From assembly GCF_010233585.1 (NCBI RefSeq), contig NZ_CP045997.1:2045237-2109236 (forward strand): 64,000 nt of DNA, read 5' to 3'. This DNA is from Spirosoma endbachense. GTDB lineage: Bacteria > Bacteroidota > Bacteroidia > Cytophagales > Spirosomataceae. Below, piece by piece: positions 1 to 64,000 of this stretch. The notes under the pieces were generated by a model that had not been told where the DNA came from, did no database searches, and worked only from the letters and a program-made list of their open reading frames with translations. Position 1 is the stretch's first letter, and the number at the start of each line of letters is the position of its first letter. A program made the position numbers and the translations under genes.

Positions 1-63
1 GCCTTCATAAAGGCCTTTGATGGCTGCCTGTTTAAAGGCTTCAAAATCGAACTCGTTAGTCAT
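1..63 (-). CDS. IS256-family transposase, N-terminal fragment (runs off the left edge)
   Basis: Only 21 codons are visible, starting with ATG at 63 and still open at base 1. The peptide begins MTNEFDFEAFKQAAIKGLYE. That N-terminus (an EFDFE-F-K-A---L--G pattern) is typical of the IS256/mutator transposases of Bacteroidota, which continue for roughly 400 residues with a DDE catalytic domain not present here. The call rests on this short stretch and the adjacent inverted-repeat-like end. The gene may be intact outside the window. Confidence 0.55.
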   Translation of the reverse strand, partial: MTNEFDFEAFKQAAIKGLYEG

Positions 64-118
64 GATAGTGAAAGTTAGAGGTTTTACTCCTTTCATTCAC
101 CTGTGACACAGTTTAGCG
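1..118 (-). mobile_element. end of an IS256-type insertion sequence (cut by the window edge)
   Basis: The first ~115 bases look like the 5' end of an insertion sequence read on the minus strand: a transposase start codon at 63, about 50 bases of leader, and an outer end reading TAAACTGTGTCACAG near 101-115. This word resembles the terminal repeats of IS256-family elements as I remember them. The boundary is inferred from the point where the neighbouring secreted-protein frame stops. The other end and any target duplication are outside the window. Confidence 0.5.
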
Positions 119-250
119 AGCAGTCTCAAATCGATCCATTTCTCCAGCAAACTCCCCACCTGTATACTCAAATCTGTAGTTAGGAGATGACTGTTGCGCA
201 TATCCCAAACGAAAGGAAAATGCTATTAACAAGGCGAGTATGATTTTCAT
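113..250 (-). pseudogene. small secreted protein truncated by the insertion sequence
   Basis: ATG at 250 opens a 45-codon frame: a classic signal peptide (MKIILALLIAFSFRLGYAQ, cleavage probably after YA) followed by QSSPNYRFEYTGGEFAGEMD. The frame ends at a TAA that lies within the presumed insertion-sequence end (TAAACTGTGTCACA), so the native C-terminus has probably been displaced to the far side of the element. It starts only 14 bases after the stop of the lipoprotein pseudogene on the same strand, so the two probably formed one transcription unit. I do not recognise the family. Confidence 0.45.
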
Positions 251-264
251 GGGTTCTATTTTTT

Positions 265-1673
265 CTAATTACAGACTGTTCCCTTCTTTTCGTTATCGGT
301 AACTCCGATCCTTCTATATCCACTCCCAATCCTGCTAATATCATCAACTGTGAGATTGTATCGACCGGCAACTTGATTGTAAATATCAGGCGTTCGTCCA
401 TAAACATCACCAAATTGAAATAAAGCAAGAGCCCGTGCGTCATTCTCTGAAATATTAGGATATAAAGCCCTCGTAGCATTGACAAGATGGTCAACATAGT
501 TTTGAGTCATATCAACATGCTGATCAAACTCGCTTAAGGAATTACCTTGGCTATCTAAAATACCATGAACAATTCGTGATAAATTGTCATGGTTGCATAC
601 TCTTTAGAAGCATCCGCTAAAAAATTAGCATTCACATGCATTATTATCGTTAGTGGATTAGTAGAGGTAACTTCTGTTCTAGCTGCCTTACCCAATCCAT
701 TATCTTCCTGAAAGATCATCATATTGAGACCTTTTGTATTATTAAATACTTCGTTAAACGTAGTCTGGACGTAATTTTTAACATTAGCATTAATTATACC
801 ATTTACTTGACTCCGAACGCAAGGTTTAGTTACCTGATTATCAACATCTGCGCTACCACCTGTCCCAGGATCGCCTGAAACGGGATCTTGAACCCAGTAA
901 CACTCATTATACATTTCTGCACCATTATTCTCCCAATGGCCGCATCTATAGCCTTCCTGAGTAATCCATGGTGTACCTACATCATTACTGGTAGGAGGAT
1001 TAGCATTACAATCATTCGTATAGGATGTCCCGACAACTGCCACATCAGCAAGGCCCGATTGGGTTCCCGGTTTTTGGCAGTAACAAGTGAAATAATATTG
1101 CATTCTGCAATTACAAACCTCACCTGCTGGCTTTGCATTGGCACTAGTAGGGTTAATTTGAAAAGTAACCTTGCCTTTATCATAACGATAGCCAAACAAT
1201 AATTTCCCATCATTAATCGATCTGAAAAATACTCTTCCTGAAAAAGAATCAGTAATAGTATAGCTAGACCAATCTCCAGCTGCTAGCTTCGATGTGAATT
1301 GAACGATTCGCCCCTGAAATTTTTTACTTAATTCATCTTTAAAAATACGCAGATGAAGCTGCTGAGATTGTACAGAGCTACCCTTTACATTAAAATTGAC
1401 TGAGCCCTTAAAAGGGACAATGAGGAAGTCTTTATCATCGCTAGATTTTTTAAATAGGGCCCCGCTCCATTCTGGTTCCAGCGTGGTGAATAAGCTCGTT
1501 TTTGATTTAAACTGAGAGTTATACCATGTCTCGGCTTCTTTGACACTAAAACTAGTGCCTCTATTAGGTAGCCTAAGCGTGTTCTCTTTGTTACAAGAGA
1601 TCAGTAGCACCATAATTAAGAATAAAGGTAACTGTAGGAAATTTGACCGTTTAAAGACGCTAAACTTTTTCAT
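265..1673 (-). pseudogene. putative lipoprotein with a HEXXH-like metallopeptidase motif, broken by a frameshift
   Basis: Start ATG at 1673 (MKKFSVFKRSNF...), chosen because it begins a lipoprotein signal with lipobox LLISC and Cys27; upstream codons lack this logic. The middle is cysteine-rich (CNC...CYC, then further Cys near residues 225-290) and not recognised. The first frame reads into YHELFMVF and stops at 555. Supplying one base at about 568-569 gives HEL-x-HG and then GILDSQGNSLSEFDQHVD, joining smoothly to the frame that ends at 265. The motif H-E-L-x-H is the zinc-binding pattern of many zincin peptidases. The repaired product would be about 470 residues. Either a true mutation or a sequencing error is possible; activity and substrate are unknown. 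Confidence 0.5.
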
Positions 1674-2208
1674 TATATTTGTTTTGTTTAATGGTGAAAC
1701 ATTAGACTCCTGTAAAGCCCCGCGTCCGGTCGCCAAACTGTCGTGGGGCTTTCGCCGTAAAAAACGGGATTCACTGACTTATTGACTAATGTCAGACGGC
1801 TCTTTCCGTCTGAAATCACCATTTTACCGGACAAAATCACCCAAAAAGTCACTACTATTAAATTTATATATATTTGGTATTTTTAAATATATATATTAAA
1901 ATGACAGGACACATCATACAGGTCTATTTTAAAAATATAATTTACTTATATATATAATTAAATTATTAATAGTATTAAAAAGTCCATTTGCATTATTTTC
2001 ACTGCGGGCTGTAAGAGTTCTTGTAATGAAGCCATAGACTGGCCGTATACACACCGTAAATGCTCGAAATAGCACCAAAAATGATAAAAAGGTAAGACCC
2101 TATAGTTGCCAAATCTAGTTAATCAGGAGGTTGGTTTTAAGGATTATTCCCATTTCTCAGTTGCTTACAAGCAGTTTTTTGGCCAAAGCCCTTCATCAAA
2201 GTAGGTTT
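1674..2208. other. AT-rich intergenic region with two hairpins
   Basis: About 535 bases separate the lipoprotein start from the DoxX stop. Around 1850-1980 the sequence is almost only A and T (runs of TATATATA and AATTAAATTATT). Two inverted repeats stand out: AAAGCCCCGCG at 1714-1724 with CGTGGGGCTTT at 1742-1752 in the leader of the lipoprotein gene, and a perfect 8-bp stem TCAGACGG/CCGTCTGA with a 6-base loop at 1792-1813. Neither is followed by a T-run, so terminator function is doubtful. One short minus-strand frame is listed separately. Base composition differs clearly from the rest of the window. Confidence 0.5.
1999..2112 (-). CDS. possible 37-residue membrane peptide or gene remnant
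   Basis: A minus-strand frame from TTG at 2112 to TGA at 1999 would encode (M)ATIGSYLFIIFGAISSIYG followed by VYTASLWLHYKNSYSPQ. It has one strongly hydrophobic helix and a polar tail, which reads like a real small membrane protein or the last helix of a decayed larger one. There is no ATG, no convincing ribosome binding site, and a stop lies just upstream. It could well be chance. Confidence 0.2.
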   Translation of the reverse strand: MATIGSYLFIIFGAISSIYGVYTASLWLHYKNSYSPQ

Positions 2209-2601
2209 TTACCAACGTCTCATACGACGCCCCCAGAAAACGAACAGGGCGAGTGCCAGCATGACAAAATTGAACGGTGTATTGGCGGCCTCGCCACGAG
2301 ACAAATGGAAGGCAATGGCGCAGACCATAAGCATCGCTAAACCCAACGCTGCCCATACAATTAACCCTGGCTTACGGATAAAGGCGGGTAAAACGATACC
2401 AATACCGCCACCTAGATCGAGTACAGCCGTGAAACGAAGCAGGTTCGGATATTCTCCCGCCCAGCGCCACATGTCGGCAAGCGTAGAAACAGGCGTAACC
2501 AATTTAAAAAGCCCCGATCCAATAAAGGAAAGTGCAAGTAGTATCTGAACGACCCATAAGGCTATGTGCCGATTTTTTGAGTTTTTTTGTTGGCTTACCA
2601 T
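2209..2601 (-). CDS. DoxX-family membrane protein
   Basis: A 130-residue product with four hydrophobic segments: IALWVVQILLALSFIGSGLF, the stretch around LRFTAVLDLGGGIGIVLPAF, LIVWAALGLAMLMVCAIAF, and FNFVMLALALFVFWG. The FIGSGLFKL motif after helix one and the central LGGGIG loop are typical of DoxX/DoxD-like proteins, an inner-membrane family linked to redox or thiosulfate metabolism in some organisms. ATG at 2601 is preferred; the longer frame would need a TTG at 2655 lying inside the palindromic operator. It diverges from an HxlR regulator, which probably controls it. The basic C-terminus (WGRRMRRW) fits the positive-inside rule. Confidence 0.75.
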   Translation of the reverse strand: MVSQQKNSKNRHIALWVVQILLALSFIGSGLFKLVTPVSTLADMWRWAGEYPNLLRFTAVLDLGGGIGIVLPAFIRKPGLIVWAALGLAMLMVCAIAFHLSRGEAANTPFNFVMLALALFVFWGRRMRRW

Positions 2602-2645
2602 ACTGGTTAAGTAGGAGTTGATTGGTCTGTCAAAGGTCTCTACTT

Positions 2646-2662
2646 TTACTTTCAAAAAGTAA
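2646..2662. promoter_or_regulatory. palindromic operator between doxX and hxlR genes
   Basis: TTACTTTCAAAAAGTAA is a perfect 7-bp inverted repeat with a 3-base centre. It contains TACT-N7-AGTA, the arrangement I recall for the HxlR-family repressors YodB and CatR. It lies 45 bases upstream of the doxX ATG and 23 bases upstream of the regulator ATG, which suits control of both genes. Binding itself is inferred. Confidence 0.55.
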
Positions 2663-2685
2663 GCAGTTACCTGAACGTAAGCAGC

Positions 2686-3042
2686 ATGATTTTAACAGAG
2701 GGCAAAACGAAGCATATCGATTGTTTAGAACAGATGCTTCCGATCCGTGATGCGCTGGATGTAATAAGTGGCAAATGGAAAGTATTGATTCTAACGTCAA
2801 TTATGCATGGCAATCGGCGTTTTACGGAAATACAGACGAGCATTCCCAAAATCAACCCCAAGGTTCTTTCCAAAGAATTAAAAGACATGGAAGAACATCA
2901 GTTAATCAAGCGAATCGTTCATGATGATCACCCTGTTTTAATTGAATATATCGCTACGGATTATTCCCGTTCGCTGAAGAAGGTCATGATGGAACTACAT
3001 AGCTGGGGGATTAATCACCGCAAACAATTGCTGGGAAAATAA
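2686..3042 (+). CDS. HxlR-family winged-helix transcriptional regulator
   Basis: At 118 residues this has normal family length. The signature ISGKWKVLILTSIMHGNRRF is at residues 27-46, followed by the recognition part RFTEIQTSIPKINPKVLSKE and the wing region ending in SWGINH. HxlR proteins are small dimeric DNA-binding proteins; several respond to quinones, diamide or hypochlorite through an N-terminal cysteine. Here Cys13 (HIDCLEQM) sits where the sensing Cys is found in YodB-like members, so redox or electrophile sensing is plausible. It is divergent from the DoxX gene with a perfect palindrome in the shared promoter region, suggesting autoregulation and control of doxX. Confidence 0.85.
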   Translation: MILTEGKTKHIDCLEQMLPIRDALDVISGKWKVLILTSIMHGNRRFTEIQTSIPKINPKVLSKELKDMEEHQLIKRIVHDDHPVLIEYIATDYSRSLKKVMMELHSWGINHRKQLLGK

Positions 3043-3089
3043 TCAGTCTGCTATCCCGTTCCATCAGTTCCGCCAATACGCGGAGTGCT

Positions 3090-4022
3090 TTACTGACGAA
3101 TTGAGGGACCAATAAAAGAATTTCGAAACTCCAGTGGTGAACAATTGGTTTTGCTCTTGAATAAGCTGCTAAATGACTGCGAATGTTCAAAGCCTAATTC
3201 ATAGGCAATTTCGCTTACGGTCAAATCGGTAGTCGACAGTTTTTCTTTTGCCTTTTCTATCAATTTATCGTGTATGTGCTGTTGGGTACTTTGACCTGTC
3301 AATACTTTTAACAATACGCTCAGATAATTTGGCGATACATTTAACGATTCGGCAATGTATTGAACCGTTGGTAATCCTTTTTCCGCTAAATCATTACTAG
3401 TAAAATAGTCGGCAAGAATAGCTTCCAGTCGATTGAGGAGCTTATGGTTCGTAATTTTTCGGGTTATGAATTGGCGATGATAAAATCGATCAGCATACGT
3501 CAGTATTAATTCAAGCTGTGCAATAATTACGGCCTGACTAAATCCATCGATGGGCGAATGATATTCCTGTTCAATATTTTTTATAATCCCCGTAATTATG
3601 GCTTCTTCTTTTTCTGAAAGGTGCAGGGCTTCATGTACCGAATAACTAAAATATTCGTATTGCTTTATTAGTTTGGCTAAGGGTGTATTCCACAAAAAAT
3701 CGGGATTAACGAGTAACAACCAGCCCGAATGTTGTAACTCTTCATCTGCCTCAATTGTAAAAACCTGACCGGGCGAAATGAAGATTAGTATTCCCTCATC
3801 AAAATCATATTCCTGCTGACCGTATTTCATCTTGCCGTTAAAATTTCGTTTAAGCGCGATGGAATAAAAATCATGAATAATGCTTGTCGGCTTACCACCC
3901 GACAAACGCTTGATCACTTCAAAATTCAGTACGCTAACCAATGGATGCTCCGGCTTTGGCAAAGCCATGAGTTTATGATAGTCGGTTATGGTCTTAATTC
4001 TGAGGGGTTGTATACTTTTCAT
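3090..4022 (-). CDS. AraC-family transcriptional regulator
   Basis: 310 residues. The N-terminal half (to about 200) is a cupin-like sensing domain: FNGKMKYGQQEYDFDEG and ILIFISPGQVFTIE are characteristic of Bacteroidota AraC regulators. The C-terminal 100 residues form the double helix-turn-helix domain: helix one around TVQYIAESLNVSPNYLSVLL and the second around LTVSEIAYELGFEHSQSFSS with the closing FKSKTNCSPLEFRNS. It lies just downstream of the NmrA-like reductase on the same strand (92 bases apart), and that reductase is a reasonable target by guilt of association. No operator was recognised. Confidence 0.85.
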   Translation of the reverse strand: MKSIQPLRIKTITDYHKLMALPKPEHPLVSVLNFEVIKRLSGGKPTSIIHDFYSIALKRNFNGKMKYGQQEYDFDEGILIFISPGQVFTIEADEELQHSGWLLLVNPDFLWNTPLAKLIKQYEYFSYSVHEALHLSEKEEAIITGIIKNIEQEYHSPIDGFSQAVIIAQLELILTYADRFYHRQFITRKITNHKLLNRLEAILADYFTSNDLAEKGLPTVQYIAESLNVSPNYLSVLLKVLTGQSTQQHIHDKLIEKAKEKLSTTDLTVSEIAYELGFEHSQSFSSLFKSKTNCSPLEFRNSFIGPSIRQ

Positions 4023-4114
4023 TAGTAACGAATGAATGTTATACGATTATAGATACACTTTCATTGATAAAACCATCAGAAACAGTCATGCCGTTTCTGA
4101 TGATTCAAAGACAA

Positions 4115-5002
4115 TTACCCCCTGTGAAAAGCAGCCGCAAATTCTCGGGCAAAATCGTCGAGCTTTACATTGCCCATAGCCGTTGGTTTGTTCAGGTCAT
4201 AATCACGTCGCATGGCGCCACTATGAATACTTGCCCCCAGATCGATAAAGTTCGCGGCCAGATAGGCAGGTATTCCTCTGTCTTCGAAACCACTTTGGGC
4301 CTGCTCATCGGTAAAGGTGATCCACTTTAGAGCTGGCTTGCCAATGGCGACACCTAAACGATGAGCCACTTCGCTGGCGGTAAGATCATCGCTGGCTACA
4401 TAGCGTATGGCCTGTACAGCATCCAAGATCACCAGTTCTTCGGCAGCGACGGCGGCAATATCAACTGGAGCAACCATAACAAGTTTGTCATCGTCCCCGT
4501 AATTCGCGCCAATAAAACCCGCTTCTTTTATCATATCGACAAAAATGTACAGGTTGTAATAAAAATAAGTAGGGCGAAGGTGCGTAATGGCAACGTCCGA
4601 CAGTTCATTTAGTATGCCTTCTACATCGTAAGCACCGAGGATGAATCCAGTGCCCTTATCTAAATCTGCACCGTAACTACTGAGATTAACCACACGCTTT
4701 ATACCCACCTGTCTGATGGCCTGCGCATAGCTATTGCCAATTTTCTGGTAATACGCTCTCAGGTCAGGCACGGCATAATTGGGCGGCACCATCGTATAAA
4801 CGGCATCGGCACCTGTAAAGGTGGACACCAGGAAATCAACATCGTCCAAAGAACCAATGGCTGCGGTGACACCCAGTGCTTCAATGGCTTTTTGCTTTTC
4901 TGGTTTGCTGCTGATAACCGTAACTGCATGCCCTTTTTCTACTAACTCCTTAGCCAGTGGCTTGCTGATATTTCCTAACGAACCTGTTACTACAACTTTC
5001 AT
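4115..5002 (-). CDS. NmrA-like NAD(P)-binding protein (atypical SDR family)
   Basis: 295 residues starting MKVVVTGSLGNISKPLAKEL; ATG at 5002 is chosen because the longer frame needs TTG at 5020. The N-terminal Rossmann glycine motif is TGSLGNIS (residues 6-13), followed by a V-E-K-G-H-x-V-T-V-I second strand. The motifs YAQAIRQVGIKRVVNLSS and THLRPTYFYYN are typical of NmrA/HSCARG and azoreductase-like atypical short-chain dehydrogenases. The catalytic YxxxK of classical SDRs is absent, as expected. Members bind NAD(P) and either sense redox state or reduce quinones and similar compounds; the substrate here is unknown. It is neighboured by an AraC regulator. Confidence 0.75.
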   Translation of the reverse strand: MKVVVTGSLGNISKPLAKELVEKGHAVTVISSKPEKQKAIEALGVTAAIGSLDDVDFLVSTFTGADAVYTMVPPNYAVPDLRAYYQKIGNSYAQAIRQVGIKRVVNLSSYGADLDKGTGFILGAYDVEGILNELSDVAITHLRPTYFYYNLYIFVDMIKEAGFIGANYGDDDKLVMVAPVDIAAVAAEELVILDAVQAIRYVASDDLTASEVAHRLGVAIGKPALKWITFTDEQAQSGFEDRGIPAYLAANFIDLGASIHSGAMRRDYDLNKPTAMGNVKLDDFAREFAAAFHRG

Positions 5003-5203
5003 TTTTCTATTTTTCCACAAAGTTCCGCAGCTGCGAAGAACGATATGTAATCAAATCGTTTGTTGTTGTAGTCAAAACATGAATTTGTACAGAAGATAAT
5101 ACGTCTCAAAAATGCACCCGGCTTTACGCCTTAGCCAGTAGTTCTGCCAAATCGTAAAGCCTAAATAGGAGTCAGTACAGGAATGGGATGCGATTAACTA
5201 GGA

Positions 5204-6700
5204 TCAGTCGATTTTCGTCAGGAGTTGGCTGTGCATTTTTCGGCCTTCATCAACGATGATCACTATAATTTCCTCTATATCTTTTTTTGATGTTCTAAAA
5301 TTAACAATACAGGCCCTTAAGCAATACACGCCATTGATAACGGCATTTGATAAAAATACCTGACCTCCCTGTTGCAATTCGTTCAGCAGGGATTCATTTA
5401 ATCTGTTCAGATAACCCGTCTCTTCTTGAGTGGCAGGTCTATAATCTAGTGGAACATACCTAAACGTTGTAATGCTTAAATTCTGCGTAATGGCTTCGAT
5501 TTCAGAATGCTTATTAGCCAGATCGAATAATAACTTCGATAAGGCTATATCTTCACCAATCATTTTGATATAACCCCGTCGCCCTACCTGTTGTAACGTA
5601 AGCCAGACTTTTAATGCCCGGAAACCTCGTGAATTCTGAAAGCCGTATTCATAATAATTTAGAGCTGGCACTTCGTCGGTCGTACTGAAATTATAATAGA
5701 CTGGATGAGAGCTGTAGGTCTCCAGTAAGTGGTTGGGATTTTTTACTAACGTACAGCCGGCTTCCAATGGGCTATAGAGCCATTTGTGCGGATCGAGGGC
5801 AATCGAATCGGCGGCCTGAATGCCTTCAAATACATCGTTCAGTTTCGGAATCACAGCCGCCGGTATCCCATAAGCCCCATCTATATGAAACCACAGGTCA
5901 TATGCCTGGCAGATTGAAGCAATCCCCTTCAGATTATCTACCGCACCGGTACTAACATCGCCGGCGGTTCCGATAACCATAATGGGTTGACAAGCATTGG
6001 CAAGGTCCGCCTTAATGGTTTGTTCCAGAACATCATTGTCCATTTTGTTCTGGCTATCAGTCGGAATCCAGCGAATGGCACTGGAACCAAGGCCAAATAA
6101 AACAGCCGCTTTGTCGATCCAGGTATGCGTCGTTTTTGAGCAATAGACTGTCAATTGTTGAGCGAGAGTAGCCATTCCCTCTTCTTTTATTGTTTTAGGG
6201 GCTTTTGCCGTTCGAGCCGCTAAAAAAGCGGTAAAATTGGCCATATTACCACCACTAACCAGTAGACCTCCATAGCTGGGAGAAACGCCAATTAATTCAG
6301 CCAGCCATTTCACGGTTTGTTTTTCAATTTCAGTGGCAATGGGGCTTAAGCTGTTGGCACCGACATTAGGATTAACTGCAGCAGCTAACAAATCGGCTAA
6401 TGCACCGATTGGTGCCGGAGAGGACGTGATATAGCCAAAAAATTTGGGATGGCCATTAAAGAGCGAATGGTTGAATAGTAAGTCTGTGGTTTTAGTAAGA
6501 ATTTCTTCAACAGACTTTCCCTCTTCGGGTATGGATTGTGTGCCAATAATTGTTTGCAATTGTTTGGGAGACTCTCCAGTGGTCACGGGTTTTTCCTCAA
6601 TGGTGTCAAAAAAATCGGCAACGGCATCAATTAACTGGTAGCCAATTTTTTTGAATTCTTCTTTCCCGATTTGGATTGGAGTTGCCCGTTTCGTTGCCAT
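5204..6700 (-). CDS. group II PLP-dependent decarboxylase (aromatic-L-amino-acid decarboxylase-like)
   Basis: 498 residues, the normal size for the family. HIDGAYGIPAA and DPHKWLYSPLEAG mark the cofactor-binding Asp and the Schiff-base Lys (near residue 308). The N-terminal NGHPKFFGYITSSPAPIGAL and NPNVGANSLSPIATEIEK are the substrate-side motifs typical of the tyrosine/DOPA/tryptophan and glutamate decarboxylase group. The reaction would be removal of CO2 from an L-amino acid to give an amine; substrate cannot be told from sequence, aromatic being the best guess. It is followed on the same strand by the SDR and AraC genes, about 200 bases away. No transporter or antiporter lies next to it, which argues against an acid-resistance module. 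Confidence 0.8.
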   Translation of the reverse strand: MATKRATPIQIGKEEFKKIGYQLIDAVADFFDTIEEKPVTTGESPKQLQTIIGTQSIPEEGKSVEEILTKTTDLLFNHSLFNGHPKFFGYITSSPAPIGALADLLAAAVNPNVGANSLSPIATEIEKQTVKWLAELIGVSPSYGGLLVSGGNMANFTAFLAARTAKAPKTIKEEGMATLAQQLTVYCSKTTHTWIDKAAVLFGLGSSAIRWIPTDSQNKMDNDVLEQTIKADLANACQPIMVIGTAGDVSTGAVDNLKGIASICQAYDLWFHIDGAYGIPAAVIPKLNDVFEGIQAADSIALDPHKWLYSPLEAGCTLVKNPNHLLETYSSHPVYYNFSTTDEVPALNYYEYGFQNSRGFRALKVWLTLQQVGRRGYIKMIGEDIALSKLLFDLANKHSEIEAITQNLSITTFRYVPLDYRPATQEETGYLNRLNESLLNELQQGGQVFLSNAVINGVYCLRACIVNFRTSKKDIEEIIVIIVDEGRKMHSQLLTKID

Positions 6701-6918
6701 ACCATTGTTTCGCCAAATGTGAGCAAACTTACCTGAGCACGTGAGTCCTTAAGGGTTTCGCTTTCTTAAATAAACGAAATAATTCCTGGCCAACCCGTCA
6801 CTTGTTTAGTTATTGGCACGAGCCAATGCTGTGCTGAGGGTCGTTGGTTTGGTATCCGGGAACGCTTTACGAAGTTTGGAGGGACAGCGTGTAGTACACC
6901 GAATGCCAAAGAAACAGA

Positions 6919-6950
6919 AAAGCCCTGAATAACAACGTATTCAGGGCTTT
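6919..6950 (-). terminator. intrinsic terminator downstream of tRNA-Glu
   Basis: A perfect 13-bp stem (AAAGCCCTGAATA with TATTCAGGGCTTT) and 6-base loop, rich in G and C at its centre. On the minus strand it lies 27 bases beyond the tRNA 3' end and is followed by TTTTCTGTTTC. On the plus strand it is followed by TTGT, so it may act both ways. Confidence 0.75.
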
Positions 6951-6977
6951 TTGTACAACAACTGTTGTGATTGTTAG

Positions 6978-7049
6978 TGACCGATACGGGAATCGAACCC
7001 GTGTTACCGCCGTGAAAGGGCGATGTCCTAACCGCTAGACGAATCGGCC
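6978..7049 (-). tRNA. tRNA-Glu (anticodon TTC)
   Basis: A 72-base tRNA without encoded CCA. The acceptor arms GGCCGAT (7049-7043) and ATCGGTC pair with discriminator A at 6978. The D arm GTCTAGCGGTTAGGAC, anticodon stem-loop CGCCCTTTCACGGCG (anticodon TTC) and T arm GGGTTCGATTCCC are all standard for tRNA-Glu. It stands alone between the decarboxylase and the M14 peptidase genes. No tRNA-linked integrase or repeat of the 3' end was found, so nothing suggests it serves as an attachment site here. Confidence 0.95.
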
Positions 7050-7109
7050 GTCTTGTGACCAAGACCCAACGTTTTAGCTTGTTTGCCGCTGCGTTGGCGA
7101 ATCGTGGTG

Positions 7110-7139
7110 CAAAGGTAAGTCGATGTTTTTATAATGCAA
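7110..7139 (-). promoter_or_regulatory. Bacteroidota-type promoter of tRNA-Glu
   Basis: On the minus strand TTG (7139-7137), a 19-base spacer, then TACCTTTG (7117-7110), an exact fit to TTG-N19-TAnnTTTG. Transcription would start near 7105, about 55 bases before the mature tRNA 5' end. Confidence 0.6.
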
Positions 7140-7190
7140 TAGTCACCCTCAAAATTTTTTCAAAAAAAGCGTTCTTGACCGATTTACTGC

Positions 7191-7198
7191 TATTTTTG
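7191..7198 (+). promoter_or_regulatory. possible -7 element of the M14 peptidase gene
   Basis: TATTTTTG matches TAnnTTTG and lies 38 bases before the start codon of the peptidase. The nearest upstream TTG (7175-7177) is only 13 bases away, too close for a normal -33 element, so support is partial. Confidence 0.3.
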
Positions 7199-7235
7199 AA
7201 GGTGTTAGCTTTTATATTTTTTTTTCACCTGATTC

Positions 7236-9797
7236 ATGAAACACCTTTTGCTGCTGGCGGGCCTTATGGTCGCGTCGCTGTCGGCTTCATCGCAAACGAC
7301 CAACTCCTCATCCACCCGACTGGATTCGCCCGCTCAATTCCTCGGCTATAAAATTGGCGAACGATTTACACCCCATCATCGCGTTCTGGCTTATGCTGAG
7401 CAAGTTGCCCGGCAGATGCCTTCCCGTGTCAAACTCCTCCCCTATGGTACAACCTATGAAGGCCGTCAGTTAATGGCCGTTGCCATCGCTTCGGAAGCGA
7501 ACCTGGCTCGTCTCGACGAGATTCGAACCAACAACCTCAAACGCATTGGCATGCTCGAAGGGCAACCCTCAACGGCAACTCAGCCGCCTATTGCGTGGCT
7601 CAGCTACAACGTTCACGGCAACGAAGCCGTTAGTTCCGAAGCTTTCATGGAAGTCCTGTACCGGCTGTTGAATACAACAGATCCGATTTCCCAGAAAATC
7701 ATGAACACGACGGTTGTCATTCTGGACCCCGGCCTGAATCCGGATGGGCATGACCGGTATGTGAACTGGTACAATCAGATGATGGGTCAGTACGCCGATC
7801 CGACACCCTTCGCCCGTGAACACGTTGAGCCCTGGCCAGGTGGTCGATACACGCACTACCTGTTCGACCCAAACCGCGACTGGGCCTGGCAAACTCAGGA
7901 AATTACACAGCATCGCATGGCGCTCTATCAGCAATGGATGCCTCACCTCCACGGCGATTTTCACGAAATGGGAGTTGAAAGCCCCTATTACTTCGCACCT
8001 TCAGCCAAACCCTATCACGAAGATATTACGCCGTTTCAGCGGCAGTTTCAGCAAACCATTGGCCAATATTGCAGCCGCTATTTTGATCAGAAGGGCTGGC
8101 TCTACTACACCCGCGAGCGTTTTGACCTCTTTTATCCCAGTTACGGCGACACCTACCCAACCTACAACGGGGCCATCGGTATGACCTACGAACAGGGTGG
8201 TAATTCACGGGCTGGTCTGGCTATTGAAAAAAACGATGGCGATACGCTGACCCTTCGCCAACGGATCGACCACCATTATGTAGCCAGCATCGCCACACTT
8301 GAATCGGTAGCCGATCGTCCAGCGGAGGTCGTGAAAGAATTTGGCCAGTTTTTCGACAAATCGCGAAACACACCTATCGGGCCTTACAAAAGCTACCTCA
8401 TTAAATCCAATGGCGATGCCGGGCGCTTAAAATCACTGCAACAGCTTCTGGATCGCAATAAAATCACGTATGGCTATGCGGGCAAAGCACAGACAGTAGC
8501 CGGATTCAATTACACAAGCCAGAAAAACGAAAAATCGGTTGCTATTGCTGCCGAAGACATGGTTATTAGCGCCTATCAGTCAAAGTCGACGTTGCTCAAA
8601 ATTCTGTTTGAACCAAATTCAGCTCTGGAAGACTCCGCAACGTATGACATTACGGCCTGGTCGCTGCCTTATGCTTTCGGTCTGCAAACCTATGGCCTGA
8701 CAACCCGATTAACGCCCGTCGCTTCTCAATCCGCAACGAGTGCGCCCGCTTCGACAACGATCACGAAACCCTATGCTTATGTTGTGCGCTGGCAGTCGCT
8801 CCCGGCCGTGCAACTGCTCGCTGGTTTGCTGAAGCAAAAAGTCAGAGTGAGAGCAGCCGAGAAACCGTTTGAATTAGAAAACAAGACGTATCCCTCGGGA
8901 ACGCTCATTGTAACACGCGCCGGAAATGAACGCTTTGGCGATCGTTTCGATGCCCTCGTTCGGGCCGAAGCCACCAAGTCGGGTGCCGACCTTACACCGG
9001 TCCAGACCGGCTTCGTAGCAAAAGGGTCTGACTTCGGGTCTGATTTTGTAACGGGACTAAAAGCACCCCGTGTGGGCCTCGTTGTGGGCGAAGGGACCCC
9101 TCCACCGGCAGCGGGCGAGGTTTGGCACTTCTTCGATCAGGAGTTGGGCTACCCCATTTCGCTTATCGATGGGAACACGCTCGGGAACGTTGAGTGGAGC
9201 AAACTGGATGTGTTAATTCTGCCAACGAACTACAATTACGCTCGCTTTCTGAACGACAAGAACCTGTCTTCCATCAGAGAGTGGATTCGGGCTGGTGGTA
9301 AACTCATTGCTCTGGAGCGGGCTACATCGTTTCTGGCAGGAAAAGATGGGTTTGATCTGAAAGAGAAAGAAGATAAAAGCGGCAAGGACAAAGCAAAAGA
9401 GAAAAGCAACCCGGCCGACTCGCTTAAGCTCTATGGCAACCGCGAACGGGCAACTATTTCAGATGAAACGCCCGGCAGCATTTATCGCGTTAACATCGAC
9501 ACAACGCACCCACTCGGTTTCGGACTGACAGGCGGCTATTACACCCTGGTGCAGAACACGTTCAATTACGACTTCCTGAAAGATGGCTGGAACGTTGGTT
9601 ACCTGAAGGCCGACAATTATGTAGCTGGCTTCTCGGGTAAAAATGCAAAGGACAAGCTAAAAAATACGCTGCTGATGGGCGTTCAGAATTACGGTCGCGG
9701 AAGCATCGTCTATCTGGCCGATGATCCGCTTTTCCGGGGATTCTGGTACAATGGCAAACTGCTCTTTGGCAATGCCGTATTCATGGTTGGCAACTAG
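7236..9797 (+). CDS. secreted M14-family zinc carboxypeptidase
   Basis: 853 residues with an N-terminal signal peptide (MKHLLLLAGLMVASLSASSQ). The M14 catalytic domain occupies about residues 35-370. HGNE gives zinc ligands His127 and Glu130, DPNRDW holds the substrate-binding Arg, DFHEMG supplies the probable third ligand His243, and TYEQGG holds the catalytic Glu319. The remaining ~480 residues include a Rossmann-like segment (VGLVVGEGTPPPAAG onwards; LDVLILPTNYNYARFLND) seen in large Bacteroidota members. It probably trims peptides in the periplasm or outside the cell. A lysine-rich insert around residues 705-725 (KEKEDKSGKDKAKEKS) is likely a flexible loop. A strong terminator follows. 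Confidence 0.9.
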   Translation: MKHLLLLAGLMVASLSASSQTTNSSSTRLDSPAQFLGYKIGERFTPHHRVLAYAEQVARQMPSRVKLLPYGTTYEGRQLMAVAIASEANLARLDEIRTNNLKRIGMLEGQPSTATQPPIAWLSYNVHGNEAVSSEAFMEVLYRLLNTTDPISQKIMNTTVVILDPGLNPDGHDRYVNWYNQMMGQYADPTPFAREHVEPWPGGRYTHYLFDPNRDWAWQTQEITQHRMALYQQWMPHLHGDFHEMGVESPYYFAPSAKPYHEDITPFQRQFQQTIGQYCSRYFDQKGWLYYTRERFDLFYPSYGDTYPTYNGAIGMTYEQGGNSRAGLAIEKNDGDTLTLRQRIDHHYVASIATLESVADRPAEVVKEFGQFFDKSRNTPIGPYKSYLIKSNGDAGRLKSLQQLLDRNKITYGYAGKAQTVAGFNYTSQKNEKSVAIAAEDMVISAYQSKSTLLKILFEPNSALEDSATYDITAWSLPYAFGLQTYGLTTRLTPVASQSATSAPASTTITKPYAYVVRWQSLPAVQLLAGLLKQKVRVRAAEKPFELENKTYPSGTLIVTRAGNERFGDRFDALVRAEATKSGADLTPVQTGFVAKGSDFGSDFVTGLKAPRVGLVVGEGTPPPAAGEVWHFFDQELGYPISLIDGNTLGNVEWSKLDVLILPTNYNYARFLNDKNLSSIREWIRAGGKLIALERATSFLAGKDGFDLKEKEDKSGKDKAKEKSNPADSLKLYGNRERATISDETPGSIYRVNIDTTHPLGFGLTGGYYTLVQNTFNYDFLKDGWNVGYLKADNYVAGFSGKNAKDKLKNTLLMGVQNYGRGSIVYLADDPLFRGFWYNGKLLFGNAVFMVGN

Positions 9798-9821
9798 TAG
9801 ATTACTTCCTGAACATAAGAA

Positions 9822-9870
9822 TGCCGGGCAATACAGCGATTCAATCGCTGTATTGCCCGGCAACTTTTTA
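9822..9870 (+). terminator. intrinsic terminator of the M14 peptidase gene
   Basis: A perfect 19-bp stem (arms 9822-9840 and 9844-9862, starting TGCCGGGCAATACAG) with a 3-base loop TCA, followed by ACTTTTTATTTT. The T-run overlaps the stop codon of the convergent gene. The stem is unusually long for a bacterial terminator. Confidence 0.85.
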
Positions 9871-11313
9871 TTTTACCAGGATTGGTTTCTCCAGCTCAGT
9901 CTTCATCTCGGCGGGTAGCTGAAAAACCTGACCGTCCTGATTGCAGAAATAGAGGTAGGACGCTGATGGCTTTCGGGCGTTTCCATCGGCCCAGAACGCG
10001 TAAAAACCAGGCTGCGCTGCCACCGGACGCCGTGGATAGGTCTGATTGCGAACCATGTTTTTAGTGATAGCTTTCATGGTTGCCCAGCTCTGTCCCTGAT
10101 TTGTGCTTTTCAGCAGGATCAGGTTGCCACCCGTACCGTATGGCTGTGGCCCCGCTTCGACCGGCCCAATAATCTGCCAGGTTTTCCCCTGTACATAAAG
10201 CGAGCCCATATCGTAATTATGGTCTGATTGAGTCACCCGATGAATGGCCCATTCTTTACCGGTCCAATGGGCAATATGCCATTCATGTGGTCCGTTGGCA
10301 GGGCCGGGGTCGGGGCCTTTGCTGGTGATATACAAAATTATTGGACGGCCAACCTCATCATAATTCACATCGCTGATGTACGCGTTTAATCCCAGACTTT
10401 TATACTCCTTCACCAGGGCCGGATTGGCTATTTCTGCCAATGGCAGGCGAAGCGGCTTCCCGTCAGCCGTGTGCCAGGTTTTCCCAAAATCATCGGTTTC
10501 CGCGTAATAGATGTTGGTGCGATAGTCCAGCCCCGCTCCAACTTTGGTATTGGGATGATAGTTGAATGCACTGCCCACTTTATTCTTCCATTGCCCACTG
10601 GATTGGTAATGACCTTCTTCAATAGTCGCGATATCCTGCCAGGCCGACCAGTTAACGCCATCGGGACTGGTAATGAACGAGATTGTTCGGCGGGGTTTGT
10701 TTGCCCCGTAGATCAGAACGCCACGATCGTAATGTGTCATCAGATTGAAGAAACCCCGGCCCGGCTGGTAATACGTTTGCAGGTACGAAAAGTTGTCGAA
10801 CGGAATGCGTTTCCCGGCGTCATCCTGCCGCGTTGCCGTTATTGGCTCAAACGAACTAATGTCGTATGGTTTACGGCTGCGGTGGATAAAAGACGGGCGT
10901 TCGGTGCCGTGTGAGGTAGAAAACACCCAGATGTATCCCTGAGCATCCAGTTGAATCACCGGATTATCGTGGGCGTCGTCGGTCTTTTTATTGAGCAGGA
11001 GTGTCGGGCGGGATACCATGCCCGTTTTATGGTCGAAGTAGCCGATCATATGGCACAGATCACGGGAAGTAGAATCTGTCACACCTCCATAACAGAAAAA
11101 CGTCCGCTGAACAGCTGGGGCATAGACCGAAAACGGGTAATGATTCGCGGGGTAGGTGCCTAAACCACCACTGTATTTATAAGCGTACTCATTGTTGGTA
11201 GGGCCGATGAAATACCAGATTCCGCGATAACCAGCGGCTTTCTGATTGAGGGTCTGCGCCTGTCCCGTAGACGTTACGGCCAGACACAGCACGGCGACAA
11301 GGATACGTAACAT
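9868..11313 (-). CDS. secreted BNR_4-type beta-propeller protein (possible carbohydrate-active enzyme)
   Basis: 481 residues with a signal peptide (MLRILVAVLCLAVTSTGQAQ). Aspartate-box-like and propeller repeats are visible: SPDGVNWSAWQDI, TDDFGKTWHTADG, STNQGQSWATM. The motifs GYRGIWYFIG near the N-terminus, DAHDNPVIQLDAQGYIWVFS and SDHNYDMGSLYV match the BNR repeat family PF15892, which also contains polysaccharide lyases of the PL24/PL25 type. A lyase or glycosidase role is possible but I cannot identify catalytic residues with confidence. It is convergent with the M14 peptidase and divergent from the GH9 cellulase, which supports polysaccharide use. Confidence 0.65.
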   Translation of the reverse strand: MLRILVAVLCLAVTSTGQAQTLNQKAAGYRGIWYFIGPTNNEYAYKYSGGLGTYPANHYPFSVYAPAVQRTFFCYGGVTDSTSRDLCHMIGYFDHKTGMVSRPTLLLNKKTDDAHDNPVIQLDAQGYIWVFSTSHGTERPSFIHRSRKPYDISSFEPITATRQDDAGKRIPFDNFSYLQTYYQPGRGFFNLMTHYDRGVLIYGANKPRRTISFITSPDGVNWSAWQDIATIEEGHYQSSGQWKNKVGSAFNYHPNTKVGAGLDYRTNIYYAETDDFGKTWHTADGKPLRLPLAEIANPALVKEYKSLGLNAYISDVNYDEVGRPIILYITSKGPDPGPANGPHEWHIAHWTGKEWAIHRVTQSDHNYDMGSLYVQGKTWQIIGPVEAGPQPYGTGGNLILLKSTNQGQSWATMKAITKNMVRNQTYPRRPVAAQPGFYAFWADGNARKPSASYLYFCNQDGQVFQLPAEMKTELEKPILVK

Positions 11314-11631
11314 TCGTAGCGTCGGGTTAAAACGTCTATAGTATTCTTAAAACTGACGAATGGAACGTTTCTACCCGAAAAATAGCCATCAGTCAGAAGG
11401 TAGGTCATTCAAACTGGCGATGGCAAAAAGTTTAAATTTTTCACATAAAGCAAACTAGAAAATTAAAATTAACACCAGTCAATATCTTCTGGTAAACATT
11501 TTCCAATTTGTTTAAGCAGAAAAAAACACAGTCGACTCCCCAAAATATACGCTTCAGGCGAATCATACTCCTTTAGGTTGGCTGTCTCATCTACTTTGCT
11601 GGCTCATTTTTTAACTAAAACAGTAAAGCGT
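11314..11631. other. divergent intergenic region between BNR_4 and GH9 genes
   Basis: About 320 AT-rich bases. No tRNA, strong hairpin or open frame is visible. CTACTTTGCTGG at 11590-11601 is one base short of the TAnnTTTG promoter element and lies about 35 bases before the cellulase start, so it is a weak promoter candidate. Confidence 0.4.
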
Positions 11632-14600
11632 ATGAAAAAAGCAAAACGGTTTTTCCGTTTAGGTGTAGGCTTTTGCCTGAGTTGGATTTTGTCGGGTTGG
11701 TTAAGTCCGCTAGCCGTCAGGGCTCAGTCGGTCAGTAAACAGATTATTGTCGATCAGTTCGGGTGGCGATTGTCGGCGAAGAAAATGGTTGTCTTTGCGA
11801 ATCCCATTACCGGACAGAACGCCGGAACACCCTACATACCGGGCGGGCAGTTTCAGGTGCGTCGATCAGCCGATAATGTGGATGTGTTTACGGGCGCAGT
11901 GGTCCAGTGGAATGGCGGTAGCACGCACGAAGATTCGGGCGATAAAGCGTGGCATGGTGATTTTTCGAGCCTGACAACGCCGGGGACCTATTACGTTTAT
12001 GACCCTACGAATAACCTTCGGTCGTATGATTTCGAACTGAGGGACGATATCTACGCTGCGGCCCTGAAAGCATCGACACGAACGTTCTATTACCAGCGTT
12101 CCGGTACATCAATTCCGGCGCAGTACGGCGGCAGCTGGACACACGGCCCGGCTCACATGCAAGATGCGAACGCGTTGCTCTATACGGGTTCTGCCCAGGC
12201 AGGTACGCAGCGTAACGTGACAGGTGGCTGGTATGATGCGGGCGATTACAATAAGTATATCCCGTTTCTGAACCACACGCTCTGGAATCTGATGGTGGGT
12301 TATGAACTCCGCCCATTGGCATTCGCAGACAACACCAGCATTCCGGAATCGGGCAATGGCGTGCCGGATCTGCTCGATGAACTTAAATGGGAACTTGACT
12401 GGATGCTGCGAATGCAGGCTGCCAATGGCGGGGTTCATAATCGCGTTACCGTAACTAGTTATGACAACGGCACAGATGATCCCTCAACCGATACACAGCC
12501 ACGTTACTACACACCCGTAACCACCTGGTCGACAGCCACCTTCGCAGCTATCATGGCGCATGCGGCCCGGATTTACAGTGGGTATGCCGGTCAGTATCCA
12601 GCCTACGCCAGCACACTCCGTACAGCCGCTGAAAATGCCTGGGCTTACCTCGAAGCCAATGCGACCATGCAACCCGCATCAGGAAAAGATGGTGCCAGCA
12701 CGGCTGCAGCTGATGCCGGTTCTGATTCAAATGACGACAAAAGACGACGGATTGCCGCAGCGGCCGAACTATTCGCCACAACGGGTACGGCTAAATACAA
12801 ATCGTTTTTTGAGGCTAATTACAACGATATCGGCGGCACCAGTGAAAACGGGTTTCATCCGTTCTCGGCGGGCCATCTGGATGCGTCGCTTTGCTGGGAA
12901 TTGAATCGTGCCTACTATGTTTATGCCAAAGCCAGCGGCTCTACGCCAGCCATCGTTTCGGCCATTAAAGACAAGTTCAAGAATACAATGGACTGGCCTG
13001 TGGAAGCGTATTACACCCAGAAGAATGACCCCTACCTGGGCTTTATGTGGACCGGGCATTATTCATGGGGCTCAAATCTGCAAAAAGCACTCTGGGCAAT
13101 GCTGCCGATTCTGGCCGTCGATCTAAATGTCAATCCCGCCAAGAACGCTCTGTACAAAGAGATTGCCGAAGAGTATCTTCACTACTTTCATGGCAGGAAT
13201 CCATTGTCATGGATTTATCTGAGTAATATGGGAAGCCGGGAGGCCAACGCCGGGGGCGACAACAGCGTCGATGAGTTCTACCACAGTTGGTTTCGGGATG
13301 GTTCGGCCCGTTATGATGGTGCCGGATCTCAGTTTGGGCCACCACCGGGCTACGTGGTTGGCGGACCGAATGTCTATTATGGCGGTACGGCTTCTCCACC
13401 CAAAGGTCAGCCCGCAATGAAAGCCTACCGGAACTGGAACACGTCTTACCCGGAACCCTCCTGGGAAATCACCGAACCGGCCATTTATAATCAGGCTGGC
13501 TATACGTTCCTGGTCGCGTATTTCACGACGCCCTCCGATACGCCCCCACCAGCCACGCTGACAATATCGAGCAACAGTCCAGTCTGTGCCGGACAAACGC
13601 TGAACCTGGTAGCCAATGGCGCTCCTGCCGGAGCCACTTTTCAATGGAATGGTCCGAACGGGTTTACGTCGACTGTTGCTAATCCAGGCATCCCGAACGC
13701 AACGACGGCAGCATCCGACACCTACTCTCTCACCGTGACCAGCAGCACAGAAGCGGCCAAAACAGCTAGTATTGTTGTTACGGTTAATGCCTTGCCAATC
13801 GCTTCGGCGTCGAGCAATAGCCCCATCGCAGGTGGGCAAACCCTGACGCTGACGGCTGGCAACGCAGGTGCCGGAGCGACGTATAGCTGGCAAGGTCCTA
13901 ATGGTTATTCGGGCAACGGTCAGAACGTTTCAGTGGCAAACGTAACGGCATCTGCATCAGGAACCTATACGGTAACGGTCGGCTTAAGTGGTTGCACCAG
14001 CACGGCTACAACAGTTGTATCTGTTACGGGCACAACACCCGGACCCGGTGCTGGTTCGCAAATCATTTACGAAGATGCCCTGCAAACGGGTTGGGCCGAC
14101 TGGTCGTGGAGCACATCGCGCAACTACAACAATACCTCGCCGGTCTATAGTCAGGCGAAGTCGCTGGCCGTACAGCATACTGCCGGTTGGGGCGCATTGT
14201 ACCTACATTCGGAGACGCCAATTACGTTAAGCGCTTATCCATACCTGAAATTCTGGGTACATGGCGGAACCAGTGGAACCCAGCGAATGCAGGTTGTGAT
14301 TAACAGCAGTGGCTCGTATGAGTTCAGCGCCAAAGCCAACCAATGGACATTAATCACCGTTCCGTTCTCGGCTTTCGGCAATCCGGCAACGCTCCGGGAT
14401 ATATTCATTCAGGATGTAACGAATCAGGCTCAGCCTGCCTATTACATCGACCAGTTGCAGCTAGCCTCCGGGCAGGGCGAAAACCCACCCCCTTCGGTTG
14501 TCGTCAGCGCGTCAAGCAATAGCCCCATCTGTACCGCCCAACCGCTGAACCTGTCGGCAACCGTAACGAATGCTCAGGCGGGTACTACGTACCAATGGAA

Positions 14601-15723
14601 CGGCCCGAATGGATTCACTTCCTCTACGATTAGTCCAACGATTCCTGCTGCGTCCTCATTAGCTTCGGGAACGTATAAGCTAACCGTAGTGAGCAATGGC
14701 GTTTCTTATACGGCAGCTACCACGGTTACGGTTAAACCCTTACCAGTAGCTCAGGCTTCCAGCAACAGCCCGGTAACGGCAGGCCAGACCCTGAATCTGA
14801 CAGCAGCCAACGCGGGTTCGGGAGCAGGTTATCAATGGAATGGACCGAATGGCTTTGCCTCAACGACTCAGAATCCGGCTATTTCTTCGGTAACGACAGC
14901 TGCATCAGGTCAATACACATTGACCGTTACGCTGGCCGGATGTGCCAGTACGGCCACAACCAGCGTAACCGTAACAGGCGGCACGACCGATCCTGACCCT
15001 GTTCCAACCGGTTATCTGATTTACGATGACGCGCTCAAAGCGCAATGGTATGACTGGTCATGGAGCACAACGCGTAATTATGCCAACGGAACGCCCGTAA
15101 AAGCTGGCTCGAAGTCACTGGCCGTACAATACACGGCAGGCTGGGGTGGTTTGTATCTGCATCCGGAAACAGCGATCAATCTCGCAGCCTACACGCACGT
15201 CCAGTTCTGGGTACACGGTGGTAGCGCAACTGGCAAACGGTTCGACGTTATGATTAACGACAACTACAAAACCTACACAGTCCAGCCCGCTGCCAACACC
15301 TGGGCTCTGGTTTCGATTCCGCTATCGGCGCTCAACAGCCCCGCCACCCTGAAGGATCTGTATATTCAGGACACGGGCGGTTCGATCAGTACACCATTCT
15401 ACATCGATAACCTTCAACTGGTCAAGTTATCGTCGGCGCGGGTGATTGCGGAACAACCGGAAGGAAAACCAACGGTACAGATTTCACCAAACCCGGTTTC
15501 TGGCAATCAGGGAGTTGTGCATTTATCATTCAGCAACTTCCCGGTCAACGAGACACTAACCGTTCAGCTTGTCAATGAGCAGGGTCGATCAGTACATCAG
15601 GAGAGTCTTGTTCTCGCTGGTCGTGAGCAGTCGATAACACTCCATAAACTGCGTACAGGCACTTATTTGCTTACGGTTTATGGTCAGACAACGCAGATTA
15701 CACAGCGTCTGGTCGTCGACTAA
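11632..15723 (+). CDS. multidomain GH9 endoglucanase with Ig-like and carbohydrate-binding modules and a T9SS sorting domain
   Basis: 1363 residues from ATG at 11632 (MKKAKRFFRLGVGF...; the longer frame needs a TTG). Order: signal peptide (to VRAQ); N-terminal Ig-like CelD-type domain (about 35-130); GH9 catalytic domain (about 140-635) with GGWYDAGDYNKY (Asp202 and Asp205), the His motif YFHGRNPLSWIY and TEPAIYNQAGY (catalytic acid Glu615); then two tandem copies of an Ig-Ig-binding block; and a C-terminal T9SS type A sorting domain (about 1280-1363, ISPNPVSGNQG ... GTYLLTVYG). It should hydrolyse beta-1,4-glucan, exported by the T9SS and released or anchored at the cell surface. The duplicated ~310-residue block is described as a repeat. 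No partner scaffold is present. Confidence 0.92.
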   Translation: MKKAKRFFRLGVGFCLSWILSGWLSPLAVRAQSVSKQIIVDQFGWRLSAKKMVVFANPITGQNAGTPYIPGGQFQVRRSADNVDVFTGAVVQWNGGSTHEDSGDKAWHGDFSSLTTPGTYYVYDPTNNLRSYDFELRDDIYAAALKASTRTFYYQRSGTSIPAQYGGSWTHGPAHMQDANALLYTGSAQAGTQRNVTGGWYDAGDYNKYIPFLNHTLWNLMVGYELRPLAFADNTSIPESGNGVPDLLDELKWELDWMLRMQAANGGVHNRVTVTSYDNGTDDPSTDTQPRYYTPVTTWSTATFAAIMAHAARIYSGYAGQYPAYASTLRTAAENAWAYLEANATMQPASGKDGASTAAADAGSDSNDDKRRRIAAAAELFATTGTAKYKSFFEANYNDIGGTSENGFHPFSAGHLDASLCWELNRAYYVYAKASGSTPAIVSAIKDKFKNTMDWPVEAYYTQKNDPYLGFMWTGHYSWGSNLQKALWAMLPILAVDLNVNPAKNALYKEIAEEYLHYFHGRNPLSWIYLSNMGSREANAGGDNSVDEFYHSWFRDGSARYDGAGSQFGPPPGYVVGGPNVYYGGTASPPKGQPAMKAYRNWNTSYPEPSWEITEPAIYNQAGYTFLVAYFTTPSDTPPPATLTISSNSPVCAGQTLNLVANGAPAGATFQWNGPNGFTSTVANPGIPNATTAASDTYSLTVTSSTEAAKTASIVVTVNALPIASASSNSPIAGGQTLTLTAGNAGAGATYSWQGPNGYSGNGQNVSVANVTASASGTYTVTVGLSGCTSTATTVVSVTGTTPGPGAGSQIIYEDALQTGWADWSWSTSRNYNNTSPVYSQAKSLAVQHTAGWGALYLHSETPITLSAYPYLKFWVHGGTSGTQRMQVVINSSGSYEFSAKANQWTLITVPFSAFGNPATLRDIFIQDVTNQAQPAYYIDQLQLASGQGENPPPSVVVSASSNSPICTAQPLNLSATVTNAQAGTTYQWNGPNGFTSSTISPTIPAASSLASGTYKLTVVSNGVSYTAATTVTVKPLPVAQASSNSPVTAGQTLNLTAANAGSGAGYQWNGPNGFASTTQNPAISSVTTAASGQYTLTVTLAGCASTATTSVTVTGGTTDPDPVPTGYLIYDDALKAQWYDWSWSTTRNYANGTPVKAGSKSLAVQYTAGWGGLYLHPETAINLAAYTHVQFWVHGGSATGKRFDVMINDNYKTYTVQPAANTWALVSIPLSALNSPATLKDLYIQDTGGSISTPFYIDNLQLVKLSSARVIAEQPEGKPTVQISPNPVSGNQGVVHLSFSNFPVNETLTVQLVNEQGRSVHQESLVLAGREQSITLHKLRTGTYLLTVYGQTTQITQRLVVD
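13548..15430 (+). repeat. tandem duplication of an Ig-Ig-carbohydrate-binding block inside the GH9 gene
   Basis: Block one (about 13548-14480) and block two (about 14496-15430) each hold two Ig-like units that start with SSNSP and end in a TYxLTV strand, then a binding module starting IIYEDALQTGWADWSWS or LIYDDALKAQWYDWSWS and ending in YIDQLQL or YIDNLQL. DNA identity is moderate, so the duplication is not recent. Confidence 0.8.
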
Positions 15724-15769
15724 ATTCAGTGATTCACATCATTAAATTCACAAGATTCGCTCTATATCT

Positions 15770-15868
15770 ACAGTCAGGTCTTAAGCCCTACCACAGTTTG
15801 GTTGCGTATCACTAGTAACCACGTTCCGCCGTTATGGTAGCACGGTTCGAAGCGAAAGGCCTGACTGT
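15770..15868. repeat. structured intergenic element after the GH9 gene (copy 1 of a CACGG-TCGAAG family)
   Basis: Three nested stems: 15770-15782 with 15856-15868 (13 pairs, one G-U), CTACCA 15788-15793 with TGGTAG 15835-15840, and 15799-15805 with 15815-15821. It shares CACAGTTT and GCACGGTTCGAAG with a second element at 41866-41941. It could be a REP/MITE-like dispersed repeat or the 3' end structure of the cellulase mRNA. The rest of the 331-base gap up to the VOC gene holds the long inverted repeat listed next and nothing else recognisable. Confidence 0.45.
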
Positions 15869-15935
15869 ATTTCACTAAGTAGCCACTAATTGATTCAGCC
15901 TTGGTTTATGATAAACTATATCGATCACTTATGTA

Positions 15936-16017
15936 TGTCCAGCTTTTAGCATCTACATGTAGTACGAAATTTAATTTACGGAATTTCGTACTACATGTAG
16001 ATACTAAAAGCTGGACA
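15936..16017. repeat. 36-nt near-perfect inverted repeat upstream of the VOC gene
   Basis: Arms 15936-15971 and 15982-16017 are complementary at 35 of 36 positions around a 10-base centre. Each arm itself contains the palindrome CTACATGTAG. The element ends 37 bases before the VOC start codon. It may be the end structure of a small mobile element, a terminator for the upstream region, or a regulator-binding site. Confidence 0.7.
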
Positions 16018-16054
16018 AGGCTTTATGTCTTTTAATTCATAAGGAGAAAAAACG

Positions 16055-16507
16055 ATGACAAAAAATAAATTACTCCGAATGGACAATGTCGGCATCGTGG
16101 TAGAATCCCTCGATGAGACCATCCTTTTTTTCGCCGAGCTTGGCCTGAAACTCGAAGGGCGTACCAGGGTCGAAGGAGAATGGGCCGGGCGCGTCACGGG
16201 ACTAGGTACTCAAAGCGTCGAGATCGCGATGATGGTCACTCCCGATGGCCACAGCCGACTCGAGATTTCGCAATTTCTCACTCCGCCTGTTGTCTCAGAT
16301 CACCGGAACGCCCCTGTGAATGCGCTCGGCTACCTACGCGTCATGTTCACCGTGGAGGACATTGACGAGTTGCTCGACAGGCTCCGCAAGATCGGCGCCG
16401 AGCTCGTCGGCGAAGTGGTTCAGTACGAGTCCTCGTACCGGTTATGCTATATCCGCGGCCCCGAAGGACTTCTCATCGGGCTGGCCGAACAACTGGGTAC
16501 TAAATGA
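16055..16507 (+). CDS. VOC-family (glyoxalase/bleomycin-resistance fold) protein, probably acquired
   Basis: 150 residues with the paired beta-alpha-beta-beta-beta units of the vicinal oxygen chelate fold: unit one LRMDNVGIVVESLDETILFF, unit two LGYLRVMFTVEDIDELLDRL, ending CYIRGPEGLLIGLAEQL with the usual C-terminal Glu-containing strand. Members range from lactoylglutathione lyases to dioxygenases and antibiotic-binding proteins; no specific substrate can be assigned. The gene looks foreign: it is preceded by a strong Shine-Dalgarno AAGGAG eight bases before ATG, rare in this phylum, and codon choice is much richer in C and G at third positions (GTC, CTC, GCC, ATC) than its neighbours. Confidence 0.75.
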   Translation: MTKNKLLRMDNVGIVVESLDETILFFAELGLKLEGRTRVEGEWAGRVTGLGTQSVEIAMMVTPDGHSRLEISQFLTPPVVSDHRNAPVNALGYLRVMFTVEDIDELLDRLRKIGAELVGEVVQYESSYRLCYIRGPEGLLIGLAEQLGTK

Positions 16508-16814
16508 GTAGCGGGGTTTTCTAAACTCCTCAACGAGGAATTTTCATCAATGTTATCATTGACAAAAGCTGCTTTCCTTTCGACCTGTTTAAACGTTCTA
16601 TTCGGAAGAGATTCTGTTGAGTCAAAGTCGGGTCGAACTTGTTTCGGCCTGACGACAGCAGGAGACTTGTCTGGAAAGTTAAAATAGCCTCTTCAGTTTA
16701 TCGGGTAGGTATAATCGTTCAGCATCGGCTTTTTAGTACGTAAACCGTTTCCCAAAAAGACTAGCTTTAGCTGTGGCCAACTCCTGAGCACGACTAGAGA
16801 TTTCCGAACCCCTT
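16508..16814. other. intergenic region between VOC and GMC genes
   Basis: About 305 bases. A short inverted pair (TCCTCAACGAGGA, 16527-16539) follows the VOC stop and could weakly terminate it. Otherwise I see no frame, RNA or promoter that I can support. Confidence 0.3.
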
Positions 16815-18542
16815 ATGAACCTTAATCTTAAAGCACAACTCAATAATACGTTCGATGCCATTGTGGTTGGTTCGGGCATTAGTGGTGGCTGGGCCGCGAA
16901 AGAACTCACCCAGAAAGGATTGCGGGTACTGATGCTCGAACGAGGGCGCGACCTTCAGCACATTACAGGCTACGACACCGCCCTGAAGGCCCCCTGGGAG
17001 TTTGCCCATCGCGATCGTACGATTTTACCAAAAGATAACCCAGCCCCTGATTTTCGGGTTCTTGGCTATAATGAACAAAATGGCCATTTTGTATTCGATA
17101 ATCGAAACGCGCCCTACAAAGAAATACACCCATTTCTCTGGTATCGTCCTGACACACTGGGCGGTAAGTCGATTATGTGGGGTCGACAGAGCTATCGATT
17201 CAGCGAGATGGATTTCGAGGCTAACGCTCGCGATGGCTTTGGTACCGACTGGCCAATTCGGTATAAGGATCTGGCTCCCTGGTATAGCTACGTCGAACCA
17301 TTCGCCGGTATTTCAGGCAATAAGGAGGGTTTGGCTCAATTGCCCGATGGTGAGTTTTTGCCGCCTATGGATTTGAACTGCGTAGAGGAGCACGTTCGCG
17401 GAAAACTGAAAACCAAAATGAATCGCGTGATGACGATTGGCCGAACCGCCAACCTGTCGAAAGCCAATCCGATCCATACCTCGGTCGGCCGCGCTCCCTG
17501 CCAGTACCGAAATCATTGCGCCAGAGGTTGCCCATATGGGGGCTATTTCAGTTCACTTTCTGCTACGTTGCCAGCCGCCCGCAAAACCGATCGGCTCACG
17601 GTTCGGACGGATAGTATTGTATCGGAAGTGTTGTTTGACGAGAAAAAAGGGAAAGCTACCGGTGTTCGGGTCATCGATTCAAAAACGAATCAGACAACCG
17701 AGTATTACGCCCGGATTATCTTTCTGAATGCGTCGGCCATGGCCACGAATTTTATTCTACTTAACTCCGTTTCAAGCCGTTTCCCAAACGGGTTCGGCAA
17801 TGAAAGTGGCACCTTAGGAAAATACATCATGGACCACCATTTTCAGGTAGGGGCCAATGCACAGGCCGATGACATGGGGTTCGATGACAAATACTACTAC
17901 GGGCGTCGGGCGAATGGCATCTATATTCCCCGCTATCGGAATATCGGCACCGACAAACGTACGTACCTGCGGGGCTTTGGCTATCAGGGCGGAGCTTCCC
18001 GATCCGGCTGGCAGCGACTGATTGCGGAAGCATCCAGTGTTGAAGGAAATTTCGGAGCAGCACTGAAGGAAAGAGCGACTCAGCCTGGGCCATGGACGAT
18101 GGGCATCATGGGCTTTGGTGAATGTTTACCCTATGAAGACAACACGATTACGCTGAATCATAATCGGCTCGACAAGTGGGGGTTACCTACGATCACATTC
18201 GACGTAAAATTCCGTGAAAATGAGGAGCGTATGCGTCAGGACATGATGAACGATGCCGCCGAAATGCTCGAAGCGTCTGGACTGAAAAATATTACGACGT
18301 ACGATAATCATTCGATACCCGGCATGGCTGTTCATGAAACGGGTGGGGTTCGAATGGGCCGCGATCCCAAAACGTCGATGCTCAACGCCCACAATCAGCT
18401 TTGGGCAGCTAAGAATGTGTTCGTTACCGACGGAGCTTCGTTTGCTTCTGTAGCCTGTCAAAACCCATCGCTCACATTTATGGCCCTAACTGCCCGAGCG
18501 GCCAATTTTGCCGTCAGCGAATTGAAACGGCAAAATTTATAA
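16815..18542 (+). CDS. GMC-family FAD-dependent oxidoreductase
   Basis: 575 residues. The N-terminal FAD motif is DAIVVGSGISGGWAAKEL (residues 14-31) with LMLERG as the ribose-binding strand. The middle contains SIMWGRQSYR (flavin attachment region) and a Cys-rich CQYRNHCARGCPYG segment, as in 2-keto-gluconate and sugar dehydrogenase-type GMC enzymes. The C-terminal domain has the conserved His in GMAVHETGGVRMG and VTDGASFASVACQNPSLT. It probably oxidises a sugar, polyol or other alcohol, passing electrons to a quinone or cytochrome. The small gluconate 2-dehydrogenase subunit 3 often encoded beside such genes is absent. No signal peptide is present, although homologues can be exported with a Tat-carrying partner. 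Confidence 0.85.
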   Translation: MNLNLKAQLNNTFDAIVVGSGISGGWAAKELTQKGLRVLMLERGRDLQHITGYDTALKAPWEFAHRDRTILPKDNPAPDFRVLGYNEQNGHFVFDNRNAPYKEIHPFLWYRPDTLGGKSIMWGRQSYRFSEMDFEANARDGFGTDWPIRYKDLAPWYSYVEPFAGISGNKEGLAQLPDGEFLPPMDLNCVEEHVRGKLKTKMNRVMTIGRTANLSKANPIHTSVGRAPCQYRNHCARGCPYGGYFSSLSATLPAARKTDRLTVRTDSIVSEVLFDEKKGKATGVRVIDSKTNQTTEYYARIIFLNASAMATNFILLNSVSSRFPNGFGNESGTLGKYIMDHHFQVGANAQADDMGFDDKYYYGRRANGIYIPRYRNIGTDKRTYLRGFGYQGGASRSGWQRLIAEASSVEGNFGAALKERATQPGPWTMGIMGFGECLPYEDNTITLNHNRLDKWGLPTITFDVKFRENEERMRQDMMNDAAEMLEASGLKNITTYDNHSIPGMAVHETGGVRMGRDPKTSMLNAHNQLWAAKNVFVTDGASFASVACQNPSLTFMALTARAANFAVSELKRQNL

Positions 18543-18633
18543 ATTGAAGCTGTTTAAGCATTTCTTTTTGCGTCAACATCAAGCTAATCCAGTCTCCGCT
18601 ATTTTAAGCTTTAGCCTTTTAACAGCTTGCTAA

Positions 18634-18670
18634 ATCAACCATTTCTTGATTTGACAACGAAATGGTTGAT
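18634..18670 (+). terminator. hairpin between GMC and sulfatase genes
   Basis: A perfect 12-bp stem (ATCAACCATTTC with GAAATGGTTGAT) around a 13-base loop, 92 bases after the GMC stop and 42 before the sulfatase start. Only TTTC follows, so it is a weak terminator candidate or an operator-like palindrome. Confidence 0.4.
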
Positions 18671-18711
18671 TTCACGTAGGCAACACCCAAACCAAATTAC
18701 GTTAAAAACGA

Positions 18712-20271
18712 ATGAAGTACTTCCTGTTAAGTGGATTTAGTACGCTGGTCTTTCTAGGCTTGCTGACCTCATTTCGCCCCCAGTTTGACAATTCTCCCAC
18801 CCGATCGAGCGTGGCCAGACCGAACGCGGCCCGTCCAAAAAATATTATTTACATACTGGCCGATGACCACCGCTACGATTTCATGGGGTTTACGGGTAAA
18901 GTCGCCGGATTGAAAACGCCGAACCTCGATCGGCTGGCCAATGAAGGTGCCCATGTTCGGAATGCGTTTGTAAGTACCGCCCTTTGTTCGCCCAGTCGGG
19001 CCAGCATTCTGACAGGCCAGTATGCGCATACGCATAAGGTGGTCGACAACTTTGCGGCATTAACGCCGGGCCTAAAATTCTTCCCGCACTACCTGAAACA
19101 GGCAGGCTACAAAACGGCATTTCTGGGCAAATGGCATATGGGCAATACCGACGATGCACCCCAGCCCGGTTTCGATTATTGGCTCAGCTTCAAGGGGCAG
19201 GGCGTTTATTATAACCCAACCTTCAACATCAATGGAAAACAGGTTAGTTATACCGACAGCAGCTACACCAGCGATTTACTGACCGATTATGCCCTGAAGT
19301 GGCTCAGTTCGCTCGACAGGAACAAGCCGTTCTGCCTTTATCTCTCGCATAAAGCGGTTCATGCCGAATTTCAGCCCGCCAAACGTCACCGGGGTATGTA
19401 CCGCAACATGCCAATCAATTATCCGCAGAGCATGTATTTAACGGCCACAGATACCAGTAAAATCTGGGGGCCGAAACCGACTCAAAGTCCGGAAACGGGT
19501 GTCTTAAAAGTCAACATGGCCGACATGCCTGCCTGGGTGAAAAACCAACGGTATAGCTGGCATGGGGTCGATTATATGTACGACGGGCAAATTGGCTTCA
19601 ACGATTTTTATCGGCAGTATTGTGAAACGCTGATGGGTGTAGACGACAGCGTTGGACGTGTGCTAAAGTGGCTGGAAGCGAACAATCAGCTAGAAAACAC
19701 CCTGATCGTCTACATGGGTGACAACGGTTTCAGCTTTGGCGAGCACGGTCTGATCGACAAGCGACACATGTATGAAGAATCGATGCGGGTGCCGCTGCTG
19801 ATACGCTGCACTGACATCATCAAACCCGGCACAAAACTGGATCAGGTCATTCAGAATGTAGATATTGCCCCTACATTAATGGCATATGCAGGGCTTTCCA
19901 AACCGGCGCAGATGCAGGGGAATTCATTTTTGCCATTGCTTAAAGGCCAAACGATTCCCTGGCGCGACCGGGCTTTCTACGAGTATTATTGGGAAGCTGA
20001 TTTTCCGCAAACGCCCACCATGTATGGTGTCAGAACGGGGCGATATAAGTATATTTTCAACCACGGTGTCTGGGACGCGAATGAGCTGTATGATCTACAG
20101 AGCGACCCGCAGGAAGTTAACAACCTGATTCGTAGTTCAGAGCATCAGAAAATTGCCCAGGACATGCGCAATCAGGTATTCGACTGGCTCGAATCGACGG
20201 GCGGATTGCAGATTCCGCTTCACCCGATCCGGCAAAAGCGGAACGATCACCGATATAAGGGAACGTATTGA
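18712..20271 (+). CDS. secreted S1-family sulfatase
   Basis: 519 residues with an N-terminal hydrophobic signal or anchor (residues 1-22). The sulfatase signature LCSPSRASILTGQ contains Cys92 in the CxPxR context needed for conversion to formylglycine. DD at 51-52 (ILADDHRYD) and GDNGFSFGEHGLIDKRHMYE provide calcium and sulfate ligands. The C-terminal LYDLQSDPQEVNNL motif is the usual closing element. It would remove sulfate esters, probably from polysaccharides or glycosaminoglycan-like substrates. No anaerobic sulfatase-maturating enzyme or formylglycine-generating enzyme gene is nearby, so maturation must come from elsewhere. It fits the surrounding hydrolase-rich region. Confidence 0.9.
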   Translation: MKYFLLSGFSTLVFLGLLTSFRPQFDNSPTRSSVARPNAARPKNIIYILADDHRYDFMGFTGKVAGLKTPNLDRLANEGAHVRNAFVSTALCSPSRASILTGQYAHTHKVVDNFAALTPGLKFFPHYLKQAGYKTAFLGKWHMGNTDDAPQPGFDYWLSFKGQGVYYNPTFNINGKQVSYTDSSYTSDLLTDYALKWLSSLDRNKPFCLYLSHKAVHAEFQPAKRHRGMYRNMPINYPQSMYLTATDTSKIWGPKPTQSPETGVLKVNMADMPAWVKNQRYSWHGVDYMYDGQIGFNDFYRQYCETLMGVDDSVGRVLKWLEANNQLENTLIVYMGDNGFSFGEHGLIDKRHMYEESMRVPLLIRCTDIIKPGTKLDQVIQNVDIAPTLMAYAGLSKPAQMQGNSFLPLLKGQTIPWRDRAFYEYYWEADFPQTPTMYGVRTGRYKYIFNHGVWDANELYDLQSDPQEVNNLIRSSEHQKIAQDMRNQVFDWLESTGGLQIPLHPIRQKRNDHRYKGTY

Positions 20272-20283
20272 TCGTAAAAAGAT

Positions 20284-20340
20284 GGGGCCTTCGGTGCGTT
20301 AGCATGACCGAGTGTTATTTGCTCGCGCACCGACGGACCC
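20284..20340. terminator. bidirectional terminator between sulfatase and DUF4965 genes
   Basis: Arms 20284-20298 and 20326-20340 pair at 13 of 15 positions with a 27-base loop. On the plus strand ATTTCTATTTTTTC follows. It lies in the 73-base gap between two converging genes. Confidence 0.5.
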
Positions 20341-20344
20341 ATTT

Positions 20345-22858
20345 CTATTTTTTCAACTGCTTCTGTAGCAGCTTAATGTAGTACCCCCCTACCACCGATC
20401 GAGCCTGAAAACCAACCTGTTTGGCGTTCGTTGTTTCGTGCCAGTCAGTGAGCGGCACACGGCTTGGCGTTTCGTTGGCAAACTTCCAGACTGGCTTAAT
20501 TAAGGCCTGGAAATCGGCATCTGAATCAGCCAGAGTAGCGGTCCACATGATCCAGTCCGATTTTGTGTAGGTTTTCCGGCTGTCCAGCGGCAGTCCGTAT
20601 GTATTCTGATGATTGAGATAAAAGGCAATCTCTTTTTTAGCCACCTCCTCCGGAAACACGTTCAGATCCAGCAACTTATCCCAGACGATGTTATACTTCT
20701 GGCTCCAGCTTCCCGCCGTTTTGTCGAACGTAAGCGCATAATGATCACCATCCGCATCGAGTTGCATCCACTTGCGAGCCAGCTCGCGAGCCAGTGCAAA
20801 ATGCTCATCGGCCGTTTTCTGATCACCCATCATCCGGGCCAGTTTACCATAACAGGCAATGCCGACAATAGCTTTTGCCGATAAATTGGCATTACGGGCC
20901 AGATGGCCGGCAAAATCATCGGTACAAAGCTGATTGGTCGGATCGAACCCATCGCGTTTCAGAAAGTCAACCCATTTGGTCAGTGTCGGCCAGTGCTCAC
21001 GGGCGAAGTCAGGCTTACCGTCAACCTGAGCCACGGCAGCTGTCAGAATCATCATATTTCCGGCTTCTTCCACGGGCATATCTTCGCCATACGTTTGCCC
21101 GTTTGCCAGCGGATAAGTGCCTACATCATGTGCCGGAAAATCCTTTTTCCAGCGCCCGGACTCGCTATAATCGAAGATAAACCGGAGCAGACCCTTCGCC
21201 AACTCATTGTTGTAGAGAAGAAGTAACGGAGCTGATGGGTAGGTTATGTCCACCGTTCCAATTGACCCATTGGAAAAATTCTCTTTCGAGAAGAAAAGAA
21301 CGGGCGCTTCCTTCCCTGCTCCTTTGGGACCTGCCACAATTTTATGGGCAGCAATAGCCTGCCGGTAGGCCAGAACGCACAAATCAGCATACTCCTTACC
21401 ACCTGCTTTTTCGGCATCAGCACGTACTTTGGCATCGAAGGCGGTACATTTCTGGCGTAGCCGCGAATAGTCTTTCTCCGCCGTTTGCAGTAAATCGGGC
21501 ATGGTTGTTTTACCGTCGCGATTCCACCAGGCCCGCAGATTCTGCTGAAAGTACTGAACCGAGTATAGATCATCGTAGGCCAGCATCAAATGCCGGGCAA
21601 TCGGTTTGGTTACGCTGCCCAAATCAAGCACAGCGGCTACGGCCATTGTCTGTGCCGGTTCGGCCATTGCTTTATCTGCGGTTCCCGAAAGCTGGCCCTT
21701 GTCGAAAAATAGCTGCTTAAGATCGGCTACTTTTCCTGATCCGGTACGGCTGCTAGCCGATGGTTGCGGCACCGCCAGATAGGCATAGCCCCAATCGATA
21801 CGAACGTTATCACCTTTTTGGGCCAGCACCGGCTGGTCCTGTGTGCCGACCGTTTGATACGATAACCCCGGAGCCTGGCCAGCTTTCGTCAGTACGTTCT
21901 GCCCGGCAGTATTGGTAGCCATTGTGGCCGATTCGGTGAACAGAATCTGCACCGAATGCGGCTTACCGTCGCTCGATTGCGCATTGAACGTCACATAGGT
22001 TACAGGCCGGGAAGCCACTTCGAGCTCGTCGAGCAGCAGTGGCGATAGAAAATTAACGGTCAGCCCGACTGGCCCCGCGGTAAAAGTATATTCAGTTTGG
22101 GTAGCCGATACCGTTACCGCCGTTTGCGTGGCCACTGTTACGGCAGAGGATTTTATGGGATTGACAATGCCTACGTCAATAAACGACCCACCCCGTGGAC
22201 TAACACAATGAATTGCCAGCACATTTTTACCAGCCTGTAAAGCCTTTTGGCCTTCAGCCGACAGGGGCAGGTTTACGTATTCGTTTAAGTAATCCGGTTT
22301 AGCCAAAATTTTGGTGCCATTCAGATACACCTCTACATCGTCATCGTGATTGATCGACAACAGCAAATTGGCTGGATCAGCCTTGCCATCATAGGTGAAC
22401 TCACGCCGGATGTAGATTCCATCTTTCATGGATTCGCTGTTTGTCCAGCGGGTTCGCGCTTCGGGTGTATCGCCGAAAGGACCCGGTGCCGATGTCCAGC
22501 TGCTGGCATTGAAGCCGGGCTTTTCCCAACCGTCGCCGGGTTTCGTCGTTGTGTATAAAGCGGTATAAGGCTTCAGTTCGGCAGTTGGCAGAATTGGCGC
22601 GTAGGTGGTCGGAACGGCTCCCAGAAACTGGTATACTTTTCCATCGACCCGAATCATTCCTTCGAGCGACTGTGGTTTACCAGTCCAGTGGCGCGTTGGC
22701 GAATCGGTAAGTTTATCGGTGGTACTCCAGACGCTGAAGTAGGGATCGTGCGTCACGAGCGGGTAAGCAGGTGGTCGCAGCGACTGAGCGTGTATCCCCT
22801 GTATCAGTAGGGAAACGATTAGAAAGAAGAGTAAACGGGTTGATTTTTTGTCGTGCAT
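20345..22858 (-). CDS. secreted DUF4965/DUF5127/DUF1793 protein (glutaminase A-like)
   Basis: 837 residues with a signal peptide (LLFFLIVSLLIQGIHAQ). LRPPAYPLVTHDPYFSVWS at the N-terminus, the jelly-roll-like insert with SINHDDDVEVYLNGTKI, and the C-terminal alpha/alpha barrel with HDVGTYPLANGQ, EDMPVEEAGNMMI and SQKYNIVWDKLLDLNVFP match a family annotated from fungal glutaminase A and common in Bacteroidota. True glutaminase activity is not established for bacterial members. The architecture resembles glycoside hydrolases, and the neighbours here are carbohydrate enzymes, so a glycan role is equally possible. It is convergent with the sulfatase. Confidence 0.75.
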   Translation of the reverse strand: MHDKKSTRLLFFLIVSLLIQGIHAQSLRPPAYPLVTHDPYFSVWSTTDKLTDSPTRHWTGKPQSLEGMIRVDGKVYQFLGAVPTTYAPILPTAELKPYTALYTTTKPGDGWEKPGFNASSWTSAPGPFGDTPEARTRWTNSESMKDGIYIRREFTYDGKADPANLLLSINHDDDVEVYLNGTKILAKPDYLNEYVNLPLSAEGQKALQAGKNVLAIHCVSPRGGSFIDVGIVNPIKSSAVTVATQTAVTVSATQTEYTFTAGPVGLTVNFLSPLLLDELEVASRPVTYVTFNAQSSDGKPHSVQILFTESATMATNTAGQNVLTKAGQAPGLSYQTVGTQDQPVLAQKGDNVRIDWGYAYLAVPQPSASSRTGSGKVADLKQLFFDKGQLSGTADKAMAEPAQTMAVAAVLDLGSVTKPIARHLMLAYDDLYSVQYFQQNLRAWWNRDGKTTMPDLLQTAEKDYSRLRQKCTAFDAKVRADAEKAGGKEYADLCVLAYRQAIAAHKIVAGPKGAGKEAPVLFFSKENFSNGSIGTVDITYPSAPLLLLYNNELAKGLLRFIFDYSESGRWKKDFPAHDVGTYPLANGQTYGEDMPVEEAGNMMILTAAVAQVDGKPDFAREHWPTLTKWVDFLKRDGFDPTNQLCTDDFAGHLARNANLSAKAIVGIACYGKLARMMGDQKTADEHFALARELARKWMQLDADGDHYALTFDKTAGSWSQKYNIVWDKLLDLNVFPEEVAKKEIAFYLNHQNTYGLPLDSRKTYTKSDWIMWTATLADSDADFQALIKPVWKFANETPSRVPLTDWHETTNAKQVGFQARSVVGGYYIKLLQKQLKK

Positions 22859-23039
22859 TGACGGTTACTGATTTTTACTTCAACTGAAGTCTTTCTACCT
22901 ATAAATCAATTTCCCGGAAACCTTTACTCTCTAACGCATAAAATCGCCACGAATTCCTGCTCATCAATCCCCGTAACGACCCATTGATCTAGTGCTCTTT
23001 AAACCTATAAGGTTTCAAAAACCGCACCAGCGGCCCGGC

Positions 23040-23663
23040 TTATAGGTTTATAATCACAGCAGCAACGGACTGGCCCAATAGTACTTTCTCCAGATGAGCC
23101 CTATAAAGCAGTTTATCCCGAGCGATATTCACATTTTTTTCAACGTCGTGAAAGTGAATACTTTCCAGCGGCTCCATACCCGTGAACGCATTCATTCGGT
23201 GAAAACCGAACATGACCCCTTCGTCCACGCTTTTTTGATTAAAAAATTCGCCTGGCAGTGTAAACGCTTCCTTAGGTGCATTCCAGCTTGTGGTAAGCAT
23301 GTAGTGCCGACCATGAAGTGTGCCACCAGTACCATAGTTTACAGCTGGATTTTTACGCGAACGGCCATCACTGGTGTAAATTCCCTGCTGATGACCAGCT
23401 GTAAATACCCGGTCAAGATATTCTTTCATTCGGTAAGGTAACTGGAACCACCAGACAGGCGTATGATAAATCACAATATCAGCCCAGACATATTTTTTGA
23501 CTTCCTCAAGTGGGTCGTATTCATCGTTGATGTTTGTAACTTTTACGTCAAAATCAGGGTGTTGGCGCAGGAAATCCAGTGTCCAGCCTGTTAGTGTTTC
23601 GTTAAATGCGCCACCCGAATGAGCAAACTTTTGACCGCCGTTGATGACAAATACCGTTTTCAT
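23040..23663 (-). CDS. mdaB: MdaB-type NAD(P)H:quinone oxidoreductase (flavodoxin-like fold)
   Basis: 207 residues. FVINGGQKFAHSGGAFNETL at the N-terminus is the FMN or FAD phosphate-binding loop; the motifs ADIVIYHTPVWWFQLPYRMK and EYLDRVFTAGHQQGIYTSDG are characteristic of MdaB (modulator of drug activity B), which performs two-electron reduction of quinones and so prevents redox cycling. A LysR regulator is divergently transcribed 141 bases away, a common arrangement for this gene. TAATTTTG (23741-23734, minus) matches the -7 promoter consensus about 70 bases upstream of the start, without a good -33 partner. Confidence 0.85.
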   Translation of the reverse strand: MKTVFVINGGQKFAHSGGAFNETLTGWTLDFLRQHPDFDVKVTNINDEYDPLEEVKKYVWADIVIYHTPVWWFQLPYRMKEYLDRVFTAGHQQGIYTSDGRSRKNPAVNYGTGGTLHGRHYMLTTSWNAPKEAFTLPGEFFNQKSVDEGVMFGFHRMNAFTGMEPLESIHFHDVEKNVNIARDKLLYRAHLEKVLLGQSVAAVIINL

Positions 23664-23804
23664 ATCCTTCTTTTATAATAAGTTTTTTGCTCCGGGTAAC
23701 TAAGTTGAAAACCTGCTACCGGGATTCTGGCTACAAAATTAAAGACACCAACGGTATCATAAAAATAACACAACTAGTAGCTTTACATCATAATACTAAT
23801 AGAT

Positions 23805-24704
23805 ATGGTGATTAATCTGGAATGGTTTCGTACGTTCAAGGCTATCTACGAAACCGGCTCACTGACAGCCGCAGCTCAGGTTCTGTATATTTCGCAACCA
23901 GGTGTGAGCTTGCATCTAAATTCGCTCGAAGCCCATACGGGCTATAAGTTATTTGACCGGGCCGCGCGAAAAATGGTACCCACAGAGCGGGGAAAAGTGA
24001 TGTATAATTATATTGTCGAACCCATCAATAAGCTGGAAGTCGCTGAACAGCAATTTCAAAAAAGCTCAAAAACCGATAAGGCAACAATTAGCATCGGTAT
24101 GTGCTTTGAAACGTTTCAGTTCACACTGGAGCCGCATTTGGCGACCCTGCCTTTTAATGTCATTATCAAGTTTGGCGACTACCCTGATATGCAACAGGAT
24201 CTCGACAAAGGATTGCTCGACTTAATTATCACCCCACAAAAAGGCATACAGGCCAATCTGGATTACCGTCCTTTTTCTAAAGAGCGAATTGTTCTGATCG
24301 GGGGAGCGAAATCGAATACCGAAGCGTTGAGTGATCTTCTCGAAAATAAAGCATTTGGCGAAGCTGAAGCCTGGTTAAAACAGCAGGTTTGGTATAGTAC
24401 AGCCGCCGATATGGACAATCTGAAAAAATTCTGGCATCAGAATTTTTTCAAACACCCCGATTTTAAACCCAACTACATTGTTCCTAATATATGCTCCATT
24501 GTACGGTGCCTGAGCGATGGCGTAGGCTTTTCAATTATTCCTGATTTTTTATGCCGGGATGAAATTGAGGCTGGCAAGGTTAAGCTGGTTTGGGCGGGGC
24601 AGAACGTGATTGAAAACACGCTTTACTTCGGTACACGGAAGAAAACGATCTATGCCCATGAAATTAGCCGGATTCAGCAGATTTTCGAAACACAGAATCT
24701 TTAA
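23805..24704 (+). CDS. LysR-family transcriptional regulator
   Basis: 299 residues. The N-terminal winged helix-turn-helix is clear: EWFRTFKAIYETGSLTAAAQ, LYISQPGVSLHLNSLEAHTG, YKLFDRAARKMVPTERG (residues 4-66), followed by the linker helix and a periplasmic-binding-protein-like effector domain to the C-terminus. LysR proteins usually activate a divergent gene in response to a small ligand, so mdaB is the obvious target and the inducer may be a quinone or electrophile (inference). ATG at 23805 is the only sensible start. Confidence 0.9.
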   Translation: MVINLEWFRTFKAIYETGSLTAAAQVLYISQPGVSLHLNSLEAHTGYKLFDRAARKMVPTERGKVMYNYIVEPINKLEVAEQQFQKSSKTDKATISIGMCFETFQFTLEPHLATLPFNVIIKFGDYPDMQQDLDKGLLDLIITPQKGIQANLDYRPFSKERIVLIGGAKSNTEALSDLLENKAFGEAEAWLKQQVWYSTAADMDNLKKFWHQNFFKHPDFKPNYIVPNICSIVRCLSDGVGFSIIPDFLCRDEIEAGKVKLVWAGQNVIENTLYFGTRKKTIYAHEISRIQQIFETQNL

Positions 24705-24850
24705 TCCATTGGCTGTTCAGAAGTCATACCGCCACTAGCAACCTATCAAAATAACCCTTCGCTTCCCAGTCATGATTCTGTCGTTACCAGCGGGTTGGGT
24801 GAATTCATAATGGTGCCCTTATTCGCCAAAAACGGCTTCTTAACTAGCCA

Positions 24851-25960
24851 TTAGACCCGCCAGTCGATGGTTATTTTTCGGCCGGTATCGGCAGCCTGTA
24901 GTATCGCACCGATTAATTTTATGTCTTTCCAACCTTCTTCGCCCGATGCTTCCGGTTTTGTTTTATTCTGAATCGACTGAATAAAGGCATCCATCTGGGC
25001 AGTTTGCTGGAAACGGGGTGAGGGCACTTCCATCGCACCCTTGCTGGTGATTCCCTGCGCCCCCGTTGCATTGAAAGACGGTTCGAGTTTAAACCAGCCC
25101 CGTTCGCAGGTAACATAAAGTCGATCTACGTACGACGAATAGGTCGTGCTGGAGTGAGCGACTGTGCCATCCGGAAATTCAAACTGCCAGAATACGGTCT
25201 CGTAGATATCCTTGAAATGCTCCTTATCGAACGTAAATGCCTGAGCAGTCACGCTGATTGGGTCGGCATTGAGGGTTCGGCGGGCACCCTGGATCGCATA
25301 AACACCCAGATCCATAATGGCCCCACCTCCACCGATTTTCTTGTCAAGTCGCCAGGAATTTGGCCCCGGTACGGTAAAACCCAATCCCGATTCAATCACC
25401 TTTACGTGGCCAAAGGTTTTCTCGGTTGCCAACCGGCGCATCTCCAGATGATGCGGTTCGAAGTAAAGCCGATAACCGACCGATAGCTGAACCCCGGCTT
25501 TCTCACAGGCCGTAATCATCTGCCGGGCTTCGGCCGCGTTCATAGCCATTGGTTTCTCACAAATGACATGTTTACCCGCCTGAGCAGCCCGAATCGTGTA
25601 TTCGGCATGGAGAAAATTAGGCAAAACGACATAGACAATATCGATGGCAGGATTATCCCGAATCTGATCGAATGTCTGATAATTGTAGATGTTCTTCGCC
25701 GGAATGTTGTAGGTAGCCGCCCACGATCTGGCCTTTTCGGGCGACCCCGTTACGATACCGGCAAGGTAACAATTCTGGGTTTCGAGCAGTGCCGGAGCCA
25801 GTTGATTCGTGGCATAATTACCGAGTCCTACGAGTGCGATACCCAGTTTTTTTGCTTTAGGTGCACGATCGGCAATCAATTCTGTTGGTTGAACGAGTGC
25901 TCCGCCAACGACCAAAGAAAGTGCTTGCAGGGAGGTTCTACGAGAGATAAGGGCCGCCAT
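24851..25960 (-). CDS. Gfo/Idh/MocA-family oxidoreductase with twin-arginine-like signal
   Basis: 369 residues. The N-terminus ISRRTSLQALSLVVGGALVQ resembles a Tat signal (SRRxSL then a hydrophobic core), as seen in exported glucose-fructose oxidoreductases. The Rossmann motif IALVGLGNYATNQLAPAL is at about 41-58, the signature EKPMAMNAAEARQM near 135-148, and the C-terminal domain has GGGGAIMDLGVYAIQGAR. The catalytic Lys is in HVICEKP. It probably oxidises or interconverts a sugar or inositol with tightly bound NADP in the periplasm. It stands alone, between LysR and the RNA helicase. Confidence 0.82.
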   Translation of the reverse strand: MAALISRRTSLQALSLVVGGALVQPTELIADRAPKAKKLGIALVGLGNYATNQLAPALLETQNCYLAGIVTGSPEKARSWAATYNIPAKNIYNYQTFDQIRDNPAIDIVYVVLPNFLHAEYTIRAAQAGKHVICEKPMAMNAAEARQMITACEKAGVQLSVGYRLYFEPHHLEMRRLATEKTFGHVKVIESGLGFTVPGPNSWRLDKKIGGGGAIMDLGVYAIQGARRTLNADPISVTAQAFTFDKEHFKDIYETVFWQFEFPDGTVAHSSTTYSSYVDRLYVTCERGWFKLEPSFNATGAQGITSKGAMEVPSPRFQQTAQMDAFIQSIQNKTKPEASGEEGWKDIKLIGAILQAADTGRKITIDWRV

Positions 25961-26041
25961 TTAGTATCGATTTTCCGTTAAACGAACAAAAGATACTAAA
26001 AGAAAAACAGCCCTGCTTATCTATATTAGCTTTGTTGTATT

Positions 26042-27559
26042 CTATTCACCAACTGGCACTGAGGCTGTGGGCTGCTCCTGACGAGATCCGGCATCACTCC
26101 CTTCCAGTTTTTCACCCTTTGGCCCGCGCCGACGTTTTTTTCGGCGCTTTGGTTTATCCGTTACCTGCCCTTCAGCATGAACAGGGCGAGGCTCACCATC
26201 AACTGCGACATTCACTACCGATTCGGTTGGTGTCGCTGATCCTTCGGGGCGAGGTTTGCGCTTCTCCCGTGATCGGCGATCAGGTTGACCCTCTGCTGTT
26301 GGTCCACCTCCGTTCTCAGGTCGTTTCTGGCCATCCCGCCCTTTGCCCCGGCTTTTCCCCCGGCCAAAACCCGCTTTCCCGCGCAGTCCACTAAATCGCC
26401 GGGGATCGAACACAGGCGATTTACCCATGCCTAATTCTTCCGTGACAGACTGTTTTTCAACTTCGCGCTCAATGAGTTTTTCGATACTAACAATTCGATT
26501 CTGATCCTGATCGCTGATGAATGTAATGGCAGTACCGGTCGTTGCCGCCCGAGCTGTCCGACCAATACGGTGTACATAATCTTCGGCATCGCGGGGGATG
26601 TCGTAGTTCACTACATGCGTCAGATTATCAATATCAATACCCCGCGACAGAACATCGGTAGCGACAAGAATTGGGAAAGCTTTATTCTTGAAATCACGCA
26701 GAACGACTTCACGATCATCCTGATCGAGGTCGGAGCTAATACCACGAGCTTCGTACCCTAGTTTACTCAACGCCCGCACGATCCCATTCACTTCCGATTT
26801 TCGCGAGGTAAACAGTACCATGCTCTGCACGGGCGTTGGACTGTTTTGAATTAAATGAGCCAACAACGGCAACTTTTGATTATCGAAAGCCAGATAAAAC
26901 TGCTGATCGATACCTGCGGCTGGTTTCGAAACGGCCAGCCGGATTTCTTCTGGTTCGATTAGAATCCGGCTCGAAAACTCCCGGATTTTATTGGGCATCG
27001 TCGCTGAAAACAGCAGTGTTTGACGCTTGGTGGGCAATTTGTTAACGATATTCAGAATATCATCCGAGAAGCCCATATCGAGCATTTTATCGGCTTCATC
27101 GAGCACTAAATAGTCAATCCTATCGAAATTGACGTAGCCCAGTTGCATGTGCGCAATGAGTCGGCCCGGTGTCGCTATAATAATGTCGGCCCCTGTTTCG
27201 AGGGCTTTGCGTTGCTTATCCCAATCGTCACCTTTTCCTCCGCCATAAATAGCGATGCTATTGGCCTGAACAAAATAGCCGAATCCTTCAACCTGTTCGT
27301 CTATTTGCTTGGCCAGTTCGCGCGTAGGCACCAGAATGAGCGTACTGGTGTGGTCATGATCAGCGTGAGAGATTCGGTCGAGCAGTGGAATCAGGTAGGC
27401 CGCCGTCTTGCCGGTGCCTGTCTGCGCACTGGCGATAAGGTCACGTCCGGCGAGGATTTTGGGAATGGCCAGTTCCTGAATGGGCGTGGCCTTTAAGTAG
27501 TTCATGGCGTCCACACCGGCCAGCAGGTCGTCGTGAAGATTAAATTCCTGAAATGTCAA
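26042..27559 (-). CDS. DEAD-box ATP-dependent RNA helicase (RhlE group)
   Basis: 505 residues from an inferred TTG start at 27559 (L/M-TFQEFNLHDDLLAG), where homologues begin. A TATATTTG promoter element at 27637-27630 lies inside the longer open frame (which would itself need TTG at 27784), supporting the short form. Helicase motifs in order: Q motif PIQELAIP, Walker A AQTGTGKT (45-52), PTRELAKQ, ATPGR, DEAD, SAT, RGIDIDN, HRIGRTAR. The last ~130 residues are a disordered, basic Gly/Arg/Lys-rich tail (GFGRGKSRGKGRDGQKRP, KPKRRKKRRRGPKG) for RNA binding. Its role is likely ribosome assembly or cold adaptation. Confidence 0.85.
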   Translation of the reverse strand: MTFQEFNLHDDLLAGVDAMNYLKATPIQELAIPKILAGRDLIASAQTGTGKTAAYLIPLLDRISHADHDHTSTLILVPTRELAKQIDEQVEGFGYFVQANSIAIYGGGKGDDWDKQRKALETGADIIIATPGRLIAHMQLGYVNFDRIDYLVLDEADKMLDMGFSDDILNIVNKLPTKRQTLLFSATMPNKIREFSSRILIEPEEIRLAVSKPAAGIDQQFYLAFDNQKLPLLAHLIQNSPTPVQSMVLFTSRKSEVNGIVRALSKLGYEARGISSDLDQDDREVVLRDFKNKAFPILVATDVLSRGIDIDNLTHVVNYDIPRDAEDYVHRIGRTARAATTGTAITFISDQDQNRIVSIEKLIEREVEKQSVTEELGMGKSPVFDPRRFSGLRGKAGFGRGKSRGKGRDGQKRPENGGGPTAEGQPDRRSREKRKPRPEGSATPTESVVNVAVDGEPRPVHAEGQVTDKPKRRKKRRRGPKGEKLEGSDAGSRQEQPTASVPVGE

Positions 27560-27629
27560 GGTAACAGCTAGTGAGGGTGAAAAACCGCTGACCTTGATTT
27601 CCCGGTCAGCAAACCGCTTGATTTGGAAA

Positions 27630-27637
27630 CAAATATA
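27630..27637 (-). promoter_or_regulatory. -7 promoter element of the RNA helicase gene
   Basis: TATATTTG on the minus strand fits TAnnTTTG. It lies about 70 bases before the chosen TTG start. No TTG is found at -33, so the promoter is only half supported. The remainder of the 350-base gap up to higA contains one 44-codon open stretch directly after the higA stop (see findings). Confidence 0.4.
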
Positions 27638-27911
27638 ACGAAATGGAATGATACGAAAAACAGGTTTCGCCAAACGCCGTATGTCAATTTGATTCCTCTT
27701 CCTACCGAAAGAATTGTTTCGATCCTTTTCGGCAAATGTTTTAGTAATAGGGCAAAAACGTTTTACTAACCTGCCTCTAGTCAACTCCCTGGTCGGGGCT
27801 TTCCGTTGACTGGCATGACTTGTAAAGGTCGTTTATTGTATCAACGATGTCCTGTCGGAATCCGTTCAGGTAGCGTTCGGCAGTAGCGGACTGGACGTAT
27901 GAATCTGAAAA

Positions 27912-28283
27912 TCAGGCCATTTTCAAGATATAATCAGCTCTTATATGAAGTTTATCGTGCAAACGCTTCGCCAGGTCCATGTTTACTTTACGCTTCCCGG
28001 CCAAAACTTCAGACAGTCGTGTTTCAGTGATACCCAGTACTTTAGCCGTATCCCGTTGTTTAAGATTTTCCTGAAACATTCGTAATCGAATCATTTCCGG
28101 TAATGTGGCTGGCTCAACAGGCATAGGATAATGTTCTTCCTCATATCGCTCAGCCAGCAGCGATAGTCTCTGTAACTCAGCCAGGTCCACTTCGGTCATG
28201 GCTGCAGATCCTTTGGCCAGGTACGTTTCGATCACGGCCATCACCTGTTCGTAATCGTTTGCTGTCTCTATTGTTAAAATCAT
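27912..28283 (-). CDS. higA: HigA-type antitoxin (XRE helix-turn-helix)
   Basis: 123 residues from ATG at 28283 (MILTIETANDYEQVMAVIET). The N-terminal half is the HigA-type helix-rich region with ALQRLS-like pattern DLAELQRLSLLAERYEEEHY, and the C-terminal half is an XRE DNA-binding domain: LRMFQENLKQRDTAKVLGIT, ETRLSEVLAGKRKVNMDLAK. It follows higB by 28 bases, the reversed toxin-first order typical of HigBA. Upstream in-frame ATGs at 28340 and 28328 would overlap higB and give a longer form; family length favours 28283. It should neutralise HigB and repress the operon. Confidence 0.85.
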   Translation of the reverse strand: MILTIETANDYEQVMAVIETYLAKGSAAMTEVDLAELQRLSLLAERYEEEHYPMPVEPATLPEMIRLRMFQENLKQRDTAKVLGITETRLSEVLAGKRKVNMDLAKRLHDKLHIRADYILKMA

Positions 28284-28311
28284 AACGGATTCTTCATCAT
28301 AATACTTCTCC

Positions 28312-28605
28312 TTAAACAGACGAAGCATCTGTTTTGTCATAGTCGGCATGAGTACCAATAAATCGGATAAATACGGTTCGTACTGGAAAGATGATCCTGG
28401 CAATCAGCCGATAATGGTTCCCTTTTATGTTAAATACATAATTATCGTTGCCAACGTAATCAACTGAATTAAAGGTATTTTTGACATCACTAAAGTTGCC
28501 CCAATCGGCAGCTTTAGTTTTTAAAAACCAGTCATTGAGTGCTTCGGTCGACTGAGCGTGTGTAGATGCATATTCCCGTATTATTTTTTGGCTTACAATT
28601 ACCAT
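28312..28605 (-). CDS. higB: HigB-type mRNA interferase toxin
   Basis: 97 residues, standard length. The motifs LNDWFLKTKAADWGNFSDVK, VFNIKGNHYRLIARIIFPVR and IRFIGTHADYDKTDA are diagnostic for the HigB branch of the RelE superfamily, which cleaves mRNA on the ribosome. The basic residues of the RLIARI strand and the C-terminal HADYDK are retained, so the toxin looks intact. A GACGGC/GCCGTC inverted pair (28606-28611 and 28631-28636) just upstream may be the HigA operator. Confidence 0.88.
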   Translation of the reverse strand: MVIVSQKIIREYASTHAQSTEALNDWFLKTKAADWGNFSDVKNTFNSVDYVGNDNYVFNIKGNHYRLIARIIFPVRTVFIRFIGTHADYDKTDASSV

Positions 28606-28769
28606 GACGGCAAAAAATATTCATAAAGCCGCCGTCTTGTAACGACTTATCTGTTTATCAAAGTTACTCAAAACTTACACATTTTAAAAACTTCTTCCCA
28701 ATAACGAAATTTAACCTTTGAAATAGGCATGTTTGCTGGCAATATACTGGTAAGGCCTTTTGAAAATTC

Positions 28770-28800
28770 TTGTTCGTTTCCTTCTATCCCTATACCTTTG
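28770..28800 (+). promoter_or_regulatory. candidate his operon promoter P1
   Basis: TTG at 28770-28772, a 20-base spacer and TACCTTTG at 28793-28800 give a full Bacteroidota-type promoter. Transcription would begin within about six bases, that is at or just before the ATG of the leader peptide at 28806. Confidence 0.55.
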
Positions 28801-28805
28801 TGTCC

Positions 28806-28868
28806 ATGATTTCCCAACTGGCACCCCTTTCTTCATTTCGACATCGTCGCCATCATCACGGCTGCTAA
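28806..28868 (+). CDS. hisL: candidate histidine-operon leader peptide
   Basis: A 20-codon frame, ATG at 28806 to TAA at 28868, encoding MISQLAPLSSFRHRRHHHGC. Four of the six codons from 13 to 18 are His (CAT CGT CGC CAT CAT CAC), which is far above chance and is the mark of his attenuator leaders. It lies 184 bases upstream of hisG on the same strand and directly behind a full promoter match. By analogy with enteric hisL, ribosome stalling at these codons when charged tRNA-His is scarce would alter folding of the following RNA and allow hisG-D-C expression. Expression of the peptide is inferred; no ribosome binding site is possible if transcription starts at the ATG, so it might be leaderless. 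Confidence 0.65.
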   Translation: MISQLAPLSSFRHRRHHHGC

Positions 28869-29052
28869 GCCGCTGCTGGTCAATTCTGCGACCTATCGCC
28901 TGTTGGTCCACGGTTTTCCTTACTTTTGCCCCTTAATTCAAACATAGCCCGACACTAAAGCCGTCGGTTGCTGGTTTTAATCCCACAATCAACGAGTTAC
29001 GGATCGTATTCAGTCAATTATACTTCCTAAATCGTACATCATCCATTTAGTA
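28869..29052 (+). promoter_or_regulatory. leader region between the his leader peptide and hisG
   Basis: 184 bases that would have to contain the attenuator. GGTC (28878-28881), GACC (28890-28893) and GGTC (28905-28908) could form two mutually exclusive but short stems, CGGC/GCCG brackets the leader stop codon, and CCGAC (28949-28953) pairs with GTCGG (28963-28967) shortly before TTTT at 28975-28978. None is a strong classical terminator, so the mechanism could be translational or Rho-dependent instead. This is the main weak point of the attenuation model. Confidence 0.35.
28921..28928 (+). promoter_or_regulatory. alternative -7 element P2 upstream of hisG
   Basis: TACTTTTG fits TAnnTTTG and continues as TACTTTTGCCCC, identical to the element upstream of the CvfB gene. 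The nearest TTG (28903-28905) is 15 bases away, shorter than normal. If this is the real promoter the leader peptide would not be on the transcript. Confidence 0.3.
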
Positions 29053-29913
29053 ATGTCTTCTGTATTACGCATTGCCTTACAAAAATCCGGTCGGCTGAGC
29101 GAAGATTCGTACCAGCTTTTTAAAGAGTGCGGTATCCGTTTCGACTACGGCACTGGCAAACTCAAATCCGTTTCATCGAACTTTCCCGCAGAATTTCTAT
29201 TTCTTCGCGACGATGACATTCCCGGCTATGTCGAAGATGGTGTTGCTGACCTCGGCATCGTTGGCGAGAACGTAGCCGTTGAAACGGGCCGCCCGGTGCA
29301 GACCGTTCATAAACTGGGCTTTTCAAAGTGTCGGCTGTCAATTGCCATTCCGCGTGGTAGCGACTGGACGGGCATTCAGAGTCTGGAGGGTAAAAACATT
29401 GCAACGTCATACCCTAACCTTCTCGGCAATTACCTGGCGGGTCAGGGTGTTCGGGCAGAAATCCATGAAATCAGTGGTTCGGTCGAGATCGCGCCGAGTA
29501 TTGGTCTTGCCGAAGCCGTTTGTGATATTGTTAGTTCGGGAAGCACGCTCATGAGCAACGGCCTTAAGGAAGTCGAAACCATTTTTCGATCCGAGGCCAT
29601 TCTTATTTCCCGTTCCGAACTGGATGCCGACAAACAAGCGTTGGTCGATAAACTGTTGTTCCGGATCAAGTCGGTACAGGCCGCCAAGAATAACAAATAC
29701 ATTGTGCTGAATGCACCCAACCACGCCCTCGACCAGATTACATCCTTATTGCCGGGTATGAAAAGCCCAACCGTGACACCTCTGGCAACAGAAGGCTGGA
29801 GTTCGGTTCATTCGGTGCTGAACGAAAATGAATTCTGGGAAAATATCGAAGCCATTCGTGCCGCTGGTGCCGAAGGTATTCTGGTGATCCCAATTGAGAA
29901 AATGATCTATTAA
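29053..29913 (+). CDS. hisG: ATP phosphoribosyltransferase, long form
   Basis: 286 residues. It starts MSSVLRIALQKSGRLSEDSY, the conserved HisG N-terminus with the ATP-binding KSGRL. The PRPP-binding loop is in AEAVCDIVSSGSTLMSNGL and the C-terminal ~75 residues (from about 212, KNNKYIVLNAPNHALDQITS) form the regulatory HisG_C domain that binds histidine in the long, hexameric, HisZ-independent type. It catalyses the first step of histidine synthesis, so feedback inhibition by histidine is expected in addition to the proposed leader control. hisD follows after 86 bases. Confidence 0.95.
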   Translation: MSSVLRIALQKSGRLSEDSYQLFKECGIRFDYGTGKLKSVSSNFPAEFLFLRDDDIPGYVEDGVADLGIVGENVAVETGRPVQTVHKLGFSKCRLSIAIPRGSDWTGIQSLEGKNIATSYPNLLGNYLAGQGVRAEIHEISGSVEIAPSIGLAEAVCDIVSSGSTLMSNGLKEVETIFRSEAILISRSELDADKQALVDKLLFRIKSVQAAKNNKYIVLNAPNHALDQITSLLPGMKSPTVTPLATEGWSSVHSVLNENEFWENIEAIRAAGAEGILVIPIEKMIY

Positions 29914-29921
29914 ATAGCCTT

Positions 29922-29996
29922 AGGGTGAGAAGTGAGCATACTCCACAGTTGAAAAGTATCTACTGCGTATTGTCACTCTTCACTCCCTGCTTCTAG
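29922..29996. repeat. imperfect intergenic hairpin between hisG and hisD (GAGTGAGG-type)
   Basis: AGGGTGAGAAGTGAG on the left and CACTCTTCACTCCCT on the right form a bulged stem, with CTGCTTCTA after it. The words match the better hairpin before trpS (50658-50716). It lies within a co-directional operon, where such structures may affect mRNA stability. Confidence 0.4.
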
Positions 29997-29999
29997 CAA

Positions 30000-31289
30000 A
30001 TGAACATTATTCCTTTTCCCAAACGCACCGAATGGCCTGATTTGCTGGCCCGCCCTGTGCAGTCAACGCAGCAGATCGAAGCGGCCGTTGCTCCGATTCT
30101 GGAACAGGTACGCACTGGGGGCGATGCAGCACTGATCGAACTGGCTCAGAAGTTCGACAAGATTGACTTGTCTGCCACTGGCCTCGAAATTCCCGTTTCT
30201 GAACTCGATGCCGCTGAATCGGAATTGAGCGATGAACTGAAAGCTGCTATTCGTCAGGCATACCAGAACATTCGCACGTTTCATGAGCGGCAAAAGCAAC
30301 CGATTGAAAAAATCGAGACCATGCCGGGTGTCGTGTGCTGGCGCCGGAGCGTGGGCATTGAGAAAGTGGGCCTATATATTCCGGGAGGGACTGCTCCCCT
30401 GTTCAGCACGGTTCTTATGCTGGGTGTTCCGGCACAACTGGCCGGTTGCCGTGACGTTGTACTCTGCACACCCAGCAATAACCCTGCTATTTATTTTGCA
30501 GCCAAACTGGTCGGCGTTACGAAGGTATTCCGCATTGGTGGTGCACAAGCTATTGCAGCAATGGCCTACGGAACAGAAACTGTTCCGCAGGTTTACAAAA
30601 TCTTCGGGCCGGGCAATCAATACGTGACGGCAGCCAAGATGCTGGTCGCCAAAGAAGGGATGGCTATTGATATGCCCGCCGGACCAAGCGAAGTAGCGGT
30701 TTATGCCGACGATTCGGCAGTTCCGGCCTTCGTCGCGGCTGACCTGTTGTCTCAGGCCGAACATGGCGCTGATAGTCAGGTGCTGTTGGTTTCGACCAGC
30801 AAACGCCTTATTGAGCTTGTCAATCTGGTACTTCCTACGCAATTGAGCCGACTCTCCCGTCGCGATCTGGCGGCCAAAGCATTAGCAAACAGCAAGGCAA
30901 TTCTGGTCGATACGCAGGAAGAAGCCATTGATTTATTGAATGCTTATGCGGCTGAACACCTGATTTTAAGTATCAAAAATGCCGAGACGGTGGCGGAGCA
31001 GATTGTCAATGCCGGTTCGATTTTTCTGGGAAACTACACGCCCGAATCAGCGGGAGACTACGCATCGGGAACGAACCACACGCTGCCCACCAACGGTTTT
31101 GCGCGGGCCTACAGTGGGGTTTCACTGGATAGTTTTGTCAAGAAAATCACGGTGCAGCACATTACTCCCGAAGGATTACAGAATCTGGGACCAGTTGTCG
31201 AAGCCATGGCCGAAGCAGAATCGCTCGATGCTCATAAGCGGGCCGTAAGTTTGCGGTTGGCTAGCCTGGCAGAAATAAATCCGGTCTGA
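30000..31289 (+). CDS. hisD: histidinol dehydrogenase
   Basis: 429 residues, full length. Conserved blocks: VCWRRSVGIEKVGLYIPGGT (substrate entry), FRIGGAQAIAAMAYGTETVP, KIFGPGNQYVTAAK, DMPAGPSEVAVYAD, LLSQAEHGADSQVLLVS (zinc and catalytic Glu/His), and ASGTNHTLPT near the C-terminus with the catalytic His. It performs the last two oxidations, histidinol to histidine, using NAD and zinc. It is the second gene of the his operon. After it the operon is interrupted by a toxin-antitoxin remnant and two other genes before hisC. Confidence 0.96.
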   Translation: MNIIPFPKRTEWPDLLARPVQSTQQIEAAVAPILEQVRTGGDAALIELAQKFDKIDLSATGLEIPVSELDAAESELSDELKAAIRQAYQNIRTFHERQKQPIEKIETMPGVVCWRRSVGIEKVGLYIPGGTAPLFSTVLMLGVPAQLAGCRDVVLCTPSNNPAIYFAAKLVGVTKVFRIGGAQAIAAMAYGTETVPQVYKIFGPGNQYVTAAKMLVAKEGMAIDMPAGPSEVAVYADDSAVPAFVAADLLSQAEHGADSQVLLVSTSKRLIELVNLVLPTQLSRLSRRDLAAKALANSKAILVDTQEEAIDLLNAYAAEHLILSIKNAETVAEQIVNAGSIFLGNYTPESAGDYASGTNHTLPTNGFARAYSGVSLDSFVKKITVQHITPEGLQNLGPVVEAMAEAESLDAHKRAVSLRLASLAEINPV

Positions 31290-31320
31290 TTTAGTTATCT
31301 TGCTTAAAAACGACAAAGCT

Positions 31321-31560
31321 ATGAGTCAGTTAATCATTGAAGTAGACAGCCCTGAGGATGAAGCCCTGTTGCTGGAACTGCTCCCTCGCTCGAATGCCCG
31401 ATTGATTGAAAAAAAAACAGATTCTCCTAAACACCATTTAAAAGATGTTTTAGAGACTATTATTCAGTCAGGAGGAGTTGGAAAGTCATTCGGCGACCCT
31501 TCGGAGTGGCAACGGGAGATTCGGCACTGGGATCGGGTTCTTGATGGACGGGAAGAATGA
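31321..31560 (+). CDS. antitoxin-like protein partnering a PIN toxin
   Basis: 79 residues from ATG at 31321; the longer frame would need TTG at 31300. It is small and acidic at the N-terminus (MSQLIIEVDSPEDEALLLEL) with a C-terminal region GKSFGDPSEWQREIRHWDRV that resembles the toxin-wrapping tails of antitoxins found before PIN genes in Cytophagales. Its stop overlaps the ATG of the PIN gene (ATGA), so the two are translationally coupled. It has no recognisable DNA-binding fold that I can name. Because the toxin partner is broken, this is probably an orphan antitoxin. Confidence 0.6.
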   Translation: MSQLIIEVDSPEDEALLLELLPRSNARLIEKKTDSPKHHLKDVLETIIQSGGVGKSFGDPSEWQREIRHWDRVLDGREE

Positions 31561-31894
31561 TTTTAGACAGTAATATCATTATTTACTCGGTTAAGCCTGA
31601 ATACACTCGCTTAGCCAGATACCTTCAGACCAATCAGAACAGTGTGCGTGTTTCGCTCATTTCTACACTTGAGGTACTAGGATTTAACCGTTTAACCCAA
31701 ACTGACAAACGTACCTTCGAAGCGTATTTTGCCAGTGTAGATATACTTCCAATCAGCAGAACAAACGCTCGCTCGGTGACTCAATTATTACGGCTACAGC
31801 CCTCATTCATAACTTGCCCTTACTCACCAACAATACCATTGATTTTCAAGATATCTCTAGCTTGGAAATCATTTCGCTGACTTCCATTCTGTAA
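31557..31894 (+). pseudogene. PIN-domain toxin (VapC-like) inactivated by a frameshifting deletion
   Basis: The frame opens well: MILDSNIIIYSV with Asp4, and Glu39 in ISTLEVLGF, the first two acidic residues of a PIN nuclease, through VDILPIS. After about 31760 the true C-terminal half is in another frame: NKRSLGDSIITATALIHNLP, then LLTNNTIDFQDISSLEIISL and TSIL with stop at 31892-31894. GDS would supply the third catalytic Asp. Compared with normal PIN proteins about a dozen residues between the two parts also seem missing, so a small deletion rather than a single-base error is likely. As read, the product ends at 31880 with an unrelated tail and lacks the active site. Confidence 0.7.
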
Positions 31895-31913
31895 GTTTTC
31901 ATACAACCCGCTC

Positions 31914-33098
31914 ATGCTTGATCTTTCCGCTCTCCGCGCCGATACGCCCGGCGTTCAGCATGTCATTCACGTAAATAATGCCGGAGCAGCGCTCATGCCA
32001 AAGCCGGTTATTGACGCCATTACTGGCCACATCATGCTTGAAGCTGAACGAGGTGGGTATGAAGCGGCTGAACTGCGAAAAGAGGCCATTCAGGGATTTT
32101 ATCAGTCTACAGCTGAACTACTGAACACAACTGCCGATCACATTGCGGCCACGGCGAATGCAACGGATGCCTACTCCCGGGCATTGTCTTCGATTCCGTT
32201 TGAGCGGGGCGATGTGATAGTAACCACGATCAACGACTACGTCTCAAACCAGATAGCGTTCCTGTCGTTACAGAAGCGGTTCGGCGTTAAAGTTGTTCGG
32301 GCCGTAGATGACCCGCTGGGCGGTGTTTCGGTCAATGACATGGCGCAGAAAATAAAGACGCTACGCCCTAAACTGGTTGCCGTTACACACATTCCGACCA
32401 ATTCGGGCCTGATCCAGCCGGTAGAAGCCATTGGGCAGTTGTGCCAGGAATACGATGTGTTTTATCTGGTCGATGCCTGCCAATCAGTTGGGCAATTGCC
32501 TGTAGATGTGACCCAGATTCATTGCGATTTTCTCACTGCTACCTGCCGAAAGTTCCTGCGTGGGCCGCGTGGAATGGGATTTCTATACGTTTCCGACAAT
32601 GTATTGGCCAGCAAGCTCTCGCCTTTGTTTATTGATCTGCGCGGTGCTTCCTGGGAATCTGCCGACAAATTTACACCTGTCTCAACAGCTCAACGCTTTG
32701 AGGATTGGGAGTTTCCGTATGCCCTGGTTCTGGGGGCGGCCGAAGCCAATCGGTATGCCCTGAACATCGGACTTGGAAACATTGCCCGGCGTAATACCGA
32801 ACTAATTGAGCTGTTGTCTACTCAACTGGCAGACCTGCCAGCAGTACGACTACTGGACCAGGGCGAACGGTTGGCGAGTATACTTACGCTGGTCACGGAG
32901 CGCCGGTCGGCCGTTGAGATAAAAAATGCGCTACAGGCTGAACGCATCAATACCTCGCTCAGCCCCCGCGAAGCCGCTATTCTGGACTTCGATCATAAAG
33001 GAATGACAACGACTGCCCTGCGTATTTCGCCCCATTACTATAATACCGAAGACGAAATTCATACGCTGGTCGAAACCTTGAAACGAATTCTGGCATGA
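31914..33098 (+). CDS. class V aminotransferase (cysteine desulfurase/isopenicillin-N epimerase-like)
   Basis: 394 residues. The N-terminus VIHVNNAGAALMPKPVIDAI is typical of the SufS/epimerase branch; VTHIPTNSGLIQPVEAIGQL and YLVDACQSVGQLPVDV bring Asp187 for the pyridine nitrogen; the PLP Lys213 is in CRKFLRGPRGMGFLYVS. There is no obvious catalytic Cys loop typical of cysteine desulfurases, so an epimerase, lyase or transaminase role is more likely. The substrate is unknown. Its stop overlaps the start of the deformylase-like gene (ATGA), and both lie between hisD and hisC. Confidence 0.8.
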   Translation: MLDLSALRADTPGVQHVIHVNNAGAALMPKPVIDAITGHIMLEAERGGYEAAELRKEAIQGFYQSTAELLNTTADHIAATANATDAYSRALSSIPFERGDVIVTTINDYVSNQIAFLSLQKRFGVKVVRAVDDPLGGVSVNDMAQKIKTLRPKLVAVTHIPTNSGLIQPVEAIGQLCQEYDVFYLVDACQSVGQLPVDVTQIHCDFLTATCRKFLRGPRGMGFLYVSDNVLASKLSPLFIDLRGASWESADKFTPVSTAQRFEDWEFPYALVLGAAEANRYALNIGLGNIARRNTELIELLSTQLADLPAVRLLDQGERLASILTLVTERRSAVEIKNALQAERINTSLSPREAAILDFDHKGMTTTALRISPHYYNTEDEIHTLVETLKRILA

Positions 33099-33598
33099 AA
33101 CACCTCGCTGACCTTTTACTGTTAGGCGACCCGCGTCTGTATGAAACCTGCGAACCTGTTCTGGAGTCGGAATTGCCGCTGGTTTCAGGCTGGGTGGCTG
33201 ATTTACATACAGTAATGGAGGAAATTCGGGCTAAATATCAGTTCGGACGGGGCATTGCAGCACCGCAGTTAGGTATTATGAAACGGTTGATTTACCTGAA
33301 TGTCGATTGGCCCCAAGTCATCATTAATCCCGAATTTGTTTCGGTTAGCGCCGAAACCGATGAACTTTGGGACGATTGCATGAGTTTCCCAAACTTACTG
33401 GTTCGTGTACGCCGACACCGCAATCTTACGTTGTCGTATCGGGATGAGAACTGGCAATCGCAAGTATGGACTGTAACGGATTGGGGATTATCGGAGTTAG
33501 TTCAGCACGAATACGACCATCTGAACGGCGTCCTTTGCACAATGCGTGCCATCGACGCCCATTCATTCCGTTGGCGACCAACACCCGATACGAATTAA
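33095..33598 (+). CDS. peptide deformylase paralogue
   Basis: 167 residues. Motif I GRGIAAPQ (51-58), motif II WDDCMSFP with metal ligand Cys95, and motif III QHEYDH with His138, Glu139 and His142 are all present, so the metal site is intact. Motif II differs from the usual EGCLS (D-D-C-M-S here), as in divergent deformylase-like proteins. It could remove formyl groups from nascent proteins or act on another N-formyl compound. It is coupled to the aminotransferase by a 4-base overlap, suggesting a joint function. Whether the genome also has a canonical def cannot be seen from this window. Confidence 0.8.
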   Translation: MKHLADLLLLGDPRLYETCEPVLESELPLVSGWVADLHTVMEEIRAKYQFGRGIAAPQLGIMKRLIYLNVDWPQVIINPEFVSVSAETDELWDDCMSFPNLLVRVRRHRNLTLSYRDENWQSQVWTVTDWGLSELVQHEYDHLNGVLCTMRAIDAHSFRWRPTPDTN

Positions 33599-33621
33599 TT
33601 ACCAGCTAGTAACTACCTTTC

Positions 33622-34716
33622 ATGTTTACTCTCAATACTATCCTTCGGCCTCATATCCTGACTATTACGCCTTACTCATCGGCCCGCGACGAGTATACGG
33701 GAAAAGAGGGCGTATTTCTGGATGCAAACGAAAATCCGCTGGGTTCAGCCACGCCACAGGGCGATTACAATCGGTATCCGGACCCGCACCAGTGGGCTAT
33801 CAAACAGAAACTGGCTCCCATAAAGGGCGTTCGACCCAGTCAGATTTTTCTGGGAAATGGCTCCGATGAACCCATCGACCTGCTCGTTCGGGCGACCTGC
33901 ACACCCGGTACAGATTCGATTCTGATTATGCCGCCAACCTATGGGATGTATGAAGTTTCGGCCAATATCAATGACGTTGAGATTATCAAAGTCCCATTGA
34001 CACCCGATTTTCAGGTGGATTTAGATGCCGTGATAGGGTCAATCACCCCAAAGACGAAGCTCATCTGGCTATGTTCACCAAATAATCCGTCGGGTAATCT
34101 ACTCCAGGCCGATGCGATCCGAACAATTCTCGACGTTGCCGACCACTCGCTGGTGATTGTCGACGAAGCCTATATCGACTTTGCCGACACCCCTTCCTGG
34201 ACAAGCGAACTGGACAGCTACCCCAATCTGGTTGTTCTTCAAACGTTCTCAAAAGCATGGGGACTGGCGGCCTTACGATTAGGCATGTGCTTCGGGTCGG
34301 AGGAGTTGATCAGTGTGATGAACAAAATTAAACCGCCTTACAATATATCAGCTCCCACACAGGCGTTGGCGCTCGAAGCCCTTACCCGTGAAGCTGAAAA
34401 GGATAATATGGTTACTAAGATTTTGGCCGAACGAACGATTTTGGCCGAAAATCTGCGTTCTTTGCCATTTGTTGAGGTTATTCACCCATCTGATGCGAAC
34501 TTTTTGCTGGTTCAATTTGATGATGCAAAAGCAACATTCGAGTATCTGATTAACCAGCAGGTCATTGTTCGTGACCGTTCGAAGGTGAAGTTATGTGATG
34601 GTTGCCTGCGTATTTCAGTGGGAACAACTGCCGAAAATGAGCGTCTTTTAGAAACGCTTCGGCGCATGACTACTGAAGATCCGGCCACCAAATCGACATT
34701 AGTATCAAATTCGTAG
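33622..34716 (+). CDS. hisC: histidinol-phosphate aminotransferase
   Basis: 364 residues, fold-type I PLP enzyme. DANENPLGS (34-42), the strongly conserved NYN-like RYPDP, CSPNNPSGN (151-159), IVDEAYIDFA (179-188) and TFSKAWGLAALRLG with Lys211 are all diagnostic for HisC. It converts imidazole-acetol phosphate to histidinol phosphate. It lies 23 bases after the deformylase-like gene and probably remains in the hisG-hisD transcription unit. hisB and hisH/A/F/I are not in the window. Confidence 0.93.
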   Translation: MFTLNTILRPHILTITPYSSARDEYTGKEGVFLDANENPLGSATPQGDYNRYPDPHQWAIKQKLAPIKGVRPSQIFLGNGSDEPIDLLVRATCTPGTDSILIMPPTYGMYEVSANINDVEIIKVPLTPDFQVDLDAVIGSITPKTKLIWLCSPNNPSGNLLQADAIRTILDVADHSLVIVDEAYIDFADTPSWTSELDSYPNLVVLQTFSKAWGLAALRLGMCFGSEELISVMNKIKPPYNISAPTQALALEALTREAEKDNMVTKILAERTILAENLRSLPFVEVIHPSDANFLLVQFDDAKATFEYLINQQVIVRDRSKVKLCDGCLRISVGTTAENERLLETLRRMTTEDPATKSTLVSNS

Positions 34717-34731
34717 CTTGCTATCATTTCT

Positions 34732-35262
34732 ATGAGAAAATCGTTTCTGCTTGTAACACTCGCTCTATTAGGCTGGTTAATGGTGCCAAACCGGGCACAG
34801 GCACAGTATAACAATTGGTCGGTCGGCTTTCGAATCGGCGAGCCTTCGGGCGTTAATGTTCGGAAATACTTTGGCAACAACCATGCGTTCGATCTCAATA
34901 TTGGCACCTATGGCGGCCTGTATGGAACCAAACGCAGCTATCGTTCGGGCGACTACAAGAGCGTTGGGCTAGCCATACAGGGGCATTACCTGTGGCACAC
35001 GGCCCTGAGCAAAAGTGAAAGCATTCGGGCCTATTATGGCTTTGGTGGTCAAATCAACACGCGTCGTTATTACCCACCCCGGCTCAATGGCGAATATGAA
35101 AATGCGCTATCGTTAGGCGGATCAGGTATTGGTGGTCTGGAATTTTTTCCGGCAAGCAAACCGTACTCTTTCTTTCTGGAAACAGGCGTTTACGTCGAAC
35201 TTCTCCAGGCTCCATTTTTCCTGAACCTCAATACGGGTTTGGGTTTGCGGTATAACTTTTAG
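34732..35262 (+). CDS. secreted outer-membrane beta-barrel-like protein
   Basis: 176 residues with a signal peptide (FLLVTLALLGWLMVPNRAQA). The mature part alternates short amphipathic strands with Gly and aromatic residues (NNWSVGFRIGEPSGVNVRKY, FFLETGVYVELL) and ends with Phe (LGLRYNF), the pattern of small outer-membrane barrels. I do not know its cargo or role. It starts 15 bases after hisC, so it may be cotranscribed with the operon. Confidence 0.65.
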   Translation: MRKSFLLVTLALLGWLMVPNRAQAQYNNWSVGFRIGEPSGVNVRKYFGNNHAFDLNIGTYGGLYGTKRSYRSGDYKSVGLAIQGHYLWHTALSKSESIRAYYGFGGQINTRRYYPPRLNGEYENALSLGGSGIGGLEFFPASKPYSFFLETGVYVELLQAPFFLNLNTGLGLRYNF

Positions 35263-35264
35263 AC

Positions 35265-35323
35265 GTTAGGAATCAGGTGTTAGGAGCGGGAAGACCCATC
35301 AGAATTCTCCACACTCCTAACTC
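35265..35323. repeat. intergenic hairpin before the helicase gene
   Basis: GTTAGGAG at 35279-35286 pairs with CTCCTAAC at 35314-35321; an upstream GTTAGGA (35265-35271) could pair instead. The words resemble the intergenic hairpins before hisD and trpS. Confidence 0.4.
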
Positions 35324-35332
35324 TTTGCTCGT

Positions 35333-38300
35333 ATGTTCAAGATTTATAGTTCTTCGGCCGGGTCGGGCAAAACGTACACGCTCACCAAAGAATACCTCAA
35401 GCTGGCCCTACGGCCAAATGAGCAGGACGGGTATTTCCGGCATATTCTGGCAGTAACATTTACGAATGCGGCTGCCAATGAAATGAAGAATCGAATTCTT
35501 GAACGCCTGGCCGACATTGCCGGAGGCAAGGAATTACCGCTGTTGGACGAGTTAGTCATTGAGCTATATGGCGTTCATGCAGCCAGCGAGTCTGCTTTTG
35601 ACATCGCCAAGGCCGATCTTCGTCGAAAAGCAGACTCGGTTTTCAAGACTATTCTGCACCGATACGCCGATTTCAGCGTCACCACTATCGATTCGTTCAC
35701 GCAGCGCGTCGTTATGGCATTTACGGATGAACTAGGCTTCCCCTATTCGTTCGAGGTAGAGTTAGATACCGACGAAGTACTCGAACTAGCCATCGATAAT
35801 CTCATCGAGAAGGCCGGTACCGACGAAATGGACGAGATTACGACCATTTTGAGTGAGTATTATACCCATACCGCTGCCGAGGGCAAAAGCTGGAACCAAC
35901 TTCCTGAGTTGCTGAAAGAGTTTGGCAAAAACCTAACGTCCGACCAGTTCTACGAAGCCGTTAATGCCGCTCAGGAATTATCGCCGGGCGCTTTACGAAA
36001 CATCCGAACCCAGTTACTGAACCACAACCAGGAAGTTGAAACTGCCATTATCGGACACGGGCAACGAGCCTGGAAACTAATTTCCGACGCGGGACTCGAC
36101 GAAACCGACTTCAGTTATGGAGCCAGTGGTGTAGGTGGCTATTTAAAAGCCATCGCCGAAGGCAACGCAAAAAAAGAAGCCGGAATACGCGTCCACAATG
36201 CCCTCAATAATGGCGACTGGTACGGCAAGAAAACGCCGTTGCCTGTTCAGGCTATGATTGATGGTATGGCGGCAGAACTGTGCGACTGCATCGCGCAAAT
36301 CAATACCATACGGGATGCAAACGGTCGGCAGGTAATTCTGTTCGATTGCCTGTTGCCACACCTCCAGAAGCTCGCCCTCCTGAAGCAGATGCGGATTGAG
36401 TTCGATGATCTGTTACGTAAAGATGGGCGGGTACATATTTCAGAGTTCAACAAGAAAATTCTGAGCATTGTCGCATCGGAACCAGTGCCGTTTCTTTACG
36501 AACGGCTTGGCACCAAATACAATCATATTCTGATCGACGAGTTTCAGGATACATCGCGCTTGCAGTTTGCGAACCTTCTGCCATTGATCGAAAATTCCCT
36601 GGGTGCCGAACATTTCAACCTGGCCGTTGGCGATGGGAAACAGGCCATTTATCGCTTCCGGGGTGGCGATATGGATCAAATTGTGGCCCTGCACCGGAAA
36701 GACCTTGAGGGACTCAAACTGGCCCATAATCCAGGCTCGTGGACGGCCGACCGGATCGATATGCTCGATGGGCACTTACAGGATGAAATGCTCGATACGA
36801 ACTGGCGCAGTGCCGAGCCGATTGTTCGATTCAACAATGACTTTTTTGAGTTCACAGCCCGGAAATTCGAACACCAGTACCCAAAACTCGCCGACGTATT
36901 CGACAATGAACAGCAGTTTCACCAGAAAGCCCAGCCAGACGCCCGCAAAGCTGGTCATGTACAGATCGATTTCGTCGCAAAACATGAGGACGATGAGGCC
37001 GACCTTACAGCACTCATGCTCGATCAGACAATCACCCATCTGGAACAGGCGCTGGCAGATGGGTACGGATACGGCGATATTGCCATCCTCTGCCGCAAAA
37101 AAGCACATGCCAAAGCATTAGCCAATGAGCTGAATGCCAGGCGCATTCCGCTCGTCTCAGCGGATTCGCTATCGCTGGAATTCTCGGAGCCGGTCAAATG
37201 GATCGTTACGCTGATGCAGCTGCTTCAGCAACCTGACCAGAAAATGTTGCGCTACGAGCTCCTGTATCTCTTCCATCGGGTTGTTCGGGGTGTTTTTCCG
37301 GACGATGCCCTGACCGAAGAGCTTCAAGGGGTGGCCGAAGGTGATTCACTGGGGGTATATGCCTATCTGACCGCACAGGGGTATCCGCTTGACCCGTATG
37401 TGCTGGGGCAACTTAATCCCTATGAACTGGCCGAGCGATTAACCGCTCAGTTCAATTTATTCAGTCAGGCCGAACACAACCCCTTTTTGTTTCGGTTTCT
37501 GGATGAAGTCCTGACGTTCAATCAGAAGCGAAGCGGGCATCTCAGCGATTTTCTGGTTTACTGGGACAGCGTCCGTCAGAAAGTATCTGTAGAAGGAAAC
37601 GCCCTCAACGCCGTTAGCATCCAGACCATCCACCGTTCCAAAGGACTCGAGTTTCCCGTCGTTATCATTCCGTTTGCCAACTGGAAAGTCGAACCCATCA
37701 ACGACAGCACCATCTGGCTCGACCTGTCGGAAATTCGAACCGACATGCTCACCCACGAAAATGGGTTGGGCAAACTTACACGACTTACATCGGCCCCCGC
37801 CAATACAACCAGCAAGTTGCGTGGAGCCCCCGAATCGATTGCCGCTCAGTACGAAGAAGAACTGACACGTACGTTTCTGGAAAACATGAACCTGCTCTAC
37901 GTAGCGTTCACCCGGCCAACCGACCGGCTTTATATTATCAGCGAGGCCAAAGACTTCAGTAAAGGCCAGCAAAATACCATTAGTCACTGGCTGCACGCTT
38001 TCCTGCGCGATAGTGAAGTTGCCCGTACCTGCGGCTGTGCCTGGCAGGATGGTCAATTGAGTTATGAAATCAGCCTGTGTGCCGATGCTTTCACGCATCA
38101 GAAGGTTGAGGAAGACATTGATGAAATTTTATTGGATGACGTCATTAGCGGCCATCGCGGGCAGGATTTACAACTTCGCCGACAGGCAGAACGCGTCTTC
38201 GATGTAGCTACGTTTGAACGAACGCGCGAACGGGATCGAAAACTCTGTGCCGCTTTGAGCCTGATCAAAGGCCCTGAAAGTATTGATCGAACACTCCGTC

Positions 38301-38677
38301 AGCTCGTCAGTGAAGGGCTGGTTCGCAACGCCGAATGTGCCGATTTAAAACAGGCACTAACCGCCATTATCTCACATTCTTCCTTAGCGCCCCTCTTCGA
38401 CCCGACCCTGCGAATTGATACGGATCGCAGTATTTTGAGCAACAAACGTATTCATGGCGCCCCTCACCGCGTTGTTTATTATCCAGACGGTAGTGTTGTG
38501 CTGGTACAGTATGAATCACTACCCGGACTTTCGTCGGACTCTACCCTCGCCCAAACTCCGAACCCGACGGATTCATTAAAGTATTTTACAAGTTTATACC
38601 GTGACATGGGTTTCCCCGAAGTCGAAGGCCGGTTGGTTTATTTGGCTGATGAACCAACCGTTGTCCGAGTCACTTAA
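35333..38677 (+). CDS. UvrD/RecB-family (AddA-like) DNA helicase-nuclease subunit
   Basis: 1114 residues. SF1 helicase motifs in order: Walker A SSAGSGKTYTLTKEY (6-20), Ia AVTFTNAAANEMK, Walker B and motif II LIDEFQDTSRLQ (near 402), motif III VGDGKQAIYRFRGGD, motif IV DTNWRSAEPIVRFNN, motif V VSIQTIHRSKGLEFPVV, motif VI LLYVAFTRPTDRLYI. The size and N-terminal start fit AddA/RecB-type double-strand-break repair helicases of Bacteroidota. The C-terminal 200 residues should contain a PD-(D/E)xK nuclease, but the corresponding region (HRVVYYPDGSVVLVQYE) lacks the usual D-x-K, so nuclease activity is doubtful. An AddB partner is not adjacent. Confidence 0.85.
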   Translation: MFKIYSSSAGSGKTYTLTKEYLKLALRPNEQDGYFRHILAVTFTNAAANEMKNRILERLADIAGGKELPLLDELVIELYGVHAASESAFDIAKADLRRKADSVFKTILHRYADFSVTTIDSFTQRVVMAFTDELGFPYSFEVELDTDEVLELAIDNLIEKAGTDEMDEITTILSEYYTHTAAEGKSWNQLPELLKEFGKNLTSDQFYEAVNAAQELSPGALRNIRTQLLNHNQEVETAIIGHGQRAWKLISDAGLDETDFSYGASGVGGYLKAIAEGNAKKEAGIRVHNALNNGDWYGKKTPLPVQAMIDGMAAELCDCIAQINTIRDANGRQVILFDCLLPHLQKLALLKQMRIEFDDLLRKDGRVHISEFNKKILSIVASEPVPFLYERLGTKYNHILIDEFQDTSRLQFANLLPLIENSLGAEHFNLAVGDGKQAIYRFRGGDMDQIVALHRKDLEGLKLAHNPGSWTADRIDMLDGHLQDEMLDTNWRSAEPIVRFNNDFFEFTARKFEHQYPKLADVFDNEQQFHQKAQPDARKAGHVQIDFVAKHEDDEADLTALMLDQTITHLEQALADGYGYGDIAILCRKKAHAKALANELNARRIPLVSADSLSLEFSEPVKWIVTLMQLLQQPDQKMLRYELLYLFHRVVRGVFPDDALTEELQGVAEGDSLGVYAYLTAQGYPLDPYVLGQLNPYELAERLTAQFNLFSQAEHNPFLFRFLDEVLTFNQKRSGHLSDFLVYWDSVRQKVSVEGNALNAVSIQTIHRSKGLEFPVVIIPFANWKVEPINDSTIWLDLSEIRTDMLTHENGLGKLTRLTSAPANTTSKLRGAPESIAAQYEEELTRTFLENMNLLYVAFTRPTDRLYIISEAKDFSKGQQNTISHWLHAFLRDSEVARTCGCAWQDGQLSYEISLCADAFTHQKVEEDIDEILLDDVISGHRGQDLQLRRQAERVFDVATFERTRERDRKLCAALSLIKGPESIDRTLRQLVSEGLVRNAECADLKQALTAIISHSSLAPLFDPTLRIDTDRSILSNKRIHGAPHRVVYYPDGSVVLVQYESLPGLSSDSTLAQTPNPTDSLKYFTSLYRDMGFPEVEGRLVYLADEPTVVRVT

Positions 38678-38697
38678 CAGTTTATAGTTTTCCGTTT

Positions 38698-39573
38698 ATG
38701 ATCTATGGTTTTCGGTTGACTCGCTCAACACCCGTTTTATTGGTTTGGCTGTCCCTGCAATCGCTGATTGGCACAGCACAAACGATCAGTCCTCAGCGGC
38801 TTACGGCCCAGTCTTCCGACTCTCCTTATCAACTCAAAAAAGGGCTGGAGATTAGTCTTCTGGGAGCGGGTGTAGCCACCTATGGCGCATCGATACTGCT
38901 TAACCAATCGGTTGATCCACTTACTCCGGACCAGGTAAATGCGTTGAATCGGGAGGAAATCAACGCGTTTGATCGAGGTGCTACAAAACACTGGGACCCA
39001 TCCATCGCTCGTGTCAGTGACCTTACTTTGTACACTAATGTGGCTCTGCCAGTTTTGCTTACGCTTGGCACCAAACCGATGCGTAAGGATATCAAAACTG
39101 TGGGTGTTATGTATCTGGAGACATTGCTACTGGCCAATGGGGTTGAAAGTACCGTCAAAGCCCTTTCGCAGCGACCCCGGCCCTTCGTGTTTAATCCCGA
39201 TGTTCCGATGGAGAACAAACTCACCCGAGATGCCCGACAATCATTTTTCTCAGGACATGCCACCACGGCTTTTGCTACTGCGGTTTTTACAAGCGAGGTG
39301 TTCCGGCATTATTTTCCTGACTCGAAGCTAAAAGCCGTTGTCTGGGTCGGCACACTGGGCCTGGCCAGTGCAACCTGTGTCATGCGCTACGAGAGCGGTC
39401 GGCACTACCAAAGCGATTTGCTGGTGGGGGCCGCCTTTGGATCACTGGTGGGCTGGGGCGTCCCCAAATTACATGAAGTAAAAAACCGGAGCGATTTGGG
39501 CCGTCGGCTCGATATTCAGCCGTGGAGCAGTGGTTCCGCTACAGGTCTCTATGCCCGCCTTCGGCTCCACTAA
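38698..39573 (+). CDS. PAP2-superfamily phosphatase, copy 1
   Basis: 291 residues with an N-terminal signal or membrane segment. The phosphatase motifs are KALSQRPRPF (KxxxxxxRP), FFSGHATTAFA (PSGH-type) and RYESGRHYQSDLLVGA (SRxxxxxHxxxD-type), with hydrophobic helices between them. PAP2 enzymes dephosphorylate lipid phosphates such as undecaprenyl pyrophosphate or phosphatidate at the membrane. It is followed 46 bases later by a paralogue with the same layout and shared ending (PKLHEVK, then IQPW and SGSATG). ATG at 38698 lies inside an intergenic TTTATAGTTTTC-type repeat word, so the exact start is uncertain by a few codons. Confidence 0.82.
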   Translation: MIYGFRLTRSTPVLLVWLSLQSLIGTAQTISPQRLTAQSSDSPYQLKKGLEISLLGAGVATYGASILLNQSVDPLTPDQVNALNREEINAFDRGATKHWDPSIARVSDLTLYTNVALPVLLTLGTKPMRKDIKTVGVMYLETLLLANGVESTVKALSQRPRPFVFNPDVPMENKLTRDARQSFFSGHATTAFATAVFTSEVFRHYFPDSKLKAVVWVGTLGLASATCVMRYESGRHYQSDLLVGAAFGSLVGWGVPKLHEVKNRSDLGRRLDIQPWSSGSATGLYARLRLH

Positions 39574-39619
39574 AGGTTTCGGGTTTATCCGTAAATTTGC
39601 GTCATAAACACCGTTCCCT

Positions 39620-40480
39620 TTGAGAGCTAACCATACTATTTTCTCCTTCCTGTTATTTCTGCAACTGTCGGTTGCGCAGGGGCAGGATACACTTTCTCAA
39701 TCAACCACTCATCATCGGCCGAATCCGTATCGGCTTAGCTGGAAAACAGATGCTACGTTACTGGGGCTGGTAGCAGTTTCCGGTGTATCTTCCCTCCTGC
39801 TTGAACAACAGGTTCAGCCGTTTACGGTAAACGACCTCAGTCGATTTGATCGGAGCCAGGTCAATGCCTTCGACCGAAGCGCCACATACAAATGGTCGCC
39901 GGATGCGTTTCGCGTGAGTGATCAGACCCTGACCGCCAATTTTGTTGCGACTGGTTTGATTGCCGTCCCGACATTATTTCGGGATAAAAACTGGGCAACG
40001 GTGCCAGTGATGTACATCGAAGTACTGGCTTTACCCACGCTGATTCAACAGACCGTTAAAAATATTGTTCTGCGAACGCGCCCGTATGTGTATAATCCCG
40101 ATGCGCCATTAGACCCCAAATTAGCCCCCAATGGCCGCCAATCATTCTTTTCGGGGCACGCTGGCACTGCTTTTGCTTCGGCAGTCTTTGCCTCCGAAAT
40201 GTTTCGGCATTTCTATCCAAATTCAAAACTAAAGCCTGTTGTCTGGGTCATCATGCTTGGCTTAGCGTCAACAACGAGCCTGATGCGGTATGAAGCTGGC
40301 TACCATTTCCCGAGCGACATTTTAGTAGGAGCAGCATTCGGATCATTGGCGGGCTGGTGGATTCCGAAATTACATGAAGTCAAAAAGCAGAAAGGCATTA
40401 GCCAGCGGCTCACGATTCAACCCTGGAACAATGGCTCAGCCACTGGAATCAACGCACGGCTATTGGTGTTTTCGCGGTAG
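39620..40480 (+). CDS. PAP2-superfamily phosphatase, copy 2
   Basis: 286 residues, tandem paralogue of the preceding gene. The motifs are KNIVLRTRPYVYNPDAP, RQSFFSGHAGTAFASAVFAS and MRYEAGYHFPSDILVGAAFG. The start is TTG at 39620, chosen because it opens a good signal peptide (RANHTIFSFLLFLQLSVAQG) with cleavage after QG or nearby; no ATG is available before the mature region. Function as for copy 1; the two may act on different lipid phosphates or be periplasmic versus outer-membrane forms. A GC-neutral, normal codon pattern suggests an old duplication. Confidence 0.8.
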   Translation: MRANHTIFSFLLFLQLSVAQGQDTLSQSTTHHRPNPYRLSWKTDATLLGLVAVSGVSSLLLEQQVQPFTVNDLSRFDRSQVNAFDRSATYKWSPDAFRVSDQTLTANFVATGLIAVPTLFRDKNWATVPVMYIEVLALPTLIQQTVKNIVLRTRPYVYNPDAPLDPKLAPNGRQSFFSGHAGTAFASAVFASEMFRHFYPNSKLKPVVWVIMLGLASTTSLMRYEAGYHFPSDILVGAAFGSLAGWWIPKLHEVKKQKGISQRLTIQPWNNGSATGINARLLVFSR

Positions 40481-40497
40481 CAACCATTTTGTAGGCG

Positions 40498-40800
40498 ATG
40501 AGCACAATCTTCATCAGTATTGGCCTTTTTATCGCCCTGTTGGGGCTTATTATAGGGCGCTTTGAGCGAACAGATTTGCTATCCAATGTTGATAAGGCTG
40601 CCATTATTGATAAAAAGGGTCTGGCCCGCTGGGCTCGCAACTGCCTGTTCGTTTTAGCTACTGTTGCATTAAGCGTCGGTGGTATTTCACAGTTTGTTCC
40701 AACAGAACGTGGTCAGCTTATAGTTTGTATAGCGTTCATTTTATCGTCGCAACTGCTGGTAGTCATTTATCTGGCAGGTCTTCAACGATATACGAAATAA
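40498..40800 (+). CDS. small membrane protein, DUF3784-like
   Basis: 100 residues with three hydrophobic helices: TIFISIGLFIALLGLIIG, CLFVLATVALSVGGISQF and LIVCIAFILSSQLLVVIYLA. A polar loop with DKAAIIDKKGLARWARN between helices one and two recalls the DUF3784 pattern (S-x-x-D-x-x-x-x-D-x-x-G-L), which is the basis of a tentative family call. Function unknown. It sits 17 bases after the second PAP2 gene and 19 before metF, so it is probably cotranscribed. Confidence 0.55.
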   Translation: MSTIFISIGLFIALLGLIIGRFERTDLLSNVDKAAIIDKKGLARWARNCLFVLATVALSVGGISQFVPTERGQLIVCIAFILSSQLLVVIYLAGLQRYTK

Positions 40801-40819
40801 GGGTTAAGCAATTTATTGA

Positions 40820-41779
40820 ATGACTAAAATTACCGATCACATTAAGGCCTCCAATGGCAAACCTATTTTTTCGATTGAAGTAATTCCGCCCATCAAAGGC
40901 GACAATCTGAAAAATCTGCTCGATAACATTGAGCCCCTGATGGAGTTTAAGCCCCCATTCATTGACGTTACCTATCATCGCGAAGAATACATTGAGCGCC
41001 CTTTACCCGATGGAACGATCCAGAAAATCGTAACGCGTAAACGGCCCGGTACGGTTGGTATCTGCTCAGCCATTATGCATCGGTTTGGTGTCGATCCGGT
41101 GCCGCACGTTCTGTGTGGAGGTTTCACACGGGAAGAAACCGAAGATTTCCTGATCGATCTGCATTACCTTGGCATCGACAATGCACTGGTTTTACGGGGC
41201 GATCCGGCCAAGCCTTTTTCGACATTTAAAGCGAAAGAAAACGGCTATACCTACGCCAGCGAACTGGTAGAGCAAGTTGCCAATATGAACCGGGGTATTT
41301 ACCTCCATGAGGAAGATACACCACTGGCTCCCAGCAATTTCTGTATTGGCGTAGCGGCTTATCCCGAAAAACATTTTGAAGCCGCCAACCACGATATTGA
41401 TTTTCACTACCTCAAGTATAAAATCGACAAAGGGGCCGACTACATCGTCACGCAGATGTTTTTCGATAATAAAAAATATTTTGATTTTGTCGAACGCTGT
41501 CGGCAAGAGGGTATTACGGTTCCAATTATACCAGGCCTGAAGCCCATAAGCACCCGAAAACAAATCCAGATCTTACCCAAGATCTTCCATTTGCATCTCC
41601 CTGACGATCTTGTAAAAGCTATTGAGGCCTGTGAAAATGACCAGCAGGCACGGCAGGTAGGTATTGAGTGGAGCATTCAGCAATGCCGCGAACTAATAGC
41701 ACATGAGGCTCCTGTCCTGCATTTTTACACGATGGGAAAAGCGGATAACATCATGAAAATTGCCCGCGAGGTATTTTAA
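40820..41779 (+). CDS. metF: 5,10-methylenetetrahydrofolate reductase
   Basis: 319 residues, normal length for bacterial MetF. Recognised by FSIEVIPPIKGDNLKNLLDN at the N-terminus, the TYHREE strand, GFTREETEDFLIDLHYLGID, NALVLRGDPAKP (FAD-binding and catalytic region), QMFFDNKKYFDFVERCRQEG and PIIPGLKPISTRKQIQILPK. A TIM-barrel flavoprotein that reduces methylene-THF to methyl-THF for methionine synthesis. It has no neighbouring met genes here. The 184 bases after it hold a structured repeat element before the GH32 gene. Confidence 0.93.
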   Translation: MTKITDHIKASNGKPIFSIEVIPPIKGDNLKNLLDNIEPLMEFKPPFIDVTYHREEYIERPLPDGTIQKIVTRKRPGTVGICSAIMHRFGVDPVPHVLCGGFTREETEDFLIDLHYLGIDNALVLRGDPAKPFSTFKAKENGYTYASELVEQVANMNRGIYLHEEDTPLAPSNFCIGVAAYPEKHFEAANHDIDFHYLKYKIDKGADYIVTQMFFDNKKYFDFVERCRQEGITVPIIPGLKPISTRKQIQILPKIFHLHLPDDLVKAIEACENDQQARQVGIEWSIQQCRELIAHEAPVLHFYTMGKADNIMKIAREVF

Positions 41780-41865
41780 CCAAAAAACTCACCAGTTGAT
41801 AAGTTCGTCAGTAATTAGACGAAAAATATCACCAACTTGCCGAGTTAGTACACCAAATTACTTCG

Positions 41866-41941
41866 GTGTCTTTGCTTCGAGTCGTGTCACAGTTTCCACT
41901 GGTGGCTGCACGAACCGAGGCACGGCTCGAAGTAAAAACAC
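41866..41941. repeat. structured intergenic element before the GH32 gene (copy 2 of the CACGG-TCGAAG family)
   Basis: CTTCGAGTCGTG (41875-41886) pairs fully with CACGGCTCGAAG (41921-41932, one G-U), and GTGT 41866-41869 can pair with ACAC 41938-41941. The loop holds CACAGTTTCCACTGG. Shared words with 15770-15868 indicate a dispersed family. It could terminate metF or regulate the GH32 gene 23 bases downstream. Confidence 0.5.
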
Positions 41942-41963
41942 TACTTATTGACTTAAACTATTT

Positions 41964-43508
41964 ATGACTCGTACCCTTGTGGTATTGCTTGTGTTTGGCT
42001 TGATAACTCCTGACTTGTTCGCTCAACGAACAACCGGCGATACAACCTACAAACAGCCCCACCGCCCGCAATATCACTTTTCGCCCCGTGCGAACTGGAT
42101 CAATGACCCAAACGGTCTGGTTTACTACGATGGTGAATATCATCTTTTCTATCAATACAATCCATTGGGTATTCGCTGGGGCCACATGACCTGGGGGCAT
42201 GCGATTAGCCGCGATCTGGTTCACTGGCAGGAACTTCCACCGGCTATACCCGAAGAAGGGGAAACCATGATTTACTCGGGGAGCTGTGTCATCGATAAAA
42301 CCAACACAAGTGGTTTCGGACAGGACGGTCGCGTGCCGATGGTGGCTATTTATACGGGGGCACGTCCGGATAACCAGAGTCAGCATATTGCCTATAGTCT
42401 GGACAAAGGCCGCACCTGGACCAAATATGCCAGCAATCCGATTATTGATTTAAAACAGAAAGATTTCCGTGATCCAAAGGTATTCTGGTATGAACCCAGT
42501 CAGCACTGGGTAATGATCGTTTTATTGCCAACCGACAGGAAAGCCCTGTTCTATAAGTCGCCCAATTTGAAAGTGTGGACTAAAACCGGTGAGTTTACGG
42601 CTGCTGATAGCCCTGCCACCGTTTGGGAATGTCCTGATCTGGTTGAAGTTCCGGTCGATGGCACGATCGAGCGGAAATGGGTGCTGTTGCTGTCGATGGG
42701 CAATAATGCCCCCGCTGGCGGTTCAGGTATGCAATATTACGTGGGCCGCTTCAACGGGTCAACGTTCATCAATGAATCGAAGCCCGGCGAGCAACGCTAT
42801 GTCGATTGGGGAAAAGATTATTATGCCGCCATTACGTTCAATAATTTACCAAGGCGTGGTAACCGGGGAGCTATCAGCATCGGCTGGATGAACAATTTAC
42901 AGTATGCCAGCGAGATTCCAACCACGCCTTTTCGGGGCACAATGACCTTACCGCGCGAACTCAGGCTCGCTAAAATGCCCGCCCCTGTTGCCCGTTATGA
43001 GTTACGCCAACAGCCGATACAGGAATTAAAACCGTTACTTGGTACCAGTTTCCAGTGGACTGGAACCGACGTTGCTCAACTGAACCAAAGCCTGGCCAGC
43101 AATAGCCTTGCCGGTGACACCTACTGGCTTCAGCTCGAATTAGAAGCGGCCAAAACCGGCGTAGGTGTTCGTGTAAAAAAAGAGGAAGCAGCACAGGGAA
43201 AAGGTGAAGAAACCGTTATTGGTTATGACCCTGCGAAACAACAGGTTTATGTTGATCGAAGCCGATCCGGTCAGGTAGCGTTCAAAAAGGAATTTACAGG
43301 ACGATTTACGGCTCCGCTTAAACCACAAAACGGCCGGATTTCGTTACAGATATGGGTCGATCGGTCATCGGTCGAAGTCTTTGGCAACAATGGCGAAATA
43401 ACCTTAACGAATCAGATCTTCCCGAAGCCTGAAAGTAGAGGGATAGAATTTTTTGGGGATGGGCTCCGTTCGGTGCTTATCCGCTCCGTTGAGCCGATCT
43501 GGAAATGA
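41964..43508 (+). CDS. secreted GH32 fructan beta-fructosidase (levanase/inulinase type)
   Basis: 514 residues with a signal peptide (LVVLLVFGLITPDLFAQ). The five-bladed propeller carries the catalytic triad: WINDPNG with nucleophile Asp48, FRDPKVFW with Asp170 as transition-state stabiliser, and WECPDL with acid/base Glu222. The C-terminal beta-sandwich module follows from about residue 350 (VDRSSVEVFGNNGEITLTNQ). It hydrolyses levan, inulin or sucrose. No SusC/SusD pair or fructokinase is adjacent, so this is not a classical fructan utilisation locus. Confidence 0.93.
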   Translation: MTRTLVVLLVFGLITPDLFAQRTTGDTTYKQPHRPQYHFSPRANWINDPNGLVYYDGEYHLFYQYNPLGIRWGHMTWGHAISRDLVHWQELPPAIPEEGETMIYSGSCVIDKTNTSGFGQDGRVPMVAIYTGARPDNQSQHIAYSLDKGRTWTKYASNPIIDLKQKDFRDPKVFWYEPSQHWVMIVLLPTDRKALFYKSPNLKVWTKTGEFTAADSPATVWECPDLVEVPVDGTIERKWVLLLSMGNNAPAGGSGMQYYVGRFNGSTFINESKPGEQRYVDWGKDYYAAITFNNLPRRGNRGAISIGWMNNLQYASEIPTTPFRGTMTLPRELRLAKMPAPVARYELRQQPIQELKPLLGTSFQWTGTDVAQLNQSLASNSLAGDTYWLQLELEAAKTGVGVRVKKEEAAQGKGEETVIGYDPAKQQVYVDRSRSGQVAFKKEFTGRFTAPLKPQNGRISLQIWVDRSSVEVFGNNGEITLTNQIFPKPESRGIEFFGDGLRSVLIRSVEPIWK

Positions 43509-43652
43509 CAAGCTGGACACTGGATGTCAGATAATCGATGCCGGACTTGCTCCCGCATCTGGTCTAATAGCCATTATCCCTTAAATTTTCTTAAATTAGG
43601 CGATTCGCCCGTCGAAATCATTATTTTTGTCTCTATTAACACGAACCCCTGA

Positions 43653-44534
43653 ATGGCTCGTACAAAGAAAAAAGTAGGTGCGTACCCCAGCGGCATGATT
43701 CTGTTTAGTCTGACGCTGGCTCTGTTTTTGATTGGGTTCTGCGGAATGCTGGCTATCCAGTCGAAGCGGGTGGTGACCTATATTCGTGAAAATTACGAAA
43801 TGCGGGCTTTTCTGGATAAAGGGCTCAGCGATGTAAAACTGACAAAACTGTCGAAGATCATCGCCGAAAAGCCTTATATTCTAAAAGCCAAAGGAGCCGC
43901 CCAGGTAACTTTTGTCCCGAAAGACGTAGCAGCAAAAGAATTTATTGCCGAAACCAAAGAGGATTTCTCGAAGTTTCTAGGCGAAAATCCCTTACGTGAC
44001 AGTTACCGGATCAAATTAACGGAAGAGTATTTCGAAGAAGCGAAACTTCAACAGGTAAAACAGGATCTGGAAGAGGTCGATGGCGTTTTTGAGGTAGTTT
44101 ATCAGGAAAATCTGGTTGACAACATCAACCGCAACATCACGAAAATTTATGCCGTGATGTCAGCTTTTGCGCTAATATTGCTGTTGATTATTGTTGTTCT
44201 GATGAACAATACCATCCGGTTAGCGCTCCATTCGCAGCGAATGCTGATCCGGAGTATGCAACTGGTCGGAGCAACAAACGGTTTCATAACGCGGCCTTTT
44301 CTGGGGCGAGGTATGTGGCAGGGGCTCCTGGCAGGTGTCATTGCGGTTGTATTATTGCTGGTTGGTCTACAGGTTGCGATTCATAATCTGCCCGAACTGG
44401 CTATGTTTCAGGACCCTCAGAAGCTTATGTTCCTGTTGGCAGGAATCGTTGGACTGGGTGTTCTGATTGGTTTTCTAAGCACGTTCCAGGCTGTGAATCG
44501 GTATCTGGGCATGACGCTGGATGAACTGTACTAA
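43653..44534 (+). CDS. ftsX: cell-division permease FtsX
   Basis: 293 residues. One N-terminal transmembrane helix (GMILFSLTLALFLIGFCGML), a periplasmic domain to about residue 165 (YEMRAFLDKGLSDVKLTKLS and onwards), then three helices (AVMSAFALILLLIIVVLMNN, LLAGVIAVVLLLVGLQVAI, LMFLLAGIVGLGVLIGFLS). The LVGATNGFITRPFLGRGMWQ motif between helices is the FtsX permease hallmark. With FtsE it controls peptidoglycan hydrolases at the septum; ftsE is not in the window. TATTTTTG at 43622-43629 is a possible -7 element. DUF3098, uppP, truB and ribF follow, a conserved Bacteroidota gene order in my recollection. Confidence 0.9.
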   Translation: MARTKKKVGAYPSGMILFSLTLALFLIGFCGMLAIQSKRVVTYIRENYEMRAFLDKGLSDVKLTKLSKIIAEKPYILKAKGAAQVTFVPKDVAAKEFIAETKEDFSKFLGENPLRDSYRIKLTEEYFEEAKLQQVKQDLEEVDGVFEVVYQENLVDNINRNITKIYAVMSAFALILLLIIVVLMNNTIRLALHSQRMLIRSMQLVGATNGFITRPFLGRGMWQGLLAGVIAVVLLLVGLQVAIHNLPELAMFQDPQKLMFLLAGIVGLGVLIGFLSTFQAVNRYLGMTLDELY

Positions 44535-44635
44535 TTTATAGTTTTCGGTTTTTGCTTATACATTCCCAGTAGTGTGTAACCACGAACAGTAAACCAATTT
44601 TAAGGTTACACAAAGAGTATAACTGACTTACGAAC

Positions 44636-44977
44636 ATGGCAAAAGACAAACAATATAGCTCGGCTACGTTGACTCGCGACGAACCCGCCAAGAAGGTACC
44701 GGCCAGTACGACACCGGTCGCAAAACCGGCACCACTACGGACGTCGGCTTCTGAACCTACCCGTCGGGAAACAGCAGCCGCAGCGCTACCATTTGGTCGT
44801 CAGAACTATGTATTGATGCTGGCGGGCATTGCTACTATTCTGGCTGGCTTCTTTATCATGAGCCTCGATAAAGAAGAATTCGGCTTTGGTTTTCTGGGCC
44901 TCACCCTCGGTCCTATTGTGGTTATGAGTGGTTTCGTTATTGAATTTTTTGCTATTCTCGCCCGGCCCAAGGCATAA
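44636..44977 (+). CDS. DUF3098 membrane protein
   Basis: 113 residues. An N-terminal disordered stretch rich in Lys, Pro and Ala (to about 55) is followed by two helices: NYVLMLAGIATILAGFFIMS and LGLTLGPIVVMSGFVIEFFA. PFGRQNYVLMLAG and DKEEFGFGFLGLTLGPI are the signature of the Bacteroidota family DUF3098. Function is unknown; its constant position between ftsX and uppP suggests a link to cell-envelope division or lipid carrier recycling. Confidence 0.85.
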   Translation: MAKDKQYSSATLTRDEPAKKVPASTTPVAKPAPLRTSASEPTRRETAAAALPFGRQNYVLMLAGIATILAGFFIMSLDKEEFGFGFLGLTLGPIVVMSGFVIEFFAILARPKA

Positions 44978-44986
44978 CTGTTTATG

Positions 44987-45062
44987 GTTTAGGGTATTCG
45001 GTTTACGGTTGGCTGATGAGCGAATGTTTGCGTCAACCTCCTATAAGCCGAATACCTTAAAC
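44987..45062. repeat. intergenic hairpin between DUF3098 and uppP genes (TTTATGGTTT-type)
   Basis: GTTTAGGGTATTCGG (44987-45001) pairs with CCGAATACCTTAAAC (45048-45062), 15 pairs with one G-U, around a 46-base loop. The left arm context ACTGTTTATGGTTTAGG resembles words before PAP2 copy 1, after ftsX and between pgl and zwf. Confidence 0.6.
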
Positions 45063-45076
45063 TGTATAACCACTAT

Positions 45077-45922
45077 ATGGACCTGATTCACGCTATTGCG
45101 CTGGCCATCATTGAGGGATTGACCGAGTTTCTGCCGGTTTCCTCAACGGGCCACATGATTATTTACTCCTCTCTGGCTGGCATTGCCGGTAATGAATTCA
45201 CTAAACTTTACACCGTCGACGTTCAATTCGGTTGCATTCTGTCGGTATTAGTGCTTTATCACCGTCGTTTCATGACGAATGCCCGAACGGGTACATTTAC
45301 CGTTCCCAGCTATTTAAAGTCCTTTCCACCGAAGTTGCAGCCAATGCTGGATTTTTACAGCAAAATCCTGATTGCTTTCCTGCCTGCCGCCGTTATTGGT
45401 TTTTTACTGAATGACTTTATCGACTCGCTGCTCGAAAACGTGGTTGTTGTGGCCATAATGCTGCTTTTAGGCGGTATTATTCTGGTCTTCATCGATCGTA
45501 TCGTGACCCGGCAGCCTAAAGACGGCGACGTGACTGTTGCCGATGCTATTCGCATCGGCTTTTTTCAGTGTATTGCTATGGTTCCGGGCGTATCGCGGTC
45601 GGCGGCAACGATCATTGGTGGTATGTTTCAGGGACTAACACGGACGCAGGCGGCCGAATTCTCGTTCTTTCTGGCCGTTCCTACCATGGCGGCTGCGTCG
45701 GGTTATAAGCTGCTGAAAACCTACAAACTCCTCCAGCCCGCCGATTATCAGACATTGCTTATCGGTAATGTGATTGCCTTCATCGTCGGCATGCTGGCCA
45801 TTCGGGGATTCGTTGGTTTCCTGACACGCTACGGTTTCAAGGTGTTCGGATATTATCGCATTGTACTTGGCTTATTGCTGTTAGGTTTAGTAGCCGCTGG
45901 CGTTAAACTGGACGTCATTTAA
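45077..45922 (+). CDS. uppP: undecaprenyl-diphosphatase (bacitracin resistance)
   Basis: 281 residues, polytopic. The N-terminal signature AIIEGLTEFLPVSSTGHMII (Glu and PVSSTGH motif) and the second PGVSRSAATIIGGM motif form the active site of the BacA/UppP family. About eight membrane helices are visible. It recycles undecaprenyl pyrophosphate to the monophosphate for peptidoglycan and polysaccharide synthesis. It belongs to the ftsX-DUF3098-uppP-truB-ribF run. Confidence 0.95.
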   Translation: MDLIHAIALAIIEGLTEFLPVSSTGHMIIYSSLAGIAGNEFTKLYTVDVQFGCILSVLVLYHRRFMTNARTGTFTVPSYLKSFPPKLQPMLDFYSKILIAFLPAAVIGFLLNDFIDSLLENVVVVAIMLLLGGIILVFIDRIVTRQPKDGDVTVADAIRIGFFQCIAMVPGVSRSAATIIGGMFQGLTRTQAAEFSFFLAVPTMAAASGYKLLKTYKLLQPADYQTLLIGNVIAFIVGMLAIRGFVGFLTRYGFKVFGYYRIVLGLLLLGLVAAGVKLDVI

Positions 45923-45940
45923 TACCTACTCCTGGTCAAT

Positions 45941-45994
45941 AAAGAAGCATAGAGGTTCGCAGAGACTCAACTCCGTGTATCTTTGTGCTTCTTT
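45941..45994. repeat. intergenic inverted repeat with promoter-like element before truB
   Basis: AAAGAAGCA (45941-45949) and TGCTTCTTT (45986-45994) are inverted copies. TATCTTTG at 45978-45985 fits the -7 consensus TAnnTTTG, so transcription could begin near 45990, just ahead of the chosen truB GTG. This repeat resembles a wordy intergenic type I have seen in other Bacteroidota (recollection). Confidence 0.45.
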
Positions 45995-46004
45995 TCTATT
46001 TTTT

Positions 46005-46736
46005 GTGTCGCAAGAAAAAGCACCACCACACGTCCCCGGTCAGGCAGATCCGGGACAGGTCATACTCATTGACAAGCCACTCACCTGGACATCGTTCGAT
46101 GTGGCTAACAAGCTCAAATATGCCTGCAAATTCAAGAAAATCGGTCATGCGGGTACGCTCGACCCCCTTGCAACCGGTTTACTGATTCTGTGCACGGGTA
46201 AAATGACGAAGCAGATCGATCAATATCAGGCGCAGGAAAAAGAGTATACAGGCACGCTCATGTTAGGCAAAACCACTCCATCGGTCGATCTCGAAACAGC
46301 CTTCGATGCCGAGTTTGATACGACCGGCATCACAACTGAACAAGTCCAGAATGCGGCCCATCAGCTTACCGGCGACATCCTGCAGGTACCGCCCATTTAT
46401 TCGGCCGTTCGTGTCAACGGGGAGCGTCTTTATGAGAAAGCCCGCCGTGGAGAAACGGCAGACGGAATCGAGGGTGGCATCAAATCACGACAGGTTACGG
46501 TTTCCGTATTTGAGGTAAATACCGATCGGCTTCCAGAAGTTGATTTCCGCATCGTATGTTCTAAAGGCACGTATATTCGCAGTCTGGTACGCGACCTTGG
46601 CCTATTACTCAACAATGGTGCCTACATGAGCGCCCTTCGCCGGACACGCATTGGTAACTTCCGGATAGCCGATGCCGATACGCTCGAACGTTTTATTGCC
46701 AAGTGCCGCCCAGAAACAGGCCCCCCAATGCTATGA
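46005..46736 (+). CDS. truB: tRNA pseudouridine-55 synthase
   Basis: 243 residues from GTG at 46005 (V/M-SQEKAPPHVPG). The longer frame from GTG at 45975 would start inside an inverted repeat, and homologues begin near the chosen site. VILIDKPLTWTSFDVANKLK and GHAGTLDPLATGLL contain the catalytic Asp; KEYTGTLMLGKTTPSVDLE and VCSKGTYIRSLVRDLG are further TruB blocks. It makes Psi55 in the T loop of tRNAs. Its stop overlaps the ribF start by 4 bases (ATGA), so the pair is coupled. Confidence 0.92.
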   Translation: MSQEKAPPHVPGQADPGQVILIDKPLTWTSFDVANKLKYACKFKKIGHAGTLDPLATGLLILCTGKMTKQIDQYQAQEKEYTGTLMLGKTTPSVDLETAFDAEFDTTGITTEQVQNAAHQLTGDILQVPPIYSAVRVNGERLYEKARRGETADGIEGGIKSRQVTVSVFEVNTDRLPEVDFRIVCSKGTYIRSLVRDLGLLLNNGAYMSALRRTRIGNFRIADADTLERFIAKCRPETGPPML

Positions 46737-47662
46737 TAGTTCACCGTGGTTTAGATGATATTTCTCCGCTTACTAACGCCGTAGTTACCAGTGGCACCTT
46801 CGATGGTGTCCATCGCGGTCATCAGACAATTCTGGCCCGACTTACGGAGGTTGCTCAAACCAGTGAGGGCGAATCTGTTCTGATTACCTATTGGCCGCAC
46901 CCGCGCACGGTCGTTTCTAACGATAGCCAGGATCTTAAGTTATTGACGACGCTGGACGAAAAAATCGAGTTGATCGAACAGGCTGGTGTCAATCATCTGG
47001 TTGCTATTCCATTTACGCGATCATTTTCCGAACTAACGTCTGAGCAGTATATCCGGCAGATTTTAATTGATAAGATCGGGACGAAGAAACTCGTGATTGG
47101 ATATGACCACCGCTTCGGCCGTGACCGCGAAGGAGGTTTCGACTACATTCAGGCCCACCAGAGCGAATATGGCTTTGAAGTAGAAGAAATTCCCCGCCAG
47201 GACGTAGAAGCGGTAGGAGTCAGTTCGTCAAAAATCCGGACAGCTTTACAGGAAGGTAATATTCATACGGCCAACTTGTTTTTAGGGCGTCAGTACAATC
47301 TGACAGGAACCATCGTGAAAGGTCAGCAACTCGGTCGAACCATTGGCTTTCCAACGGCCAATCTCCAGGTAGATGACCTCATTAAGCTCGTTCCGGCCAA
47401 CGGCGTGTATGCGGTTGACGTCGTTCAGGCGGGTCAGGTATACGGTGGAATGCTTAATATCGGCTTCCGCCCAACCGTTGCCGGAACCCATCAGACCATC
47501 GAGACGTATATTTTTGACTTCGATAAAGACATTTACGGCGAACACATGACCCTCCGCTTCAGGGAGTTTCTACGCCCCGAGCAGAAGTTCGAGGGCCTGC
47601 CTGCCCTGGTAGCCCAGTTGAAGCGTGACGAAGAAACGGCACGGGCCATACTACAGAGCTGA
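46733..47662 (+). CDS. ribF: bifunctional riboflavin kinase/FAD synthetase
   Basis: 309 residues from ATG at 46733, which overlaps the truB stop; the longer frame lacks homology. The N-terminal FAD synthetase (nucleotidyltransferase) domain has TSGTFDGVHRGHQTILARL and later GYDHRFGRDREGG. The C-terminal flavokinase domain starts near 185 with GTIVKGQQLGRTIGFPTANL and includes NGVYAVDV and LNIGFRPTVAGTHQTIETYI. It converts riboflavin to FMN and FAD. Pairing truB with ribF is common in many phyla. Confidence 0.95.
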   Translation: MIVHRGLDDISPLTNAVVTSGTFDGVHRGHQTILARLTEVAQTSEGESVLITYWPHPRTVVSNDSQDLKLLTTLDEKIELIEQAGVNHLVAIPFTRSFSELTSEQYIRQILIDKIGTKKLVIGYDHRFGRDREGGFDYIQAHQSEYGFEVEEIPRQDVEAVGVSSSKIRTALQEGNIHTANLFLGRQYNLTGTIVKGQQLGRTIGFPTANLQVDDLIKLVPANGVYAVDVVQAGQVYGGMLNIGFRPTVAGTHQTIETYIFDFDKDIYGEHMTLRFREFLRPEQKFEGLPALVAQLKRDEETARAILQS

Positions 47663-47682
47663 CCGGCTGATTTTAGGTGCAT

Positions 47683-48213
47683 TTATAACCTATTGAGGCC
47701 CATCGATTCATAGTCCTTTCTGGTCAATTCAGGGATTAAAGCCGACAAGTCTTTTAGTGCTGGCAACAAGCCCGTCAGGTCATTATTTTTAGATAACCTT
47801 GACGAAAAATTAGTAATTAGCGCATTAGAACACAGCCCCACCAGCAAATCGATTTCAGCAAATGAAAGTTTAGCATAATGGCCTGCAATCTGAACCAAGG
47901 CACTTTTCTTGCCGGGTATGATCGTACTGAACAGCCGATTCCCTTCAGCGGCATACATGACCGGGTCAATATTGACAGAAAGCCAGAATGGAAGAGCATC
48001 TTCGGCAAAACGCGTATGGTTGACCATAACCCGATACATCAGATTACGGCCGATGTCGGACTGAAGTTGTCGATGAAGACAGGCTATTATTAAACCAGTG
48101 ATCAACCGATTAGCCTGCTTAATACGACCAGGCTGGCTGGTAAATTGATCAATTTTAGATAAATAAGCATCGGAATTAAGTAATTCTTCAATAAACATAG
48201 ATGTGTTTTCCAT
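47683..48213 (-). CDS. uncharacterised protein, possibly DUF937-like
   Basis: 176 residues, no signal peptide, no membrane helix. It reads as a bundle of amphipathic helices with a rhythm (ALVQIAGHYAKLSFAEIDLL followed by VGLCSNALITNFSSRLSK) that recalls DUF937 proteins (helical, often fused to OmpA), but the GxxxxG markers are weak and I would not insist. It converges on ribF with a 20-base gap and diverges from maeB. Function unknown. Confidence 0.45.
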   Translation of the reverse strand: MENTSMFIEELLNSDAYLSKIDQFTSQPGRIKQANRLITGLIIACLHRQLQSDIGRNLMYRVMVNHTRFAEDALPFWLSVNIDPVMYAAEGNRLFSTIIPGKKSALVQIAGHYAKLSFAEIDLLVGLCSNALITNFSSRLSKNNDLTGLLPALKDLSALIPELTRKDYESMGLNRL

Positions 48214-48371
48214 GGATCGTTACGGTTATTCTTGCCTGCAATGTAGTTTGTTTTCTATACTTACGAAAAACATAGTACCCGGTTTCTTAAACATCAAATA
48301 AATCCCGTTTATCTATTTTACGTACCTTCGCGCTCCGAACCGTACCCTAAACGATCATCAACCAAACTGTT

Positions 48372-50639
48372 ATGCAACAGAAAATCCGGCGCGAAGATGC
48401 CCTTGATTACCACGCCAAGGGGCGTCCGGGTAAACTCGAAGTCATCCCGACGAAAGAATACAGTACCCAACGTGATCTCTCTCTTGCTTACTCTCCGGGC
48501 GTGGCCGAACCGTGTCTGGCCATTGAAGCCAACCCCGATGATGCCTACAAATACACCGCTAAGGGTAACCTCGTCGCTGTTATCAGTAACGGAACAGCCG
48601 TTTTAGGCTTAGGCGATATTGGCGCTGCGGCCAGCAAACCCGTTATGGAGGGTAAAGGATTGCTGTTCAAAATCTATGCCGATATCGATGTTTTTGATAT
48701 CGAACTTAATACGAAAGATATTGACGAGTTCGCCCGAACCGTTAAGATTCTTGAGCCAACCTTCGGCGGTGTAAACCTGGAGGACATCAAGGCCCCTGAA
48801 TGCTTTGAAATTGAAGAACGGATTAAGCGTGAACTGAATATTCCGGTCATGCACGATGATCAGCATGGAACGGCTATTGTCAGTGGAGCGGCTTTACTCA
48901 ACGCCCTTGAACTGGTTGGCAAGCAGATCGAAACGGCTCAGTTCGTATTTATGGGAGCTGGAGCTGCGGCTATTTCCTGTGCACGGCAGTATGTGGCCTT
49001 AGGCGCGAAGCTTGAGAACATCGTTATGTTCGACGTGAATGGGCCACTTCGCACCGACCGCACCGACCTGAGCGAGATCATGCGGCCTTTTGCAACCTCC
49101 CGTAATATTCAGTCACTGGCCGATGCATTTGCCGGAGCGGATGTATTTGTTGGTTTGTCGAAAGGCAATATTATTGGTCAGGATCTGATTCGTTCGATGG
49201 CCAGCGATGCGATTGTGTTCGCTATGGCCAATCCAACGCCCGAAATCAGCTACGAAGATGCCATGGCTGCCCGACCCGATATTATCATGGCAACGGGCCG
49301 TTCAGACTACCCGAACCAGGTCAACAATGTACTTGGCTTCCCCTACATCTTTCGGGGTGCGCTCGACGTTCGGGCTACTGAAATCAATGAGGCCATGAAG
49401 CTGGCGGCAACCTACGCTCTGGCAGAATTGGCCAAAAAACCTGTGCCTGATATCGTTAACCTGGCCTACGGCGAAGACAACATGGTGTTTAGCCGAACGT
49501 ATATCCTGCCAAAGCCGGTTGATCCACGTCTACTGGCCACCGTTGCGCCCGCTGTAGCGAAAGCGGCCATTGAATCGGGCGTAGCCCGGATGCCTATTAC
49601 CGACTGGGATGCTTATGAGCAGCAACTCGCCCGGCGACTGGGCCAGGATAATCAGATTTCGCGGGTTATTCTGACCAAAGCAAAGACAAATCCAAAGCGT
49701 GTTGTGTTTGCCGATGCAGAAAACCTGAAAGTGCTCAAAGCGGCTCAACAGGTTCGGGATGAGGGCATTGCCTTCCCAATTCTACTGGGCGAAACCGATA
49801 AGATCCAGCAAATTATTAAAGACAATAGCCTGGATCTGGGTCAAATACCAATTATCGACCCGCGTGCACCCGAGCAGAATGTATTGATTGAACGCTTTGC
49901 CGACATCTATTTTGAGAAACGAAAGCGAAAGGGCGTCAATGCCACCGAAGCGCGCAAAATGATGTATTACCGCAATTACTTCGGTGCTATGATGGTCGAA
50001 ACGGGTGAGGCTGATGCGCTCATTTCGGGTCTCACGCGCAGTTATCCGGATACGATCCGGCCCGCTTTGCAGATAATCGGGAAAGAGCCGGGTGTGCAGA
50101 AAGTGGCCGGTATGTATATTTTGCTGACCAAACGTGGTCCGCTGTTTTTCTCTGACACAACGGTCAATTTTAACCCAACGGCCGAAGAGATCGTTGAAAT
50201 CACAGAAATGACCGCCCGTACCGTTGAACGCTTCAACATTAAGCCTCGCATTGCTTTAGTGACCTATTCAAACTTCGGGAGTGCGAAGGGAGAAGATGCA
50301 GAAAAGATGAATCGGGCAGTCGAGATTTTACAAAAGAAGCACCCTGACCTCATCGTAGACGGCGAAATTCAGGCACACCTTGCCTTCAATACGGAGTTGC
50401 TTCAACAGAACCATCCGTTCAGTAAATTAGTAGGTGAAGGCGCGAATACGTTGATTTTCCCGAACCTCTCGGCCGCTAATATTGCCTACAACCTGATGTC
50501 GGAAACCGCCGGTTTCGACGCCATCGGGCCAATTCTACTGGGTATCCGTAAGCCAGTCTATGTTTTGCAGCTGGGTTCATCGGAACGCGAAATTGTCAAC
50601 ATGGTTGCCATTTCGGTAGTGGAAGCGCAGGGGAAATAA
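48372..50639 (+). CDS. maeB: NADP-dependent malic enzyme fused to a phosphate acetyltransferase-like domain
   Basis: 755 residues. Residues 1-430 form the malic enzyme: [58 protein letters not shown] and the NADP site [18 protein letters not shown]. Residues 430-755 are a Pta-like domain ([56 protein letters not shown]) that in MaeB proteins is regulatory, binding acetyl-CoA, rather than catalytic. It decarboxylates malate to pyruvate with NADPH production. TACCTTCG at 48323-48330 is a near match to a -7 element. Confidence 0.93.
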
Positions 50640-50657
50640 GTAGTAGAAGTGAGGAGT

Positions 50658-50716
50658 GGGGAGTGAGGAGTAGGAAGGAGTTGCTAGCATAAGTAGCTCC
50701 ACTATCCTCACTCCCC
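50658..50716. repeat. intergenic hairpin before trpS (GAGTGAGG-type)
   Basis: GGGGAGTGAGGA (50658-50669) pairs perfectly with TCCTCACTCCCC (50705-50716); flanking AGAAG and CTTCT words can extend it. The left arm contains tandem GAGGAGTG/GAGTGAGG words. Related words occur before hisD. Confidence 0.65.
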
Positions 50717-50735
50717 GCTTCTAATACTCAAAATT

Positions 50736-51716
50736 ATGGCACGCATATTAACTGGTATTCAAAGCAGCGGACGACCGCATTTAGGCAATATTCTGGGGGC
50801 CATCAAACCCGCCATCGACTTATCCAAACATCCAGACAACGAGTCATTTCTGTTCATCGCTGATTTACACTCCCTGACAACGATTAAGGATGGGCCAACG
50901 CGCCGGGAGTTTACAAAATCGGTAGCTGCAACCTGGCTGGCATTCGGTTTGGATACCAGCAAGAACACCTTCTGGAGACAGTCGCGGGTAGCCGAGCATA
51001 CCGAGTTATGCTGGTATCTGAGTTGCTTTACACCGATTCCGATGCTCAACAACGCAACCTCGTTCAAGGAAAAATCAGATCGGGCTACGGGTGCGGTGAA
51101 TACTGGCCTGTTTGTTTATCCGGTTTTGCAGGCTGCCGATATTCTGCTCTATGACGCCGAAATTATTCCCGTTGGGAAAGATCAGCGGCAACACATCGAA
51201 ATGACCCGCGACATTGCCAGTACGTTTAACCGGCAATACGACGATGAGGTGTTTGTTCTACCCGAACCGCGAATCGACGATCGGTTAATGACCATTCCCG
51301 GCATCGACGGCGCTAAGATGAGTAAGTCATACAACAACTACATCGATATTTTTCTGCCGGAAAATGAGTTGTGGAAAGTGATCAAGAAGATCAAATCTGA
51401 TTCGACGCCCCTGGAGGAACCGAAGAATCCAGATACCGACATTACATTTCAGCTGTATTCGCTGTTGGCGTCGGTTGAGCAGACCGCAGCCTTGCGTGGC
51501 CTATATGAAGGTGGCAATTATGGCTACGGAACGGCTAAAAAAGCGCTCTACGAACTCATTCTCAGCCAGTTCGCTACAGAGCGTGAACGATACAATTACT
51601 ACATAATTGACAATCCGGATGCGCTTGAAGCCGAACTTCAGGCTGGAGAAGAAAAAGCCCGCGCTGTGGCCGGAAAAACCATTGCGCGGGTTCGGGAAAA
51701 ATTAGGCTTTAATTAA
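50736..51716 (+). CDS. trpS: tryptophanyl-tRNA synthetase
   Basis: 326 residues, class I synthetase. The HIGH motif appears as PHLGNILGA (14-22), the KMSKS motif as GAKMSKSYNNYID (near 192-204), and the Trp-site region as VYPVLQAADILLYDAEIIPV with GKDQRQHIEMTRDIA. Length and motifs are canonical. It is preceded by a hairpin that might be a regulatory leader structure, though no Trp-rich leader peptide was seen in the 96-base gap. Confidence 0.95.
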   Translation: MARILTGIQSSGRPHLGNILGAIKPAIDLSKHPDNESFLFIADLHSLTTIKDGPTRREFTKSVAATWLAFGLDTSKNTFWRQSRVAEHTELCWYLSCFTPIPMLNNATSFKEKSDRATGAVNTGLFVYPVLQAADILLYDAEIIPVGKDQRQHIEMTRDIASTFNRQYDDEVFVLPEPRIDDRLMTIPGIDGAKMSKSYNNYIDIFLPENELWKVIKKIKSDSTPLEEPKNPDTDITFQLYSLLASVEQTAALRGLYEGGNYGYGTAKKALYELILSQFATERERYNYYIIDNPDALEAELQAGEEKARAVAGKTIARVREKLGFN

Positions 51717-51757
51717 AAAAGTAATGTGGATCGAACGATCGGCCCACGTTACTTTTT
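51716..51757. terminator. bidirectional terminator between trpS and pgl
   Basis: Arms 51716-51729 (AAAAAGTAATGTGG) and 51744-51757 (CCACGTTACTTTTT) pair with one G-T, around a 14-base loop with its own ATCG palindrome. A-run and T-run ends suit termination of both converging genes. Confidence 0.8.
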
Positions 51758-52489
51758 CAGCAACTCAGCCGCTTTTTCATCCACCATCCAGACGAGTTCC
51801 CCATCCGCTGGCTTAATCACCTGTGATGGGAATTTATCCGGATTATAGGCTCCTTCCAGTACCTCTTTCAGGGGTTCGGCTTTCTTGGGACCAGCCACCA
51901 GAAATGCCACACAAGATGCCCGGTTAACGATGGGAGCAGTCAGCGTCAGGCGATACATATTCTGCTGTTCCAGAAAATAGGCTTTTGTCCAGGCCGTCTG
52001 TTCATGAACGACCTCAGTGCCAGGAAACAGCGAAAGCGTATGACCATCGTCGCCCATGCCGAGCAGAACGAGATCGAAGGACGGGCCCGTTTCGCCGAAA
52101 TACTCGTGTAAAATACGGTCATAATCGGCGGCAGCGGCTTCGGGTTCAAGCTCCGTGCGCCAGACGTGAATCTGATCTTCGGGCGTGTAGACATGGCCCA
52201 GCAGCGTGTCGTAGGCCATTCCTGCGTTACTCTGCTCGTCGTCAATGGGCACATAACGCTCGTCGCCCCAGAAAACATGCAACTGTGCCCACGGAATCTG
52301 TTCCCGATAGGGCGATTTGGCCAGCAGTTCGTGTAACGCTTTGGGCGTGCTCCCACCCGACAGGGCAATCGTAAACCGATCCTGCCCATTGGGACCCGAC
52401 TTCTTCAGAACGTCTTTAATTCGCTTCGCGATAAAATCAGCCGCAGCTTTGGCCAGATCAGCCGGATTCTTTTTAATAATAAGTTGCAT
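51749..52489 (-). CDS. pgl: 6-phosphogluconolactonase (DevB type)
   Basis: 246 residues. FTIALSGGSTPKALHELLAK (near 42-61), HVFWGDERYVPIDDEQSNAG and LVLLGMGDDGHTLSLFPGTE are the defining blocks of the SOL/DevB lactonases; the His in DDGHT is catalytic. It opens 6-phosphogluconolactone in the oxidative pentose phosphate pathway and lies directly downstream of zwf, separated by a hairpin-containing gap of 111 bases. Confidence 0.93.
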   Translation of the reverse strand: MQLIIKKNPADLAKAAADFIAKRIKDVLKKSGPNGQDRFTIALSGGSTPKALHELLAKSPYREQIPWAQLHVFWGDERYVPIDDEQSNAGMAYDTLLGHVYTPEDQIHVWRTELEPEAAAADYDRILHEYFGETGPSFDLVLLGMGDDGHTLSLFPGTEVVHEQTAWTKAYFLEQQNMYRLTLTAPIVNRASCVAFLVAGPKKAEPLKEVLEGAYNPDKFPSQVIKPADGELVWMVDEKAAELLKK

Positions 52490-52503
52490 CGGGAAGAATT
52501 TTC

Positions 52504-52590
52504 AGTTTTCAGTCTATAGTTTTTCGTTTCGGTAGGCTGATATGCTCACAACCACAACGACAGATCGGTGAAAACGACAAACTGAAAACT
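52504..52590. repeat. intergenic hairpin between zwf and pgl (TTTATAGTTTTC-type)
   Basis: AGTTTTCAGT (52504-52513) and ACTGAAAACT (52581-52590) form a perfect outer stem; AGTTTTTCGTTTCGG inside can pair with CGGTGAAAACGACAAACT. The core CTATAGTTTTTCGTTT matches words found after the helicase gene and after ftsX. Confidence 0.6.
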
Positions 52591-52600
52591 CTTGCAAACG

Positions 52601-54094
52601 TTATTTAGTCATCCACTTAAACCCGTCTTTCTCGATCAGGTCCATAGCGGCCTGAGGGCCCCAGGAACCGGGCGTATAATTCGGGAAGTCAGTTGGTGCT
52701 TCATTGCCCCAGGCTTCGATGATCGGCGTTACAACCTTCCAGGCGGCTTCAACCTGATCGGCACGCATAAATAACGTCGCATCACCCGTCAGGGCATCCA
52801 GCAAGAGCGTTTCGTAGGCTTCTGGCTCCTGACCGTCGTAGGCTGTTTTATAACTAAATACCATTTCAACAGGATCGATAGCCAGCGTCTGGCCTGGCCG
52901 CTTTGCCTGGAACCGAAGCCGGATATCCATAGCAGGCTGAATGCTTATAACCAGTCGGTTAGCCTCCCAACTGCCCGTTGCTTCGCCGGGGAAAGCATAA
53001 CTGGGAGCGGGCTTAAACTGAACGGTGATAACGGTTGTTTTTTCGGGCATCGACTTACCCGTCCGCAAATAGAACGGTACATCTTCCCAGCGCCAGTTGT
53101 CTACGAATAGTTTAATAGCGGCAAAGGTTTCGGTAGCCGAATTCGGGTCTACGCCCTCTTCTTCCCGATAGCCGGGCATTTCTTTATCCTTCACTTTACC
53201 GGGCCCATATTGTCCGCGAACCGCAACGTCTTTAACCTGATCGGGCTGAATCCGCCGGATGGCATTCAGTACGTCGACTTTTTTGTTACGGACTTCGTTC
53301 GCATCAAAACTGATTGGCGCTTCCGTTGCGACCATACACAACACCTGCAACAGGTGGTTCTGGATCATATCGCGCAAGGCACCCGAACCTTCATAGTAAC
53401 CACCACGGCCTTCCAGACCAACCGTTTCGGCGGCAGTGATCTGAATATGCTCGACATAGCGACGGTTCCAGATTGGCTCAAAGAGTGAGTTCGCAAAGCG
53501 TAAAGCCAGAATATTTTGTACGGTCTCTTTACCGAGATAGTGGTCAATACGATAAATCTGCTCTTCGGCAAACAACCCGCCCAGAAGCGTGTTCAACTCC
53601 TGTGCCGTTTTCAGATCATGACCAAATGGTTTTTCAACGACAATTCGAACGTGGGATTTATCACCGCAGAGTTCAAGCTTGGCCAGATTCGTAGCAATGC
53701 CCGGTACCAATTGAGGAGCCACGGCCAGATAGAACAAGACATTTGGCGATTCGCCCCACTCCTGTTTCCTGGCCTCGACAAAATCCGAAATAGCCGAGTA
53801 AGCGGCTGCATCTCCCCCATCCATTTGCAGGTATGAAATACTGGGTGCAAATTCATTCCAGGGTCCGTCTTTACGGCGGGAGAATTCATTTACCCCTTCA
53901 AGCAATCGTTCCCGAAAGCTTTCGTCGGTATACTTGCTTCGCCCGATACCAACCACCGAGAAATGTTCAGGCAGGTATTTATCGATAAACAAATTGTAAA
54001 GCGCGGGAGTTAGTTTGCGCAAATTGAGGTCTCCGCTGCCGCCAAAAATAAAAAGTACGGTAGCAGCGGGCCGCTGGTTAGTAGCTGGGATCAT
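52601..54094 (-). CDS. zwf: glucose-6-phosphate 1-dehydrogenase
   Basis: 497 residues from ATG at 54094 (MIPATNQRPAATVLF); the slightly longer frame starts at TTG 54115. The NADP site is FIFGGSGDLNLRKLTPALYN, substrate and catalytic His are in YRIDHYLGKETVQNILALRF, and VVEKPFGHDL and GYYEGSGALRDMIQNHLLQ are further conserved blocks. It commits glucose-6-phosphate to the oxidative pentose phosphate pathway with NADPH formation. It is cotranscribed with pgl and divergent from rpiB. Confidence 0.95.
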   Translation of the reverse strand: MIPATNQRPAATVLFIFGGSGDLNLRKLTPALYNLFIDKYLPEHFSVVGIGRSKYTDESFRERLLEGVNEFSRRKDGPWNEFAPSISYLQMDGGDAAAYSAISDFVEARKQEWGESPNVLFYLAVAPQLVPGIATNLAKLELCGDKSHVRIVVEKPFGHDLKTAQELNTLLGGLFAEEQIYRIDHYLGKETVQNILALRFANSLFEPIWNRRYVEHIQITAAETVGLEGRGGYYEGSGALRDMIQNHLLQVLCMVATEAPISFDANEVRNKKVDVLNAIRRIQPDQVKDVAVRGQYGPGKVKDKEMPGYREEEGVDPNSATETFAAIKLFVDNWRWEDVPFYLRTGKSMPEKTTVITVQFKPAPSYAFPGEATGSWEANRLVISIQPAMDIRLRFQAKRPGQTLAIDPVEMVFSYKTAYDGQEPEAYETLLLDALTGDATLFMRADQVEAAWKVVTPIIEAWGNEAPTDFPNYTPGSWGPQAAMDLIEKDGFKWMTK

Positions 54095-54199
54095 TGGTAA
54101 ACAGGTTGTTGTCAAACCGAAAGTCGGTGCAAGATACCGGCGTCCGTTCTGTTGAACAAGTTTCGTTCATTAAGGATTCAAGATAGTCTACGATTCTGC

Positions 54200-54207
54200 T
54201 ACTTTTG
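54200..54207 (+). promoter_or_regulatory. -7 promoter element of rpiB
   Basis: TACTTTTG fits TAnnTTTG and lies 30 bases before the rpiB ATG. No TTG is found at the -33 distance, so support is partial. Confidence 0.4.
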
Positions 54208-54236
54208 GGCGTTGTTTCTCATTTATACTATACGCT

Positions 54237-54668
54237 ATGAAAATTGCCATTGGCTCCGACCACGCCGGTTTCCGTTATAAAGAAGCCATCAAAACATTTC
54301 TAACCGGCCTCGGCCACGAAGTTATTGACAAAGGCACCTATGCCGAGACGCCATCTGTCGATTATCCCCGGTTTATCCGGCCTGTTGCCGAGGCTGTTGC
54401 AGCGGGTGATGTCGATCGGGGCGTTGTTCTGGGGGGATCTGGAAACGGGGAAGCCATCACAGCCAACCGCATCAAAGGCGTTCGGTGCGCCCTGTGCTGG
54501 AATGAAGAATCGGCACGATTAGGGCGGCAGCACAACGATGCTAATGTTATTTCCCTTGGCGAACGAATGATGTCGGAAGAAACAGCCCTGAAACTCGTTC
54601 ACATCTGGCTCGATACGCCATTTGAAGGCGGACGGCACCTGGCCCGCATTCAGGAACTGGACGAGTAA
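54237..54668 (+). CDS. rpiB: ribose-5-phosphate isomerase B
   Basis: 143 residues, LacA/RpiB family. IGSDHAGFRYKEAIKTFLTG at the N-terminus, VDYPRFIRPVAEAVAAGDVD, GGSGNGEAITANRIKGVRCA and ARLGRQHNDANVISLGERM are the family blocks. The catalytic Cys position could be the Cys in RCALCWNE, but I cannot settle which. It interconverts ribose-5-phosphate and ribulose-5-phosphate. Divergent from zwf-pgl, it completes a small pentose-phosphate cluster. Confidence 0.92.
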   Translation: MKIAIGSDHAGFRYKEAIKTFLTGLGHEVIDKGTYAETPSVDYPRFIRPVAEAVAAGDVDRGVVLGGSGNGEAITANRIKGVRCALCWNEESARLGRQHNDANVISLGERMMSEETALKLVHIWLDTPFEGGRHLARIQELDE

Positions 54669-54679
54669 CCACTGCGCCT

Positions 54680-56440
54680 ATGCCTATTCTCTGGAAATAC
54701 CTCAAGCCATACCGCTGGCTGGCTGTGCTTGCATTGCTCTTGGCGGGAGTTGCGCAGATTCTCGCCCTGGTCGACCCGATTATTTTCGGGAAACTCATCG
54801 ACGAATACGCCACTAATCCTGGCGCAAAAACCGATTCTGAAAAAATTTCGGGTGTGTTGCAGCTCCTGGCCCTGGCTGTTGGTGTTGCCATACTGTCTAA
54901 TATAACGAAGGCGTTTCAGGAGTACATGACGCGCCTGGTTGTTCAGAAGTTTGGTACCGATATTTTCAACGACGGGCTTAAACAAACGCTGCGATTGTCG
55001 TATCAGGAATTTGGCGATCAGAGCAGTGGCGCAACGCTGTCTATTCTGCAAAAGGTACGCACAGACACCGAGAAGTTTATCAACTCCTTCGTGAACGTCC
55101 TGTTTTCGTCCATTGTGGGTATAGGCTTCCTGATCTGGTATGCCGTAACGAAGCATTGGGCGCTTGTACCTGTGTTTCTGATTGGCGTACTATTGCTCGG
55201 TGGTCTGACCGGTCTGCTCAGCAAGCAGATCAAAACGACACAGCGATCGATCAACCGCGAAACAGCTCTGCTATCGGGGGTTATCACCGAATCGCTGCGA
55301 AATATCGAACTGATCAAAAGTCTGGGCCTGACGTTTCCGGAAATTCGCCGACTGAAAGAGCAAACCAGTCGAATTTTCGAGTTAGAAATGTTTAAAGTAA
55401 AGCGGGTTCGGCTGCTATCATTCTGGCAAAGCACTACGCTCAATGTGCTGAAACAGTCGGTGTTATTTACGCTACTCTGGTTGATATTCCGGAATGTGCT
55501 CAGCACGGGGGAGCTGATCTCCATGCAGTTTATTTCGGTCTCGATATTCAACCCGTTGCAGGATCTGGGCAATATAATTCTGGCCTACCGGGAAGCAGAA
55601 GCTGGTTTGAACAGTTTCGATCAATTGATGCAGAAACCGATCGAACGAAATCCTGAATCACCCGTAGAAGTAGGGCCAATCGAACGGTTGCGTTTTGCGG
55701 ATGTGATCTTTCGCCACAAAGGGGCCAGTCAAAATGCCATCGACGGCGTTTCATTTGAGGCCACGCTGGGCGATACCATCGCTTTTGTGGGGCCATCGGG
55801 GTCCGGGAAATCGACGATGGTTAAACTGCTGGTAGGACTTTATCGGCCTGTGGGTGGCGAAATCTATTACAACGACATATCAACCAAAGATATACGGTTT
55901 AACCCAATGCGTCGCCAGATCGGTTTCGTCACCCAGGATACCCACCTGTTCTCCGGCACCATTCGCGAAAATCTGTTATTTGTCAAACCCGATGCCACAG
56001 AAGCCGAGTTACTCGATGCACTGGACAAAGCGGCCTGTGATCATCTACTGGCTCGCTCCGAAAAAGGGCTTGATACCCAGATTGGCGAAGGCGGCCTTAA
56101 GATGTCGGGTGGCGAAAAACAACGGCTATCTATTGCCCGGGCGCTGGTTCGCCATCCCCGGTTGTTGATTTTCGATGAAGCTACGTCTGCGCTGGACTCA
56201 CTGACCGAGGAAGAAATTACGGATACGGTTCGAAGTGTATCGGCCTTAAATGAGCAGATCACCATTTTGATTGCTCACCGACTTTCGACCATTTTGCACG
56301 CCAATACGATTTTTGTGCTCGAAAAGGGCAAGATTGTTGAAACAGGCAGTCACGATGAACTCGTTGCCCAGAAGGGCCTCTATTATGCCATGTGGCGGCA
56401 ACAAATCGGCGAACGGAAAACCGGAAACGTTAGTGCATAA
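54680..56440 (+). CDS. ABC transporter, fused permease and ATPase (exporter type)
   Basis: 586 residues, MsbA/MDR half-transporter. The first ~320 residues carry six membrane helices (for example LAVLALLLAGVAQILALVDP and VNVLFSSIVGIGFLIWYAV). The ATPase half has Walker A GPSGSGKSTMVKLL, signature LKMSGGEKQRLSIARAL, Walker B LLIFDEATSALD and the switch His in ILIAHRLSTI. Substrate unknown; lipid or drug export is typical. It starts 11 bases after rpiB, so it may be cotranscribed. Confidence 0.9.
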   Translation: MPILWKYLKPYRWLAVLALLLAGVAQILALVDPIIFGKLIDEYATNPGAKTDSEKISGVLQLLALAVGVAILSNITKAFQEYMTRLVVQKFGTDIFNDGLKQTLRLSYQEFGDQSSGATLSILQKVRTDTEKFINSFVNVLFSSIVGIGFLIWYAVTKHWALVPVFLIGVLLLGGLTGLLSKQIKTTQRSINRETALLSGVITESLRNIELIKSLGLTFPEIRRLKEQTSRIFELEMFKVKRVRLLSFWQSTTLNVLKQSVLFTLLWLIFRNVLSTGELISMQFISVSIFNPLQDLGNIILAYREAEAGLNSFDQLMQKPIERNPESPVEVGPIERLRFADVIFRHKGASQNAIDGVSFEATLGDTIAFVGPSGSGKSTMVKLLVGLYRPVGGEIYYNDISTKDIRFNPMRRQIGFVTQDTHLFSGTIRENLLFVKPDATEAELLDALDKAACDHLLARSEKGLDTQIGEGGLKMSGGEKQRLSIARALVRHPRLLIFDEATSALDSLTEEEITDTVRSVSALNEQITILIAHRLSTILHANTIFVLEKGKIVETGSHDELVAQKGLYYAMWRQQIGERKTGNVSA

Positions 56441-56468
56441 TCATTGCGTGAGTTACTAAAGACGTTTC

Positions 56469-58607
56469 ATGAACAGGCGCACCCGACAAGTCAACTACTT
56501 TCTGTCTGGCCAGTATTTTTCGAATGGTCTAAGAACGACCCTGTCTATTCTCCTGCCATCGCTGCTGTTGGCGCAGGTTGGGCAGCTTCCGGTCGGTATG
56601 GCGATGTCGATGGGTGCCCTGAGCGTAAGTCTGAGCGATGCGCCCGGTCCGATTCAGCACCGGCGAAATGGTATGGTTGCTACCGTCATATCAGGGTTTA
56701 CAGTCGCACTGGTAACGGGATTTGCCCGGATGAACGACTATACGCTGGGACTGGAAATCCTGCTCTTCGGGTTTCTTTTTTCCATGCTCGCCGTCTATGG
56801 CAATCGCGCAACATCTGTCGGAACAGCGGCTCTGCTGATCATGATTCTCACCCTCGACCGGCCACTCGATGCGGTCGGCGTTTTGCGGGAAGGAGGACTA
56901 ATTTTGGCCGGGGGCATCTGGTATACAACCATAAGCCTGCTCGCGTTACAACTTCAGCCCTATCGATCATCGCAGCAGGCATTGGGCTTGTGCATTCATG
57001 AAATTGCCAAATTCATGGCCCTCAAGGCTGATTTTTACAATACGGAAACCGATTTGGATACTGATTATCGCCGGTTGGTTGCCCAGCAGGTAACCGTTAG
57101 TGAAAAGCAGGATGAAGTCCGGGATTTGCTCTTCAAAAATCGCCAGTTTGTTGCCGAATCAACCAATACCAGCCGGTTGCTGGTGCTGACATTTGTGGAT
57201 ATTGTCGACCTCTATGAGCAGATCCTGTCCATGTACTACGATTACGCAGCCATCCGCGAGCGATTTGGGCAAACGGGCGTTCTCAACACGATTGCCCGGC
57301 TCATTCGCCTGCTATCGACCGAACTCGACCATATGGGTTTAGCCGTTCAATCTATTGTTCCATCCCGAAAACCGATTGATTTTACGCATGCGCTGAACAA
57401 ATTGAAACGTGAAATCGATGAGCTCGGCGACCGGGAAGGCAGCACTTTGGTCCTTAAAAAAATTCTGGTCAGTTTACGAAACATCAGCCAGCGGTTGGCC
57501 ACGATGCAGGCTCATCTGGCGACGCCCGATACGAGTCCGACTTCGCTGGATGGACTCGAATACGGTCGCTTCGTATCTCATCAGGAAATTGATCTGAAAT
57601 CACTTCTGGATAACCTCAGTCTCGATTCGTCCGTATTCCGGCATTCGGTACGCGTAGCACTGGCCATGCTGGTGGGTTTTGTTGTCACGAAAACACTCGA
57701 CTACGGCCACCATAGCTATTGGGTGTTGCTGACGATTTCGGTCATTCTGAAACCAGCTTTCAGTTTGACCAAACAACGTAATATTGAACGAATCATCGGT
57801 ACGTTTGCCGGTGGACTGATCGGGCTGGCCATTCTCATGTTTATTCCGAACAAAACGGTTCATTTTGTGCTGATGGTGTTGTTCATGATTGGCACCTACA
57901 GCGCCCAGCGAGTCAACTATATTGTCATGGTCATCTGCCTGACGCCCTTCATACTGATTCTTTTTAACTTTCTGGGTATTAGCTATTTCGGAGCGGCCGA
58001 AGAGCGTTTGCTGGATACGATACTTGGCGGAGTTATTTCTTTTGTTGCCAGTTACCTGATTTTCCCCCGGTGGGAGTCGGAACAGTTAAGCAAGCCCTTA
58101 CGCGATATTCTGAGCGCAAATGTTCGGTATGTGCAGTTTCTGCTTGCCATTCTGTCGGGGAAGCCGATCAACTTGGTTGATTACAGGCTGGCCCGGAAAG
58201 ACGTTTATGTAACATCGGCCAATCTCGCAGCCGCCTTCGAGCGGATGGTCTCTGAGCCAAAGCATACGCAACGCAATGAGCGGCTCATCTATAAATTCGT
58301 GGTACTGAATCACATCCTGTCGTCTAACGTTGCCACGATCATTTCATCGCTGCTCACCAACGAACCCAAAACGCATACATCCTCGATAACCCGCCCGGTT
58401 AAACGCGCTCTTTTCGCCTTAACCGATAGCCTTCGCCGACTAGACAATACCTCGGTAGCCCTCGCATCCGAAACACTCTCCCCCAGCCTCTCGGCTACCG
58501 ACACGCCCGCTACGACTCCCGACGATCGATTATTTATCGAGCAACTAAATTTTATTCAGCAGGTCAGTAGCGACATCAGCAAACTGGTCGATCGGCTCAA
58601 TGGGTAG
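56469..58607 (+). CDS. FUSC-family (YccS/YhfK-like) inner-membrane protein
   Basis: 712 residues. The N-terminal block of helices (LRTTLSILLPSLLLAQVGQL to about residue 170), a long cytoplasmic helical region (170-390), a second FUSC membrane block (HSVRVALAMLVGFVVTKTLD, SYWVLLTISVILKPAFSLTK to about 540, with the typical R-x-x-G-T-xxGG motif RIIGTFAGGLIGLA), and a C-terminal cytoplasmic domain. Proteins of this type resemble aromatic-acid exporters and fusaric-acid resistance permeases. Substrate unknown. It follows the ABC transporter by 28 bases. Confidence 0.85.
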   Translation: MNRRTRQVNYFLSGQYFSNGLRTTLSILLPSLLLAQVGQLPVGMAMSMGALSVSLSDAPGPIQHRRNGMVATVISGFTVALVTGFARMNDYTLGLEILLFGFLFSMLAVYGNRATSVGTAALLIMILTLDRPLDAVGVLREGGLILAGGIWYTTISLLALQLQPYRSSQQALGLCIHEIAKFMALKADFYNTETDLDTDYRRLVAQQVTVSEKQDEVRDLLFKNRQFVAESTNTSRLLVLTFVDIVDLYEQILSMYYDYAAIRERFGQTGVLNTIARLIRLLSTELDHMGLAVQSIVPSRKPIDFTHALNKLKREIDELGDREGSTLVLKKILVSLRNISQRLATMQAHLATPDTSPTSLDGLEYGRFVSHQEIDLKSLLDNLSLDSSVFRHSVRVALAMLVGFVVTKTLDYGHHSYWVLLTISVILKPAFSLTKQRNIERIIGTFAGGLIGLAILMFIPNKTVHFVLMVLFMIGTYSAQRVNYIVMVICLTPFILILFNFLGISYFGAAEERLLDTILGGVISFVASYLIFPRWESEQLSKPLRDILSANVRYVQFLLAILSGKPINLVDYRLARKDVYVTSANLAAAFERMVSEPKHTQRNERLIYKFVVLNHILSSNVATIISSLLTNEPKTHTSSITRPVKRALFALTDSLRRLDNTSVALASETLSPSLSATDTPATTPDDRLFIEQLNFIQQVSSDISKLVDRLNG

Positions 58608-58755
58608 CTGAGTTTGGGCGGGAATCAGGAAACTGGATTTATTCCCTTAAAAGCTAACTCACGGATAGGTTAGCTATTCCCGTGGAAAAGAAGCTGGCAG
58701 TTCTGGTCAAATGGCTTTATATTAGAGAGTTTCTTTCAACCATTCACTTCTCACA

Positions 58756-60729
58756 ATGAAATCAGTGTACTTTCTTCAGTTGCTGGCCTTTCTGGTTAGC
58801 CTCGATTTTGTGTGGGCTCAGGCCCCGAGCATTACGCAGTCCATCGACATGAAAAGCGTATCGAACCCACAGCTTTCGCCCGATGGCAAATGGGTCGCTT
58901 ACACGCTTACGAAAACCAATTGGGACGATAATACCTACGATACCGATATCTGGCTCGCCAGCACGATTACGAACGAACGGTTTCAACTTACCAATTCCAA
59001 AAAATCGAATAGCAGTCCGGCCTGGTCGCCGGATGGAAAGTGGCTGGCTTTTCTGTCAACGCGCGACGATAAATCGCAACTGTACCTGATAAGCCCATCC
59101 GGCGGAGAAGCACGACCATTAACCAAATTCGAGACTGGTGTAACGGCCTTTAAATGGTCGCCTACCGGAAAGCAGCTCATCTTTTCGGCTACTGTGCCCG
59201 ATGGCAAACTCGATAAGGAGCGGAAAGAAAAATACAGTGATTATGAGGTTGTCCGTGATGATTATAAGATGGTTCATCTTTATCTGCTCGACAGTCTCGC
59301 CAATGAGAAGCCCGCGAAGCCCAAAGCCCTGACCAAAGGAGAAGGGTTCTCGGTAGGTAGTTTTGTCGTTTCACCCGATGGCCAGAAAATTGCGTTCGAC
59401 GCGTCGAAAAACCCCGACCTGATCAATAGCCATACGTCGGATTTATACGTACTGACGCTGGGCGACACTGTAACGCGCAAAATCGTATCGCTTAAAGGGC
59501 CTGATCAAAATCCAGTCTGGTCGCCCGATGGCCAGCAGATTGCCTTCACAACGGCGAATGAAAACGAATTCTTTTTTTATACCAATCGCCTGATTGCCAG
59601 CGTACCCGTGGCCGGAGGTACACCTAAAATGCTGACAAATACCTTCGACGAAAACGCGAATCTTCTGGAATGGACAGCCGATGGTATTTTGTTCAGCGGT
59701 TATCAGAAAACGGCAGCACACCTCTTCCGGCTTGACCCCGCCACGCTAAAAACCGAACGTCTGACGAAACCAGATAACCTGATAGCAACCCAATTCTCGT
59801 TCAGCAAAGATGGTCGACAAATGGCCTTTGTGGGAGCGATGCCGAACCAATATGCCGAAATCCAAACGTCGGGTGTGCGCGAGTTTGTACCCAAAACGCT
59901 CACTGACATGAGTGCCCAGTTAAAGCCTTTTAAAACGGCAACACGTGAAGTTGTCAGTTGGAAATCGGTCGATGGGAACGTGATCGAAGGCATTTTGATT
60001 AAACCCGCCAATTTCGATCCAGCGCGTAAATATCCCCTTCTGGTCGTTATTCACGGTGGTCCAACGGGTATCGATCTCCCATCGGTTGCCGCCGACCGAT
60101 ACTACCCGGTTGAGCAGTTTATAAACAAGGGCGCACTCGTATTGCGACCCAACTACCGGGGATCGGCAGGCTACGGAAGCAAGTTTCGCTCATTGAATGT
60201 TAAAAATCTGGGTCTGGGCGATTACGACGACGTAATTTCAGGCGTCGATTATCTGATCGGAAAAGGAATGGTCGACAAAGACAAAGTCGGAGCAATGGGC
60301 TGGAGCCAGGGAGGATACATCTCCGCCTTTATCACGACCTACAGTGATCGATTCAAGGCAACGTCAGTTGGGGCGGGTATTTCGAACTGGGCAACCTACT
60401 ATCAGAACACCGATATTACGCCTTTTACGAGGCAATACCTTCAGGGTACGCCCTGGGACAATGCTGACATTTACCAGAAAACTTCGCCGATCAGCTACAT
60501 CAATCGGGCTAAAACACCGACGCTTATTCAACACGGGGAGTTAGACAAACGCGTCCCGATCGCCAATGCTTACGAGCTTCGACTGGCCCTGGAAGATAAG
60601 GGTGTGCCGGTCAGAATGGTCGTCTATAAGGGCTTTGGTCATGGCATTACGAAGCCAAAACCGATGCGACAGGTCATGGAAGAGAACTACCGCTGGTTTA
60701 GCAAATACATCTGGGGTGAAAGCCTTTAG
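58756..60729 (+). CDS. secreted S9-family peptidase (acylaminoacyl/dipeptidyl peptidase-like)
   Basis: 657 residues with a signal peptide (LQLLAFLVSLDFVWAQ). The N-terminal 400 residues form a propeller with repeated SPDGKWVAYTL, WSPDGKWLAFLST, WSPDGQQIAFTT, FSKDGRQMAFVG blades. The C-terminal alpha/beta hydrolase has the oxyanion region VIHGGPTG, nucleophile Ser517 in GWSQGG, Asp597 in HGELDKRV and His629 in GFGHG. It should cleave short peptides in the periplasm. No DPP4-type Glu-Glu motif was recognised, so exact specificity is open. Confidence 0.92.
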   Translation: MKSVYFLQLLAFLVSLDFVWAQAPSITQSIDMKSVSNPQLSPDGKWVAYTLTKTNWDDNTYDTDIWLASTITNERFQLTNSKKSNSSPAWSPDGKWLAFLSTRDDKSQLYLISPSGGEARPLTKFETGVTAFKWSPTGKQLIFSATVPDGKLDKERKEKYSDYEVVRDDYKMVHLYLLDSLANEKPAKPKALTKGEGFSVGSFVVSPDGQKIAFDASKNPDLINSHTSDLYVLTLGDTVTRKIVSLKGPDQNPVWSPDGQQIAFTTANENEFFFYTNRLIASVPVAGGTPKMLTNTFDENANLLEWTADGILFSGYQKTAAHLFRLDPATLKTERLTKPDNLIATQFSFSKDGRQMAFVGAMPNQYAEIQTSGVREFVPKTLTDMSAQLKPFKTATREVVSWKSVDGNVIEGILIKPANFDPARKYPLLVVIHGGPTGIDLPSVAADRYYPVEQFINKGALVLRPNYRGSAGYGSKFRSLNVKNLGLGDYDDVISGVDYLIGKGMVDKDKVGAMGWSQGGYISAFITTYSDRFKATSVGAGISNWATYYQNTDITPFTRQYLQGTPWDNADIYQKTSPISYINRAKTPTLIQHGELDKRVPIANAYELRLALEDKGVPVRMVVYKGFGHGITKPKPMRQVMEENYRWFSKYIWGESL

Positions 60730-60745
60730 GTGCATTAACTAGCTT

Positions 60746-60819
60746 GTGGTGTCAGTTTCCAGATGCAGTGGGGTCAGTTTTAAGAAACTGACCCCACTGC
60801 ATCTGGAAACTGACACCAC
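60746..60819. repeat. 35-bp perfect palindrome between converging genes
   Basis: Arms 60746-60780 and 60785-60819 are fully complementary around the 4-base loop TAAG. Within each arm the word GTCAGTTT occurs twice (GTGTCAGTTTCC and GGGTCAGTTT), suggesting growth by duplication. A T-run (TTTTTT) follows nine bases after on the plus strand, so it may act as terminator for both genes. Its length and perfection are unusual. Confidence 0.75.
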
Positions 60820-60833
60820 TGCTACACTATTTT

Positions 60834-61676
60834 TTATACCAACGAAATACCATCGGTCTGAATCACGATTTTTCGTTCTTTATAGAGCACGCCAATGGCT
60901 TTTTTGAAGGTCTTCTTGCTCATTTCCAGCGCCTGGTGTATGGCCTGCGGATCGCTGTGATCGTTTAAGGGCAGAAAACCCTTGTTGGCCTTCAGTTCGT
61001 CCAGAATACGCTGCGCATTCGGCTCAATGTTCTGGAAGCCCTCCTGCTGTAAACTAACATCAACCAGCTTATCATCGCGGATATGCTTTATGAATCCTGG
61101 CATCCGATCGCCGGTTTGTATGGGCCGAAAGATTCCGCTATGGTAAAGTAAGCCCTGGTAGCGGTCGTTGATTATTACGTTATAGCCGAGATCCGTTCGT
61201 TCGTAAGCCAGCAGATCGACCTCATCACCTTTGCACAGATCAGACACATCATCATCCAGAAACCGGCTCACTTTGCTGGAAGCGACCAATCGACCGGTAT
61301 CCTCATCAAGGTACATATAGACAACATACCACTGCCCTACTACCATCGGATGGCTTTGTTCCCGATAAGGGACGAGCAGATCTTTCTCCAGGCCCCAATT
61401 CAAAAACGCACCCACGTTCGTAACGGATACTACAGGTAAGGGCGCAAATTCGTCGCGCATGATGTGCGGGGTCAATGTAGTCGCAATGGGCCGATCTTCG
61501 GAATCGGTATAAATAAATACCTCGATTTCGTCGCCAACCGCCAGCGATGTCGGTACGTATTTGTTGGGCAGTAATACATCATCCTGCGGATTTTCAGAGC
61601 CTGGTTCACCCAGAAAAAACCCAACACTGGTTTCGCGCAGGGCTGTAAGCGTATTCATGCGACCGATGTCAATCAT
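60834..61676 (-). CDS. CvfB-type S1 RNA-binding protein
   Basis: 280 residues. MIDIGRMNTLTALRETSVGF opens the first S1-like unit; further S1 modules follow (VTNVGAFLNWGLEKDLLVPY; DRYQGLLYHSGIFRPIQTGD), and a C-terminal winged helix with NDHSDPQAIHQALEMSKKTF and FKKAIGVLYKERKIVI ends the protein. This order is that of CvfB, a translation- or virulence-linked RNA-binding protein. The RNA targets are unknown. TACTTTTGCCCC upstream is a plausible promoter element. Confidence 0.85.
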   Translation of the reverse strand: MIDIGRMNTLTALRETSVGFFLGEPGSENPQDDVLLPNKYVPTSLAVGDEIEVFIYTDSEDRPIATTLTPHIMRDEFAPLPVVSVTNVGAFLNWGLEKDLLVPYREQSHPMVVGQWYVVYMYLDEDTGRLVASSKVSRFLDDDVSDLCKGDEVDLLAYERTDLGYNVIINDRYQGLLYHSGIFRPIQTGDRMPGFIKHIRDDKLVDVSLQQEGFQNIEPNAQRILDELKANKGFLPLNDHSDPQAIHQALEMSKKTFKKAIGVLYKERKIVIQTDGISLV

Positions 61677-61703
61677 AACTTAAGTTTACTGGTATCGTCG
61701 GGG

Positions 61704-61711
61704 CAAAAGTA
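61704..61711 (-). promoter_or_regulatory. -7 promoter element of the CvfB gene
   Basis: TACTTTTG on the minus strand, continuing CCCC, 28 bases before the ATG. No -33 TTG is found. The remaining 230 bases up to the exonuclease hold no other supportable feature. Confidence 0.4.
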
Positions 61712-61947
61712 GCGATAAATCATGGTGCTTTGGCGGATCAATTTTATAGGCTTGTTACCATATTTCGACTAAATCACTATAATCAGGCAAACAATAGCAA
61801 GAATGACCTGTTCGTTATACTTATGAAAATTGTGCTTCTCAAATGAGCCCAATCGGGTATTCTCTGAAAAACTGGCTCATAATTTTCCACTCTATTTTTC
61901 AAAAATAAATACGTTAACTTTTCGCCGAAATCGTTAACGAATTACGT

Positions 61948-62565
61948 ATGCCTTTTTTAGTACTTGACCTCGAAATGACCGGTCCAGAACCGGATTACAA
62001 CGAAATTATTCAGATTGGTGCCGTCCTTTTCGATGACAGTTGGGTCGAAAAGGGTCAGTATCTTACCAATGTGTATCCTGAAAATAAAGACGCCTTTTCG
62101 TCATCTTCCGAAAAGATCCATAATCTGTCATTGGCCGATCTGGAAGACGCGCCGATGATCTATGATGTTTTGCCCGAACTGGAAGAGTGGATCTGTCAGC
62201 AGCTTGGCATTCGGGTTCCCAAGGGTCAATTAGACCGGACGCCCTTTCTTCGCGACGTGATTATCTGCGGCCAGAGCGTTATCAATGACATCAATTTTCT
62301 GAAGGAAGCCTATCGTTACGAGAAGCTCAAATGGCCGTATTCACGGGTCTTGCTGGATCTGCATACGCTGGCCTATTTCACCTTCCGAATCCTGAAAGCG
62401 AACGGACGCAAAGTGCCAGATCGGCTGAGTTTGACGGCCATTGCCAATTACTTTGGCTTCTCGCGCGAAGATGGCTTTCATAATGCGCTGGAAGACTCGG
62501 TGCTCACGGCCAAGTGTATGAAGGAAGTGTTTAAGCTGAGCGAGGGAATGAAACTACCGGTTTGA
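61948..62565 (+). CDS. DEDDh-type 3'-5' exonuclease
   Basis: 205 residues. ExoI LVLDLEMTGPEPDYNEIIQI with Asp7 and Glu9, ExoII in CGQSVINDINFLKEAYR (the third acidic Asp in VINDINF), and ExoIII FHNALEDSVLTAK with His and Asp. This is the RNase T/DnaQ-like fold; it could trim RNA or proofread DNA. The protein is short with no other domain, so oligoribonuclease-like or a free exonuclease are the best guesses. Its last 35 bases overlap the convergent CHAT gene. Confidence 0.85.
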   Translation: MPFLVLDLEMTGPEPDYNEIIQIGAVLFDDSWVEKGQYLTNVYPENKDAFSSSSEKIHNLSLADLEDAPMIYDVLPELEEWICQQLGIRVPKGQLDRTPFLRDVIICGQSVINDINFLKEAYRYEKLKWPYSRVLLDLHTLAYFTFRILKANGRKVPDRLSLTAIANYFGFSREDGFHNALEDSVLTAKCMKEVFKLSEGMKLPV

Positions 62566-64000
62566 CCTGGCGTTTCCGCCAGAACCACCAGGCTGCAAAA
62601 CCACTCAGCAAAACCAATAACCCGCCCGCAATCCATAACCAGTAATTCGTTCGCGACAATGGTTCTGTATCGCCGATAACGATCAGGCCAGCCCAATAAT
62701 TAGGTAACTGATTAACACCTTCAGCCTTGGTAAGCCATTCCTGTTTGGCTCGTTGAAGCGCAATATCCTTTGGCAAGCCCTCATCCAGGTATTTATAAAA
62801 GAGACTGGTCAATTGATAGGTAGCCTCGTTTTGAACGCTCCAAAGTGTCGTTAACACGCTTGGTACACCCAATGCCGAAAAACCCCGTGCCAGACTGAAC
62901 ACGCCTTCGCCCTGCTGATTGGCCCCAATGCCGGTTTTACAGGCCGCCAGCACCACTAACTGCGCATTGGGTAGTGCTCCATCGCCAAGTTCAGAGAGTC
63001 GAAGCGTAGAGTCGGCAAAGTAGAGCATCGGCTCCTGACTGGTACTATCAGCAGCAGCATGGGTGAAGAGAAGCACGACAGGATAAGCCGAGACTTGCCG
63101 CTGGAACGCTCCCCGTGTAGCTGCTTTGTGGGTTAGTAACATGGGCGAATCGAATCGACTGGCAATAGCGATCAGGGCAATATCAGAGCCTGACAGCATA
63201 ACCTGACTTAATCGGGGGGCAAAATCGACCGGCGCAACTCCCAGAAAGCCAGCCTTCTGGAAGCTCGGTACTGGTTTCTGAATAATGCCGTTTTTGAGCA
63301 GTAAACTGGCCGAATACGCATAACTGAATGCATACTCATTGACAGCATAATCGGGATGGTCAGCTGATCGGCTCAAGGCATCGAATGGAATAAAAAAGCC
63401 ATCCGGCGAAACGATAACCCGCCCTTTGGGTAGCTTCAACGGAGCCAGTAACTGTTGATACAGGCCATTACCCAGTGTCAGAAACCGGCTGACATTGGCC
63501 TGTTTGTTCATGGCTTCGGGGCTGTTCAGGAGTGGCGCAAACTGACTGAGTATCTGGTTATAAGCTCCGGCGGATTGCTGCTGAAACGTAACCGAATCAC
63601 CTGTTACGCCCATGACATAAAGCGCACTATCGCCCACAAAATACGTAACAAGCGATCCCGACTGTTTTTTGAGGTAACGCTGCAGATCGGCGAGGGCTGA
63701 CGTCGTATTGTCGTATTTATAGCGGAAGTAAGCTGGATTCGTCGCTTCCAGTTGTTTCAGAAACGCTTCCAAGCTATCCTGTTTAACCAGGAGAACGTCG
63801 CGGACAGCTGCGTAGCTGGCACTATCGGGCGATAATCCGGCAAGTTTATTCTGCTGCTCCCCGACAGTCTGCCTTAACCGTTGTTCATCAGCTGCCTGTT
63901 GCGTAGACAGTTGCTGTTGTGCGCCGAGTTCATTTAGTTTGTCGGCCAGCATCACGGCCCGGCTTTTTTCTAAAAAGCGAAATGCCTGCTCAGTATCGCC
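62531..64000 (-). CDS. TPR-CHAT domain protein, C-terminal part (runs off the right edge)
   Basis: 490 codons are visible and the frame is open at 64000. The part upstream of the internal start reads GDTEQAFRFLEKSRAVMLAD, the last tetratricopeptide unit leading into a coiled linker. The CHAT (caspase-HetF-associated) domain spans most of the rest: the His in LLFTHAAADS and the Cys in VVLAACKTGIGANQQGEG are the catalytic pair, with the typical LARGFSALGVPSVLTTLWSV. The C-terminus has one membrane helix (YWLWIAGGLLVLLSGFAAWW) and a basic tail, so the protease is likely membrane-tethered. CHAT proteins in Bacteroidota are widespread and often uncharacterised; some act in defence or signalling. 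Confidence 0.88.
   Translation of the reverse strand, partial: GDTEQAFRFLEKSRAVMLADKLNELGAQQQLSTQQAADEQRLRQTVGEQQNKLAGLSPDSASYAAVRDVLLVKQDSLEAFLKQLEATNPAYFRYKYDNTTSALADLQRYLKKQSGSLVTYFVGDSALYVMGVTGDSVTFQQQSAGAYNQILSQFAPLLNSPEAMNKQANVSRFLTLGNGLYQQLLAPLKLPKGRVIVSPDGFFIPFDALSRSADHPDYAVNEYAFSYAYSASLLLKNGIIQKPVPSFQKAGFLGVAPVDFAPRLSQVMLSGSDIALIAIASRFDSPMLLTHKAATRGAFQRQVSAYPVVLLFTHAAADSTSQEPMLYFADSTLRLSELGDGALPNAQLVVLAACKTGIGANQQGEGVFSLARGFSALGVPSVLTTLWSVQNEATYQLTSLFYKYLDEGLPKDIALQRAKQEWLTKAEGVNQLPNYWAGLIVIGDTEPLSRTNYWLWIAGGLLVLLSGFAAWWFWRKRQVKPVVSFPRSA

Follow-up and report, generated by a model that had tools for sequence, protein, structure and literature searches.

In the hisL attenuator of enteric bacteria, a short frame with multiple His codons follows the promoter and precedes the first his gene (PMC3896937). 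Leader frames for other amino acids have been found to be transcribed leaderless; this applies to leuL1, leuL2, trpL1 and ilvL of Streptomyces lividans, with LeuL1 also devoid of a typical Rho-independent terminator (PMC8079986), and to trpL of Sinorhizobium meliloti, where the RNA begins directly with the leader ATG, a terminator is present and attenuation releases the sRNA rnTrpL (PMC7298713). Attenuation of linked genes, at the level of either transcription or translation, has also been proposed for small, Cys-rich upstream frames in mycobacteria (PMC4633059). Within the Bacteroidota, short frames occur within long 5' UTRs of B. thetaiotaomicron (PMC7366714), and in Flavobacterium psychrophilum there are reported to be "strong clues" that leader peptides attenuate amino-acid operons, together with a structured 5' element of hisG that is present in other Flavobacteriaceae genera and has no Rfam hit (PMC9723704). 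A term search in a superphylum study on his genes returned no word beginning with "leader" (PMC8305728).

We analyzed a 64,000-nucleotide stretch (hereafter the window) of the genome of Spirosoma endbachense (10.3 Mb, single contig), in which a His-containing leader frame precedes hisG (Table 1). This locus resembles hisL in that a short multi-His frame separates the promoter from the first his gene, but its predicted 5' UTR is 0-1 base, Arg interrupts the His codons, a second promoter box lies 3' of the leader, and neither a conserved terminator nor a conserved antiterminator was found. The S. lividans leaders differ from it in phylum, amino acids and promoter type, S. meliloti trpL in amino acid (tryptophan), terminator and sRNA release, and the mycobacterial frames in amino acid (cysteine); unlike the F. 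psychrophilum hisG element, the Spirosoma spacer shows little structure. In the literature searched, which included few subscription papers and was covered in excerpts, the nearest case was the Flavobacteriaceae hisG element, and his leaders described as leaderless or terminator-less were not encountered. Leaderless leader peptides (Streptomyces, Sinorhizobium) and a structured hisG 5' element (Flavobacteriaceae) were thus known already, whereas a leaderless, terminator-less his leader would, as far as this literature goes, be new.

Table 1. Features of the his leader region in the S. endbachense window
Feature	Position	Strand	Remark
-33 element TTG of P1	28770..28772	+	TTG 17-23 bases 5' of the P1 box in 23/32 genus genomes
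-7 box TACCTTTG of P1	28793..28800	+	predicted transcription start 28805
Leader peptide frame MISQLAPLSSFRHRRHHHGC, then stop	28806..28868	+	predicted nearly leaderless, 1-base 5' UTR
CGA-CAT (Arg-His), codons 12-13	28839..28844	+	invariant, both identical in 32/32 distinct leaders, which were found by that very motif
His codons 16-18, CAT CAT CAC	28851..28859	+	read from sequence
Spacer from leader stop to hisG, 184 bases, C > G	28869..29052	+	no terminator conserved in genus
Hairpin (-13.6 kcal/mol), then TTTCCTTACTTT	28872..28914	+	the window's one terminator-like candidate
-7 box TACTTTTG of proposed second promoter P2	28921..28928	+	predicted start 28933
hisG, first gene 3' of leader	29053..29913	+	Pfam HisG and HisG_C
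hisD, next after hisG	30000..31289	+	Pfam Histidinol_dh

An initial annotation of this DNA had described a 20-codon frame with four His codons upstream of hisG, placed right behind the promoter words TTG-N20-TACCTTTG. Frame (ATG at 28806, TAA stop at 28866-28868; His at codons 13, 16, 17 and 18) and promoter words were both recovered, in position and in letters, as described. An Rfam scan of window positions 26000-32000 yielded no match to a his-leader or T-box covariance model; the sole match up to an E-value of 1 was to a snoRNA family on the opposite strand (E = 0.65, under the gathering score). The closest named relatives of the hisG gene are Spirosoma sequences (loci L002-L016; 90-95% identity). 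As to the gene neighborhood, the interval 31300-33598, flanked by hisD and a hisC-like class I/II aminotransferase gene, has an unusual gene content for a his operon: it contains genes for a class-V aminotransferase and for a polypeptide deformylase as well as two small frames that match no Pfam family. Upstream of the leader, a HigB-like toxin gene and a gene for an HTH (antitoxin-like) protein are located divergently on the minus strand (27912-28605).

We assessed the conservation of the leader in a genus set of 36 genomes; hisG was found in 35 of these, including the genome of the window. The leader core, searched as CGACAT[CT]G upstream of hisG, was present in 34 of the 35 genomes and missing in G024; G030 carries the leader with a diverged promoter box. 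Codon analysis was performed on 32 distinct leaders with an ATG from 33 genomes (G026, in which the contig begins inside the leader, was skipped). Pooled pN/pS was 0.48 in the leader frame, whereas the other two frames gave 1.06 and 1.12; variation was greatest at third codon positions. Apart from codons 12 and 13 (see Table 1), Arg was found at position 14 and at position 15 in 31/32 distinct leaders each and His at positions 16 and 17 in 25/32 and 24/32, respectively, while position 18 is Arg in 16/32 and His in 7/32. The R-H-R-R-H-H-H ending, proposed initially as a pattern to look for in relatives, is thus not a genus rule. Leaders in three genomes (G012, G018 and G025) are shortened and end in FRHRR before the stop codon, and the G010 leader likewise has one His only in codons 12-18. 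Absence of the frame from close relatives, which had been considered as speaking against the leader, was not borne out in the genus (core in 34/35 genomes); yet among the best 80 named hisG loci, a leader was present in 33 and absent from 47 (mostly other genera). Judged from selection at the codon level, the leader is a genuine frame that evolves as coding sequence and is presumably translated; we are highly confident that it is both translated and tied to his expression. As Arg is conserved as well as His, sensing of arginine by the leader may be possible; histidine is favored over arginine as the signal because of the downstream gene and the leaders of other families.

TAnnTTTG boxes are located at -12 to -5 in F. 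psychrophilum, in which leaderless mRNAs represent 5.5% of those examined (PMC9723704); this placement therefore predicts that P1 transcription in the window starts at 28805, one base 5' of the ATG. When ATG codons beginning 0 to 11 bases 3' of a TA..TT(T/C)G box were searched, the gap between box and ATG was 4 (23 genomes) or 5 bases (9 genomes) in a total of 32 of the 35 genomes, so that the A of the ATG is predicted to be +1 or +2 of the P1 RNA. A start at or near the ATG, as proposed initially, is therefore supported at the level of prediction, the predicted start in the window being one base earlier. The -33 TTG of P1 is enriched in the genus (23/32, as compared to 14% at any position). 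Ribosomes of this phylum work largely without Shine-Dalgarno pairing. Overall, the leader is probably leaderless in the cell.

The initial annotation did not mention a TAnnTTTG box downstream of the leader, which we propose to represent a second promoter, P2 (Table 1). A box of this type (TA-n-[T/G]-TTTG) begins 79 to 137 bases 5' of hisG in 34 of the 35 genomes (absent from G013), with its variable letters varying among species within the consensus, as compared to TAnnTTTG boxes by chance in 135 of 1700 shuffled spacers. The -33 TTG is at background level at P2 (4/31). Among the named hisG loci without a leader, 28 of 47 have a TAnnTTTG box at most 80 bases from hisG. A transcription start downstream of 28868 had been named as evidence against the leader; the P2 box predicts such a start, at approx. 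28933, as an additional one, and P1 with its enriched TTG stands. Internal his promoters of E. coli and Salmonella are unaffected by attenuation (PMC3896937).

To identify terminators, we used a hairpin scan in which scores of at least 11, compared with shuffled sequences, were called terminator-like. Such scores were obtained for 4 of the 35 genus genomes as compared to 58 of 700 shuffles, which is not beyond chance, and the claim that a strong textbook terminator is lacking after the leader is thus upheld at the genus level. The four genomes include the window genome, its nearest relative G004 and G024, which has no leader; G013, a near relative of the window genome, scored 0. The window hairpin, which is followed by TTTCC and was equaled by none of 20 shuffles, is common to the window genome and G004 only, and since it scores at least 11 in both, a species-level terminator is possible. 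RNAalifold analysis of 34 aligned leader-to-stop regions (the spacers downstream vary in length) yielded no conserved base pairs, and no antiterminator pairing was found by this consensus folding. A hairpin at the leader stop, GGC-UGCUAA-GCC (GAC...GUC in G034), which appeared compensatory by eye, was rejected, as it gave no conserved pair among the same 34 sequences. Of the textbook his attenuator, the His leader peptide thus fits, whereas the terminator is not conserved and the antiterminator was not found.

Folding in excess of shuffled sequences was small in Spirosoma (mean z -0.94; 4/34 below -2), both between leader and P2 (mean z -0.93; 4/33 below -2) and between P2 and hisG (mean z -1.17; 8/33 below -2), as compared to a mean z of -3.81 (29/33 below -2) in families f5, f7, f8, f16, f29 and f34, which mostly have terminators. 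C exceeded G in all 34 Spirosoma spacers (mean C 0.27, mean G 0.18), in 10 of 33 upstream control stretches, and in 12 of 33 spacers of the same six families, including 4/4 in f29, which has terminators. As 5' UTRs may be poor in G throughout this phylum, the C excess is weak evidence for Rho.

The sequences themselves show a conserved coding frame, its spacing to the P1 box, the P2 box and the absence of a conserved terminator. From these we infer both transcription starts, translation of the leader, sensing of His, involvement of Rho and a division of labor between P1 and P2, and we propose, with a little better than even confidence, that the locus is a leaderless, ribosome-mediated histidine attenuator without a conserved intrinsic terminator, gated by Rho and supplemented by P2. 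RNA polymerase would start at P1 on the AUG or one base 5' of it, and ribosomes would load straight onto the 5' end of this leaderless RNA. With ample charged His-tRNA, the leader would be read through and the ribosome released at the stop codon, and transcription from P1 would then be lost in the C-rich spacer before hisG, with Rho as the favored agent. If histidine is short, the ribosome would dwell on Arg/His codons 12-18 and transcription would reach hisG. P2, located within the spacer, would provide a basal, leader-independent his transcript. Rho is favored since the spacer is biased towards C, shows little structure and contains no conserved terminator; Rho is encoded in 7/7 genomes tested (including that of the window), and we regard its role as the off-switch as plausible, at just under an even chance. 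In attenuators of the E. coli tna type, the leader ribosome decides whether Rho reaches the polymerase; in the Spirosoma model, in which Rho is a predicted component, Rho would likewise be gated by the leader ribosome, the signal being a low rather than a high amino acid level.

This Rho-gated model has to accommodate the terminator-like hairpin in the window spacer, a P2 that would bypass the leader, the three leaders that end in FRHRR, the single His in G010 and the 47 of 80 named relatives without a leader. The hairpin could instead belong to a classical transcription attenuator, in which an intrinsic terminator that is weak, species-specific or was missed (in the window, 28872-28914) alternates with an antiterminator. 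Such a layout is found in 41 of 52 leaders of a phylum sample and at trpE of the window genome, and none of 20 shuffles equaled the window hairpin (-13.6 kcal/mol, then TTTCC); on the other hand, the genus-wide scores (4/35, against 58/700 shuffles, and with one of the four in the leader-less G024), the score of 0 in the near relative G013 and the lack of conserved pairs in the leader-to-stop region make a classical attenuator unlikely. A terminator would not be required if the ribosome on the leader altered access to the hisG start codon, with transcription not being stopped. Effects on either transcription or translation of linked genes have been proposed for the mycobacterial Cys-rich frames (PMC4633059), but a translational mechanism would have to act over the 184 bases between leader stop and hisG in the window and with little folding excess on both sides of P2 (mean z -0.93 and -1.17), and we consider it rather improbable.

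It is also conceivable that P2 is the working hisG promoter and that the unit of P1 and leader is a decaying relic, as might be suggested by the leader-less majority of named relatives (47/80), the P2 box in 34/35 genomes, the boxes close to hisG in 28/47 leader-less loci and the three shortened leaders. Decay is difficult to reconcile with purifying selection on the frame, the narrow gap of 4-5 bases between box and ATG, and a -33 TTG that is enriched at P1 and not at P2, and we judge it quite improbable. Stabilization of the mRNA by a ribosome stalled near its 5' end, with termination unaffected, has a precedent in the Firmicutes and is compatible with a leaderless leader lacking a terminator. 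This explanation suffers from the lack of RNase J: the family model reached its cut-off in 1/7 genomes, on a copy containing two stops, and the window genome gave no match at that level. We consider the explanation highly improbable.

We also investigated the frequency of His leaders in a phylum sample of 60 hisG upstream regions, in which genomes with a HisG similar to the query were overrepresented. Frames stopping before hisG with at least 3 His in 7 codons were found in 52/60 upstream regions, as compared to 224/2400 shuffles and 3/60 antisense sequences; with the threshold raised to 4 His in 7 codons before the stop, the numbers were 45/60, 13/2400 (dinucleotide shuffles) and 0/60. Ile and Ser also scored high at the latter level (32 and 24 upstream regions, respectively), probably because CAT repeats give ATC and TCA in other frames, and a few of the 52 leaders (e.g., G158 and G258) may be chance matches. 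Textbook terminators (score of at least 11, with 0/12 shuffles as good) followed 41 of the 52 leaders. A first impression of a phylum-wide leader rule was ruled out by 20 further upstream regions from six families with divergent HisG (f13, f15, f17, f35, f37 and f41), 0/20 of which had a His leader; histidine leader peptides before hisG are thus common and widespread in the phylum, but not universal. Among Runella leaders, best terminator scores ranged from 7.0 to 13.8, with at best 2/20 shuffles as good. Ten Cyclobacteriaceae leaders (L054, L065, L068, L069, L071, L072, L074, L075, L079 and L080) end in HH(F/I/M)HHSS before a stop codon that, by eye, is located in the loop of a TTCCTC...GAGGAA hairpin; terminator scores were below 11 in 10/10. 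At L036 and 11 further loci that align with it, from Dyadobacter and relatives, hisG has no leader and lies close behind an apparent other coding frame; in L036 this is a 452-aa frame that, we presume, resembles hisS.

A parallel to Spirosoma was observed in family f23 (possibly Balneolaceae), which belongs to another class of the same phylum. His-rich leaders, defined by four or more His among the final 32 codons and without a shuffle control, were found in 59 of 64 hisG upstream regions examined. In 28 of these leaders, a perfect box was located 3-11 bases 5' of an in-frame start, with a gap of 4 or 5 in 27/28 and GTG as the start in 17; 16 more had a one-mismatch box at a gap of 4 or 5 (boxes with a mismatch were searched at these two gaps only), and 15 had neither. 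Terminator scores of at least 11 were found in 2/59 (G299 and G338), and HisG of G299, 60% identical to the query, is unlike most of f23. C exceeded G in 59/59 spacers (mean C 0.25, mean G 0.07), and leader folding was somewhat more stable than that of shuffled sequences (mean z -1.91; 25/59 below -2). Among leaders with a box and a terminator score of at least 11, a 5' UTR of 0 was predicted in 1/23 (G161), and terminator-less leaders with a predicted 5' UTR were found in the f2 trio (5 bases), f4 (9 bases) and f1 (20 bases). Leaderlessness, as predicted from box positions, and a missing terminator are thus paired in two lineages (Spirosoma and f23), and because of these counterexamples neither strictly implies the other. 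We tentatively suggest, as a possibility well short of even, that in the Bacteroidota (in the broad sense) a distinct attenuator arose at least twice, in which a leaderless frame, with AUG or GUG at the very first bases of its RNA, is combined with Rho gating in a G-poor spacer in place of a terminator. Natural pairs with and without a terminator, and with and without a 5' UTR, would allow one to test how a stalled ribosome controls RNA polymerase. As a separate observation, 3/3 f23 genomes tested (G246, G194 and G178) encode a second Rho-like frame (405-426 aa, below the family cut-off) beside full-length Rho.

Other leaders were observed in the genome of the window. While thrA and ilvD showed no clear leader by eye, leuA has a frame that contains four Leu codons as well as a strong hairpin, and trpE is preceded by a trp leader, MNNSINNMIWWWHSSHWG followed by a stop codon (with WWW), and a strong terminator hairpin. 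The window genome thus seems to use a classical attenuator elsewhere, and this trp leader represents a built-in control. A predicted leaderless, Cys-containing frame (MISTNQYQSCCLLCQWQGRLCID, then stop) at L250:1501-1680 (G000:C1:2232745) is located behind TACCTTTG with a gap of 4; a strong hairpin comes next, and the plus strand has no frame of at least 80 aa until 2379. A search of the other 35 genomes of the genus, allowing up to 3 mismatches, did not recover the first 29 bases of this frame, which together with the hairpin may represent an orphan attenuator. At trpE (L177:1148-1440), the trp leader is separated from an upstream TAnnTTTG box by a tRNA-Pro(CGG) gene and may thus be co-transcribed with the tRNA.
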